Assembly (NCBI GenBank): GCA_018457135.1 | Contig: JAGGDU010000042.1 | Location: 1-51,066 of the forward strand | Direction: 5' to 3' | Length of the DNA: 51,066 nucleotides | Source of the DNA: Trichodesmium erythraeum GBRTRLIN201 | GTDB taxonomy: Bacteria > Cyanobacteriota > Cyanobacteriia > Cyanobacteriales > Microcoleaceae | Shown here: positions 1 through 51,066 of the stretch, piece after piece | Layout: the number at the start of each line of letters is the position of its first letter | How positions within the stretch are numbered: the first letter of the stretch is position 1 | Notes under the pieces: generated by a model | What the model was told of the DNA's origin: nothing | Databases searched by the model: none | What the model saw: only the letters and a program-made list of their open reading frames with translations | Position numbers and translations under genes: made by a program

Positions 1-15
1 GAACACAAATTCCTT

Positions 16-54
16 TCTATATATAGCTTTCAACTAGCTTGTCACCCCGTGAGA
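16..54. repeat. Dispersed repeat, copy 1
   Basis: This stretch of about 39 bases closely resembles 23182-23219. Both have TCTATA, GCTTTCAA, GCTTGTCAC, CCGTGAGA in the same order and spacing, with a few substitutions. The second copy sits just outside an insertion sequence end. The nature of the repeat is unknown; it could be the end of a small mobile element. Confidence 0.5.
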
Positions 55-80
55 TAATTGTGACATTGAATCACAATTAT
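54..80. terminator. Hairpin downstream of the threonine aldolase gene
   Basis: ATAATTGTGA and TCACAATTAT form a perfect 10-bp stem with a 7-base loop. It lies about 80 bases past the stop of the minus-strand gene at 162-1229. It has no U-run, so its role as a terminator is inferred and it could equally belong to the adjacent repeat. Confidence 0.4.
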
Positions 81-161
81 ATCTTCACCATTCATCCAAA
101 CACATTCATCAAAGGTTATAGTGCTAGCCTTCTGATAATTGTCAGTAAAAATTTCCAGTTT

Positions 162-1229
162 CTATTCTATTAAATTCACTCTTAGATGACGTTGAATACT
201 TTTCAACAAAGCATCAACATCTTCCTTTTTAGTATTAAAAGCAGTAACGAGTCTAATTACCGGAAAAGCTCCCTCTTCCCAAACATAAAATTGAAAACCA
301 TCACCTCTCAAACCATTAACCACAGACTTAGGAATTTCTGCAAAAACTTCATTCGCTTCCACAGGATGACACAACTTTACCAAAGGTAAGTCTACCAAAC
401 CTTGAGCCAACCTAGTTGCCATCTGGTTAGCATGGAAAGCATTTTTCAACCATAAATCATCAGTAATATAAGCTTCCAACTGAGAAGACAAATATCGCAT
501 CTTTGAGAATAAATTACCACTACGTTTGCGACGATAAGCAAATGTTTTTGCCAAATCTTGATTAAAAAAGATTACCGCTTCTGCTGCCATCGCTCCATTT
601 TTAGTAGCACCGAAACACAGTACATCTACCCCAGCTCGCCAAGTTATATCTGCTGGCGCACAGTCTAAACTCACAACAGCATTAGCAAAGCGTGCCCCAT
701 CTATATGCAGATATAGATTATGAGCATGAGTTATTTTAGCAATTTCACCTATCTCCTCAGGCAAGTATACTGTCCCCGCTTCCGTTGCTTGGGTAATACT
801 AACTGCGGCAGGTTGAACATGATGCACTACACCTGCCCCTGCTTTTTCGAGTGTTTTGCTCAACTCAGAAGGATTAATTTGAGCATCTGTACCATTAAGT
901 GTCACCAGTTTTGCACCACCTGTGTAAAATTCTGGAGCACCACATTCATCGACATTAATATGAGATTCACTATGACAATAAATAGCTCCATAACCAGGAG
1001 CGATCGCCGATAAACTCAGAGCATTAGCAGCAGAACCAGTGGCAACAGGGAAAACTGTCACAGGAGTTTCAAAAATTGATGAAAATTTAGCTTCTAACCG
1101 TTGAGTGTATTCATCTTCACCATAAGGCATCATAGCTCCTTCATTCGCAGCTATCAGAGCCGCCATAATTTCTGGGCATACTTCAGCCACATTATCACTA
1201 CAAAAATTCATATTACCTATATTTTTCAA
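162..1229 (-). CDS. Low-specificity threonine aldolase-like PLP enzyme
   Basis: Predicted 355-residue pyridoxal-phosphate enzyme of the beta-eliminating lyase / threonine aldolase family (fold type I), which cleaves L-threonine or L-allo-threonine to glycine and acetaldehyde. The N-terminus has the typical family opening (FCSDN, then a PYGEDEYT stretch near residue 35). ATGSAANA at 63-70 contributes to the cofactor pocket, HIDGAR at 175-180 carries the cofactor Asp, and the Schiff-base lysine is K210 in FGATKNG. Length is normal for the family. M7 is an alternative start, since many homologues begin at MNFCSDN. It stands alone, with no operon partner on its strand. Aldolase activity is inferred from family membership; some relatives prefer other beta-hydroxy amino acids. 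Confidence 0.85.
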   Translation of the reverse strand: MKNIGNMNFCSDNVAEVCPEIMAALIAANEGAMMPYGEDEYTQRLEAKFSSIFETPVTVFPVATGSAANALSLSAIAPGYGAIYCHSESHINVDECGAPEFYTGGAKLVTLNGTDAQINPSELSKTLEKAGAGVVHHVQPAAVSITQATEAGTVYLPEEIGEIAKITHAHNLYLHIDGARFANAVVSLDCAPADITWRAGVDVLCFGATKNGAMAAEAVIFFNQDLAKTFAYRRKRSGNLFSKMRYLSSQLEAYITDDLWLKNAFHANQMATRLAQGLVDLPLVKLCHPVEANEVFAEIPKSVVNGLRGDGFQFYVWEEGAFPVIRLVTAFNTKKEDVDALLKSIQRHLRVNLIE

Positions 1230-2316
1230 TCTATCCCAAACACTCTACTAGTATGGAATATTCTAAGTCTGTTTACATTTTCTAGTAGGACAGTTTTACT
1301 ACTGAACACCAAGTCCAAATATTTTTGGCCTGTTCCCTATTCTCTATCTCCCCTACTCTATAAAACTATAAATAGATATACTTTATTAAGTAGGAAACTA
1401 CTATAAAAGTTTAATTATCATACTAAGAATAAGTTGGAATATATCCACCCTAGTCATGGTGACTATCATAATTAATATTCACTTAAAAATAGTCAATAAT
1501 TACACAAAAAATTCAAGCTAATTAATTTTATAAATATTTACTTCTCTCTTCAACTTCCCCTCCAAGGTCAGCTTTAAAGGTATGTCTCCTACTAAAACTC
1601 ACAGGTAGAAAAGTTTTTAAGAAACGGTATGATTATAAATTGGTTATTATCATCAAACCTTAACAAAACACACAAAAAAATATTTAAAAATATATTGATT
1701 ATTAGAAAAAAGAATGATACTATACAAAATAGTTAAACAATAAAAGTAAAGGCTATTTATTGTTTAACTATCAGATAGCCTTTACTTATTGTTTGAGTAG
1801 TGCTTTTTCCTAGAGAAAAATATTTCTAAATAATACTAATTCTCAAAAACTTTGGTATAGTTAAGCTTTATCTTTCTAAAAACTATGTATGAAGGCAATT
1901 TAATTTTTGAATAACTTCTGTGATGTTTATAGTAATTTTTACTACCCTCCAAGTCTATGATTACTTGTAATAAAAACTATAAAAGGTCAATATTACTAAT
2001 ACTATTTCTCTATAATAGTACCCTTAATAATTTTTATAAGATCTGATTATAATGACTATTATAATCTTATATCTAAGTGTAACTTCATAAATAAATGGTA
2101 TGACCCGAAAATATGGAGGCAAGTTAAATAATCTATACAAGTTAAAGCTAAAAATAAATTATTTCAAATTTACTGATTTGATCTATTTTTCACCATAAAA
2201 AAATGATTAAATATAGGTAAAACTTAGCCCTAATTTATATTGAATCTGAACATAAATAGAAAAATTAAAATAATTAATTGAGTAAATTGAAGCTATAGAG
2301 AGCTCGCTAAAAAAAA
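1230..2316. other. Long AT-rich spacer between divergent genes
   Basis: About 1.1 kb upstream of both the aldolase gene (minus) and the acetyltransferase gene (plus). Apart from the strong overlapping hairpins at 1729-1794 it is simple AT-rich sequence, and I see no coding remnant. Promoters for both flanking genes should lie here, but none can be named with confidence. Confidence 0.6.
1729..1794. repeat. Two overlapping, mutually exclusive hairpins
   Basis: Stem A is a perfect 16-bp pairing of 1729-1744 with 1756-1771 around an 11-base loop. Stem B pairs 1735-1756 (AAACAATA..AAGGCTAT) with 1775-1794 (ATAGCCTTTACTTATTGTTT) with a two-base bulge. Both use the same left arm, so only one can form at a time in RNA. 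The site is over 500 bases from the nearest start codon. It could be a decayed small repeat element, a small RNA or a terminator pair; the sequence does not decide. Confidence 0.6.
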
Positions 2317-2802
2317 ATGAAAAATACTACCAGAGATTATCGTCATATTCAATTCTGCGAAGGTCATTTAAAAGTAAATATTCCTCAACTTATAGCATTA
2401 TTTAATTCTGCAGCCATCTGGGCAAAAAATAGAAAAATAGAAGACTTAGAAATAGCTATTGCCAACAGTAACCCAGTCATCACTGTATGGGATCTCCAAA
2501 CAATGATAGGTTTTGGTCGTGCCACATCAGATTGTGTATACAGAGGTACAATTTGGGATATAGTCATTCACCCAAACTATCAAGGAGGAGGACTAGGACG
2601 AAAATTAGTTCAAACAATTTTAAGTCATCCACGAATGTGCTATGTAGAAAGAGTTTATCTAATGACAACCTATCAACAAAATTTCTACAAACGAATTGGA
2701 TTTCAATATAATCAAAGCACAACAATGATATTGTACAATCAACCTATAGAAGCAGAAATTGAATTAACAACTAGAAATCAAGCATCACTAATTGCCACAT
2801 AA
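2317..2802 (+). CDS. GNAT-family N-acetyltransferase
   Basis: 161-residue protein of the Gcn5-related acetyltransferase fold, which transfers acetyl from acetyl-CoA to an amine; the substrate is unknown. The core motif runs GFGRATSD, then WDIVIHPNYQGGGLGRKLV around residues 85-105. This is the beta4 strand and the Q/R-x-x-G-x-G/A pyrophosphate loop (QGGGLG). The C-terminal part holds the usual NFYKRIGF element near 130. GFGRATSD and WDIVIHP are shared with the Ycf52-like GNAT at 9042-9593, so the two are probably paralogues. It stops 2 bases before the convergent gene at 2805. The start follows an A-rich stretch without a clear ribosome-binding site. Confidence 0.8.
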   Translation: MKNTTRDYRHIQFCEGHLKVNIPQLIALFNSAAIWAKNRKIEDLEIAIANSNPVITVWDLQTMIGFGRATSDCVYRGTIWDIVIHPNYQGGGLGRKLVQTILSHPRMCYVERVYLMTTYQQNFYKRIGFQYNQSTTMILYNQPIEAEIELTTRNQASLIAT

Positions 2803-2804
2803 AG

Positions 2805-3737
2805 TTAACCTTTAGTTCCCTTTATACTCATAGGAATAGAACATTGAGTCCGATTAAAATTAGACTCCTCACCATCACAAGGAGTTGTTAGTACTTCCAA
2901 ACGTCCGTTCATCATTCCTAACAAAGTTTGATTCATTAATAACCTCATACCAGGAGAAAGCTGAAAATCAGCACTCATATTTTTTTCAGCATTTTCCTCA
3001 AAATTATATTTGAGTAAATCCCAAGACTCACTCCAAGCACTTACCGGACGTTGATCGTCAATCCAAATATGAACATAACCAGATTCCCATGCAGGATGAA
3101 CAGAAACATTCACATTACCCTCATTCATTTGCCTGATCGCAGTATCAATCAAACTCAACAAAACCTGTTTGAGACGAGACCTATCCGCCAAAACATAAAT
3201 ATCTGGTTTCGGAGGTGAGATTTGCAAACCAATACCACGATTAGCAGCTTGCATATAAGTTAAATTTTCCACCACCTCAAACACTTGAATGAGTTGTAGT
3301 GGCTCCACCTCGACTTTCTCAGTACCATGTTCGGTTTTAGACACATAAATAATCTCATCCAATAAACCTAAAGTTTTTAAAGCACAATTATAAGCTTCGT
3401 TAACAAACTGGCGTTCCTCCTCCGGATTATCCGCTAAATCAGAAATAATTAACTGTAGTCCACTAATCATACTGTTAATCGGCGATCGCAACTCATGAGC
3501 AGTTCGAGCCAAAAAACCAGCTTTAAACTTACTCATTTCAGAAGCCATTTGATATGCTAGTTGAGTATTTTTCAGTTGCTTAAACATATTCTCTAGCTCC
3601 TCAGAACTTGATTCAGAATGGTTTGGAACCACACAAGAGGTTGATAAATCCTCACTTTTTTGCCTAAACCATAACCTACTAGCTAGTAACCCAAATCCAA
3701 ACCCTAGTACCAAATAAATAAAATTGTTCCCAGCCAT
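2805..3737 (-). CDS. Histidine-kinase-like protein with degenerate ATPase domain
   Basis: 310 residues. A hydrophobic segment at about 5-22 suggests a membrane anchor, followed by a coil and a HisKA-type helix with FLARTAHELRSPINSM at 75-90 (candidate phospho-acceptor H81). The rest resembles a HATPase_c domain, but key boxes are poor: the N-box region reads LLSLIDTAIRQ with no Asn at the Mg-binding place, and the D-x-G-x-G motif is replaced by IDDQRP. A G2-like segment survives near LSPGMRLLMNQ. From family knowledge, such a protein may dimerise or act as a scaffold without efficient ATP binding; that is inference. It sits upstream of tsaC on the same strand but downstream in transcription, 33 bases after its stop, and could be co-transcribed. 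Confidence 0.65.
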   Translation of the reverse strand: MAGNNFIYLVLGFGFGLLASRLWFRQKSEDLSTSCVVPNHSESSSEELENMFKQLKNTQLAYQMASEMSKFKAGFLARTAHELRSPINSMISGLQLIISDLADNPEEERQFVNEAYNCALKTLGLLDEIIYVSKTEHGTEKVEVEPLQLIQVFEVVENLTYMQAANRGIGLQISPPKPDIYVLADRSRLKQVLLSLIDTAIRQMNEGNVNVSVHPAWESGYVHIWIDDQRPVSAWSESWDLLKYNFEENAEKNMSADFQLSPGMRLLMNQTLLGMMNGRLEVLTTPCDGEESNFNRTQCSIPMSIKGTKG

Positions 3738-3770
3738 TCCAATAAAAATACTAAATGTTTTGAGAGTACC

Positions 3771-4364
3771 TTAAAATTTTAACTTTACTGCTCCCTGGCG
3801 CAAAATTTCCCAACGAGCAATTCCATTCCACTTAGCAACAGTCGAAGGGACTCCAGAAGTTAACATTATCTCCTCACTTTGGGACAACGAAACAACCAAA
3901 ACCTCTGGAAATTGACGACTAATTTCCGCCATTTTCCCTAAAGTTGGCTGGCCAGAAATATTAGCACTTGTAGTAGCTAAAGGCCCTGTTCGAGCCATTA
4001 TTTTTCTAGCAATATCACAATTAGGAACCCTGACTCCAATAGTAGTTCCCTCAACAGGATTCATTACCCTGGGCACCATTTCTGAAGCAGGTAGCACCAA
4101 AGTCAACTGCCCAGGCCAATACTTTCCAGCCACCCTTTGCCATAACTGTAACTCTTGATCACTTCCACAAATATAAGGCCACAAAGATGCAGCATTTGCC
4201 CCCATTAAAATCACAGGTTTATCTTGACTACGACCCTTTACTTGAAAAATTAAATTTGCTCGATCAGGTCGAGCTGCCAGTGCTGGTACAGTATCAGTAG
4301 GAAAGCTAACTAAATTACCAGATATTGCTCCCTCAATAAGAGTCTCAATAGATACTAAACTCAT
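3771..4364 (-). CDS. tsaC: Threonylcarbamoyl-AMP synthase (TsaC/YrdC/Sua5 domain)
   Basis: 197-residue YrdC-domain protein that makes threonylcarbamoyl-adenylate from threonine, bicarbonate and ATP, the first step of t6A37 modification of ANN-decoding tRNAs. Hallmarks are FPTDTVPALAARP at 21-33, the KxR..KP motif (K43, R45, K49, P50) and TTSANISG at 131-138. It is the short single-domain form, without the Sua5 C-terminal domain. It is transcribed in the same direction as prmC, which lies 406 bases upstream; tsaC and prmC are neighbours in many bacteria. The later enzyme of the pathway, TsaD, is encoded at 12513-15617 and is split by an intron. Family assignment is firm. Confidence 0.9.
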   Translation of the reverse strand: MSLVSIETLIEGAISGNLVSFPTDTVPALAARPDRANLIFQVKGRSQDKPVILMGANAASLWPYICGSDQELQLWQRVAGKYWPGQLTLVLPASEMVPRVMNPVEGTTIGVRVPNCDIARKIMARTGPLATTSANISGQPTLGKMAEISRQFPEVLVVSLSQSEEIMLTSGVPSTVAKWNGIARWEILRQGAVKLKF

Positions 4365-4770
4365 TTTTTTCGTTTTTTATTTTTTAATTTTTTAAAAATA
4401 TAACTAACTTTAATATCTCTAGCACAAAACAACTGTAACTTTAGGAGCTTAAAAAAATGATAATGCCTTAAAATTAAATTATTCCAAACACTTACCCTCA
4501 TTATAATTAAAAGTTGATATATAAGTGTGAAGCTTTGCCAGCAATATTAAATCTCCAAGATCAGGAAACCTGACTAGACTAACATCTGTGGAGCAAAAAC
4601 TAGGCACTTTTTCAAAGCCCCAAAAAAAACTAAGCGCCTATATCAGTCAATACTCTAATATTTAATCAGCAAACCTTATTTAAAAGTCGCCCACTTATAG
4701 GCAAGACTTCAAACCCAATTTTTTGACGCAAATTTTTTAAGCTTAAGAAAAATAATATTTGCTACTTTTG
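4365..4770. other. Spacer between prmC and tsaC
   Basis: About 400 bases of AT-rich sequence between two co-directional minus-strand genes. I find no open frame, RNA gene or strong hairpin in it. The promoter of tsaC is presumably here. Confidence 0.5.
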
Positions 4771-5676
4771 CTACTTTAAATAAGCCATAGCAAAGCGATC
4801 AACCCCCTCCAAATCACCGAAAATCTCAACCTGACAATAAGAACCATGATCATACAAAATTTTAGCGACTTCCTCACTTTGCCCAGCCATCATTTCCACC
4901 AACCAAACACCACCAGAAACCAAATATAGTGGAGCAGTTTCAACTAAAAACCTAATACAATCTAGACCATCAACACCACCATCAAGGGCCAAATGAGGCT
5001 CATGTTTCCTGACCTCTGGTTCCAGAGTAGAAACCATATCACTAGGAATATAAGGAGGATTCGCCACCATCCCACTCACCTGGCCACGCAAATGTTCCAG
5101 TGGTTGCCACCAAGAGCCTTCATAGAAATTGATTCGATCACCATAACCTAGGCTAACAGCATTTTGTCTAGCAATTGCCAAAGCTACTGGACTGCAATCT
5201 ATACCATAAATAGAAGCATCTGTCAATATATCTGCTAAACCACAAGCGATCGCTCCACTACCAGTTCCCATATCCACCCAATTTCCGTGCCCAAGCTCCA
5301 AAACCGAATTAGTAGCAACCAAAACCAGATCAATTAAAAGCTCTGTTTCCGGTCTAGGTATCAAAACTCCAGAACCAACCCTCAAAGAAAAATTCCGCCA
5401 ATAAGTAACCCCAGTTAAATATTGAAGCGGAACCCTATCTTCCAAACGTCGGCGCCAAAGACTATCCAACTCAACTAAAGAAAGCTCCATTGAAACATTA
5501 GGCCAATCTTTAAAAGACTCCAAACGCAGGGTTAATCTATTGAGACTAGCAAACTCCTCTAAGAATAAATCAACCTCAGCAACAGATATACCTGCCCTCA
5601 AAGCACAAGCCTTAGTTTGACAATACCATTCCCAGAGTTCATTACCTGAAACCAGCCACCTAAAAGGAAAATTCAT
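4771..5676 (-). CDS. prmC: Release factor glutamine methyltransferase
   Basis: 301-residue SAM-dependent methyltransferase that methylates the Gln of the GGQ motif in peptide-chain release factors RF1 and RF2. The N-terminal helical domain ends in RVPLQYLTG (81-89) and IPRPETE (106-112), both typical of PrmC. The SAM loop is DMGTGSGAIA (135-144) and the catalytic NPPY is at 206-209 within VANPPYIPSD. Length is standard. It starts 24 bases after the stop of the upstream Tic22-like gene, so the two are likely one transcript. The window does not contain a release factor gene, so the usual prfA-prmC pairing is absent here. Confidence 0.92.
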   Translation of the reverse strand: MNFPFRWLVSGNELWEWYCQTKACALRAGISVAEVDLFLEEFASLNRLTLRLESFKDWPNVSMELSLVELDSLWRRRLEDRVPLQYLTGVTYWRNFSLRVGSGVLIPRPETELLIDLVLVATNSVLELGHGNWVDMGTGSGAIACGLADILTDASIYGIDCSPVALAIARQNAVSLGYGDRINFYEGSWWQPLEHLRGQVSGMVANPPYIPSDMVSTLEPEVRKHEPHLALDGGVDGLDCIRFLVETAPLYLVSGGVWLVEMMAGQSEEVAKILYDHGSYCQVEIFGDLEGVDRFAMAYLK

Positions 5677-5700
5677 CTATCAATCACTCAGAATCTCAAC

Positions 5701-6456
5701 TTATTTATTATCAGATTCTCTCAACTGTTGTACAAACTCCAAAGACTCCCGTGGAGGAATAAAAATAATTTTTTCCAAGAAAGGATCGTCATCATTCTTT
5801 AAAGCATTAATCACACCCTCAAGATTTACAACCTCAATCTCCACAGAAGAAAAAACTTCAGGTTGTTGAGTTTCAGCCCTATCCAACATTCCTTGCAAAT
5901 CTTCCTTATTAAAAAACATAGGAATAACTTGCTTTTCTCCGCGCTGAATAGTTAAATATCCATCATCAGGTCCTCCTTTAGCCATAAACAAAGGTACCCC
6001 ACTAAAATTGTTAAAATCCTGGCCATTCTTCTCAAGCAAAGCCTTAGCAGATTCAACCTGTCTTCTAATAGGAACATATGCAAATTCTAGTCTTTGACCA
6101 TTCTCTTGTATAGATTGGCTCTTTTCATAAACTTCACCTAGAGAAACAGGGACAACCTTAACCGTAGCAGCTAAATCAGGATTTTCTCCTTTTAATTTGT
6201 TCACAAAAGCATCTGCATCACTCTTACTAATAAAAACTCCCGCCACAGAAGAATTAACTTCATTACCTTCTCTTCTAATTGATCGGACAAGAGGAGATCC
6301 ATTTTGATCGGTAATTGTAAAAACCGGCACAGGAGTTAACTTCTGTAACACTTCTTTCTCCGGCAGTGCTAATGCAGACATATCTTTCAGAGAAGGTCCA
6401 ATCAAACTGCTAACCATTACTCCTAACACTGCACTTAAACGAATTAATGATTTCAT
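5701..6456 (-). CDS. Tic22-family periplasmic/lumenal protein
   Basis: 251 residues starting with a cleavable-looking signal peptide (about 1-30: basic start, hydrophobic core, then ALALPEKEVL). The mature part begins with LTPVPVFTITDQNGSPLV and contains segments such as GVFISKSDADAFVN and VPLFMAKGG that match the Tic22 family. From family knowledge, cyanobacterial Tic22 is an essential chaperone-like protein in the periplasm or thylakoid lumen linked to outer-membrane biogenesis, and chloroplast Tic22 works in the intermembrane space. No catalytic residues are expected. It is first in a probable two-gene unit with prmC. Confidence 0.8.
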   Translation of the reverse strand: MKSLIRLSAVLGVMVSSLIGPSLKDMSALALPEKEVLQKLTPVPVFTITDQNGSPLVRSIRREGNEVNSSVAGVFISKSDADAFVNKLKGENPDLAATVKVVPVSLGEVYEKSQSIQENGQRLEFAYVPIRRQVESAKALLEKNGQDFNNFSGVPLFMAKGGPDDGYLTIQRGEKQVIPMFFNKEDLQGMLDRAETQQPEVFSSVEIEVVNLEGVINALKNDDDPFLEKIIFIPPRESLEFVQQLRESDNK

Positions 6457-8620
6457 AAATTCTCCAGTTTTCTTAAGATATTACCATCAAAAAAAAGTAT
6501 TAACATCAGACACAGCGAAAACATTCATCAAAGTCAAATAAGAAATTTATCCTATCAAATCTCACCAAGCGATATAATTTCATGTTTTTTCAACAAAAAT
6601 AAGTACCCCAGCAAAATTATTTACCTATTTTAATTATCTGCACTTTTTTGAAGCAAAAGAATCCAGCTTGATATAAATGTAGAATTAATTTTGCACAGCC
6701 ACTTATCAACCAAAAATCATTAAATTATGAATATTTTTATAATACTTAAAAACATCTTTTAATTTATTAATTGAGCCACAAATTATTGATTCTAATTTAA
6801 ATTTAAACCATGAAACAAATCAAGTAACCTTAAATTATATAACTATTCTAATTAGGACGTGCATGCTTAGTTTTTACCGGTAAGGGCAGAAGCCAGGGAA
6901 TCACAAATATTTAGTTAGGCACACATAGAAGTAAGGAACAATAGGAATTACAGAGAATGTGATTGTAAGAACTATTTTCAATTTTTCTACCCTTTAACCT
7001 TAATAGTTCAATATCCATTTTACCCAGAGCTATAACACCTTATTATACATTTTTCATCCAAGAAAATTTAAAGTAGTATTTAGGTATATACTTTCAGTTT
7101 TTTCAGCCAAGCCTAATTATTTTAGCTCCCAAGAAGGCAAAAAACTTAGCTTGTATAAATGCGTAAATAATTTTGCACCACTACTTAAATTATCAAACTC
7201 AAATCAGAGTTATTTTTCAGCTAAAATTTCAGTTATTTTATTATTCATTAACTAAGTAAAGTAGTCACAGTGCGAAAATTCTCATTTGAGGAAAGAACTT
7301 ATAGAGAATTAGGACTGGCACAGATGTGTAATTACAAAAGATTCCCAATAGACAAAATATAAAGATTGATAGTGCCTGCCAAGCTACACCTATCCTTTAT
7401 CAATATCTTTTTGATTTCTAACATAAAACTTGACAAAATACACAAGTTACATTTGAGCCTTTGAGAGGCTTTTGTAATCGGTAAAAGTATATTAAAGAAT
7501 ACATTTTTTTTGAAGATATAAAGTATTTTTGCTTAGTTACTATATTTTTCTCCCTTCTCCCCTAATTCCATAAGGATTATAGATATTTTTAAACTCGCGA
7601 TAAAAATTGTGCAACATTAAACATTCTCAAAGTTACGCACCTTCAATATATATACACATAATTATTATTATAACATTTGTATTCAAAAAAAACAACTATT
7701 TAATTTAGAAGGGGGAGGCTTTAAATCCTATTTTTCAATAAATCATAATTATTCTAGGCAAGTGCAACACAAATATTTCATTTCCGAATTTTTGGCCTCA
7801 GATAGCTTTACTTAACTTGGTTTTGAGAAAGCTTAACGAAGTGAGATTTGAGGTTCAATTGAATCAAGATTAACCCCGCGAAAATTGTGGACACTACTTG
7901 TGAGCCTTAATTATTCCCAACTGTTTTTCAAGACTATTGCTATGAAATAGGGAAGGGAAAAATTTCCTACCTAGACTTCATACAGAAATGTGTTAAACTA
8001 AGTAAGATAATTTCCAGAGTAATTCCTTTATAGTATTTTTTTATTCAGAACTCGACGTGAAACTTTGACCATCAAACAGATCCTGTCCTAGTATCACTAG
8101 AGGAAGCGTATTATAGATATTGAAGGAAAAGTAACTCTTTGTCTAGCAATTTATAGCAGCATTTTTGTCAACGGGTAGTCATTAACAACTTTAGATTAGC
8201 CACTTTTAACAGTTACTAACCCTAGACTAGCTGGTATTGTACTAGAGTTTTTTCATGGCTTCAAATACATATAAATAATTGATAGGATTAAACATATTGG
8301 AGTCTCTTCTACCGTAGTCCAAAGTAGACCTCGTCCAGCTGTTTAAGATTTTTAACCTGAGGACACTAGTTTTTCAAATCTTTTTACCTGTTTAATGCCG
8401 AAAAATAGAGGTCGGAACCTCCCCAGGCAAGATAATTATTGTCACCAAAATTAGCTTAACTTGAAAAATTTGAGCTGGACTAATAATGACAACTGTACAG
8501 ATTTTAATTAGATTAGTAGATTAGTAGTTAGTCATAGAGTTTTTCCCCATAAACTATTATGTGTATCAGAGTATACCTACCTGAAAATATAGGGAACAAA
8601 GTGGACTAATTCATAAAGTA
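6457..8620. other. 2.2 kb gene-poor spacer
   Basis: No coding region of supportable quality is seen on either strand. Two stretches, around 6665-6712 and 7151-7196, share a diverged core (CTTG, TATAAATG, AATTTTGCAC, CACTACTTA-like), suggesting an old dispersed repeat. The rest is AT-rich with scattered stops in all frames. Confidence 0.55.
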
Positions 8621-8694
8621 TCGGGATGACAGGATTTGAACCTGCGACATCCTGCTCCCAAAGCAGGCGCGCTACCAAACTGCGCTACATCCCG
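8621..8694 (-). tRNA. tRNA-Pro(UGG)
   Basis: Read on the minus strand, the sequence folds as a cloverleaf: acceptor arm CGGGATG/CATCCCG, D arm with AGCGCAGTTTGGTAGCGCG, anticodon stem CCTGC/GCAGG around loop TTTGGGA (anticodon TGG), and T arm GCAGG TTCAAAT CCTGT. The discriminator base is A, and CCA is not encoded. This tRNA reads the CCN proline box, at least CCA and CCG. It is a single gene with no adjacent tRNA. Confidence 0.96.
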
Positions 8695-9041
8695 GCTTAA
8701 CTATAACTATTTTAGCTCACCTTTCTAATTTTTGCAAGAAAATTAGAAAAAATTTCCAAGCCAGTAGTTATAGTTAGTAGAAAAACCCTAATAATAGATT
8801 TCCCTAAAGTAGCTCGGCAAGAAACAAAAAGTTGGAAAAAGCCAGATGACTTAATTCCAGGCTTTCTAGTAAGAGTAGACTAAAGAGGATATTAACCAAA
8901 AGTAGTTTAAAAAACTATATCATTTTACAAAATCTATTCAAGAATAAAATTTATAAAAATAACTCTACTCAAAAAATGTAAATCTTAGATTAGCAACTAT
9001 AATATAACATGTTTAGTTATATTCTATCAACTCAAAAACAG
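8695..9041. other. Spacer upstream of tRNA-Pro
   Basis: About 350 AT-rich bases between the tRNA and the Ycf52-like gene, both on the minus strand. It should hold the tRNA promoter. I see no gene in it. Confidence 0.5.
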
Positions 9042-9593
9042 CTAATCTGGATACCAGAACATTCCTTTAATTCCCTCAGGGTCAGAGATAAAACCTAAAT
9101 TTCGGTAAAAATCAACAACATGAGGGTCTGCAAATAAGGTAATGTTACTTATATCTTCACTACGAAGTTTTTTGATGATGTAATTCATCAATGCCTTTCC
9201 CAAGCCTTTGCTTTGGAAGTCAGGATGAACAACTACATCCCAAAGAGTAGCATTAAAGGCATGGTCAGATGTCGCTCGAGCAAAACCAATCAGTCTTCGC
9301 TGACTACCTCGCATTTGCCACATGGAAACCACAAGAAAACTATGTTGAATGGCCTTTTTGACTTTACGTAATGGACGACGAGACCAACCAACAGCATTAC
9401 AAAGATCTTCGAGTTCATAGATATCTATATCTCGATCGGTAGTAAAAAAGATACGGCCATTACTTCTATTAGATGAACAAAAAGCTTGAGAAGAAGCATC
9501 TTGTTCCTCAATAGTTGTGTATCTTTCAAAATCTAAATTTTGAGACTGAGATGTTGGCTCAGAACCGGTAAACAAATTTTTCCAGAAACCCAT
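9042..9593 (-). CDS. Ycf52-like GNAT acetyltransferase
   Basis: 183-residue GNAT protein of the type encoded as ycf52 in some algal plastids and conserved in cyanobacteria. After an N-terminal polar tail of about 45 residues comes [20 protein letters not shown], then GWSRRP, the acceptor-side strand, and the CoA-binding core GFARATSD...[19 protein letters not shown] at about 120-150 with the pyrophosphate loop QSKGLG. A C-terminal VDFYRNLGF follows. Its substrate is not established from sequence; plastid relatives act as N-terminal or lysine acetyltransferases, which is family knowledge. It shares its core signature with the GNAT at 2317-2802. It is divergent from the gene at 9667, with about 70 bases between their starts. 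Confidence 0.82.
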
Positions 9594-9666
9594 GCAGGTG
9601 TGGTTAAGTTAGTAGAAGTTGAATGACATTATTAGATAGTATATATCCCGTTCCCTCTCTTCGATT

Positions 9667-10392
9667 ATGGCTCCGGGTTTAAAATCATCAACACTAGAAC
9701 TGCTAAAGCGCTTCAACCGAGCGTTTCCACAGTTTTATGAACAATTTGTTAGTAGTGATATTCAATTACAAAATTTGAAATTAGCATATCAGTTGTATAG
9801 AAGCAAACAAGCTGTAATAGAATTAAAACCAGAAAGTAGCAAAAGTGCTCTGTACTTTACCTACAGAAATCAATCATTCTTACTCAGTGATATTTTTGGA
9901 GTATTGGCTGCATATGGACTAACTATTCATAGCCTTAGTCTTTATGGACAAATTTACCAACCGATGTTGGTCTTTATCAAATTAGTCATATCTCGGGGGG
10001 GCAAAACATTAACAGAGAAAACCTCAGAAAATGTTTGTCGCGCCATCCGTGAATCACTAGCAGGCCACTTTCAGGTGGAAGAAATGTTGGCAGTAGAATT
10101 TAATCTAGATAGTGGTTTAGAAGAAGTAGCAACAGAATTTTATGTTGATCCTGTATTTCATCTACCAGCACTGTTAATTGAAGCTGATAATCAACCTGGT
10201 CTATTCTACAAAGTTATGTATGCCATCTGGCAAGAAGATTTGTTAGTGGTTAATGCCAACTTGTTAGTTTGGCGTGGGCGTACTCGCCTCATTCTTTATC
10301 TTCTGGGGCCAAATGAAAGTTTGATTCCAGAATACCTCGGCCAAAAAATTGCTGAAGGTGTGCGACAGAGATTGATGGGAGAGAGGTACTAA
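9667..10392 (+). CDS. Tandem ACT-like domain protein
   Basis: 241-residue soluble protein without a recognised catalytic motif. Two segments look like ACT ligand-binding folds: one at about 65-115, where LSDIFGVLAAYGLTIHSLSLYG is followed by a hydrophobic strand, and one at about 165-215, where EADNQPGLFYKVMYAIWQEDLLVVNANL matches the DxPGLL-type turn seen in GlnD and related sensors. ACT domains usually bind amino acids or similar small ligands and regulate a partner. It may be a stand-alone nitrogen- or amino-acid-sensing regulator; that is inference. Its divergent neighbour is the Ycf52-like gene. The homologue is probably cyanobacterial and uncharacterised. Confidence 0.65.
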   Translation: MAPGLKSSTLELLKRFNRAFPQFYEQFVSSDIQLQNLKLAYQLYRSKQAVIELKPESSKSALYFTYRNQSFLLSDIFGVLAAYGLTIHSLSLYGQIYQPMLVFIKLVISRGGKTLTEKTSENVCRAIRESLAGHFQVEEMLAVEFNLDSGLEEVATEFYVDPVFHLPALLIEADNQPGLFYKVMYAIWQEDLLVVNANLLVWRGRTRLILYLLGPNESLIPEYLGQKIAEGVRQRLMGERY

Positions 10393-11771
10393 GCTCATAC
10401 CTATCTAAAATACGTCTTAGTGAGCTCTGAGCTTCAAGCAATAAGCCTGAGTTTAATATCAAATAAATCTCTAAAACCCACAACTATTAATGCTTATAAC
10501 TAAAACACTATCAATCATTGTCAACAAACCATCAATAATTGAGAAATTAGGATAACAATCCTTTTCATTCTTAAGCTATTTATAGAGATTATTCTCAATT
10601 TACAGCTTTTCGCTCTTTGTGTGTACCAATTGAAAAAAGTTATTCTAGATAAGGATTAGAACTATCATAGTTATATCCAACCTAGGTACAATGGTTCAGA
10701 TAAGACCAAAACTATTATGGTATGGAACATGATTTATGAGTTGTGTAGATTATGGAACTGTCCCAAAAAGTCCTTAACTGAACCCTATTGAGCTATAAAC
10801 AGTCTTGCTCCTAAAAAGAGTAATTTGATAATAAGTATAAAAAAAAATCTACTTCATGGTAGTATATTTAAGTAAAAGTAGTTTCAAGAGAGTAACCATA
10901 ATTCATTAAAGACAATTAGTTAATTCAATTAATCTTGATATCTCCTTTTTTTTTTAAGATTTATTTCAACTTTGGTCTTCCAACTTCGATCTGACCTAGG
11001 TCTGTTCCATACAATGTCCTCACCATTTTTAATAAATACTCTGATTACCTTGGGTATTAGACCGAGTTTGATAACCATCAGACAACTATAGATATTCTAG
11101 GAGTTCAATAGGCCATTAATTAATTGAGTACCTCCACTCAATCTCCAAGTGGACTTCTATTCATATATGGCTAACTTTTAAGTTGTCACCCCTGGTAACC
11201 TCTAATTCCAGAATTATCGGAAGATTATCAATGTCTATTTTATGAATGGGTTAGAATTGGAGGAACTTCAAATCGACTCAACAAAAAGATTAGTAAAAAT
11301 TAACTTATTATTTAGCTGCAATCCCAATTATCTATAGTCATTGACTTAGCAATACTATTACAGAATATCAATATACAGCACTTAAGGCTGGCCGTAAGGT
11401 ACACATTTAGGGGAACAACAAGAATTTGACTATTCACATTTTGTACCTTATAGTCTCTGGCCCGATGGTAATCTAGGGTTTACTGATTAACTCTCAAAGC
11501 ATTGATACAAAATGAAATTTACATTTTTGTTTTGAAAAAATTCGACGTTTTTCAGCTCCATTTAGCTAAGGCATAGAAAGTATTTTTGGCCTTCCTATAG
11601 CAGAGGGTGGCCAGCAATAAATATATCCGACTATCTCCTAATTAATTCCCATTTCGATTTAGGTTTGTTCCATGGAACATCTTTACATTCTTCTGAGTTC
11701 TTAGTTCTACCTGAACTCATACATATCTTTTTCAGCAAGCCCTATCTAGGGCCTGACTAACAGGCCATTGT
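10393..11771. other. 1.4 kb gene-poor spacer
   Basis: No coding region can be supported. Short related stretches occur near 10990-11030 and 11653-11690 (GGTCTGTTCCAT and GGTTTGTTCCAT with similar flanks), which suggests a diverged repeat or two fragments of a long-dead gene. Stops interrupt all frames. Confidence 0.5.
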
Positions 11772-12308
11772 CTAGGAGGGACTATTCCCTTGCTCACTCT
11801 TATTCTTATTTTTTACTTCCAATACATGAAGCCCCAAAATCACTAAATCTCCCTTAATGCCATCTAAATCAGCTACTTTTGGTAAATAACCCCAATGTTG
11901 AAAACCAAACTTATTAAATAAACTTAAGCTAGGAATATTGTGAGCAAAAATAAAGCCGAGCAAGGTCTTAATTCCCAACTGAGGACTACGATAAATTGCC
12001 TCTGAAAGTAACTTTTTTCCTATTCCTTGACCTTTATATTCAGGAGCAACATATATACTTATTTCTGCTGTAGCTTGATATGCTGGTCTGTCATAAAAAG
12101 ACTGAAAACTTAACCATGCTATAACTTGACCATCTAGTTCTACAACTAAAATAGGACGACTATCTGGTGAGTGTTCTTGATACCAAGAAATACGATTCTC
12201 AATTGATATAAGTTCCAAATCTCCAGTAGCAATACGACTAGGAATTGAGGAATTATAAATTTTTACAATTACAGTTAAGTCTTTGGCTTCGGCATTTCTG
12301 ATTTTCAT
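11772..12308 (-). CDS. GNAT acetyltransferase, phosphinothricin-acetyltransferase-like
   Basis: 178 residues. The opening IRNAEAKDLTVIVKIYNSSI is characteristic of the PAT/YncA-type GNAT subfamily, which acetylates the amino group of phosphinothricin, methionine sulfone or related compounds. The acetyl-CoA core is AEISIYVAPEYKGQGIGKKLLSEA near 80-105, with the pyrophosphate loop KGQGIGKK. The C-terminal part has PSLSLFNKFGFQHWGYL, again typical. The substrate is not determined. The final residues after 165 form a short Lys/Asn/Ser-rich tail. It lies downstream of tsaD exon 2 on the same strand, with a strong hairpin between, so it is probably expressed separately. Confidence 0.82.
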   Translation of the reverse strand: MKIRNAEAKDLTVIVKIYNSSIPSRIATGDLELISIENRISWYQEHSPDSRPILVVELDGQVIAWLSFQSFYDRPAYQATAEISIYVAPEYKGQGIGKKLLSEAIYRSPQLGIKTLLGFIFAHNIPSLSLFNKFGFQHWGYLPKVADLDGIKGDLVILGLHVLEVKNKNKSEQGNSPS

Positions 12309-12370
12309 TACTGATTATGTTTGAAGCTTTCCCAATTGTAGGAATCAAAAAAATATTCGATTGAGTATTT

Positions 12371-12396
12371 CGTAAGCATTCAGCTGAATGCTTACG
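12371..12396. terminator. Perfect palindrome between tsaD and the GNAT gene
   Basis: A 26-base perfect palindrome (CGTAAGCATTCAG and its complement) followed on the plus strand by TATTTTTAG. It lies 116 bases past the tsaD exon 2 stop on the minus strand. It is a plausible terminator for the tsaD transcript, with weak U-tracts on either strand. Confidence 0.55.
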
Positions 12397-12512
12397 GTAT
12401 TTTTAGTCTCTGGTTTCAGCAGTTGGCACTGTTTCCCAACGCGACATGAAAAATGCAGCGATTAGTCTCAAGATGCTAACTGATAACTAAAATAACTACT
12501 CTAATAAATAGC

Positions 12513-12623
12513 TCAACTCAATGAAAGAGTGTATAATTTCATCACATCTTTAATGGCCATTCGAGAATTGGCTCCTAAGTTCAGGGATGAAATATGGCCT
12601 CGACTAAGATGGTCAGCCGCAGC
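12513..12623 (-). CDS. tsaD: tsaD exon 2: C-terminal 36 residues of TsaD
   Basis: The 111 bases immediately past the intron's 3' end read AADHLSRGHISSLNLGANS, then RMAI and a short tail, and end in TGA. This is the C-terminus expected of cyanobacterial TsaD after TDNAAMIGC. The frame is exactly in register: exon 1 ends on a complete Cys codon and exon 2 begins with a complete Ala codon (GCT). Joining the two gives a 355-residue protein, normal for the family. No start codon or ribosome-binding site of its own is expected. Without splicing this segment would not be translated with TsaD. Confidence 0.9.
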   Translation of the reverse strand, partial: AAADHLSRGHISSLNLGANSRMAIKDVMKLYTLSLS

Positions 12624-12713
12624 GTTAAACTCAACAAGCCTATTTCCAGATTACCCTTTATAAGGCCTGTTGGTCTTCAAAACCGTGCGTGAGACTTTCA
12701 CCTCACACGGCTT
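12624..12713 (-). ncRNA. Intron domains V and VI with branch point
   Basis: Domain V is the 34-base stem AAGCCGTGTGAG-GTGAAAG-TCTCACGCACGGTTT on the minus strand, with the catalytic AGC triad and GNRA-like GTGAAAG tip. Domain VI follows: arms CAACAGGCCT and AGGCTTGTTG around an AT-rich loop. The adenosine opposite 12631, eight bases from the 3' end in TTGA-GTTTAAC, is the expected bulged branch-point A. The intron ends in AC as usual. These features set the 3' splice site at 12624/12623. Confidence 0.88.
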
Positions 12714-12775
12714 CTCTCCTAGGCGTCCCTTTCTATGGGTACATCCCTGCTTTCTAGTATCACCATATCGTCTAT

Positions 12776-14062
12776 CTATTGATAGCCTTCTGATAAGTCA
12801 GGTTTTTCTTTTAGCCTTTTGGCTGCCTAGTCTTCCCTGTCTAGTGCAGTTTTAGTATCGTGACAATGTCGGTGCAACACTTGTTGATTTTTTTATGTGT
12901 CACTAGCGCTTTCAGACCTGAGAAAAATTTGGTCTATATCAATTAAATCTGTCGGTCTGAATTTTCATCTACAAAATGTGCATTTACCTTTTTGTATTTT
13001 CAACAGCGTTGAAACTTCTTTCCTCATACCTAGGTGCTTTGGTGATTCTATTACTCCAATAATTCTAATCCCCGTCATGGACTTGGTATCTTTTTGGAAT
13101 GAGAATAAAATAAAGCCGGAGAAAATTAATGACACTCAATATATTTTTCAGGCACAAACTACAAATTTCGGGTCTTATTTAATGTACGTTCCTTAGCTTA
13201 GTGTATTTAACTATAAGTACATCTGAGTGTTTATTTAACGTATATTTCCCATCCGAACTGAATCTAATTTCTGAACTCTCTTGTGGGAAAATACTTTTTT
13301 TTGCCCAGGTAGCGGACTTATTCAGATCCCAATAGTCTTGCCCATTGACCTAGCCTTTTCTACAAGAGATAGTCTACTTTAGTATATATTTCTTGACTGA
13401 CTAGAGCTGAGTAATAGTTAGCTGCTGCTCTGATTAATGGATTTAGTTTAGTTACTAAGGCTGAAACTGGGGCATATTTGTGAGAATCACAAATATCTGC
13501 TAATTTCCGGTAATAAATACTTAGTTTTAAATTCTAGCTTGGCTGAATTAACCTCGTATTACCTCACTTCAAATGCTAAGAAATAAAGTCCGAGTTGATT
13601 TCCTTGGTATTCCTTGAGTGTTTGGCCAATCTTGGTTTTTTCTGGTTTGAGTTTTAATCCTATTTGCTTCAAGCATTCCTTTATTAAGGTTTTAGCTTTT
13701 AGTGCTACATTGAGATATTTGTGAAATTTGGTGGCAGGCTTTTTCTGACATTTATCCCCGTAGTTCTTTAGCCCTGATTCTCCTGAGTTAATGGTCTAAG
13801 AGTCAACAGCCTTGCGTCATAGCTTTTGGTTAAAAGTTTTTGGTGTTTACACATTTTGCGGATTTCGCCACGGCCGGATGCTTTGTAAATTAACTTTTAC
13901 AACTTGAACACATTATTCAATGGCCAAATGCCTGTCTATGTCTTTCCATTTAAAGTTGGGGTTGACATCTAATTGATTAGATATATTGTATGTATTCCAT
14001 GCCACACTTAAATAGGGCTCTGAATTATTCAGTCTTCTCTTTAGTGTTTTAGCTTTATTCAT
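12776..14062 (-). pseudogene. Decayed intron-encoded reverse transcriptase/maturase/HNH protein
   Basis: Fragments in several frames match the usual order of a group II intron protein. First is an N-terminal segment with NPNFKWKDIDRHLAIE from an ATG at 14062, then LLTKSYDARLL..PLTQENQG near 13770-13840 (start of the RT domain). Next come AKTLIKECLKQIGLKLKPEK and a GQTLKEYQGNQLG piece near 13600-13735 (end of RT), and KYAPVSALVTKLNPLIRAAA near 13430-13490 (maturase X domain). Last are KGKCTFCR and LHRHCHDTKTAL near 12850-12990 (HNH endonuclease). The RT core with the catalytic YxDD is missing, and stops and frameshifts interrupt the rest. The gene cannot make a working protein. About 429 codons remain of roughly 600. 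Confidence 0.9.
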
Positions 14063-14297
14063 TGCTAGTAATTATTTTACATTACGTCTAAAAGTGGGTA
14101 CGTCAGCATTCCTGCTTTTTACCCAATCCTACTCTCTCTAAGACCTACGTCCAAAATGCGTAGATTAACCTTGAATGGCTTCCTAAGTTCTTGAGCGATA
14201 TTCTTAGGTGTATTAGAGAGGTTTTCTCGTTCCCTTATGCCTTTGTTGCGTCTGATTTAGCGGGGTAAAGTCTCCCGGAGGGCGCATTATTGTTGTT

Positions 14298-14323
14298 GAC
14301 AATATCGGTTGCATAATACTGTC
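14298..14323 (-). other. Candidate EBS1 hairpin of the intron
   Basis: Stem GACAGTAT/ATATTGTC (seven Watson-Crick pairs and one G-T) closes a 10-base loop TATGCAACCG. The loop's GCAACC can pair with the exon's last six bases GGTTGT (five normal pairs plus a terminal wobble). This is the expected EBS1-IBS1 contact, about 350 bases into the intron as in other group II introns, and it supports the 5' splice site at 14661/14660. Confidence 0.75.
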
Positions 14324-14660
14324 CATTGACCCCCTGGCTGGTCAGCCCTACACCCATGACTACCTTAGCGGGTGGTTGATGATTACGAGAGTTTTATTAC
14401 CTTCCTGTTCGTCCGCTTGTCAGACTCTGCTAGCAGAGTTTACTTCTGGTAGTTGAAGTTGTCCCGCATTTAGACCAGCTTCAGGGATTGATGTTCATTC
14501 GCTACCCTGTGGTCTATGCTGTCAGCCCAACAACGAGGCGGTAGGAATTTCACCTACAAGGTCATAAGAGTTATCCATAAATCTGAGGTTGTCTTCATCT
14601 GTTGATTTAGGACGGCCATTTCTACCTAAATATCTGGTCTTAGTGGCCAACGAGCCGCAC

Positions 14661-15617
14661 ACAACCTATCATGGCTGCATTATCCGTACAAAATCTGAGT
14701 GAGGGAAATAGTACTTGCAAGTTATGACTTTCTACTGCTCTACTTAAGTGCTGTCGCAAACTACTATTAGCTGCTACACCACCGCCAATAGCAATTGTGT
14801 TTAAGCTATAGTCTAATGCACAAGCGATAGCTCTTTTTGTTAGCCCTTTTGCTACAGTTTCTTGAAAGCTGGCTGCAATGTCTTTAGTTACTGAAGACCC
14901 TGATAATAATTCATTACCTTCTTGTTCTATTTTCTGGACTAATCGCAATACTGCAGTTTTGAGTCCACTGAAACTAAAATCATAAGGATGATAGCCTCCT
15001 CCAGGCAAAGAAATTTTCCCTTCAGGGAGAGAAAATGCTAATTTATTACCCTCTGCAGCTAATTTATCAATTACAGGTCCACCGGGATAGCCAAGTTTTA
15101 ATAATCTAGCTACTTTGTCAAAAGCTTCTCCTGCTGCATCATCTCTTGTTTGCCCTAAAGTTTCATATTCCCCACAATTTTTGACATAAATCAAACTGGT
15201 ATGACCTCCAGAAACTAACAAACAAAGAAAAGGTGGTACTAACTCGGGTTGGCTTAGGTAGGTTGCATAAATATGACCTTCTAAGTGATGGACTCCCACA
15301 AAGGGCTTTTCATGGACAATAGCTAAGGTTTTGGCCGCCGTCAGGCCAACTAACAGAGCGCCAACTAGACCAGGGGCGCAAGTAGCTCCAATACCATCAA
15401 TGTCTGGCCAGTCTAAATTTGCTTCTCTGAAAGCTTGAGCGATCGCCTGATTAATTATTTCTAAATGTTGTCGTGAAGCTACCTCTGGAACTACTCCTCC
15501 ATAAAAGCTATGGATATTAATTTGTGACTTCACAATGTTACTTAAAACTTGACGATTTTTAACAATTGCCACAGATGTTTCATCACAACTTGTTTCTATA
15601 GCTAAAACCGTTGTCAT
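14661..15617 (-). CDS. tsaD: tsaD exon 1: tRNA threonylcarbamoyladenosine transferase, residues 1-319
   Basis: TsaD (Gcp/YgjD) transfers the threonylcarbamoyl group to A37 of ANN-reading tRNAs and is essential in most bacteria. The start chosen is ATG at 15617, giving [15 protein letters not shown], the conserved opening; an in-frame ATG 66 bases upstream would add an unusual leader. Metal-binding H111 and H115 lie in HLEGH, followed by VSGGHT (135-140), [11 protein letters not shown] (163-173), FSFSGLKTA (214-222) and TDNAAMIGC (311-319, with the metal Asp D312). The exon ends after a whole Cys codon at 14661. If the intron is not removed, translation reads five odd residues and stops at 14640, losing the last 36. 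The 5' half of the t6A pathway, tsaC, is also in this window. Confidence 0.92.
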
Positions 15618-15961
15618 TGCTACATAAATTGATATTAATTTTTTCAAACAACTAACACTAAAAAAATTTAGTGTTGATATCAATAAAGTATTATAAAATC
15701 AAACAGACAATAAATAACTGCGGTGAGATAAATCTGCCGTAAAATATCTGTAGAGATGATGCAGAAAGGGTAACAGAAAGATTGGCCGCCACTAGCATTC
15801 ATTGAAGCAGAAAACATTGTATGTAAAGTAAAGAATACCGCTCCAATGCTATTGTTTTTGGAGTTGGAAAAATGCCAATCAAAATATCCTTACTTTGAGC
15901 TTAGTTTAAGTACAAAAGTATGGATAATTGTCAACAGTTTGTAATAAAAGGAAACAATTCC
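15618..15961. promoter_or_regulatory. Divergent upstream region of tsaD and psaF
   Basis: About 340 bases between the divergent tsaD and psaF starts. It must carry both promoters. psaF has a good ribosome-binding site (AAAAGGA) about 10 bases before ATG at 15962. No specific box can be assigned by eye. Confidence 0.45.
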
Positions 15962-16453
15962 ATGAGACGTTTTTTGGCTTTGGTTTTAGCCATTAGTCTT
16001 TGGGTAACTTGTGTGCCTACAGCATCAGCATATAATTTAGTACCTTGTTCAGAATCACCTATTTTTCAGGCACTAGCTGAAGATGCTCTTCCTACTACAG
16101 GAGATCCAGAATCTGGCAAAAAACGATTTGAACGTTATTCTCAACAACTTTGTGGAGAAGACGATGGACTGCCTCATTTAATTGTAGATGGAAGCTGGAA
16201 CCACGCAGGCGACTTTACAATTCCTGGTATTTTATTTTTGTATATTGCAGGTTGGATCGGTTGGGTAGGTCGTTCCTATCTTCAAGCAGTACAAACAGAA
16301 AAAAATCCAGAGGAAAAAGAGATTATTATTGACTTGCCTTTAGCAACTAAAAAAATGCTAGGTGGATTTTTATGGCCTGTATTAGCATTCAAGGAATATA
16401 CCTCTGGTAAAATGTTTGCTAAGGATAATGAAATTACTGTTTCCCCTCGCTAG
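15962..16453 (+). CDS. psaF: Photosystem I reaction centre subunit III
   Basis: 163-residue PsaF precursor. The start at 15962 is preferred over an upstream ATG (15920) because it gives a proper signal peptide ([21 protein letters not shown]) and follows AAAAGGA. The mature lumenal part begins [12 protein letters not shown]. It contains the two conserved cysteines (VPC and QQLCGED) and the family block [17 protein letters not shown]. The membrane helix follows in [22 protein letters not shown], and the stromal end has [16 protein letters not shown]. PsaF lies at the edge of photosystem I, near the plastocyanin/cytochrome c6 docking side, and contacts PsaJ. psaJ follows 314 bases downstream. 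Confidence 0.96.
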
Positions 16454-16767
16454 AAAAGTGACCAAAAGAGTAGTTAAATAATGGTGATTTTAGTCAGTAT
16501 AAAAATACTAATTAATAATTACCAATTTGATCTAAAACCATGTTTTTAAAGAAGCTATCAGCACTATCAAGTTAGTAAGCTCATTTTTTGAACTAAACAG
16601 GAGATGGGAACTCCTAGTTAACTATCTGATATAATAGTTTTTTGGTATTTTAATTGAGAGGTGCTAAAAGCTGTTAACCTATTTTTAGGGTGGGAAGCTA
16701 GCTGAATGCTAATTAACATGGGCTGAACAATACCTGATTATTTAAATCAGTTTCAGGAGAAATATTC
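16454..16767. other. psaF-psaJ spacer
   Basis: A 314-base AT-rich gap where these two genes usually lie close together. I see no gene, and no hairpin strong enough to call a terminator. psaJ has its own good ribosome-binding site (AGGAGA, seven bases before ATG). Whether the genes still share one transcript is open. Confidence 0.5.
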
Positions 16768-16893
16768 ATGCAAGACTTACTTAAGTATCTGTCCACAGCG
16801 CCAGTTTTGGCTACAGTTTGGATGATTATCACAGCTGGAATTTTAATTGAGTTTAATCGGTTTTTCCCAGACCTGCTTTTTCATCCTATGTAA
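16768..16893 (+). CDS. psaJ: Photosystem I reaction centre subunit IX
   Basis: A 41-residue membrane peptide: [19 protein letters not shown] at the start, then a single helix (about 12-30) and [13 protein letters not shown] at the end. This matches PsaJ throughout, including the N-terminal [14 protein letters not shown] block and the C-terminal FPD motif. PsaJ is a one-helix subunit next to PsaF in photosystem I that helps hold PsaF and binds chlorophyll and carotenoid. AGGAGA lies seven bases before the ATG. The gene is too short for routine gene finders, but it is intact and of normal length. Confidence 0.95.
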
Positions 16894-17396
16894 AAGTAAA
16901 AAGGTGAACTTTTTGATCAGAGTTACAATTTGTCTGAATTATCTGAACTATGTATATTTAGACTGAATGTAATACTATGAAAAAAAAGATAAGACTCGAC
17001 TCAATAGTTTATTGTAGAGTTAAAAATGGTGGTGAAGAAAGAAATTAATATTGTCAATAAAATGGAGTTGATAATTTTATTGATGACACCCCATCTGTAT
17101 AATTTCATTTGATTTGTGTCAAAAATATGGATGCTTTTAAGGAAAAAGCATCCATAAAATATCCAAGAAATAAATAAGGTTTGAAAAAGGATTTTGAATG
17201 TTAGTAAATCATAAATTACTTATTTTACATATCAAAAAAAAATGCCTAATATAGGGTTTGTGGCCATAATAATGTCAGGTAAAATATTGATTGCTATTGT
17301 CTATTCTTTATTTCCTATATTTCCTATTATCTAAAATCTGTTTCTTGTATATTTTACTCTAATAAAAACTTTAAGACTTTGTAAAAAACTGACTTA
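16894..17396. other. Spacer with two hairpins after psaJ
   Basis: About 500 AT-rich bases. A 10-bp hairpin (TCAATAAAAT/ATTTTATTGA) spans 17054-17083 and a stronger one is listed at 17126-17156. No gene is seen. Confidence 0.5.
17126..17156 (+). terminator. Hairpin downstream of psaJ
   Basis: A perfect 13-bp stem (TATGGATGCTTTT/AAAAGCATCCATA) with a 5-base loop lies 233 bases past the psaJ stop. It has no clear T-run on the plus strand, so its action as a terminator or as a transcript 3'-end stabiliser is inferred. Confidence 0.5.
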
Positions 17397-18212
17397 ATGA
17401 AATCCTATCTCGCTGCGGCTATATCAATGACAAGTGTGCCTGACTTGGCAAAAAACTTATTACAAGCAGAAGAATTAATAGACTTAGCTATCCGTCAAGG
17501 TGCAGAATTAGTTACCTTGCCAGAAAATTTTTCTTTCTTAGGTGGAGAGGAAGAAAAAATATCTCAAGCAGAAGCGATCGCTAAGGAGAGTGAAAAGTTT
17601 CTCAAAACAATTGCTCAAAAATATCAAATCACAATTTTAGGAGGTGGTTATCCAGTACCGACAACAAATGGCAAAGTTTACAATGTTGCATCTTTAATTG
17701 AGCCTAATGGCATAGAAGTAGCAAGGTATGAAAAAGCACATTTATTTGATGTTAACTTACCCGATGGTAATACTTATCAAGAATCAAATACGGTCAAAGC
17801 AGGAATGAAGTTACCATCAGTGTATGAATCTAAAGATTATGGAAATTTAGGTATATCAGTATGCTATGATGTAAGATTCCCTGAACTCTATCGACATCTT
17901 TCAAATGCAGGAGCTGAAGTTTTATTTATACCAGCGGCTTTTACTGCATACACAGGAAAAGACCATTGGCAAGTATTACTCCAAGCACGAGCTATAGAAA
18001 ATACCTGTTATATTATCGCCCCGGCCCAAACAGGTAATCACTACGGTAGAAGACAAACTCATGGCCATGCAATGATAGTTGACCCCTGGGGTTTGATTTT
18101 GGCAGATACCGGGGACAAACCAGGAGTGGCGATCGCAGAAATTGACCCTACTCGCTTAGAACAAGTTCGTAGGCAAATGCCGTCCCTCCAACATAGGGTA
18201 TTTATATCTTGA
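17397..18212 (+). CDS. Nitrilase-superfamily carbon-nitrogen hydrolase
   Basis: 271-residue cytosolic hydrolase with the Glu-Lys-Cys catalytic triad: E43 in LPENFSF, K113 in EKAHLFDV and C156 in SVCYDVRFPELYR. The KAHLFDV and CYDVRFPELYR signatures place it in the Nit1/Nit2-like branch. Characterised members are omega-amidase or deaminated-glutathione amidase, so repair of deaminated glutathione is the best guess; classical nitrilase activity is unlikely. Length fits the family. It stands alone on the plus strand, followed 62 bases later by a strong hairpin. Confidence 0.85.
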   Translation: MKSYLAAAISMTSVPDLAKNLLQAEELIDLAIRQGAELVTLPENFSFLGGEEEKISQAEAIAKESEKFLKTIAQKYQITILGGGYPVPTTNGKVYNVASLIEPNGIEVARYEKAHLFDVNLPDGNTYQESNTVKAGMKLPSVYESKDYGNLGISVCYDVRFPELYRHLSNAGAEVLFIPAAFTAYTGKDHWQVLLQARAIENTCYIIAPAQTGNHYGRRQTHGHAMIVDPWGLILADTGDKPGVAIAEIDPTRLEQVRRQMPSLQHRVFIS

Positions 18213-18273
18213 CGAGAAAATCAGGACTCAAATCTCCCCTTTTCCAGGTATGCATTATAAGTAACTTTTAAAA

Positions 18274-18297
18274 CCTTTTTCTGATCACAGAAAAAGG
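18274..18297 (+). terminator. Terminator hairpin of the amidase gene
   Basis: CCTTTTTCTG and CAGAAAAAGG form a perfect 10-bp stem with an ATCA loop, 62 bases past the stop. It is a reasonable terminator candidate despite a weak T-tract. Confidence 0.6.
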
Positions 18298-18811
18298 AAG
18301 ATTATTATCTCCCCATAACTTCTTTATTTTGTCAAGTTTTATCTGAAGAAAAAAAGTTATCAGGTATAGTCTAGTTGGAGATCAAAAAAAATTATAAGTA
18401 GAGTTTGTTGCAAAAACTGAAAGCATTTACAGATAAAGGCTTTAGACTTATGTGGGCGCCTATGCAAGCTTTTTGGTGTGGTAAGCTCAGAATTTGACAA
18501 ATTTCAAAAAGCCCTAAGTATTTTAAGCCTCTTCCTGAAATAGTAGGTAGGTATTAATTGGATAACTAATAACTTAGACCGAAAAAGACTATTCTATAGA
18601 GATATTACTCTGAGGCCAAGCTATAGAAGATATCTGTTATGTAGAATTGAGTTTATTAAGTATATCATTATAATTGTATAATTACTTTAATTTTTCCTAC
18701 TCCATAAGGTTATGCTCCTCTATACTTATCTGAAGTGATCATTTCCAAATTAACAAACCACTACTGCCCAAAGTCTTGTTAAATTAAATCAGGATGATTT
18801 AGAAAGACTTA
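18298..18811. other. Spacer before the antiporter gene
   Basis: About 510 AT-rich bases with no supportable gene. It presumably contains the antiporter promoter. Confidence 0.5.
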
Positions 18812-20236
18812 ATGTTTAGTTTAATGGCAGAGTCCAATTTTTTTAGTGAAATTTTCTTATTTCCTTTATCGGGAAAAATTGCACCGATACTAGCTACGGC
18901 CACAGAAACGGGAGCCGAACCAGAAATGGTACTAGCAGGAGTGTTGTTGAGTTTAGTGGCCATTTATATAGCTAGTAAAGCAGGAGGAGAATTTTTTAGC
19001 TGGCTGAATTTTCCACCTGTATTAGGAGAATTGGTGGGGGGTGTAGTTATAGGTATTTCTGCCCTACACTTGGTAATCTTTCCAGAAAGTGGGGCCGATA
19101 GTTCTTCGTCAGTAATTATTAACATTTTGGAGGCAACAGCAGGTTTAGCTCCTGAAGCTGCTGGGGCTACATTGCAGGCTCAAAGTGAGGTACTAGATGT
19201 TCTAGCAGAACTGGGTGTGATCATTTTGTTGTTTGAAATTGGTCTAGAGTCTAATATTAGAGATTTAATGCAAGTTGGTGTTCAGTCGCTAATTGTTGCA
19301 ACTGTTGGTGTAGTATTGCCTTTCGTCGGAGGTACGGCAGGAATGATGGCGATCTTCCATGTATCAGCAGTACCAGCAGTTTTTGCTGGGGCAGCACTTA
19401 CAGCTACCAGTATCGGTATCACTTCCAGGGTACTAACAGAAATTAACCGTCTCAATACACAAGAAGGTCAAATTATTCTTGGTGCTGCAGTTATAGATGA
19501 TGTGATGGGTATTATTATCTTGGCAGTTGTAGCAAGTTTAGCAAAAACTGGTGAAGTGGATATCATCAATGTTGTTTATCTAATTATTAGTGCTAGTGTA
19601 TTTTTGGTAGGTGCGATCTTACTTGGTCGTTTCTTTAATGATGGTTTTGTGTTCTTTGCTGAAAAATTTAAAACCCGAGGAAGGGCAGTTATTCCAGCTT
19701 TGACTATCGCATTATTTATGGCTTACATTGGTACTGCTATCCATTTGGAGGCAATATTGGGAGCTTTTGCTGCTGGATTAGTTTTAGATAATTTAGATCA
19801 AAAAGAAGTTGGACGGGAGTTGGAAGAGCTAATTCGTCCTATTTCTGATGTGATCGTTCCTATTTTCTTTGTTACTGTGGGAACAAAAACTAATCTAAAT
19901 GTTCTCAACCCAGCTATTCCTACTAACCGTGAAGGTTTGGTGATTGCAATTTTTTTGATAGCAGTTGCTATTGTTGGTAAGGTTGCCTGCGGTTTTAGTG
20001 TGTTTGGTTTGGGTCCAATTAATCGTTTAGCTATTGGTGTTGGTATGGTCCCACGGGGTGAGGTTGGTTTGGTTTTTGCCTCTGTTGGTTCTGCTAGTGG
20101 TGCTTTATCTCCTGCTTTGGATGTGGCAATTATTCTGATGGTGATTCTTACAACATTTCTAGCGCCTCCCCTACTGCGAGTAGTGTTTGGAAAAGCAGAA
20201 GCGGAAACAGAAGAAGTTCCGGAAACTTCCGGTTAG
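18812..20236 (+). CDS. CPA2-family Na+(K+)/H+ antiporter, NhaS3-like
   Basis: 474-residue integral membrane protein with about a dozen hydrophobic segments. The Na_H_exchanger (CPA2) fold is shown by GEFFSWLNFPPVLGELVGGVVIG near 65-85, LGVIILLFEIGLESNI near 133-148, and ATSIGITSRVLTEI then GAAVIDDVMGIIIL near 205-240. The DD in AVIDDV is the ion-binding pair of the family. Later come LEAILGAFAAGLVLD and PIFFVTVGT. Cyanobacterial relatives such as NhaS3 sit in thylakoid or plasma membranes and exchange Na+ or K+ for H+. The start could also be M5. The acidic C-terminal tail after 455 is short, without an RCK/TrkA domain. It complements the Mrp operon at 37-42 kb. Confidence 0.88.
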   Translation: MFSLMAESNFFSEIFLFPLSGKIAPILATATETGAEPEMVLAGVLLSLVAIYIASKAGGEFFSWLNFPPVLGELVGGVVIGISALHLVIFPESGADSSSSVIINILEATAGLAPEAAGATLQAQSEVLDVLAELGVIILLFEIGLESNIRDLMQVGVQSLIVATVGVVLPFVGGTAGMMAIFHVSAVPAVFAGAALTATSIGITSRVLTEINRLNTQEGQIILGAAVIDDVMGIIILAVVASLAKTGEVDIINVVYLIISASVFLVGAILLGRFFNDGFVFFAEKFKTRGRAVIPALTIALFMAYIGTAIHLEAILGAFAAGLVLDNLDQKEVGRELEELIRPISDVIVPIFFVTVGTKTNLNVLNPAIPTNREGLVIAIFLIAVAIVGKVACGFSVFGLGPINRLAIGVGMVPRGEVGLVFASVGSASGALSPALDVAIILMVILTTFLAPPLLRVVFGKAEAETEEVPETSG

Positions 20237-20891
20237 TTTTGAGGTGTTGCTGAATGTGGGTACGTTACATTAGTAGCATGGACGTCTTACGAGTTACTAA
20301 TATTTTCTTAAGTCAGGAATTTCATACTTGCAATTGAGCAACACTAACCTTTCATGCCTAATAATAAATTTTGATCCAGTAATTCTCCTCTTGTTCAATC
20401 AAAAATTCTAGTTGCTAGGGGAGTTGGTATGGCATGGTTACTAGCTGTTAGCTATAATCTCCTAGAATCTATGATAATCTGTAACTGTCTTTATTTATGC
20501 TACTTGGGTTCAAAACTGAACTGTTGATTTCAGTCTACCTCCCTATCGCGTAAGGGTAACTAAACCACAATAAAGCGGGTGTTTGGTTTCACTTTGTTCC
20601 GTTCACCTACTTTTTAGCTCTTCGCTTCCCTCCCTCGGGGAGGGATAAAAAAGGGGGGGGGTTGACTTTAATAAAGGGCGTGTTGGGTCTCACTTTGTTC
20701 TACCCAACCTACTTTATTTTTTAGGTGTGTCATACTTACCTAAGCTTCATCCCATCAGTTTACCTCCCTGATCAAAAAGAAAAAGGAGTAGTAAAAAAAG
20801 AAAAATAAAACCCTTCCTCCTGAGCCGTTTTATCTGGCGAGCCCACATCTACTAAAGGAATTCAATTATCTAAGGGCATATTTATCTTCTC
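20237..20891. other. Repeat-bearing spacer between convergent genes
   Basis: About 655 bases between the antiporter gene and the minus-strand secretion-barrel fragment. It contains the paired hairpin repeats described separately and a nine-base G run at 20653-20661. It has no gene. Confidence 0.55.
20569..20718. repeat. Pair of GTTGGGT-type hairpin repeats
   Basis: Two copies of one motif lie about 100 bases apart. Copy B (20670-20718) has an outer stem AATAAAG/CTTTATT and an inner stem GTTGGGT/ACCCAAC around TCTCACTTTGTTCT-like sequence. Copy A (20569-20616) has AATAAAG, GGTGTTTGGTTTCACTTTGTTC, CACCTACTTTTTAG with weaker pairing. Between them is a CCCTCC/GGGAGG hairpin. Motifs of this form recur in many cyanobacterial intergenic regions; that recollection needs a genome search. 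They may be small non-autonomous elements or terminators. Confidence 0.65.
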
Positions 20892-21578
20892 CTATAAATT
20901 TACCTGCAACCTCACCCCGGCCGCCGCCAAAGCCTTACTTCCTTCCACCTCTTTACCATCACTATTCCACGCTACTCCCCCATCAATAAACGGCACTACC
21001 TGAAATAATCTATTTTTTCCAGATATCCAGGGCACGGGCAACCGCAACTCCACTGTTCCCAACGCTCCATTATCTGTCAAACGAGTATCCTGACGATAAG
21101 CTCTCACACTTCGATAACCCCCTAAACCAAACCTTTCCTTAGGCACCAAATCAGATGGAGATAACTGTAGATCTGCTCCCATCACCAACAAAGTATTTTT
21201 GCCTAACTCACGCACCCATTGTCCTTGACCCCGCCAATAAAAAAATCGACCATCTGGTTCATTACTATTCTTTGTAGCATCCAATATTCCCAACCCTACA
21301 TTCAACTGAGAATTAAACGCCAAAACTTGATTTTTTCCCCGTAGTTCATAATCTTGGAAAAGCTGCAAAATTGATAATTTCGTTTCCCCATTTTTATCAG
21401 CACCCTCAGATAATGGATAATTCTCTCCTAATATAGAAGTTTGACTATGTGGCTTAATTGCAGATAAACCTAAACTTAAGGTTTGCCAGGGTGTTTGCAT
21501 TATTGGTTGACTAAATGATAACTTGTAAGTATTGGAGTTTGACTGAATATCAAGTCTTTCAAAAGGTGATTCTACCAC
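20892..21578 (-). pseudogene. 5'-truncated ShlB/FhaC-type secretion transporter (barrel end)
   Basis: An open frame of 228 codons corresponds to the C-terminal part of a two-partner-secretion (TpsB, ShlB/FhaC/HecB) outer-membrane barrel. RFGLGGYRSVRAYRQD near 155-170 is the conserved loop (L6) motif with its RAY element, followed by NGALGTVELRLPV, FIDGGVAWN and the terminal strand AAAGVRLQVNL. Full-length members have about 550 residues with a signal peptide and POTRA domains, all missing here. The frame is lost about 50 bases upstream, where an insertion sequence begins at 21629. No N-terminal half is found beyond that element, so this is a remnant, probably not secreted or inserted. Confidence 0.75.
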
Positions 21579-21687
21579 ATCGCGGGGTAAAAAGTAGCTC
21601 GAACATATTGATATCTAGTGGTTTGCCGGATATTCACTCTGTCAAAAATTGACTTTTTTTCTGAGAATGATAATTATTATTTTTGAG

Positions 21688-21715
21688 ATGTAGGTTAGCG
21701 ATCGCTAACCTACAT
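21688..21715. repeat. 28-base perfect palindrome centred on a HIP1 site
   Basis: ATGTAGGTTAGCGA and its complement meet at GCGATCGC. It lies inside the left inverted repeat of the insertion sequence. The right end has only a partly matching version, so a HIP1 palindrome has arisen or been kept at one end only. Confidence 0.8.
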
Positions 21716-21794
21716 TACCATTTTTGTGTCCACTTTTGTGGTAGCGACAAATCACATTATATGGTAAAAAAAGTCAGTCCACTTATATAAATAG

Positions 21795-22937
21795 ACCGAC
21801 CCCAATGGATTTTTTTTCATTATCTGAGTCAGATTTTCAACAATTTTTGACTGAAGGTCAATTCCAAGCTTGAAAAATTTTAGTTTGGTTATTAACTGTT
21901 CACAAAACTGTTGAAATAGAAAGACTAGTTGCCTGTTTTCCTTTACCAATTAAATATGAGAGTCGTCGGAAACATATACAAAAATTTTTAACATTATATT
22001 TTTGAGCTTTCCCTTGTTGTGTTTTCCGATGATAATTATGATTATTAGTCCATAATTTCCCGATGGTAGCCAATTAATTTTGACTATAGATAAGACGCAA
22101 TGGAAAGATAGTAATATCTTTGTTATTGCTATCATATATAAAAAACGATAATTACCTATTTATTGGCTAGTTTTGAATAAAAAATAATCTAGTAATTTGG
22201 CATAAAAAAATGACTTATTAAACCAGTTTTACGGTTATAAAAAAAATATAAGTTTTTAGTTATTGGAGAAAAAAAATTCTATGGTGTAGAGTTATTATAC
22301 TGACTAAAAAAGCTAAAAATACCTCAAAAAATTAATAATAACTATATAAAAAACGGTTAAAAGTACTAGCTATTCACTAATTTATCCGTATATTCGGGAA
22401 ATTAAATATTTTTAAGTAACATTAATATTACTAACAAAAAAGGATTTATATATTTTAATTTAGCTGCCTATTGGAAAAGAAAATTTAAAATAAAATGGAT
22501 AAAAACCTTGGTATTTGTTGATAAATCTTGAAAAGATAAAATTATCAAAAATTATCGGTCGAGAATGGGTATTGAAAATATGTTTTCTGATTGTAATAAA
22601 GGAGAATATAATCTAGAATTTAGTCAAGCTAATATACAACGTTTGACTACGTTTTACTAATTTAATTCTATTGGGAGCTATTGCTTAAAATGATGAATTT
22701 TATCATGGTAATTATATCAAAAGATTAGGATGTAAAAGATATATTTTCGATTAAAAAAACTAGGATTAATAGATAGAATATATAGTAATTTTTGGGTAGG
22801 TATGTATGGTAAATTATGGGTACTTGCTGGGGATTATTTAGTTGACATTGTTCAAGGAATAATAAAGCTTATTCATCAAAAAAAGTCTGATTATCAAAGG
22901 GAATCAAAAGCTCTGTCAATCTTAGATAATATCTAAT
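21795..22937 (+). pseudogene. Decayed IS4-family transposase
   Basis: Plus-strand fragments in changing frames match the IS4-type transposases common in cyanobacteria. Near the start are LPLPIKYESRRKHIQKFLTL-like and ILVWLLTVHKTVEIERLVA pieces (21860-21990). Near the end come RMGIENMFSDCNKGEYNLE (about 22560-22620), the conserved region with the catalytic Glu, and VDIVQGIIKLI with DYQRESKALSIL (about 22840-22930). Stops and frameshifts separate them, and the central DDE region is not readable. Two minus-strand open frames in the same stretch are shadows. Confidence 0.75.
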
Positions 22938-23168
22938 TATTTACAGTCAATATCTAGCTATTCATATGATTATTAAAAATAAATTAATTGATTAAAATGA
23001 AGACGATGTGATGTAATTTTATTATTAAATAATAAATCAAGCTAATTTCAGTGATGTGAATTAGCGTTAGCGGAGGATGGTGGTGGCAGCTATATCGCTA
23101 ACCCACATCCTAAAAAGAATAATTATTATGCTCAAAAAAAAACGTCAATTTTTGACAGAGTGAATATC

Positions 23169-23577
23169 TGGAGAACTACTATCTATAAATGCTTTCAAGC
23201 TGCTTGTCACTCCGTGAGACTATTCACTCTTTTCTTCTACTTCTATTTCTAATCTGATTTTTTTCCCATAGATATTTTTCTTAGTATAATATTTTCCCAG
23301 TCTTAAAATATTTACTAAAGCTCTAAAAAATTATTTCAAAATATCCATAACAGGCAAACCAATTTCGTAGGCAAAAATTATCATAATTACATCAAAAAAC
23401 CAGAAAAATTAATTTACCCTTAACTTCAATCAACTCTGAAAAAAATTACAATAGAATAATAAAAAACCATAAAAGTCCTACCCATTGCCAAAAAATCATA
23501 ATATTTCAAGAAACCTAACCGACCAAAGCCAAATATAATCAATATTATTATCGTTAGCTAAAAATCATCTCATCGGC
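23169..23577. other. Spacer with dispersed repeat copy 2
   Basis: Bases 23182-23219 resemble 16-54 near the start of the window. The rest is AT-rich leader sequence for the kinase gene. No N-terminal part of the truncated secretion gene is present. Confidence 0.55.
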
Positions 23578-25470
23578 ATGACTCATTGCCTCAACCCCAA
23601 CTGTCAAATTCCCCAAAACCCAGACTGGAATAAATATTGCCAAAATTGTGGCTCAAAACTACTACTCAAAGACCGCTATCGACCTTTAAACCTAATTGGT
23701 CAAGGAGGTTTCGGTAGAACATTCCTCGCTACCGACGAAGATAAACCCTCCAAACCCTACTGTGTCATTAAACAATTTTTTCCCGCATCACAAGGAACAA
23801 ACAATATTAACAAAGCTGCCCAACTCTTTGAAAAAGAAGCCACAAGATTAGACCAGTTGGGCAAACATTCTCAAATTCCCGAACTTATGGCCCACTTCAC
23901 CCAAGATGGCCGACAATATTTAGTACAAGAATTCATTGCTGGACAAAACTTGGCCGAGGCTTTAAAAATTGAGAACTCCTACAATGAAGACCAAATTAGG
24001 GGTTTACTAAAAAATTTACTCCCAGTACTACAGTTTATTCATTCTCATAACGTTATTCACAGGGATATCAAACCAGAAAATATTATTCGTCGTCAAAATA
24101 GCGATCGCGAGTTAGTATTAGTAGACTTTGGTGCAGCTAAATACGCCCTAGGTACGGCCCTCCTGAAAACAGGTACAACTATCGGTACCCCTGAATACAC
24201 CGCTCCCGAACAAAACCGAGGCAAAGCAGTATTTGCTAGTGACTTATACAGTCTAGGAGTAACTTGCTTGCATCTATTAACCAAAATTTCCCCATTTGAA
24301 TTATTTGATGTAGGTGAAGGAACATGGGTGTGGCGTCGCTACTTACAGAATAATTCTATTAGTGAAAAATTAGGTGATATTCTAGATAAACTGGTGGAAA
24401 ATGCAGTCAACCGTCGTTATCAGTCTGCTGATGAAGTTATGGAAAACTTAAATGCAGACGACTTGACTTTTATTCAAGATAAAACTGTTATCCAAAAACC
24501 AGAAATTACACCTGAACCTTTACCAAGTAAAACTTGGAAATGCATAGATACTCTCACTGGTCATCGAAAATGGGTTTGCTCCGTTGCTTTGAGAAATGAT
24601 CAAAAAATTTTGGCGAGTGGGAGCGAAGATGAAACCATTAAATTGTGGGAAGTAGATAGTGGTAGAGAAATATTGACTATCCGCGGACATTCTGGTTATG
24701 TAAACTCTGTTGCTTTTAGTCCTGATGGCAAAATATTAGCGAGTGGGAGTGATGACAAAACTATCAGACTTTGGGAAGTTCAGACGGGAAAACTACTTTG
24801 CATTCTCGGTGACTGGGGTCGGGGAGAATATTTTGGTCATTCTGGAGGAGTTACGGCGATCGCTTTTCACCCAGATGGCAAAAGTTTAGCTAGTGCTAGT
24901 AAAGATAAAAATGTGAAAGTTTGGCGACTGGGGGATGATATTTATGACCCTAACTATGGGAGAGTGATCATGACTTTGACTGGACATTTACAACAAGTAC
25001 GGGCGATCGCCTTCAGTCCAGATGGCAAAACTTTGGCAAGTGGTAGTCAAGATAATATGATTAAAATATGGGATTTAAGTTTAGGCAATACTGTTAAAAA
25101 TCTATGTCATTATTATCAGGGAACACATTATATTTATACGGTTGCTTTTAGTACTGATGGTAAAGTTTTAGCTAGTGGCGGTCGCGATAGAAATATTAAA
25201 ATTTGGGAAATAGAAAGCGGTGAAATATTAAAAATTTTGGAGGGACATTCTAGTGATATTCGTCAAGTAGTTTTTAGTCCTCAAGGAGATATTATTGCCA
25301 GTGGTAGTGAGGATGGAACTATTAAAATTTGGGATGGGAAAACAGGTCAGGAAATTGGAAATTTAGTAGGTCATTCAAAATATATTAATTCTGTTACTTT
25401 TTCTAGGGACGGAAAGAGTTTAGCTAGTGGTAGTAGTGATAATACTATTAGAATTTGGCGACAGGAGTAA
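23578..25470 (+). CDS. Zinc-ribbon Ser/Thr protein kinase with C-terminal WD40 repeats
   Basis: 630 residues in three parts. Residues 1-28 form a four-cysteine ribbon (C4, C9, C21, C24). Residues about 34-300 are a Hanks-type kinase: glycine loop GQGGFGRT at 41-48, ATP lysine K65, catalytic D163 in HRDIKPEN, DFG at 183-185 and GTPEYTAPEQ in the activation segment; all catalytic residues are present. Residues about 320-630 hold seven or so WD40 repeats, each with VAFSPDGK..LASGS.D..IKIW, expected to form a beta-propeller for protein binding. This fusion is typical of filamentous cyanobacteria. Partners and signal are unknown. It is a single gene on the plus strand with no adjacent phosphatase or response regulator. 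Confidence 0.93.
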   Translation: MTHCLNPNCQIPQNPDWNKYCQNCGSKLLLKDRYRPLNLIGQGGFGRTFLATDEDKPSKPYCVIKQFFPASQGTNNINKAAQLFEKEATRLDQLGKHSQIPELMAHFTQDGRQYLVQEFIAGQNLAEALKIENSYNEDQIRGLLKNLLPVLQFIHSHNVIHRDIKPENIIRRQNSDRELVLVDFGAAKYALGTALLKTGTTIGTPEYTAPEQNRGKAVFASDLYSLGVTCLHLLTKISPFELFDVGEGTWVWRRYLQNNSISEKLGDILDKLVENAVNRRYQSADEVMENLNADDLTFIQDKTVIQKPEITPEPLPSKTWKCIDTLTGHRKWVCSVALRNDQKILASGSEDETIKLWEVDSGREILTIRGHSGYVNSVAFSPDGKILASGSDDKTIRLWEVQTGKLLCILGDWGRGEYFGHSGGVTAIAFHPDGKSLASASKDKNVKVWRLGDDIYDPNYGRVIMTLTGHLQQVRAIAFSPDGKTLASGSQDNMIKIWDLSLGNTVKNLCHYYQGTHYIYTVAFSTDGKVLASGGRDRNIKIWEIESGEILKILEGHSSDIRQVVFSPQGDIIASGSEDGTIKIWDGKTGQEIGNLVGHSKYINSVTFSRDGKSLASGSSDNTIRIWRQE

Positions 25471-25849
25471 TCAATTTAAAACTAAAAGTTCTATTCTCTC
25501 TTACTTCTCCCAAGGAAGAAAGTTAAAATTTAAAATTTAAAAACTGGATAAATTATTTTTAATTGCCTACCTAGAAATAGGAAATCAAGAAAAAAATGTA
25601 CCTTGACAAAGTAAGATAAACTCTATAAATCAAAAAATTAGACAGTACTAGATAGGTAATAATAGGTAGTAGAGTCTGAAGCTTTAAATGTTGTATTAGG
25701 ATTTTCTCCACAAACAATATAAACTATTGATTTTGTACAGAATAGCTAAGTAGAAAAATTTTTGATAAATAATATAAAGGGGATAAAAAAAATTCAGTTA
25801 GTATTTCAATTATCCTACTTCAGTAATAGGTACTGTTAACTGATAATTG
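25471..25849. other. Spacer after the kinase gene
   Basis: About 380 AT-rich bases with no gene; no strong terminator hairpin is seen. Confidence 0.45.
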
Positions 25850-26474
25850 ATAACTGAAATTACTTAAGTATTTGAAAATTTTTAAAATGTCATAAAGGTT
25901 ATTTCCAGGATTAAAAATATAGAATAATCTAGAGCAAGCATTCTGTGGTGTTTCTTGCTGAATTAATTTGATAAAAATGAAGCTATTACCATTGGTAATT
26001 ATACCGTAGACTGGTTTTTTCTAGGTTAGGGTTTACCAACATGTATGCTCATAGTTAAGGTTTACTAACTTCTAGGGAAAATGTAGATTTTTTAGACTCA
26101 ATTACTAAGATCCAGGATTGATTAAATATAGTTAATACATCAATTTATTCCTGAAGGATAATTTATTCATCTTGGTCTGCAATTTCTATAGATTTTTCTG
26201 ATTTAATATGAAAAGGGGGTAAATAAAATCCAGCTAAATCTAATAGAGGAAATAAAACAAATATTTTGACAGTATTTTCTAAGAGTGGGGGATATTTTTG
26301 TAAGTTATAATAACTAGCTTTAAATCGGTCAATACTTTGTTTTTCTGAATCTGTTATTTATGATAAATTATCTTGCAATTCCCGGAAAAATTATTCATAT
26401 TCTACTCATTGGAGGTTAAACTTTTTCTCTAATTTGTAGAATCTTATATTTCTTGCTGGTATAGTTTTAACCAT
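25850..26474 (-). pseudogene. Decayed HsdR-N-like / PD-(D/E)XK family gene
   Basis: From an ATG at 26474 the minus strand reads MVKTIPARNIRFYKLEKKFN, then FFRELQDNLS, YPPLLENTVKIFVLFPLLDL, AGFYLPPFHIKSEKSIEI, IDVLTIFNQSWILVIESKK, AYMLVNPNLE and finally FNPGNNLYDILKIFKYLSN. Together these follow a protein family widespread in cyanobacteria that resembles the N-terminal nuclease-like domain of type I restriction subunits. The IDVL...IESK pair is the PD-(D/E)XK core. There are three stops in the first 40 codons, more later, and frame changes near the end. It is a clear pseudogene. Its first 90 bases and upstream region are duplicated at 26631-26876. Confidence 0.75.
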
Positions 26475-26876
26475 GATTTTTTTATTGTTAATTTTATTTA
26501 ATTTTACGTCTAAAATTTCTAGGTTAAGAGGAAAAAAATAACTTTTATAAAGTTACTATAGAAATTAGTATGATAGGTACGTTTATAAAAGTTTAAAAAG
26601 GAGATTGAATAATAATTATATTTGTCATAACCGGAAAAATTATTCATATTCTACTCATTGGAGATTAAACTTTTTCTCTAATTTGTAGAATCTGATATTT
26701 CTTGCTGGTATAGTTTTAACCATGATTTTTTTATTGTTAATTTTATTTAATTTTACGTCTAAAATTTCTAGGTTAAGAGGAAAAAAATAACTTTTATAAA
26801 GTTACTATAGAAATTAGTATGATAGGTACGTTTATAAAAGTTTAAAAAGGAGATTGAATAATAATTATATTTGTCA
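26382..26876. repeat. 249-bp tandem duplication
   Basis: Two copies (26382-26627 and 26631-26876) share about 246 bases with only two differences that I find (GGAGG/GGAGA and CTTAT/CTGAT). Each holds the 5' end of the dead HsdR-N-like gene, including its ATG (26474 and 26723), plus its upstream region. So few differences next to a heavily mutated gene show that the duplication is younger than the gene's death. Confidence 0.9.
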
Positions 26877-27552
26877 GAATTAGGATATTTAATTCTATTT
26901 AATACTCTACTCAATGTGCTTGAGTAGCTACAGTCTTAAGAAGTGAATCAACAGTTATTTATAAATAAATATCCAGACTAAACTTATCTAATTTGCTGGT
27001 TCCTATATATATAGAACTACGCAAATAAGTGTTTGGCATTTAGTGGTTTTTTTCTAATTTTAATTCTGTAGCAGTTACAGTGATAGCTTACCATTCTCCA
27101 AAATTAAAACATCTATAAATTAATAGATATATCTGGAAATTAAAGATTATTTTTTGGAGGTATCTAATCTAAATTAGACTAACTTAAAAAAATAATTATA
27201 TACCTAAATAACACTTCAATTATTGAATAATTAATATGGGTTTTTAATCTCTTTAATAATTAGGATTCTAGTTAGTATAAATTATCCTTAATTATCCTTA
27301 ATTATTCTTATTTTGTACAGATATATAATGCTTTTAGCTCACTCTCAGACGCAATTCTAAAACGTCTCTAACTACTCCATTTCCTAGGACTAACTCAATA
27401 AGATTTAGCAAAGATTTATTACCTGTAGTCTGAGATTATATGAGGTTGAAATAATCAGTTATAGTATGTCTTTATTAATTTCTCTGAGGGTATCTTACTA
27501 AATTGTCATGCCAAGCCTAGGAACCGCTAATATCAACAAACTAAATTTAATA
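26877..27552. other. Spacer downstream of the ABC permease gene
   Basis: About 680 AT-rich bases between the duplicated segment and the permease gene's stop. No gene, RNA or clear terminator is seen. Confidence 0.5.
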
Positions 27553-28410
27553 TTAACTATCTTTTTTTACCGCACTTTCATGCCAATCTTTTAACAAATA
27601 ATCTGATAAAACTGTGAAAAATACAAAAATAGCTATCCCTAAACCTGTCGTCAAGAATAAAGCAGCAAACATTCTCGGAATTTGCAAATTATAACTAGAC
27701 ATTAAAATCTGATAAGCAATGCCAGACCTAGTGCCTCCAGTACCTGCCACAAATTCAGCTACTACTGCCCCAATTAATGCCAAACCACCACTAATTCTTA
27801 ACCCTCCTAAAAAATAAGGTAAAGCACTAGGAAATCTCAAATAAATTAGAGTTTGCCAAGGAGAAGCTCCATATAATTTAAACATATCGCTCAAATTTTT
27901 ATCAACGCTATTTAATCCTAAAGTTGTATTAGAAATAATTGGAAAAAATGCTACAATCCAAGCACAAAGAATTAATGCGCCAAAAGTATTATCTCTGAGC
28001 CATATAATAATCAAAGGAGAGATAGCCACAATAGGAGTAGTCTGTAAAATTACTGCATAAGGAAATAAGCTTCTTTCAATTAATTTATTCTGAGCAAATA
28101 ATATCGAAATCAATACCCCAGAACTTACTGCTACTACCAAAGCAACAACTGTAATTTTTATAGTTGTTATTAAAGACATAAATAATGCATTCCATTCCTG
28201 AATCATAGTCTTGATTACTAATATCGGTCCAGGCAGTAAATAGGGAGGAATATTCATCTTCTCTACCGAAATTTCCCATGTGAGTAATACAATAATTCCT
28301 AAAATTACAGGAGCAATTATATCAATCGAAAATAGCTTATTTAGGATTCGATTTTGTGATTTTTTTTGTATTAATTTTTGTAGATTATTTTTTGTAATAA
28401 GACTCGGCAT
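27553..28410 (-). CDS. ABC transporter permease, SsuC/TauC/NMT1-type importer
   Basis: 285-residue inner-membrane permease with six or so hydrophobic segments after a basic cytosolic N-terminus. The BPD_transp_1 coupling motif (EAA loop) is recognisable around residues 185-215: LYGASPWQTLIYLRFPSALP, leading to GGLRISGGLALIGAVVAEFV. This subfamily imports aliphatic sulfonates, taurine, nitrate/cyanate or thiamine precursors, and sequence alone does not choose between them. The IPPYLLPGP opening is typical. No ATPase or binding-protein gene is next to it: about 1 kb of empty sequence lies on each side. It may depend on partners encoded elsewhere or be an orphan. Confidence 0.85.
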   Translation of the reverse strand: MPSLITKNNLQKLIQKKSQNRILNKLFSIDIIAPVILGIIVLLTWEISVEKMNIPPYLLPGPILVIKTMIQEWNALFMSLITTIKITVVALVVAVSSGVLISILFAQNKLIERSLFPYAVILQTTPIVAISPLIIIWLRDNTFGALILCAWIVAFFPIISNTTLGLNSVDKNLSDMFKLYGASPWQTLIYLRFPSALPYFLGGLRISGGLALIGAVVAEFVAGTGGTRSGIAYQILMSSYNLQIPRMFAALFLTTGLGIAIFVFFTVLSDYLLKDWHESAVKKDS

Positions 28411-29360
28411 AGTTTAAAAATTAATTCTAGTTAAGTGGTCATGGAAAATTAATTACACATTTTAAATCCTGAATTATTTGCCTTCTAAAAAGCGCAGAAA
28501 ATTAAAATAGGTAAATAATCTTGTTGAGCTACTTATGATATTCCATAAGCAGCAAATCCCATATTTTTAAAATACAAAATTATTTTCTGGCGCGGGAATA
28601 AGTAGGAACTTTGTCTGAAAGGTCTCTACAGAATAGTAATTCGGTTTAGTCGCAATAGAAAAGAATAAAAACAACTCTACCTCTCTAACTTGAGAAACTT
28701 TATAACTAAAATCATAACACTAGAATATCTATGATCTCTTGTCTGGTTAGATCTTTATAAATAAACCGTAATTTGGAAAACGGAATAGAGAGAAAGTATA
28801 GGAGAGGAGAAAATCTAATTTTTTTTGATTACTAATTATCCAGATATAATATTATTAGCAATGTTTTTTTATTTTCCATACTCAGATAGGTTCATGGGGG
28901 ATTTTTAGGAGGATATCAAAATAGATTTACCTTTTTTTGCTCAGAAGTAATTAATATTGAAAAATCTGAAATGGCTGGAGAGCAAATTTAGAGGTTAGTT
29001 ACTGATGAATTTTGGTAATTTCAGATATAGAATCAAAATTGGTATAGTTATTTTTTGAAGTCAAATAGCAAATATTATTAATTTTTGCCAGAAACTGTCC
29101 GCCTGATTATGTAGAAGTATAATGATATAAATATCAAAACTTCTGGAAGCTTCTAGTCAACATGAACAAGGGTAGTTGAGTCCAACTCTCTTGAATTGAA
29201 AATCTAATTTAAATAGGACAAGCCCAGTATTTTTTGATTTTTAGTTCTCAAGTAAATTTTTTAAGTAATTTTTTTTGTTCATGGGAATGTGGTCAAAGCA
29301 GCCCCCTTCCCCTCCCTTGTCCCAATATTTAAAAATAGAATTATCTAGTAGGAAAAACAA
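28411..29360. other. Divergent spacer, permease / Deg protease
   Basis: About 950 AT-rich bases between divergent genes, containing both promoters. I see no gene or strong hairpin. Confidence 0.5.
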
Positions 29361-30578
29361 ATGGCTTTATCTTTTAAACAATTAACTTTGTATTTTTCTC
29401 TGTTGTCCATTGGTACTGCTACGGGATGGTTGGGTCATCATTATCTCGAAGCTAATAAATGGTCAAATGACTCTGATGTAATATCTTCTGTAGTTAAGAA
29501 ACAAGCACAACCATCTACTCCAAACTCTGGAAATAACCTAGTTTCCTTTTCTCATCATAATTTTATTGCCGAAGCAGTCAAAAAAGTTGGCCCATCAGTA
29601 GTCCGTATTGATGCAGCTAAAAAGTTAACAACTGAAGCTCCAGAAGCTTTAAAGAATCCTCTATTGAAACGTTTCTTTGGGGAAAATTTGCCGGTTCCAG
29701 AAGAACGAACTAAGCGTGGTACTGGGTCAGGGGTAATTATTAGTTCTGATGGCCGCTTAATTACAAATGCTCATGTTGTTCATGGAGCAAATACGGTTAA
29801 GGTGACATTGAAAGATGGCCGGGTATTTGATGGTGTGGTTAAAGGGGTGGACTCACTGACTGATATAGCAATAATTAAAATTGAGGCCACAGATTTACCA
29901 GAGGTATCTATTGGCAAATCAGAACAATTAATTCCTGGACAATGGGCGATCGCTATTGGTAATCCTTTGGGTTTGGACAATACTGTAACAGTGGGAATTA
30001 TTAGTGCTATTGGTCGCACCAGTTCTCAAGTAGGTATTCCAGATAAACGAGTTCGCTTTCTTCAGACAGATGCTGCAATTAATCCTGGCAACTCTGGTGG
30101 GCCACTTTTGAATGATCAAGGTGAAGTAATTGGTATTAATACAGCTATTAGAGCGAATGCTCAGGGGTTAGGGTTTGCTATTCCCATAGAAACTGCAAAA
30201 AGAATTGCTGATGAATTATTTGTCTATGGGAAAATAGAGCACCCATTTTTAGGTATTTCAATGGTTGATTTAACTCCTGAGGTCAAGGATGAAATTAATA
30301 GAAAACTGGATACGAAAATTAAGGATAATCAAGGTGTAGTAATTATGAGAGTTATAGAAGATTCTCCTGCACAAAAAGCTGGTTTACGTCAAGGAGATGT
30401 GATTCAAAAAGTAGGGGGAGTAGTAGTGAAAAGTCCAACAGAAGTTCAACAAGAAGTAGAAAAAAGTTTAGTAGGAAAAAATTTGGCAGTGGAGGTAATT
30501 CGTAATCGGAAAATTGCCAAAATTTTGGTTAAACCTGATGCTTTTCCTGAACCACTTGAGTTAGAACTAAAGGAATAG
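29361..30578 (+). CDS. Deg/HtrA-family serine protease (HhoA/HhoB-like)
   Basis: 405 residues: an N-terminal hydrophobic anchor or signal (about 8-27), a linker, a trypsin-like domain at about 70-285 and one PDZ domain at about 295-395. The triad is H138 in TNAHVVHGA, D168 in LTDIAII and S245 in NPGNSGGPLL. GTGSGVIIS at 120-128 opens the protease domain. The PDZ carries FLGISMVDL and SPAQKAGLRQGDVI. One PDZ and this length match the cyanobacterial HhoA/HhoB/HtrA group, which degrade or refold damaged proteins in the periplasm or lumen during heat and light stress. The three paralogues cannot be told apart here. Confidence 0.93.
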   Translation: MALSFKQLTLYFSLLSIGTATGWLGHHYLEANKWSNDSDVISSVVKKQAQPSTPNSGNNLVSFSHHNFIAEAVKKVGPSVVRIDAAKKLTTEAPEALKNPLLKRFFGENLPVPEERTKRGTGSGVIISSDGRLITNAHVVHGANTVKVTLKDGRVFDGVVKGVDSLTDIAIIKIEATDLPEVSIGKSEQLIPGQWAIAIGNPLGLDNTVTVGIISAIGRTSSQVGIPDKRVRFLQTDAAINPGNSGGPLLNDQGEVIGINTAIRANAQGLGFAIPIETAKRIADELFVYGKIEHPFLGISMVDLTPEVKDEINRKLDTKIKDNQGVVIMRVIEDSPAQKAGLRQGDVIQKVGGVVVKSPTEVQQEVEKSLVGKNLAVEVIRNRKIAKILVKPDAFPEPLELELKE

Positions 30579-31522
30579 AATTTATAATTGAGAAGTTAGA
30601 AGTTAGAGCTCAGAGCTTGGTATTAGAACTCAGAAGTTTTTTTTAGTAATTGGTATGAGTAAGTAACTTTATAATACTATTTCTCAATAACTTTTCTAGC
30701 TGTATCCTGAGCTGGGGAGTATAACTCAGGACTGACAACTCACAACTAAAAAGTTTTTTTTGGTAATTGGTATGAGTGAGTAACTCTATTTACCGTAAAA
30801 CATAAGAATAATTAACATTAATTTAGTTTAAATTAGTAAATAAGTTATTATATTTTTATTAATTACTTAATAACTGAAGTGACACCTAAGTATATTATTA
30901 CTATGAAAAATTTATCGGAAAAAAGATTGTATATCTAATTATATTAATCAAAATAGTAGTAGATTAACATAATTAAAATAGTGGGTTAGGACAGATTGTA
31001 AAATACCTTTCAAAACTTAATTTTTAGACGTAAATATGCACTCTACAATAATGAACTATCATTTGATAGTAGATGAAATAAAACATTTAATTCTAGTTTG
31101 ACATCTACAAAATATATTCTCATAAAAGTAGTAGGCAAGTTTCATAATAATTCCCTACAATTTTTTTATAATAAGGTTAAATAAAATAATAAATAGTACT
31201 AGAAATATAAATTTTTGCTATAAATATTTAGGACACCACTATTGAGTCTGGAGATAGCACTGAGGAGTTAGAATAAACAGTTTAAATATCATTATATTGG
31301 TTAGTTTAAATATCCATTTATCGTTAAAGAGAAATATAATTAAATTATTCTTGATTACCCAGATTATTTGTAACATTCTTTTTTCACCCTTGGTACTATG
31401 ATAAATACATCATATCAATAGCTTCTATTTTTAAGGGTTTTAAGGGGATAAAAAAGGAACTTTTTAATTTTATTACCTTCGATTTAGTCTGAGTTACTGA
31501 TAAATAATAACTGATAACCGAA
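30579..31522. other. Spacer after the Deg protease gene
   Basis: About 940 AT-rich bases. A direct repeat lies at 30634-30788 (listed). No gene is seen. Confidence 0.5.
30634..30788. repeat. Direct repeat, two copies 117 bases apart
   Basis: 30634-30671 and 30751-30788 share AAGTTTTTTTT, TAATTGGTATGAGT and AGTAACT with three or so substitutions. It looks like a local duplication. Function is unknown. Confidence 0.7.
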
Positions 31523-33364
31523 ATGACAAGCATTACAACCATCTCCCAGTTAGAATTAACATTCACAGAAATAGCAGGAACAATATTTTCTATTACTGGT
31601 AACGATACTTTTATTCTGAGGGCAGATAATGGTCAAAACTTCTTTGTTGACCTTATAGATGAACTAAATACTTCGATCTTGGGTTTACAGGTTGGTAAGT
31701 CAGTTAGAGTTACAGGTTTTCTCAATATAGAAAATAACCGATTTAACCTAATTAATACAATTCTAATTAATCAGGATGGTACAAGACCACCACTACCAAT
31801 TTTTGGTATACAAACTATTTCTGGAACTGTTGGTTTTGTGGTTAATGATAGTCAATTTATTCTCAACTCAAATGGTCAAATATACTTTGTTAATTTATTA
31901 GATGAATTTAATGCTATAGGATTAGGTTTACAACCAAATCAAATTATTGCAATTTCTGGTTCTGTTACCTTAGAAAATGGTAGAATTGATGTTAATAGTT
32001 CTAGGATTATAGATGGTGTAAATATTCCGACTCAACCTCCTTTTCTCCCTGATGGTGAATTTCCACCCGGTTCAATTATTGGTAATAATAGTACTCAATT
32101 TATTCAAGGTACTTTTAACAGTGATACTGTTTTTGGCTTTGGTGGCAATGATACTATTGATGGTCAAGATGGTAATGATAGTCTGTTTGGCAATTCGGGG
32201 AGTGATAGTATTGTTGGGGGTATAGATGATGATATTATTTTTGGCAATGTCGGAATAGATACTATTGATGGCCAAGATGGTAATGATAGTATTTTGGGGA
32301 ATGAGGATGATGATATTCTCGGTGGTGGTGAAGACAATGATACTATCCGGGGTAATACAGGTAGTGATGAAATAGATGGGGGGAGCGGTGATGATGGTCT
32401 CTACGGTAATGTGGGCAGTGATAGTATTTTTGGCAATGTTGGTAATGACAGTATTTGGGGCAATGAAGATAGCGATCGCTTAGAAGGTGGGCCCGGAAAT
32501 GACAGTATTTGGGGCAATGAAGATAGCGATCGCATAAAAGGCGGGTTCGGAGATGACAATATTTGGGGCAATGAAAATAGCGATCGCCTAGAAGGTGGGT
32601 TCGGGAATGATAGTGTTGTTGGCAATGAAGGGAATGATAGTATTTTTGGTAATGAAGGGAATGATAGTATTTTTGGCAATGAAGAGAATGATAGTATTTT
32701 TGGCAATGAAGGGAATGATAGTATTTTTGGCAATGAAGGGAATGATAGTATTTTTGGTAATGAAGGGAATGATAGTATTTTCGGTAATCAAGGAAATGAC
32801 TGTCTGGAGAGTAACTCAGGTGATGATACTATTCGTGGAGGAAAAGGTGATGATATAGTTGATGGTGGTTTTGATTTAGATTTTCTCTTAGGAGAATTGG
32901 GTAATGATCAGTTGAGTGGAGGAGACGGTGATGATTTAATATTTGGTGGTAAGGATGATGATTTAATATTTGGTGGTGGGGGGAATGATACTCTCAATGG
33001 AGATATGAACAATGATACTATTATTGGGCAGTTGGGTAATGATTTTATTATTGGTACAAGTCTTAAGTCTGGAGAAAATGAGATTGATTTTTTGATTGGT
33101 AGCGAGGGAACTGATACCTTTGTTTTGGGTAATAGCAATGTTGCTTTTTACAGTTTTGCTGGTAGTAGTGATTATGCAGTAGTTACTGATTTGAATAATT
33201 TGGAAAGTGATAAGATGATTGTATTTGGTGGTGATGGAATTGTTTTAGGACCTGCTTCTGTAGGTACGGATCAAGGTACAGGAATTTTTGTGGATGAAGA
33301 TTTAATAGCTATTGTTGTTGGAGTCACGGTGTTGGATCTTCAAAGTGGGTTGATTTTCATTTAG
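31523..33364 (+). CDS. RTX (hemolysin-type calcium-binding repeat) protein
   Basis: 613 residues. The N-terminal 190 hold two similar units of about 75 residues (GTIFSITGNDTFILRADNGQ and GTVGFVVNDSQFILNSNGQI, each followed by FVDLIDELN- or FVNLLDEFN-type sequence). From about 195 to 525 run roughly 30 nonapeptide repeats of the GGxGxDxUx type, many degenerated to GNEGNDSIF. Such repeats fold as a Ca2+-binding beta-roll in secreted proteins. The C-terminal 90 residues (from IGSEGTDTFVLG) are the non-repeat cap typical of type I-secreted RTX proteins. There is no N-terminal signal peptide, in keeping with C-terminal secretion. No enzymatic domain and no adjacent ABC exporter genes are seen. Its role (surface layer, adhesion or other) is unknown. 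Confidence 0.88.
   Translation: MTSITTISQLELTFTEIAGTIFSITGNDTFILRADNGQNFFVDLIDELNTSILGLQVGKSVRVTGFLNIENNRFNLINTILINQDGTRPPLPIFGIQTISGTVGFVVNDSQFILNSNGQIYFVNLLDEFNAIGLGLQPNQIIAISGSVTLENGRIDVNSSRIIDGVNIPTQPPFLPDGEFPPGSIIGNNSTQFIQGTFNSDTVFGFGGNDTIDGQDGNDSLFGNSGSDSIVGGIDDDIIFGNVGIDTIDGQDGNDSILGNEDDDILGGGEDNDTIRGNTGSDEIDGGSGDDGLYGNVGSDSIFGNVGNDSIWGNEDSDRLEGGPGNDSIWGNEDSDRIKGGFGDDNIWGNENSDRLEGGFGNDSVVGNEGNDSIFGNEGNDSIFGNEENDSIFGNEGNDSIFGNEGNDSIFGNEGNDSIFGNQGNDCLESNSGDDTIRGGKGDDIVDGGFDLDFLLGELGNDQLSGGDGDDLIFGGKDDDLIFGGGGNDTLNGDMNNDTIIGQLGNDFIIGTSLKSGENEIDFLIGSEGTDTFVLGNSNVAFYSFAGSSDYAVVTDLNNLESDKMIVFGGDGIVLGPASVGTDQGTGIFVDEDLIAIVVGVTVLDLQSGLIFI
32442..32790 (+). repeat. Tandem 54-bp and 27-bp repeats in the RTX gene
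   Basis: Three 54-base units, each with a GCGATCGC (32472, 32526, 32580), are followed by about seven 27-base units (AATGAAGGGAATGATAGTAT..) that are almost identical. The 27-base units encode GNEGNDSIF. Near-identity at the DNA level indicates recent expansion by slippage or recombination. The units also keep three other frames open, producing large spurious antisense open frames. Confidence 0.92.
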
Positions 33365-33689
33365 AAGAAGTAGGGAAAGGCGATCGCTTTTTTGTAATCA
33401 AGACTTTAGTCGTATCAGGTTGATAGTGGGTTCGGTGGGTGAGGTTAGTAACTGATGGGTTGTTGGTGGGGCGATCGTTGTTCTAATATTGGCAGGCGAT
33501 CTGTCCTTAAATATGGTTAGTTTGGGAGGAGCGATCGCTTTGTGAGGCTATCGCCCCTGTCCCAAAAATCACAGCCACCTATCAACAACTCCGAATAATG
33601 TTCCTCTGAATTTAGCACAAGAAAAATTAATCTCTAAATTTAACCATCAGCTTCATTATAGGGGTCAAAATACTCAGAACCAAGGAACC
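33365..33689. other. HIP1-rich spacer after the RTX gene
   Basis: About 325 bases with four or so GCGATC-containing sites in the first 180 bases. No gene is seen; it lies between the RTX gene and a convergent pseudogene. Confidence 0.5.
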
Positions 33690-35024
33690 CAAGATTTCGT
33701 CAGACTCCCTACCTAACAGATTTTTACCTGATGCAAATCCCGAAGCCCCCCAGAATAGTTCATAAGTTTCACCAGTATAGTTCTCATCGTAGTAGTCATA
33801 AACGTAAACATCGCCAATATCATTTTACTACCTACACCACTCTTAAGACCCCATGTCTGTTCGCGACCATTACTGGTGTATAATGACTCACCGTCCGCTT
33901 AAATTTTTAGGGAATACTTTGCAAAAACAGCTATAAATTTTACCCTATATAGTTTTCTACAAATTAGGTCAGCAGAATGGAGTAAGTTAGCGATCGTGTC
34001 AGTATCAGGTCCTTCTATAGCTAACTTACTCCCTCAAACCCTAATAAACTTGTTGATAGTAAATCAGTTGTTTTTTATTGATAAATTTTTGCTGATCTCC
34101 CTAAATTTAAATCCCAGAAATGATTTGGGGAAGCTTATAAAATTTTCGGTTTGAGAAACAGCCGAACCTTAAGCAATGAGTCACTTAAAGAATATGTTCC
34201 TAGTTTTTCCTACAAAAAACCATAATAGGAGTCGCATAGATCCTAAAAGTAGGTGAAGTAATATTTATCAGAATTTGAATCATCTGCTTCAATAGTTAAC
34301 TTGCTGTCGCTGTAGTCAAAGCTGTAGTCAAAAAGGTCACTGTCAACAATACTCTGAATTGCCACTTGGTAATCACTAGCAGTAGCTAAACTTGTCCCCA
34401 CTCTCAAAGTATAACTGCTATCACTAGGAGTTGAGTTAGAGATCATACTATCAAATACATCATTCTTCTACAAATAGATACGAACATTCTCCCTAATATT
34501 ATCCTCCCAGTCAATGTAGTAGCTTTTTTCTGTTTCTAGACTGTTCCCCCGTTGAAAGCTGTGACAGTTATGAACTCCTCTAAACAGATATTCCCATCAT
34601 TATTCAGGTCAATATTAAACTCTTCTTTTAGGGGCAACAAATGATCTCCTCCCAACCAACCAGAACCCCTATTAATCACACCTTAAGAATTTGTATTCCA
34701 GACATAAGCTTTACCACTCAAGGCATTTTTACCTTGGAGTAAGAAACGATAACCAGCTACTGAAACTAACTCCACCGCCACACCATCCCAGTCCTAGTGA
34801 GTGTTGTCAGTATTATTTTCCCCTTTATTATTGTGAAGTTGTAGCTTCTCGTCTCTATTAACTATCGGGTAAGTCTCATCTGAAGTTTTAGCAAAAGTTG
34901 CTGTGCTTTTAAATTTAATAATGTTAAAAGAAGAAGCGATAATCTCATTATCAACTATTCCAGCTAACATTGGGTTAGTAAACTCTGGTTTAAAGTTACT
35001 AGATTCTCCAAAAATATCATTCAT
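33690..35024 (-). pseudogene. Decayed surface/secreted protein with Kre9/Knh1-like domain
   Basis: From an ATG at 35024 the minus strand reads 76 codons (MNDIFGESSNFKPEFTNPML..) to a stop, continues in frame as DWDGVAVELVSVAGYRFLLQ..AYVWNTNS to a second stop, then GVINRGSGWLGG and FNIDLNNDG (an EF-hand or dockerin-like calcium loop). After frameshifts comes YYIDWEDNIRENVRIYL, then STPSDSSYTLRVGTSLATAS and DYQVAIQSIVDSDLFDYS. The latter two match the Ig-like Kre9/Knh1 ('Ser-Thr-rich GPI-anchored') domain found in big cyanobacterial exoproteins. Further pieces such as YDYYDENYTGETYELFWGAS extend to about 33690. Domain naming is from memory. The gene is dead. Confidence 0.65.
33979..34032. repeat. 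13-bp stem hairpin with HIP1-like core
   Basis: GGAGTAAGTTAGC pairs with GCTAACTTACTCC across a 28-base loop. The left arm runs into GCGATCG. Its GTTAGCGATCG core recalls the palindrome at 21688-21715, so the two may be diverged members of one small repeat type. It lies inside the decayed surface-protein gene. Confidence 0.6.
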
Positions 35025-35457
35025 AATAATAGTTTCTCTATAAAAAATTAAGATGACTAATAAATTCTTTAAATGAAATTCAATAATTTAAGCAAGTATT
35101 TTTTTCTACAGAAATACTTAATATTTTTAGATTTTGTCGATAAGGCAATAGGCAATAGGGAAAAGCCCTAAAGTATTTAGTTATAGTTATATAAACAATA
35201 GCTATACTTACTAAGTAATTAATAAACTATAACAATAACATTTTGATAATTATTAGCTAGGAGTATGTTAAATATTTTTATGTTTGCTTCTTTTTAGGAA
35301 AGTTCCATTCAACCTCCCTAACTAATTCCCCTCCACATATCTAAAACCTAAAACCTAACACCTAACAATTAATACTTTAATACTTATTATCCCGTCAAGG
35401 TATAATTACTAAGTCTGAAAAAATATTAGTAATTATTTAGTAATTATCAGGTGAGTA
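35025..35457. other. Divergent spacer before the RNase D gene
   Basis: About 430 AT-rich bases containing short CCTAAAACCTAA-like runs near 35341-35365. It presumably includes the RNase D promoter. No gene is seen. Confidence 0.5.
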
Positions 35458-36081
35458 ATGAGTGATTTTCAAGTATGCGATCGCGATTTAACCAAGGACA
35501 TATTATCTAATTATTTGCAAGCTGATAGTATGGCAGTAGATACAGAAACAATGGGGTTATTACCAAGGCGCGATCGCTTATGTTTAGTCCAGTTATGTGA
35601 CCCTCTTGGCCAAGTTACAGCAATTCGTATTCATAAGGGGCAACAAGAAGCACCAAATTTAAAACAATTAATGGAGGCAAATAGCATAGTTAAAGTATTT
35701 CATTTTGCTAGATTTGATGTAGCAATGTTGCAACATTATTTAGGTATTAAAGTTTCCCCAATTTTCTGTACCAAAATTTCCAGTAAATTAGCACGAACTT
35801 ATACAGGTAAACATGGTTTAAAAGATTTAGTAATGGAGTTAGAAAAAGTAGAGTTAGATAAATCTTCCCAAAGTTCTGACTGGGGAAATGCAGAGAATTT
35901 AACAGAAAAACAATTGAATTATGCTGCTAACGATGTGCGATATTTATTGAGCGTCAGGGAGAAGTTAAGTAAAATATTGAAACGTGAAGAAAGGTGGGAG
36001 TTAGCACAGCAATGTTTTGAATGTTTACCCGTATTTGTAGGATTAGATTTGTTGCAATATAAGGATATTTTTGAGCATTAA
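35458..36081 (+). CDS. Short ribonuclease D-like 3'-5' exonuclease
   Basis: 207-residue DEDDy exonuclease domain: D28 and E30 in AVDTETMG (Exo I), D87 in HFARFDVAML (Exo II), and Y155 and D159 in LNYAANDVRYLL (Exo III, Y-x3-D). All metal-binding acids are present. It lacks the HRDC domains of enterobacterial RNase D, as is usual for the short cyanobacterial form. By family it trims the 3' ends of tRNA precursors or other structured RNAs in the cytosol. GTG and ATG lie close at the start; ATG at 35458 follows AGGTGAGTA, a modest ribosome-binding site. It is a single gene on the plus strand. Confidence 0.9.
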   Translation: MSDFQVCDRDLTKDILSNYLQADSMAVDTETMGLLPRRDRLCLVQLCDPLGQVTAIRIHKGQQEAPNLKQLMEANSIVKVFHFARFDVAMLQHYLGIKVSPIFCTKISSKLARTYTGKHGLKDLVMELEKVELDKSSQSSDWGNAENLTEKQLNYAANDVRYLLSVREKLSKILKREERWELAQQCFECLPVFVGLDLLQYKDIFEH

Positions 36082-36454
36082 TTAACTAGGGTTTTGTGGG
36101 GCAATATTTATCTTTTTTTTATTTAATAGTGTTACACGGAACCACCCTTTAGTGACGTTGCATACAACGTCACTACTTCAATGTTATCCGGGAAATTTAA
36201 CAGTTGAAAAAAAGTTAACTACACTAATTGAAAATCAAACATAATATAGGGATTTCATAAGAGTATGAGTAATTTATTAAGTGTACAAAAGGCAACCAAT
36301 TTTTTAGGTAAATTATTCATAATTAATCCCTCAAAAAAATCAACTTTTGAATAAAATTTAGCTAATAATGTGTTGGAAATAATTACAGTCTTTTCAGCTA
36401 AATTATATAGTTTTCGGAGCCACAAAAATAAACAAATTGTTCAATAAATAAAAA
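36082..36454. other. Spacer before a tnpB remnant
   Basis: About 370 bases, AT-rich. It includes a short palindrome-like GTGACGTTGCATACAACGTCAC near 36151-36172, which could form a hairpin after the RNase D gene. No gene is seen. Confidence 0.5.
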
Positions 36455-36920
36455 ATGTTGTATCAAAGCTTTGAAACTAAGTTAAAACTTAACAATCAAC
36501 AAAAAACAATACTGGTAAAACACCCTGCAGTTCCCCGTCATATTTATAAATGGGAATTATAAACTTGTATCAAAGAGTGCAAACAAACAAGAAGCGACTT
36601 AGTGCTATCACTTTCCATAATCGTTTGTTTGCTGAAGTTAAAAGAAAGTCAAAGTCTCTGGTTTTATGAAGTAAAATTTTCCCCTTGTTTGCTGAAGTTA
36701 AAAGTCAAAGTCTCTGGTTTTATGAAGTAAAATTTTTCCCTTAGCAAGCATTAAGAGATTGACAGAGAGCATTAAAAAACTTTTTAAATATTCCCAAATA
36801 CGGATTCCCTAACTTTAAGAAACAGGGGAAATAAAGACAGTTTCTATTTATAATTTTTCTATTTAGAAGGTAGTATTAATATACTTCAAGGAAATCACAT
36901 ACAAATTTAAGCATTCAGCT
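36455..36920 (+). pseudogene. Decayed IS200/IS605-type TnpB (OrfB) fragment
   Basis: From ATG at 36455 the plus strand reads MLYQSFETKLKLNNQQKTIL, then RHIYKWEL, a stop, CIKECKQTR, and after a frameshift KRLSAITFHNRLFAEVK, FYEVKFFP, QALRD and RALKNFLNIPKYGFPNFKKQ. This follows the N-terminal quarter of TnpB/OrfB, the RNA-guided nuclease of IS200/IS605 elements: the YRL/Q-type opening, then the W-Y-N and PxFKKKG motifs. The catalytic RuvC and zinc-finger parts are absent. It contains a 60-base internal duplication. I cannot see a matching tnpA or hairpin ends. Confidence 0.65.
36627..36743. repeat. 60-bp tandem duplication inside the tnpB remnant
   Basis: GTTTGCTGAAGTTAAAAG and the following CAAAGTCTCTGGTTTTATGA recur with a 60-base period starting at 36627 and 36687. 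The copies differ by a four-base indel and one length change in a T run. Confidence 0.85.
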
Positions 36921-37298
36921 AAATTCCTACAAAAATATATTCAAAAAGATTTAGTTATATTAACTGTAGATTTTTATTTATATTTCTATATCCAAACATA
37001 TACATTTACTGCAAACTTTAGCCAAACTAGACTTGCTGATGCTTCAACCTCAGCGTCATTCAATCTTCATAAAAATAAACCTTGAGCACCTTTTCTCCTC
37101 CATGCTATGCTAAATTAGAACAAACATAATCAGAATAAAATCATTAAAGTTTAAAAAATCTTTTATAGCAGCATCAAAAGCAACTTAGTATACCTATAAA
37201 AAATCAAAATTATTAGTATTTTTATGACTATAACCATCAAACTATAAAAACTATATGCTACCGCCCCATCATCCCATCACTCCATCCACCTCACACCC
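36921..37298. other. Spacer downstream of the Mrp operon
   Basis: About 380 AT-rich bases between the tnpB remnant and the mrpB stop. No gene or strong terminator is seen. Confidence 0.5.
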
Positions 37299-37961
37299 TC
37301 ACAACAACCCCCGATAACGAATAAACAATAAAATAACCGCCCACGAACCCAATGCCACTTTTATAGCCACCAAAAAATTCAGTATCGGAACAATTCCTCC
37401 ACTAAATAAATCTCCTAATGTTCCTTGAGGTAATTCCCATCCCATCATAGTTATCCCTGCCAATATTATGAATACTAAAACTGAAACTTTTTCCCAGATA
37501 GCAGCATTCCATCTCTGATATATCTTTTCCATCTTATCCGGTGATGAAGTCATAGCAACTAAACCAATAGCAGTTCCTCCTGCTATCCCTGCAGCAAAAC
37601 CACCCCCCGGACTCAGATGCCCCCGAATTGATAACTCAATACTCACCATCGCCGCAATAGTCGCTCCTAAACGTGCTAAAACTCTGGATGTGGGATCGCT
37701 TAATCTATAAAAATTATCGGTAGGTTCTTCGTCTGACAATAAAAAACGAACACCCAAGATAGCTATCGTAAATACTATCACCTCAAAAACCGTGTCATAA
37801 AGTCGATTTCTAAAAATGATGCCAGAAACTGCATTAGCTACTCCACTATCCGCGACTATTGATTCAACAATAGGTATTCTATCCCATTCTCCCATTGGGT
37901 TAGGTATAAATAGCACTGTTATAAACAATGCTACTCCCGCTAAAAAATAAACCAATTTCAT
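37299..37961 (-). CDS. mrpB: Mrp-type Na+/H+ antiporter subunit B
   Basis: 220-residue membrane protein, last gene of the operon. The C-terminal 130 residues are the MnhB domain with the signature RGHLSPGGGFAAGIAGGTAI near 128-147, followed by three hydrophobic segments. The first 80 residues include FTIAILGVRFLLSD, resembling the MbhE/MrpA C-terminal extension, so this is probably the fused longer form common in cyanobacteria. Mrp is a multi-subunit membrane complex that exports Na+ in exchange for protons. Its start overlaps the upstream gene's stop by one base, indicating translational coupling. Confidence 0.85.
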   Translation of the reverse strand: MKLVYFLAGVALFITVLFIPNPMGEWDRIPIVESIVADSGVANAVSGIIFRNRLYDTVFEVIVFTIAILGVRFLLSDEEPTDNFYRLSDPTSRVLARLGATIAAMVSIELSIRGHLSPGGGFAAGIAGGTAIGLVAMTSSPDKMEKIYQRWNAAIWEKVSVLVFIILAGITMMGWELPQGTLGDLFSGGIVPILNFLVAIKVALGSWAVILLFIRYRGLL

Positions 37962-38533
37962 TAATCTTTTTCCTCCAAGTTACTGACATTTATATATCTC
38001 ACAGTTGTTTCTGATAAAGTTAGTTCCTTTTCCATAATTTCAAATAGACGATACACTCTAGTAGTAGTCTGATAAGTTTGTTTGCCCTCTAGTTTTAATT
38101 CATCTGGTTTGCCAAAAATAGTATGAACTTCTTTGGATCGTAACCCTCCTTCTAAAGCTTGTTGAGTTGGATATTCGACTAATTCCAAACGCAAATGATA
38201 TTTATCAATAATTTTTCTCATATTATCGACAACTTCCTTCATATAACTTTCTGTTTCTGCCTCAACTTCTTTAAGTATTCCCAAACGCATTACTAAAGAA
38301 GAACGAACTGTAATCACATAAAGGCTGACAGCTAACATTGTTGCAACTAAAGCTTCCGTTAAAGCTACATCCGCAGCACCCAAAAGTGCATAAACTAATG
38401 CTGCTATTTCTCCTAAAATGGCTCGGATAATAAGACCATTATAAGGATTAACTTGAAGTACCAGTATCAAGGCGGCCAATGGTAAAAGCCCGATGATAAC
38501 ATAAACATAAATATCAATATCAATATCATTCAT
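37961..38533 (-). CDS. mrpA: Short MrpA-like subunit (DUF4040/MbhD-type)
   Basis: 190 residues. The first 85 form three hydrophobic helices with the MrpA C-terminal/MbhD signature ALVYALLGAADVALTEALVA. The remaining 100 are hydrophilic, with ESYMKEVVDNMRKIIDKYH, and form an extra cytosolic tail that I do not recognise. It covers only the small C-terminal part of canonical MrpA (about 800 residues with an ND5-like domain); the ND5-like part is absent from this gene. Short MrpA is, as I recall, usual in cyanobacterial mrp clusters. A 175-base gap separates it from mrpG upstream, the only sizeable gap among E-F-G-A-B. Confidence 0.75.
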   Translation of the reverse strand: MNDIDIDIYVYVIIGLLPLAALILVLQVNPYNGLIIRAILGEIAALVYALLGAADVALTEALVATMLAVSLYVITVRSSLVMRLGILKEVEAETESYMKEVVDNMRKIIDKYHLRLELVEYPTQQALEGGLRSKEVHTIFGKPDELKLEGKQTYQTTTRVYRLFEIMEKELTLSETTVRYINVSNLEEKD

Positions 38534-38708
38534 TGGTATTAGTCAAGAAATAATCATTAAGAAATATTATATGCATCCTCCAGAAGAGCTACTATAAGCC
38601 TTTTTCTGTCCTAGGCTTTAGCCCGGCTATAAATATTTGAGAAGCTACAACAAAACTACAAGCTTAATTATAAGCATTCAACCGAACAGAATAATAGACA
38701 TCTATCTT

Positions 38709-38990
38709 TTAACTTTCAATATCGGTATCAACACTAGAACAATATGCCAAAATGTATCCTAAAAGTGTATTCCAAATCGCCAAAGTAATAATTGCTAATA
38801 GCAATAAAGGCCATTCTCTAGGTATTTTCAGGAGTAAACCCACAACAATACTTATTGAACCCAGGGTATCAGCCACCGACAAACTATGGAGCTTATATAA
38901 AACCGATCTGTGACCAACTAGAGGAAATGTTCCCCAAAACCAGAAGAACACTCCCACAACTATTAAACCATAACTTAAAATGTCAATCAT
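38709..38990 (-). CDS. mrpG: Mrp-type antiporter subunit G
   Basis: 93-residue protein with three hydrophobic segments: LIVVGVFFWFWGTFPLVG at about 8-25, SVADTLGSISIVVGLLLK near 38-55, and LLLLAIITLAIWNTLLGYIL near 62-82. HRSVLYKLHSLSVADTLG is the typical MnhG/PhaG signature (R-x-x-K-x-H-x). Its start overlaps the mrpF stop by four bases (ATGA), so the two are translationally coupled. Small MrpG is needed for assembly of the complex; it carries no ion-binding site of its own that I can see. Confidence 0.85.
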   Translation of the reverse strand: MIDILSYGLIVVGVFFWFWGTFPLVGHRSVLYKLHSLSVADTLGSISIVVGLLLKIPREWPLLLLAIITLAIWNTLLGYILAYCSSVDTDIES

Positions 38991-39238
38991 ACCTTGTTTA
39001 AACTTTTAATTAAATGTGCTAGTAGCATTAATGCCGCATTACCTACAGCCAAAATAATTACTGCAACTACCCCAATAGACCAATCATTGCGTAAAACCGA
39101 CACAACTAATATCATAATAGAGGTTTTAGTAGCAATACTACTAAAAGCCAGCATTTTCTGCCAAATATCGTCATCCTGCCAGGCTTCATAAATGGGTATG
39201 AGCACAGACAAACTCATAACAATTAAAATATACTTCAT
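38987..39238 (-). CDS. mrpF: Mrp-type antiporter subunit F
   Basis: 83-residue protein with about three hydrophobic segments, matching MnhF/PhaF in size and order. It includes the D-rich PIYEAWQDDDIWQKMLAFSS turn after helix 1, and TSIMILVVSVLRNDW then VVAVIILAVGNAALMLLAHL. It overlaps mrpE upstream and mrpG downstream by four bases each (ATGA junctions). MrpF is a small core subunit of the antiporter. Identification rests mostly on position and hydropathy, plus a weak family motif. Confidence 0.8.
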   Translation of the reverse strand: MKYILIVMSLSVLIPIYEAWQDDDIWQKMLAFSSIATKTSIMILVVSVLRNDWSIGVVAVIILAVGNAALMLLAHLIKSLNKV

Positions 39239-39630
39239 TTTTTTCTCTTCGGTTTCACTCGGTGTACTTCATACCACCCCCCTTCGTTATATTTAAAGAC
39301 AATAGTTTTGGGAGTAAAGGTAATCAAAAATATATCTAGAAAAATCAATTGAGGTGTTCGTTGTGTTTTAAGATGTTCCCAAACCACAACTTCTTCATCA
39401 TGGGGATGAAGCATCATTTGTATTGCTTCAATATAAGATTGAGGAATGGCGACGATAATTTCCCATATGACTCGCAGCCAATCACTTAATAATCCCAGAG
39501 ATGTTTTTTTATGGGGCAATAAACAAGCAACACTAACACCAATAATCGTATTTTCCCAACTTAAGTCGGTGGTGAGTAAAAACCAAATTGCCAGTCGTAA
39601 TATTATGTTAAAAAGGGCAGTTGCGTCCAT
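39235..39630 (-). CDS. mrpE: Mrp-type antiporter subunit E
   Basis: 131 residues of the MnhE/PhaE family: an N-terminal hydrophobic segment (LFNIILRLAIWFLLTTDLSWENTIIG), a second at WLRVIWEIIVAIPQSYIEAI, and a cytosolic C-terminal half containing TPQLIFLDIFLITFTPKTIV, the family's most conserved block (TPxT). The start lies inside the mrpD end, with a 28-base overlap, so it is coupled to mrpD translation. MrpE is somewhat shorter than the 160-residue Bacillus form. Confidence 0.82.
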   Translation of the reverse strand: MDATALFNIILRLAIWFLLTTDLSWENTIIGVSVACLLPHKKTSLGLLSDWLRVIWEIIVAIPQSYIEAIQMMLHPHDEEVVVWEHLKTQRTPQLIFLDIFLITFTPKTIVFKYNEGGWYEVHRVKPKRKK

Positions 39631-41060
39631 ATCATCCAGAATAGTAAAATTAACATTAGGCTCATAAACCCAATCAGATGGTCAAATTCTTCCATCGACC
39701 TTGGTAACTTAATCGCCAATTTCTGAAAAATACATATATATATTACCCAACCAATAGTTATAGTTATCAATGCTTTAGTAATATTTTCAATGTTGTAAGC
39801 TTCAGAATAAAAACCATTTGCCACTATCAAACCACCGATCAATGGTACTATCGCAAACCAAAAACTCAAATTAACTTTGATTGGTTCCTCATTTTTCTGG
39901 TGAGGCAGAAAAATGAATTTAGCAAAAGAAATTGCCGTTCCTACTGCTGCAATATTGATAGCAATAACCTCCCAGGATAATAAATTTTTCGAGGTTAATA
40001 CCTTGGCTTCAAAACCAGCAAGTAATGGACAACCAGAAATAGAAAAACTAGCGATCGCTAAAATTACCCAAATTCTATTATCAATAGGATGATTCTGTAA
40101 TTCCTTAAAATTACGACTAGGCAAAACTCCTGAAATTAAAAACAAAGCAGATTTAACCAAACCGTGACTCAAAGCATAGAAACCTCCTACTACTGGGGCA
40201 GCAAGTATAAAACCCAACTGAGAAATAGTGTGAAATGCCAGCATACGCTTAGTATCTTTTTCCAATATGGCAAAACTAACTCCTAAAAGGGCCGTACCTA
40301 TTCCAAAAAGTCTAACTATCGGCTCTATTTCTTCTACAATTAGCGCACAACGCACTAATGGAAAAACTCCTGCCTTGACTACCACTCCTGACAATATTGC
40401 CGATACCGGACTCTCTGACTCAGAATGAGTTAAGGGCAACCATAACCCAGATACAAATATACCACCTTTTATCAATAATCCCAAAAATATCACCGCAATA
40501 GCTTCTGGAGGCGCACCCCGCAGACCTTCAAAACCAAAGGAATGATGTGCTTGATATACTAAAACTGCCCCTAAAAGATAAAACAGCATTCCTGTATTAC
40601 CCACAAACAAATAGCGTAACCCTACCCAAATAGACCTATCGGTACGACTATAAGTTATCAGTAGAAATGAAGCAATAGTAATTACTTCCAAAGCTACATA
40701 CAAACTAATAAAATCTGTACAAATAAAAGTAGCATTAACACTAGCATGCAAAATCGTTAATTGCATATAGAAAAAAGCTGTTTTATTGCTATCCCAACAG
40801 TAAAATATTACTGCTGTTGTTACTAGAGCATTAGTGATAATAAAAAAGCCACCTATTTGGTCAATAGTTAAAGTTACACCAAAATTATCAAGTAACTTTA
40901 TTTCTAAAAGAAACGATGGGTCTGCAAATATTATCAAAGCATAGTTAACAGAAAGCAATGCTACTCCCAGTGCCAGAAAGCGAGAACATTTGGGTAGTAA
41001 ATAGATAATGAAACCAACACAAAATTGTAATGCCATCCAGGCAACTGTCAAATTAGCCAT
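39603..41060 (-). CDS. mrpD: Mrp-type antiporter subunit D (NADH dehydrogenase ND2/ND4/ND5-like)
   Basis: 485 residues with about 14 hydrophobic segments. It is a Proton_antipo_M family protein related to complex I subunits NuoL/M/N, in which the proton and ion path runs through charged residues in broken helices. Visible are the helix with YVALEVITIASFLLITYS near 125, the GLWLPLTHSESESPVSAILSG block near 205-225 (family W-LP-AH-AP-S-S-L-G variant), and KDTKRMLAFHTISQLGFIL near 275. Key Glu (ALEV) and Lys (SGVVVKAG) residues are present. It is the only intact large subunit here; a fragment of a second copy lies immediately upstream at 41250-41395. Confidence 0.87.
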   Translation of the reverse strand: MANLTVAWMALQFCVGFIIYLLPKCSRFLALGVALLSVNYALIIFADPSFLLEIKLLDNFGVTLTIDQIGGFFIITNALVTTAVIFYCWDSNKTAFFYMQLTILHASVNATFICTDFISLYVALEVITIASFLLITYSRTDRSIWVGLRYLFVGNTGMLFYLLGAVLVYQAHHSFGFEGLRGAPPEAIAVIFLGLLIKGGIFVSGLWLPLTHSESESPVSAILSGVVVKAGVFPLVRCALIVEEIEPIVRLFGIGTALLGVSFAILEKDTKRMLAFHTISQLGFILAAPVVGGFYALSHGLVKSALFLISGVLPSRNFKELQNHPIDNRIWVILAIASFSISGCPLLAGFEAKVLTSKNLLSWEVIAINIAAVGTAISFAKFIFLPHQKNEEPIKVNLSFWFAIVPLIGGLIVANGFYSEAYNIENITKALITITIGWVIYICIFQKLAIKLPRSMEEFDHLIGFMSLMLILLFWMIWTQLPFLT

Positions 41061-41249
41061 AAAACATAAAAGTCAAAAATAATGCATTTAAAAGTCATAC
41101 ATTAAGAAAAAAAAGATAGATTTCAGCCAATCCTTTCAGAGTCTACTGAGTATAGTTTTTCTTGATGGAAAATAGTAAATCCGATAACTGTATAGCCCTA
41201 TTTCATCTCATTTAAGTTTTTTCCTTCTTTTTTTTTTCTTAACTGTACT

Positions 41250-41395
41250 TTAGCTTGATAATACTGATATCATCAAGACATACTTAGCATACAGCAATGA
41301 TCCTACTGCTGATACTAAAAAGCCATAAAGTTTGGATATGTAGATAGATAACTAACCCCACAAAAAAATGGCAACGCCATCCAAGCAATTGTCAT
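41250..41395 (-). pseudogene. Remnant of a second mrpD gene
   Basis: Right after mrpC, ATG at 41395 gives MTIAWMALPFFCGVSYLSTY, matching the start of the intact mrpD (LTVAWMALQFCVGFIIYLLP). After a frameshift it continues as KLYGFLVSAVGSLLYAKYVL and MISVLSS to a stop at 41250; compare CSRFLALGVALLSVNYALII in mrpD. About 48 of some 485 codons remain. The remainder has been deleted, leaving a short AT-rich stretch before mrpD. Cyanobacterial mrp clusters are, as I recall, usually described with two D-type subunits in tandem, and this is where the first would lie. Confidence 0.75.
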
Positions 41396-41419
41396 ATTGG
41401 TCACTTTAGTTATCAATTG

Positions 41420-41764
41420 TTATGGCAGATTGTTTTTTTCGATCACATTAGCTTCTAGAGTAGGATTATCCTTTGACAACTTGATCACACCCACCAGCAT
41501 TAAAGCTTGAATTGAAAAACCAATAACAATGGCAGTTAATATAACCGCTTGAGGCACAGGATCCGAATAAGCAACAACATTTTCCCTTTCACTTATAATA
41601 GGAGTGAATACACCATCTCGTGATGCCACCAACACATAATAAGCAATAACCCCTGTACTCATAATATCCATTGACATGACTTTCATCACCAAATTTTTCT
41701 TAAATATAATGCCGAAAAATCCACATAATACGGTGAAAAGTATCAAAGCTTCTAATCTTAACAT
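41420..41764 (-). CDS. mrpC: Mrp-type antiporter subunit C (NuoK-like)
   Basis: 114 residues with three helices, matching MnhC/NuoK: LILFTVLCGFFGIIFKKNLV near 7-27 and VMSMDIMSTGVIAYYVLVAS near 30-48. The third, DPVPQAVILTAIVIGFSIQALMLV near 68-92, has the family signature DPVPQALVLTAIVI. A hydrophilic tail of 20 residues follows. The gene is first in the minus-strand cluster C-(dead D)-D-E-F-G-A-B and probably lies closest to the promoter. NuoK-type subunits sit next to the large antiporter-like subunits. Confidence 0.88.
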   Translation of the reverse strand: MLRLEALILFTVLCGFFGIIFKKNLVMKVMSMDIMSTGVIAYYVLVASRDGVFTPIISERENVVAYSDPVPQAVILTAIVIGFSIQALMLVGVIKLSKDNPTLEANVIEKNNLP

Positions 41765-42471
41765 ATAATTTCAGTATTTAGTAGTTAATAATTGGTTTAA
41801 ATATTTATATCTTACAAGGCAATATAACCAAATAATCTATTAATAAGACTTTAGCAAATTGTCAACCTAAACCTATCCTCAATTCTCTTTATTAGGGGCA
41901 AATACTTCAATTTTTTTTTATTTAACCAATACCACAAAATTCTCAGAGATAGATCTACGAAATACCTCTAAAGTTTTGTTAACCCAACCACTACTTCTAC
42001 CCCCACTTAAGCAATGCAAAAAAATGATAAGTTTATCAGCACAAAATACCAAAATTATATGCCTCTTGAAGTTGCTTTTATAATAGTATCTAACACCTGT
42101 TTTGTAATATGAATATTTTAAATATATGACTAAGGCGATACTAACTTATATGGAAAAAAGAGGGCATGGCCACTAAAGTTATTTCTTTCATTTGACTTTT
42201 GCACCTATAGTAATTAGCTGAAATATATATACTGCATATATTTTACCCATTTTTTTTTATTTTTAGCACTCTTTTTTAGAATAAAAAACTCTAAAATTCA
42301 TAGCATTTTGCAACTTTATATGCTCATATAGTTATATAGTCATTGATATATTGATATTTGTGAAAGTTGATTCAAATTGGGATTGTATTTAAATAGTTAA
42401 CTACTATAATTTGTAATGATTTTTGATTTTGGAGATCTCTAGGTCAAAATTATAGACAATAGTTACAAACC
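41765..42471. other. Upstream region of the Mrp operon
   Basis: About 700 AT-rich bases between mrpC and the stop of the phosphoesterase gene. It should contain the operon promoter. No gene or strong hairpin is seen. Confidence 0.5.
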
Positions 42472-43305
42472 TTAATAATTAGTTACTAACGTGATTATTG
42501 TCACTTCTGGAGGACAAAATAATCTCCCTGGAAAATAAGTTCCTAAACCACGATTCACATATAAAAAGTTATTTCCAATTTGATGCAATCCCTGAGACCA
42601 TTCCCAATACTTAACTATTTTCTCACATTTTCCGATAAATGGTACAACAGGCTGTAGAAATTTGGGGATTAATTTACGAATAGGTTCTCTAAACTGAGCT
42701 AGAGGTCCGAGATATGGTAGTCTAATCTGACCTCCATGAGTATGACCTGATAGCTGTAGATCAATACGCCATTTTTGTAATACTTTAGCTGTGTCGGGAT
42801 TGTGAGATAAAACAATCCGAGGAACTGTTTTATTTATAGACTCTATGACTGGAAATGGTTGGAAGTTAGCAGACCAATAATCTTCTAACCCCACTAAGGC
42901 TAAACCTGAACCCAGAGGATAAACGACTTGGTTCAGTAGAATGGGAATCTCAACACGAGTAAAAGCTTCTATAACTTTATCCCTAGCACCTGGATATTCT
43001 TCATCATGATTACCAAGGACAGCATAAACTCCAGCGCGACTTTTAAGATCTTTCAACCGCAATACCAGATCATCTACAGGTGTAGGTTCATCAGTGATAA
43101 AATCTCCTGTCAGTAAAATTAAATCTGGTTCAACTTTATTGGTAATAGCGATCGCTCTAGTAAGTAACCATTCAGATAGTCGCTTTCTGTCATAGTGGAA
43201 GTCTGACAGTTGTACGAGTTTTGTCCCTTGTAAATTTTGAGGCAACCCATTAATTTTTAGGGTTAAGCGATCTACTTGTAATGGGCCTGTTAATATCCTG
43301 TGCAT
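42472..43305 (-). CDS. Metallophosphoesterase
   Basis: 277-residue calcineurin-type phosphoesterase with the full set of two-metal motifs: D35 and H37 in LSDFHYD, D68 in LTGDFI, N99, H100 and D101 in LGNHDEE, H168 in LSHNPD, and H188 and H190 in LSGHTHGGQIRLP. The last motif is the YkuE/YaeI-like subgroup signature. There is no N-terminal membrane segment, unlike YkuE. Substrate (phosphodiester or membrane-lipid headgroup) cannot be told from sequence. It is a single gene, separated by about 200 bases from the upstream oxidoreductase. Confidence 0.87.
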   Translation of the reverse strand: MHRILTGPLQVDRLTLKINGLPQNLQGTKLVQLSDFHYDRKRLSEWLLTRAIAITNKVEPDLILLTGDFITDEPTPVDDLVLRLKDLKSRAGVYAVLGNHDEEYPGARDKVIEAFTRVEIPILLNQVVYPLGSGLALVGLEDYWSANFQPFPVIESINKTVPRIVLSHNPDTAKVLQKWRIDLQLSGHTHGGQIRLPYLGPLAQFREPIRKLIPKFLQPVVPFIGKCEKIVKYWEWSQGLHQIGNNFLYVNRGLGTYFPGRLFCPPEVTIITLVTNY

Positions 43306-43508
43306 AGTTTATAAACTGTGACTACACTTAGGTCCCTTAAGCATAGCAAGGTAAAATATTAGTTGTGGAGTTTGAAATACCCTTAAAAGTTATGCCTTAG
43401 TATTTCAGAAAAATTAGAGTTTCAATATTATTTATCCTATCATTCCTGTGATATTTACCCTATTTAAATCTTACACTTTAATACCTTAACTCCTAACTCC
43501 TGAGCTAA

Positions 43509-44978
43509 CTATTCTATCAAGGAACGTCGCCAATGAAATAAATTTAACAAACAATCTTTAACTATTTTATTATTCTCTCGTTTTTGCCTTAACCATACTG
43601 TTGCTGTTTGACCATTAATCTCTGATGCTGTTGGCCAAATATGAGGTAAGTCAGCGATCGCTTCTATTGTTATTCCTTCACGAATAGCTAATGCCATCAC
43701 ATGAATTATCTCACTTGCTTGATTTCCTACCACTGAAACACCTAAAATTTTACCATTACTATGACCTACTATTTTACAATATCCTGTTGTTTTATTTAAA
43801 ATTTGTGCCCAATCTTGATGTTTGAGATATTGCCGATGAACAAATACATTTTCTCCATAACGTCGTCTAGCTTGTTGCTCAGTTAAACCAACTCTTGCTA
43901 ATTGTGGATCTGAAAATATTGCCCAAGGAATACCACTATAATTAACTGAAAAAATAGGTAAATAGAGAATATTTTTTATTGCTACTCTAGCTTCATAATT
44001 AGCAACATGGCGAAATGAATATCCACCCATTAAATCTCCACAACCATAAATTCGATAATTGCTAGTTTGTAGCTTTTTATTTAATAACAATTTATGACCA
44101 TTAAACTTGACTCCTACTGCTTCTAAATTTAAAGTTTGCAGATTTGCTTTATTACCTGCTGCCAAGATAATTTCATCTACCTCTATAGCTTCATTTCTTG
44201 CTAAAATCCATTTTTTATTCTTAATTTTTCTCACTTGAGATACTTCTGTTTGAGTTAATATTCTAATACCTTCAGCTTCTAACTGAGCTTGAACTAAAAA
44301 TGCTGCTTCTGAATCTTCTTTACCTAAAATATGAGAATTTTTGACTACTATAGTTACTTGAGTTCCTAAGCGAGAAAAACTTTGTGCTATTTCTATTCCG
44401 CTGGGGTCCCCACCAATAACAGCTAAAGTTTCGGGAACCTTTGATAGTTCTTGAATTTCTTCGGGAGTAATAAATCCAGTACTTATTAATCCAGGAATTG
44501 CTGGTATTATAGGCTGAGATGGAGTAGCTAATAAATATTTGCGTGAGCGTAGATGTCTTCCTTTAACAACAAAAGCAAGTTTTGGGCGATCGACAAACTT
44601 TCCCTCACCAAAAATCACGTCTATTCCTAAAGTTGCTAAAACTTCTGGTTCATATTTAGCTAATTGATTATTCACTACATAATCAGCATACTTTTTAGCT
44701 TCTTGAAACTTTACCCAAACTTCTCCAGAATCATCAGTTCCCTCATAAATACCAAACTGTTTTTTGTGGTGTATTTGTTCGACAAAATTTGCTATTTTAC
44801 TGATAATTTTGTTGTGATTAAATCCTTGAGTATTACTAAAAATTGGGGAAGTAACTGTATTTATTTCCGTAGGAGGAGGTTGTATAAGAGCAACACGACC
44901 TTGAAGTTTTGTTGCAGTGATAGCTGCATAAATACCTGTTATTGTTCCACCTACAATTACTACATCGTAATCCAGCAT
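43509..44978 (-). CDS. FAD-dependent pyridine nucleotide-disulfide oxidoreductase family, without the disulfide
   Basis: 489 residues with the layout of dihydrolipoamide dehydrogenase or mercuric reductase. The FAD-binding start is DVVIVGGTITGIYAA (5-19), the NAD(P)-binding segment LAVIGGDPSGIEIAQSFSRL near 185-205, the second FAD motif IYGCGDLMGG near 310-320, and the C-terminal dimer domain has LPHIWPTASEING near 455. The redox-active CxxxxC normally near residue 40 is absent: the region reads TVTSPIFSNTQGFNHNK. The first GxGxxG is GGTITG. So it probably binds FAD and NAD(P) but cannot use the classical dithiol relay. It may be a diaphorase or quinone reductase type; that is inference. Confidence 0.78.
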   Translation of the reverse strand: MLDYDVVIVGGTITGIYAAITATKLQGRVALIQPPPTEINTVTSPIFSNTQGFNHNKIISKIANFVEQIHHKKQFGIYEGTDDSGEVWVKFQEAKKYADYVVNNQLAKYEPEVLATLGIDVIFGEGKFVDRPKLAFVVKGRHLRSRKYLLATPSQPIIPAIPGLISTGFITPEEIQELSKVPETLAVIGGDPSGIEIAQSFSRLGTQVTIVVKNSHILGKEDSEAAFLVQAQLEAEGIRILTQTEVSQVRKIKNKKWILARNEAIEVDEIILAAGNKANLQTLNLEAVGVKFNGHKLLLNKKLQTSNYRIYGCGDLMGGYSFRHVANYEARVAIKNILYLPIFSVNYSGIPWAIFSDPQLARVGLTEQQARRRYGENVFVHRQYLKHQDWAQILNKTTGYCKIVGHSNGKILGVSVVGNQASEIIHVMALAIREGITIEAIADLPHIWPTASEINGQTATVWLRQKRENNKIVKDCLLNLFHWRRSLIE

Positions 44979-45230
44979 AATCTATAATTTTTTTTCTTTG
45001 TCCCTATTGAGTTTTAAGCTATTTTTGAACTTAAAAATCTCAAAGCATCCCTAGGTACTAACCTAATACTCAAAACCTACTTAATAAGTAGGTTTAATCA
45101 TCTATCAAATAGTAAGGTCAATTCCCACAAGGTGAGAATCATTTAAAAAGTTACTTCTAAGTTCTTTTTCCGATTTTTTTTATTTGTCAGATTTCTTTAT
45201 ACCTACCTACTTACCTAAAACTTATTTCAA

Positions 45231-46337
45231 TTACTTCAAAATTTGTCCCAAAGCATCAACTAACTTTTGATTATCTTCTTGGGTACGAACAGCAACTCGA
45301 AAATAGCGATCGCCCAATTCTGGAAAACTGGACCCATCTCTAATTAAAATTCTATGCTTTTTCAGTAATGTTGTCTGTAGCCAATCAACAGACTTTTCCG
45401 AGTGGACTAATAAAAAGTTAGCTGCACCAGGACATGGCTGTAAACCAGGTAACTCTGCCAAACCTTGGAACAGTTGAGGACGAGCATCTGCTAACCAATC
45501 CCAAGTTTGCTGTTGAAAAACTTGGTCTTCTAGAACTGCTTGGGCAGCAGCTATAGCTAAAGTATTTACAGGCCAAGGATCTCGCCACTTTTGCCATTTC
45601 CGAAGGCGTTCAGGATGAGAAATTGCATAACCTAGCCTTAATCCAGGTAAACTGTAAAATTTAGTCAGAGAGCGTAAAATAACCAAATTATGAAATTTAG
45701 TTACCAGTGGCACCAAGCTTTGAGCTTGGGGTGGTGGTAAAAAGTCCATAAATGCTTCATCTACCACTACTAAACCAAACTTTTCTAAAAAAGGGACTAT
45801 TGTTTCCACTTCCATCAATAATCCCGTAGGATTATGAGGGTTATTGAGCAGTAGTCCTTTATCTGTGTCAATTTCTATCTGTAATTCTTGTAATTCAGTT
45901 AATTTCGATTCCCCAACTTTTAGGGGACATTCAATTACATTAGCTGTAAAAGTTTTTAAAGCGCGTCTATAGTCACCAAAAGCGGGAGTTAGTAAATAAA
46001 CAGCTTCCAGCTTTGATAAATCTAGGGCCGCCCAAGTTAATAATTCGGCTGCACCATTGCCAGGCAATATCCACTCTGAAGTCAGAGGAGGATGAGCCAA
46101 ACTAAGAGCCTTTTTTAATTCCTGATAATTAGGGTCTGGATAAGCTCCAAGTTTGCTGATATTAGTTTGAATAGCTTGGATAGCAGAATCAGGTAGCCCC
46201 AGAGGATTAATACTAGCCGAGAAATCAACAATAGCAGACATCGGGCAACCTGCTACTGTGGCCGCCCAAGCTAAGTTTCCTCCGTGTAATGGTTTACTCA
46301 AAGCTGGATAATAATTATTTACCGTTTCTTTCGGCAA
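45231..46337 (-). CDS. cobD: CobD-like threonine-phosphate decarboxylase / class I-II aminotransferase
   Basis: Up to 368 residues, fold type I PLP enzyme. PLHGGNLAWAA followed by IVDFSASINPLG near 36-47 is the signature of L-threonine-O-3-phosphate decarboxylases (CobD, CobC), which supply (R)-1-aminopropan-2-ol phosphate for cobalamin side-chain assembly; GNGAAELL and NNPHNPTG follow. PLP lysine is K226 in SLTKFYSLPGLRLGY. The start is uncertain. The frame opens at a TTG at 46337, which overlaps the HU gene by 23 bases. An alternative TTG at 46301 would give (M)SKPLHGG, closer to homologues. Neither has a clear ribosome-binding site, and coupling to HU is possible. Histidinol-phosphate aminotransferase is the other candidate. 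Confidence 0.78.
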   Translation of the reverse strand: MPKETVNNYYPALSKPLHGGNLAWAATVAGCPMSAIVDFSASINPLGLPDSAIQAIQTNISKLGAYPDPNYQELKKALSLAHPPLTSEWILPGNGAAELLTWAALDLSKLEAVYLLTPAFGDYRRALKTFTANVIECPLKVGESKLTELQELQIEIDTDKGLLLNNPHNPTGLLMEVETIVPFLEKFGLVVVDEAFMDFLPPPQAQSLVPLVTKFHNLVILRSLTKFYSLPGLRLGYAISHPERLRKWQKWRDPWPVNTLAIAAAQAVLEDQVFQQQTWDWLADARPQLFQGLAELPGLQPCPGAANFLLVHSEKSVDWLQTTLLKKHRILIRDGSSFPELGDRYFRVAVRTQEDNQKLVDALGQILK

Positions 46338-46602
46338 CTAACTCTTTGAAAGATTTGCCCGCAGAAAAAGCAGGCACTGTAGTTTCAGGTATTTCCATTT
46401 TGTCACCTGTTTTGGGATTACGGCCCTCTCTGGCTTTACGTTCTCTAGATTCAAATGAACCAAAACCAACTAAGGTAACTTTGTCCCCGCTAGCCACAGC
46501 ATCCATTATAGCTTCTAGGGCTGCACTTAGTACAGCATCGGCTTGCTTTTTCGTGACTTCAGCTTTTTTTGATATTTCATCAACTAATTCACCTTTGTTC
46601 AT
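46315..46602 (-). CDS. hup: HU-family DNA-binding protein
   Basis: 95-residue histone-like protein. The opening MNKGELVDEISKKAEVTKKQ is the canonical HU helix, VTLVGFGSFESRERKAREGR the beta-arm base, and RNPKTGDKMEIPETTVPAFS the DNA-minor-groove arm with its conserved Pro of the intercalating tip (IPE..). SAGKSFKELV closes the fold. An excellent ribosome-binding site (AAAGGAG, about eight bases before ATG) is present. HU bends and compacts DNA. The 3' end overlaps the cobD-like open frame by up to 23 bases. Confidence 0.95.
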   Translation of the reverse strand: MNKGELVDEISKKAEVTKKQADAVLSAALEAIMDAVASGDKVTLVGFGSFESRERKAREGRNPKTGDKMEIPETTVPAFSAGKSFKELVAERNGK

Positions 46603-47644
46603 TGAGATACTCCTTTTTTTATAGTGGACAAGATATTCTAGCAGGGTTTAGTTATCAGTAAATGCATAATTCAAGCATGTCAGGTCTTTACATACCATAA
46701 ATAGGTTTTCAACTATTAGGCTTTTTTTTGATTAACTTCAACCTTTGTTTTCTCTTAAAAAAACCTCAGACTCTTTGAATCATAATGCTTTCCCGTATCC
46801 TCTTGCTAATAATAACCAACAGGAATAAGGATAACATCTAAATATTTTTGCTGAAAACCCTATAATGTCTAGCTTTCACTGGTTTATTCTAATCTGTACT
46901 TGGGTGATATGGAGTCATGAAATATGTAAATTTATCTAGATTTCTAGACTTCTTTGGTTTTTATTTAGTTTTTAATGATATTTTTGGCCTCTCAAGACTG
47001 TTGTTGATTGATTAAAGGACTTTTTTTTACTAGATTCTAGATTTTTGTAGGGTGTCAAAACTCATTTTCTTGAGCTCTACATATTAATATTTATTTTGGG
47101 AATGAATAACTTATCATTATAGTTAAGAGCTAAAAATTGATTATCAGTTAATTTTGGAGTTTAGTATCCTGAGAGAGTGACTATAAACTAAGACGTCTTA
47201 GTTTTTCTCATAAGTAAAACATTACACTCAGCTTCTTAGGAGTTAAGTCGAGGGCAACTAAAGAGTTGGGTTACCCTTACAATGTTTGTCTGTTTTTTTG
47301 TCCCAGACTACCCTTGCTAGAGAAAAAATAGTAGTTTAAACTAACATATAAACTAAAAAAAGACAAGGATAAATTTTTTTGCTTATGATAGAGGTTTTAA
47401 AACTAAATTTTTAGTAAAAGTTTTACCTAAATTCATACTAACTGAGTTAGAAGCAGTTCTTTAGTCAAGGCTGTTTAGCCTTAACTGTTTGCTAATATAT
47501 AATCAAAAATAGAAATTAGTTAACCATTAGAGTTTAGTGTCCTGAGATAGTGACTAAAAACTAAGACGTCTTAGTTTTTTTGGGAAATAAAGTCAAATGA
47601 GATGGTTCAAATTGAGCAACATAGACCATCCCTTACATTTAACT
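46603..47644. other. Spacer with paired GACGTC palindromic repeats
   Basis: About 1 kb between HU and pilQ, both on the minus strand. It contains the two repeats at 47158-47206 and 47531-47579 (listed). No gene is seen; the HU promoter is presumably at the left end. Confidence 0.5.
47158..47579. repeat. Two copies of a 49-bp repeat ending in a GACGTC palindrome
   Basis: Copy 1 is 47158-47206 and copy 2 is 47531-47579. Both read AGTTTAGT.TCCTGAGA.AG followed by TGACTA.AAACTAAGACGT and CTTAGTTTTT. The palindrome spans 20 bases in copy 1 (47185-47204) and 24 in copy 2 (47556-47579). Copy 2 lies 66 bases downstream of the pilQ stop and could act as a terminator, while copy 1 stands alone. It looks like a small dispersed element. 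Confidence 0.75.
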
Positions 47645-50050
47645 TTAGCGTGGTCTGGGCTGCCCCCTTTCCATCATTTGCAAAGCATCTGGGCTTGGGT
47701 TATATCGGTAGCCCCAAGAGGAGCGATCGCCATCATCGAGTATTTGAGGTGTGAGTAGCACTATTGTCTCTGCTCGTTCATTTTGATTTTGACTACTGCG
47801 GAAGAGAGCACCAATAATTGGTAAATCTCCCAAAAGAGGTACCTTAGTTACTGCTGTTCTTTCTTGCTCTTGAATAATGCCAGAAATAATTAGAGTTTGT
47901 CCATCCCGTAGACGAATTCTACCAGATTGTACCTTACGGCTGGCAATTTCTGTACCAAATTCACTTGAATTATTAGCATCTGTTCGTACCCTGTCCGAAA
48001 TAAAGCTTACTTCTGGATTTACCGTTACAGTTACGAAGCCATTATCGTCTATTCTCTCCACCTGTATAACGAGGTTCAAACCTACATCTTCAAACTGAAC
48101 AGTTCTAGTTTCTCGACTCGTACCCCCATCATCTGTAAAATTACTGTCAATACTTCTGACGATATTATTTACAAGTTTGAGACTAGCTACTTCCCCTTCT
48201 TGAACCACTAAAGTTGGATCGGTAAGAATTTTAGCATTACCACTTACAATAGTAGCCCGCAACTGGGAGAGGAATCTTTTAGGATACAAAATTTGGGGGA
48301 ACAAACCAAAGTCTGCATTTCCTGGTGTTACGTCTAATAGTCCATTAGTAGGATTAACACCTACGTCTGATGGTGTATAATCTCTAATACCAACTCTTGT
48401 AGGTTCCCCTGTTGTAGGAGCTATTGGTCTGAGAAAAGTACCTCTACCCTGATTAACATTAGGGAAACCCGTTGATGGGACCTCAAAGCTACGTTGGCTA
48501 TCATAGAAAGGGTCTCCAACAAGTGGGTTACCAGTAACAGGACGAGCCAGAGGAAAACTGGTAGTCTGCTGTGCTCGAGTAGCCGGTTGGAGACTGCCAA
48601 AATTTAGAGATGCTGCCCCATTATCGTTAATAAAGAAAGTGTCATTCACTCCAAAAGAAAAACTACTATTAAAATTTTCTTCCGCTACTAAATTAATATC
48701 TATAACTTTGACATTTACAGCTACTTGCCGTTGTCTTAAATCTAATTGAATTAATTGGGCTGCTGCTATTTCTACCTTTTGCGGCGAACCAACTAAGGTA
48801 ATACTGTTGAGTCGATCATCAGTCGCTACTTGTAAACCTTTCAATATTGGGGGGGCATCTTTGGGCTCGTAGCGTAGTGGCTCAACAACTGTATCTTCAG
48901 TGATTTTAGTCTTTTTAAGTTTCTTATCATCAATCTCAACTTCGTCAGTTTCAGTTACAGTTTTGCTTGTTACAGAGGCACTTTCTGCTCCTAGACTGAC
49001 TAAAAAACCTGCTGCAGCTTTTGCAGTAACTTGGTTTAGACGGAAGGAACGAACCACAACATTTCTAGCTTGTGTTGGTAACTCTTGCCCCACAAATATT
49101 GTATTACCTACTCGGTTTGCTTCTAACCCGCTTAAACGTAAAACATAATTAAAAACATCTTGAACTGGCTCATTCTCAATATCTAGAGAAATAGTCTGTT
49201 CCTCTTCTGCTCCTGCTTGTTTTTCTTTACCTGAACTATAAGCAATGTTTAATCCTGCTGCCCTAGCTAGTAAAGCCAAAACATCTCTAACTGGAGCATC
49301 TCGCAATACTAAACGAGGTATTTTTTCTTGGGTACTTAAATCTATAACTTCTACCGAAGGGTTGATATTAGATATTGCTATATCTCCTACTGGTGGTGCT
49401 ACTGCTCGTGGCAAAAAAGGTGGTACTTGACTGGGGGATGGTTGTCCTGGTAGATTAGGAAAACCATCTCCAGTTAGTCCTGAATCTGGTAATAATACTT
49501 TTTCTTGGGTTCTAACTGTTTCTCTTGGCGGTGCTAAATTTCTTTCAGGTTGTACAGGTAAATTTGGGGGTTCTAAGGGAGGAGGTGCTACTTGATCGGG
49601 AGGGGGAAAACTATTAGGTTGAGGTCTTTGAGCTATTTCTCCTGAGCTAGCAGCCACACTAAGAATAATTCCTTGGCCTGCTCCTTGGATAATTCTACCT
49701 CTAGGAGGACTGTCTGTACCTCGGATAACTACCCGCACGCTATTAGCATCCACCTGTATTACTTCTACATATTCTATACCAGGAGCTGGATTATCTTTCC
49801 GAAATTTATTGCCCTGGGGTAGGGTTAGTTGAGTATTAATTATGTCTGCCACAAAAGAGTTATCTCTGTTGACTGAGAATACTTCCGGGCGATCGCCATT
49901 ACTAGTAGATAAGAGGATATTAATTCCTCCATCTACTGAATTTAACTTAACTTGGGTTATTTTGGTTACTGCAAAAGCTGGGGTCTGGGCCATAATTATA
50001 GCCGCAACTCCAGTCAAAAGTCCACCACTAAATTGAATTTGCTGTTTCAC
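47645..50050 (-). CDS. pilQ: Type IV pilus secretin
   Basis: 801-residue outer-membrane secretin that lets the type IV pilus through the outer membrane. A signal peptide (1-28, ending TPAFA) precedes an AMIN domain at about 30-130 that binds peptidoglycan. A Pro-rich linker with repeated PP motifs runs from about 140 to 215. The STN and NolW-like domains (LVLRDAPVRDVLALLARAAG near 250 and RLNSITLVGSPQKVE near 415) come next, and the secretin core starts near 590. Its signature is TIVSGNAKILTDPTLVVQEG, then GLNLVIQVERID and LLGDLPIIGALFRS. Length and layout agree with cyanobacterial PilQ. The other pilM-N-O genes that usually precede pilQ would lie upstream, at higher coordinates, but are not within the 1 kb visible. 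Confidence 0.93.
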   Translation of the reverse strand: MKQQIQFSGGLLTGVAAIIMAQTPAFAVTKITQVKLNSVDGGINILLSTSNGDRPEVFSVNRDNSFVADIINTQLTLPQGNKFRKDNPAPGIEYVEVIQVDANSVRVVIRGTDSPPRGRIIQGAGQGIILSVAASSGEIAQRPQPNSFPPPDQVAPPPLEPPNLPVQPERNLAPPRETVRTQEKVLLPDSGLTGDGFPNLPGQPSPSQVPPFLPRAVAPPVGDIAISNINPSVEVIDLSTQEKIPRLVLRDAPVRDVLALLARAAGLNIAYSSGKEKQAGAEEEQTISLDIENEPVQDVFNYVLRLSGLEANRVGNTIFVGQELPTQARNVVVRSFRLNQVTAKAAAGFLVSLGAESASVTSKTVTETDEVEIDDKKLKKTKITEDTVVEPLRYEPKDAPPILKGLQVATDDRLNSITLVGSPQKVEIAAAQLIQLDLRQRQVAVNVKVIDINLVAEENFNSSFSFGVNDTFFINDNGAASLNFGSLQPATRAQQTTSFPLARPVTGNPLVGDPFYDSQRSFEVPSTGFPNVNQGRGTFLRPIAPTTGEPTRVGIRDYTPSDVGVNPTNGLLDVTPGNADFGLFPQILYPKRFLSQLRATIVSGNAKILTDPTLVVQEGEVASLKLVNNIVRSIDSNFTDDGGTSRETRTVQFEDVGLNLVIQVERIDDNGFVTVTVNPEVSFISDRVRTDANNSSEFGTEIASRKVQSGRIRLRDGQTLIISGIIQEQERTAVTKVPLLGDLPIIGALFRSSQNQNERAETIVLLTPQILDDGDRSSWGYRYNPSPDALQMMERGQPRPR

Positions 50051-51066
50051 TTTCTTGACTCCACACTGAGCTTTTTTATTAATTCATCTGTTAGTCTTGG
50101 GCTAGAGTATAGGGATTTTTATACAGCTTTCAGGCTACCATACTTTAAGTTTTTCTTTTTTTCAATGTTAGTCATCCTGGGTAAAAATAAACTTTGTTAC
50201 ATCAATTCCTGAAAATAATGCTACAGTCAGGTTACTTTGTAATTATTAAGTAATTAATACAGACCAAACAACTTTTTTAGTAGCTAGCACTCCCCCGAGT
50301 ATATTAATTATTATTAAGTTGTCCGGATGTCTTTATCCAATTTCCCTACTCCCACAACCCAACTCGATGATCTATGCAATATCTTTACCCCCAATAAATA
50401 GTACAGATAGAAGAGTTTTTCCGAAATAGTATTATTTACTGAAAAATTGGGTTTAAAGCCTCGACTGCTATCAGAGAATTTTTTAGTTATTCTTTTTCAA
50501 TACATAGTTTTACTAAGTGTTATTGTTTTGCTAACTAACCATTAGTACTGCCAAATATGTTAAGTTTTATTAAGCTTACTGGTTCAGTTGTTTAGTGGTA
50601 GATAGCAAAGATAGTTAGTAGCTTTGGTGGTTTAGTGGTAGATAGCAAAGATAGAAAATGATTGAAGTAAAAAGTTATCGAGATTTAACGGGCCAAAATC
50701 AATAGATTTGGTAGTAAGATATTATCAACTTATTAATTTTTAGAACTAAAACCTAAAACCTAGTATTTAACACCTAAATAGCGATCGCCTAACTATTAAC
50801 TAAAAAAAATAATTTTGAGTTTGGCCAAATTCAGATTTTAATAGGTTGATTCATCAAGGGCACAAATTGAGTATTCATAGCATCGGATACGTAATACGAG
50901 AAGAAGGTAAAACAATAAGCATTAGTATCCCTATCTCCTCTTATCTCTTTTTTAATCTGATTTTTTTACAGCTATTTTATAACTTGATGTTTGATTATAC
51001 ATCAATTCTTTATCTTTGACATTTCAAGTTTGACTTTGTACTTTTTTGATACTTAGAAGTATTTTG
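50051..51066. other. Terminal spacer upstream of pilQ
   Basis: About 1 kb without a gene, to the end of the window. It contains a short tandem repeat at 50590-50654 and one GCGATCGC site near 50780. The pilQ promoter may lie here unless a pil operon continues further upstream with a gap. Confidence 0.5.
50590..50654. repeat. Tandem repeat, 40-bp period
   Basis: GTTTAGTGGTAGATAGCAAA and the following GATAG recur exactly at 50590-50614 and 50630-50654, separated by 15 bases. Function is unknown. Confidence 0.85.

Follow-up and report, generated by a model that had tools for sequence, protein, structure and literature searches.

In Trichodesmium erythraeum GBRTRLIN201 the tsaD gene is divided by a group II intron. 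We are confident, from the sequence, that it is an intron-containing housekeeping gene whose transcript is spliced in frame to a normal TsaD, probably with help in trans. The occurrence of a split tsaD with in-frame exons is far beyond chance. All coordinates refer to the window, i. e. the whole stretch of 51,066 nt that was analysed (contig JAGGDU010000042.1), in which both exons and the intron lie on the reverse strand.

tsaD exons and the joined protein

Exon 1 (14,661 to 15,617, reverse strand) comprises 319 codons from the ATG at 15,617 and ends with the residues TDNAAMIGC. On its own it reaches 422 bits with the TsaD equivalog profile TIGR03723 (cut-off 296.1), which identifies the gene as tsaD, and 327.1 bits with PF00814. 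Exon 2 (12,513 to 12,623, reverse strand) has 36 codons plus stop and reads AAADHLSRGHISSLNLGANSRMAIKDVMKLYTLSLS. A previous sequence-only reading of this DNA had given the same two codon counts, which are right; its version of exon 2 was one A short. When the exons are joined (MIGC+AAADHL), no residue is gained or lost at the junction compared with the uninterrupted TsaD of 10 relatives, nine of which were aligned again for the count of private residues given below. This gapless alignment confirms that the expected C-terminus lies downstream in frame, and joining the exons, as judged by translation, restores it completely. The frame of exon 1 runs six codons into the intron (VRLVGH) and then ends. 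Matches to PF00814 and TIGR00329 stop near the exon junction, so a truncated protein would also score as TsaD.

Intron ends, domain V and domain VI

The intron is 2037 nt long (12,624 to 14,660, reverse strand). It begins with GTGCG at 14,660, where the DNA reads GTGCGGCTCG, and closes with TTTAAC at 12,624, matching the group II consensus ends GUGYG and AY. Motif searches in 20 fetched regions of the genome plus the window found GTGCG at 20 of 23 detected intron starts and TTTAAC after domain V in 16 of 18 copies, the tsaD intron being counted in both. Domain V (12,678 to 12,716, reverse strand; boundary set by hand) is recognized by the Rfam models RF04357 (12,716 to 12,676; 58 bits, gathering threshold 53) and RF00029. 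The latter, which describes domains V and VI together, extends from 12,715 to 12,624 and thus ends exactly at the last nucleotide of the intron (54.3 bits, gathering threshold 40). Domain VI (12,624 to 12,677, reverse strand) is predicted to carry an unpaired A at 12,631, the predicted branch point, 8 nt from the 3' splice site. Taken together, the exon translations, the consensus ends and the Rfam domains bear out to the base the earlier claim that a group II intron splits tsaD.

The predicted fold of domains V and VI has an energy of -34.5 kcal/mol, as against -19.6 +/- 3.1 for shuffled sequences (z -4.8). Covariation was examined in 15 of the 18 copies (C146 at 11,091, C203 at 929 and C232 were left out), all of which have kept domain V. 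The structure predicted for tsaD gives 94.3% standard pairs across these copies, and 34 cells are changed on both sides of a pair compared with 10.3 +/- 2.6 in shuffles. Compensatory changes occur in the domain VI helix as well, with 89.9% of cells paired; at the base of this helix pairs are broken in four of the 15 copies, which counts against the explanation preferred here. On balance, the ribozyme of the tsaD intron looks able to splice.

Exon-binding sites

When 21 of the 23 intron starts were aligned (C178 and C70, with only about 200 nt each before the contig ends, were left out), two variable stretches emerged, each complementary to the intron's own adjacent exon. In tsaD the putative EBS1, GCAACC (14,307 to 14,312, reverse strand), lies in a variable loop in the 5' part of the intron and pairs with IBS1, GGTTGT, at the very end of exon 1 (14,661 to 14,666, reverse strand). 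The putative EBS2, ATCAT (14,379 to 14,383, reverse strand), pairs with IBS2, ATGAT (14,668 to 14,672, reverse strand). An alternative placement of EBS2 at the conserved GTCATGG was rejected, for this stretch is alike in copies with other exons and it is the variable ATCAT that co-varies. Summed over the alignment, EBS1-IBS1 pairing with the own exons scored 280, compared with 172.0 +/- 10.6 (maximum 213) when exons were shuffled, and EBS2-IBS2 pairing scored 249, compared with 172.9 +/- 9.0 (maximum 201); for both pairings none of the 500 shuffles reached the own-exon score. The windows were chosen after the alignment had been viewed, and identical windows were applied to the shuffles. By this control the introns are predicted to pair with their own host exons. 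For tsaD alone the EBS2-IBS2 pairing amounts to only 5 bp, and two dnaN exons pair equally well with the tsaD EBS2.

Copy number and distribution of the insertion

The assembly (7.22 Mb, 241 contigs) is 99.97% complete. The PF00814 profile matched it twice, at the split tsaD and, partially, on contig C31 (54 bits), where the match is presumably tsaB. With the spliced protein as query only the two exons were found. Thus neither search revealed a second intact tsaD in this assembly, which the sequence-only reading had named as something to be looked for along with a comparison with relatives.

In this comparison, a tsaD match was found in 37 of 40 genomes (relatives, with the source genome included). 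In 35 of the other 36 tsaD continues past the junction point as far as the C-terminus. Four of these 35 have one TAG inside the match, which was confirmed as the terminal stop in G002 only; the exception, G010, stops at residue 290 and is discussed below. Five other genomes of the same genus have a tsaD match, and in all five the gene is intact. The junction pattern, with no mismatches allowed, occurred in one of 388 genomes of the order, the source genome, and in no stretch of a wider collection of genome contigs, from which records of the source genome or its near relatives may be absent. A larger search, among 389 genomes that were 90% complete or more, gave a tsaD match in 385 and, among the matches listed for it, a break at the junction in the source genome only. 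Re-examination of 23 of the 389, namely those other than the source genome with several or no matches and six whose single match was among the weakest, yielded 11 full-length genes, six that end at contig edges, four genomes without a match, one (G359) with tsaD pieces on two contigs and one (G297) with overlapping frames containing stops. G006, re-examined in addition, had no tsaD match. Hence, among the genomes searched, only the source genome was found to have an intron inserted at this site.

Constraint on the exons

Against the eight closest relatives exon 1 has a dN of 0.04-0.06 and a dN/dS of 0.07-0.13. For the whole of exon 2 both values are higher (dN 0.06-0.15, dN/dS 0.13-0.37), in a short exon with little power. 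After MKLY the sequence forms a tail that varies among all eight relatives, and many pairs of relatives likewise have a higher dN in the exon 2 stretch than in exon 1; we therefore ascribe most of the excess to this tail. Compared with nine relatives, the exon 2 core (31 codons) has no private residue and two private synonymous codons, and exon 1 (314 codons) has five private residues and 24 private codons. From the exon 1 rate about 0.5 private residues would be expected in 31 codons, so that zero is weak by itself. Given the shortness of the core, the count is consistent with constraint and no proof of it, and in this sense the exons look constrained.

On the AlphaFold model of the uninterrupted Microseira wollei TsaD (mean pLDDT 93.9; alignment A2 comprised 20 of the 22 candidate rows), the exon junction falls after C315, within a helix (310-322) that is modelled with confidence. 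The pLDDT remains at 95-98 up to about residue 340 and then drops. According to this confident prediction, exon 2 encodes the second half of helix 310-322 plus the last helix, and its loss would halve the former.

The intron-encoded protein and probable help in trans

In tblastn with the proteins of sister introns, the tsaD intron contains an RT/maturase relic (12,701 to 14,062, reverse strand), whose pieces lie in different frames with stops. They correspond to residues 1-42, 51-111, 307-374, 371-462 and parts of 450-635, so the RT core (about residues 112-306 of 635) is missing; the RVT_1 profile had no match on the tsaD contig. The intact intron-encoded RT/maturase of a mobile intron is thus absent, and with its core missing and its frames broken the tsaD intron reads as a splicing-only derivative. 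Sister introns elsewhere in the genome have long ORFs, namely on C203 (635 aa), C134 (554 aa), C146 (589 aa) and C9 (666 aa). All four contain RVT_1 and maturase (GIIM) domains, and three of the four an HNH match. In the available part of PMC4649490, 17 introns of T. erythraeum, ten of them without an ORF, are reported to be spliced in vivo, and help in trans for introns of this species was demonstrated in E. coli. With its own maturase dead, with sister ORFs combining RT and maturase and with these precedents, the tsaD intron is likely to be assisted in trans by a sister-intron protein.

Related introns in the genome

A DNA search with the tsaD intron hit 76 places in the genome, one of them the intron itself. 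Among the other copies the one with the best score shares 78% identity over 933 nt, and short pieces reach 91%; in genomes of the same genus the best-scoring copies, among the matches listed, are 78-81% identical. Several related introns divide genes in phase. According to the translated flanks these are dnaN (four introns, C19), thyX (C171, with intein-like sequence behind), nrdJ (C146, where two introns and again intein-like sequence occur) and GH24-type lysozyme genes (C134, C46); for ruvA (C205) the gene was tested as a protein. A guaB-like gene (C203/C172), tested with TIGR01304, is also split by a related intron. The idea that its halves are joined in trans was rejected: C172 opens with the end of domain V/VI directly before the 3' exon, and it is simpler to assume that the assembly broke in a repeat. 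Only rough 3' ends were obtained for C203, C203p, C60, C13 and C27, and these were not taken as exons.

As in tsaD, the protein is missing from many of these introns. RVT_1 had no match in those of dnaN, thyX, C46, C134a and C146b, and only a piece of 21.5 bits in that of ruvA. Short pieces were also found in the C19 and C171 regions by tblastn with the RT of G010, which suggests that some of these introns once had an ORF and now retain a relic of it.

ruvA was found in 23 of 24 genomes. It is uninterrupted in 21 and split at the same site in the source genome and in G001, where tsaD is intact. The tsaD insertion is therefore probably the younger of the two, unless it was lost from G001. In the available part of PMC5101192, ruvA is reported to be duplicated in T. 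erythraeum. Here the gene consists of two pieces flanking an intron, and we infer that the reported duplication is this intron-split ruvA.

The Tery_4732 locus described in PMC4649490 was recovered on contig C176. The first 80 residues of the Tery_4732+ protein match C176 at 100%, and of its last nine residues, the first of which belongs to the codon split by the intron, eight match further on. According to the available part of that paper, the host intron encodes a protein of 449 aa, which equals the RT frame of 449 codons on C176. The 5124 nt between the exons on C176 likewise equal the difference between its splice coordinates (7263622 minus 7258498). For the inner frame the paper gives 489 aa; on C176 it spans 491 codons without a stop, 437 of them counted from its first ATG. 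By these matches the genome is most likely that of T. erythraeum.

A second interruption of tsaD

G010 (L061), the exception noted above, is a genome of the same family and another genus and is 85% complete. Its tsaD runs to ..AANSSLRQ (residue about 290), and 2 nt later GTGCGACTCGTTCTCC starts. Thus inside tsaD there is GTGCGACTCG, like the starts of introns in the source genome, with an RT-like frame behind it. This frame is open for 177 codons to the contig end and is 33-48% identical over 158-175 residues to RTs from intron regions of the source genome, to which shorter matches are also present. The two nucleotides (TA) misfit the CAC/CAT codon of most relatives, and the intron boundary there is approximate. 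Rfam detected no domain V in the piece, as would be the case with a contig that breaks off within the intron, and a search for the 3' exon found none. The interruption resembles that of the source genome in lying inside tsaD and in its intron-start sequence, but differs in its site, its intron sequence and its RT frame, which is open to the contig end. Apparently, tsaD was invaded twice independently at different sites, the second case being incomplete.

Interpretation

We propose the following course of events. The tsaD pre-mRNA would fold a 2037-nt group II ribozyme in which EBS1 (GCAACC) and EBS2 (ATCAT) bind the terminal part of exon 1; the unpaired A of domain VI (12,631) would attack the 5' splice site; and the exons would be joined in frame to give a normal TsaD of 355 residues, a subunit of the t6A transferase. 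As its own maturase is dead, a sister-intron protein would probably help in trans. Splicing of the intron is probably functional. That growth depends on it, as the sequence-only reading had proposed, is the best reading, since there is no second copy in the assembly, the intron was found at this site in no other genome searched, and the exons look constrained. According to the available part of PMC5013485, few tRNA-modification genes of E. coli were not found to be dispensable, and tsaD is one of them. In this cyanobacterium tsaD is presumably essential as well.

Could the cell do without splicing? If the intron stayed in the message, a protein of 319 residues plus VRLVGH might work and exon 2 would be a fossil. 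The early stop in the intron, the profile matches that end near the junction and the higher dN/dS of whole exon 2 are compatible with this. Yet the exon 2 core holds only residues also present in relatives, without exon 2 a helix predicted with confidence would lose its second half and the last helix would be gone, neither EBS/IBS nor domain VI looks damaged, and tsaD runs through to its C-terminus in 35 of the 36 other genomes with a match among the 40 searched. We therefore consider a working truncated TsaD very unlikely. Splicing would also be dispensable if some chromosome copies of a polyploid cell carried an intronless tsaD. About 100 chromosome copies are given for T. erythraeum IMS101 in the available part of PMC8919778, and a draft assembly displays one allele. 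The intron allele is nevertheless the only one assembled, and a disused exon 2 should decay, whereas its core, short as it is, has no private residue; such a mixture of alleles appears very improbable.

It had further been suggested that splicing makes t6A modification respond to conditions. Nothing specific speaks for such a switch, except that splicing probably depends on factors made elsewhere. A junction pattern confined to one of 388 genomes of the order, with tsaD intact in the five other genomes of the genus that have a match, is what is expected of a recent selfish insertion and not of a switch that has been kept. No pointer to regulation was found, and we regard a regulatory role as most improbable. 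In-frame splicing to a normal TsaD remains the reading that we prefer.

A wider interpretation, which we put forward tentatively, is that the related introns in tsaD, ruvA, dnaN (four), thyX, nrdJ (two) and the guaB-like gene, mostly without a maturase of their own, are spliced by a few shared sister-intron proteins, that a maturase has thereby become an essential general splicing factor, and that tsaD attracts introns repeatedly, the family showing two independent insertions in it. If so, genes that serve replication, translation and repair would all require a retroelement maturase, and bacteria would offer a counterpart to the transition from self-splicing introns to shared splicing machinery.

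Comparison with known systems

The earlier statement that group II introns of bacteria tend to stay out of such genes holds in general (PMC4424553, available part), but not for this species: the available part of PMC4649490 treats T. erythraeum as a known exception with group II introns in housekeeping genes, and cites introns in ribonucleotide reductase and thyX and the Tery_4732 twintron (Liu 2003, Liu 2004, Meng 2005, Pfreundt 2014). The main text of PMC4649490 does not mention tsaD, gcp, glycoprotease, endopeptidase or t6A. The tsaD intron may be among the 17 spliced introns listed by Pfreundt 2014. In literature naming both group II intron and tsaD, the passages on these words describe no tsaD intron, which is no proof of absence.

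The tsaD intron fits the known pattern in T. erythraeum and adds one gene to it; for bacteria at large it is surprising. It shares with the housekeeping introns of this species the relationship at the DNA level to introns in apparent thyX and nrdJ genes, the position in a protein gene with a missing or degenerate ORF, and probably the help in trans that is described for similar introns (PMC4649490, available part). It differs in its host gene, by which a near-universal translation gene joins those housekeeping genes that Trichodesmium apparently has to splice. For annotation this is a warning, because intron-split genes may be called truncated or duplicated, as ruvA appears to have been in PMC5101192.

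With its competent-looking RNA, its dead maturase and sisters that could assist, the tsaD intron represents a splicing-only stage, in which the growing reliance of introns on shared helpers can be put to the test. In this it resembles the ORF-less or degenerate group II introns of organelles, which, in the available part of PMC4424553, are likewise confined to splicing in conserved genes and have no working intron-encoded protein. Unlike these, it resides on a bacterial chromosome, and its likely helper is the protein of another intron and not a nuclear factor of the host.

Interrupted and unusual tsaD genes in other genomes

In a genome from another genus of the same family (G010, 85% complete), tsaD is broken after ..AANSSLRQ, at a site differing from that of the window's tsaD intron (G010:C322; L061:1-1954). 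Judged from its sequence, the interrupting element is probably a further group II intron, and its reverse transcriptase frame is open. The contig stops within this putative intron, and a search of G010 for the 3' exon of the interrupted gene did not find it.

Two further genomes have unusual tsaD arrangements. At G154:C25:247499-250458, two extra stretches resembling the TsaD C-terminus (query residues 301-351 and 303-351; 57% and 55% identity, respectively) lie behind a full-length tsaD. In the two-contig genome G297, tsaD appears as two overlapping matches containing stops (G297:C1:481980-483018), which could reflect a frameshift, a duplication or another interruption.

Related introns in the window's own genome

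Introns akin to the tsaD intron at the DNA level split further genes of G000, the window's own genome. Four of them, 978-1835 nt long, interrupt a gene reading as dnaN (G000:C19:954-6818; L068), and the reverse transcriptase domain profile RVT_1 matched none of these four. Genes reading as thyX (G000:C171; L070) and nrdJ (G000:C146; L063) also contain related introns, and in both genes intein-like sequence comes after. A guaB-like gene is divided between G000:C203 (L064) and G000:C172 (L200). A domain V/VI end stands at the start of C172, and C203 additionally carries two intron 3' ends facing one another; the arrangement may reflect an assembly break or a rearrangement.

A related intron also splits ruvA (G000:C205:18526-20619; L071), and the same site is occupied in G001. 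PMC5101192 describes a ruvA 'duplication' in T. erythraeum, which may correspond to the two pieces of the intron-split gene. Finally, G000:C176:1324-6714 (L075) is the published Tery_4732 twintron gene: the exon 1 protein matches with 100% identity across 80 residues, and the exon-to-exon distance of 5124 nt equals that of the published gene, as given by the splice coordinates in PMC4649490.
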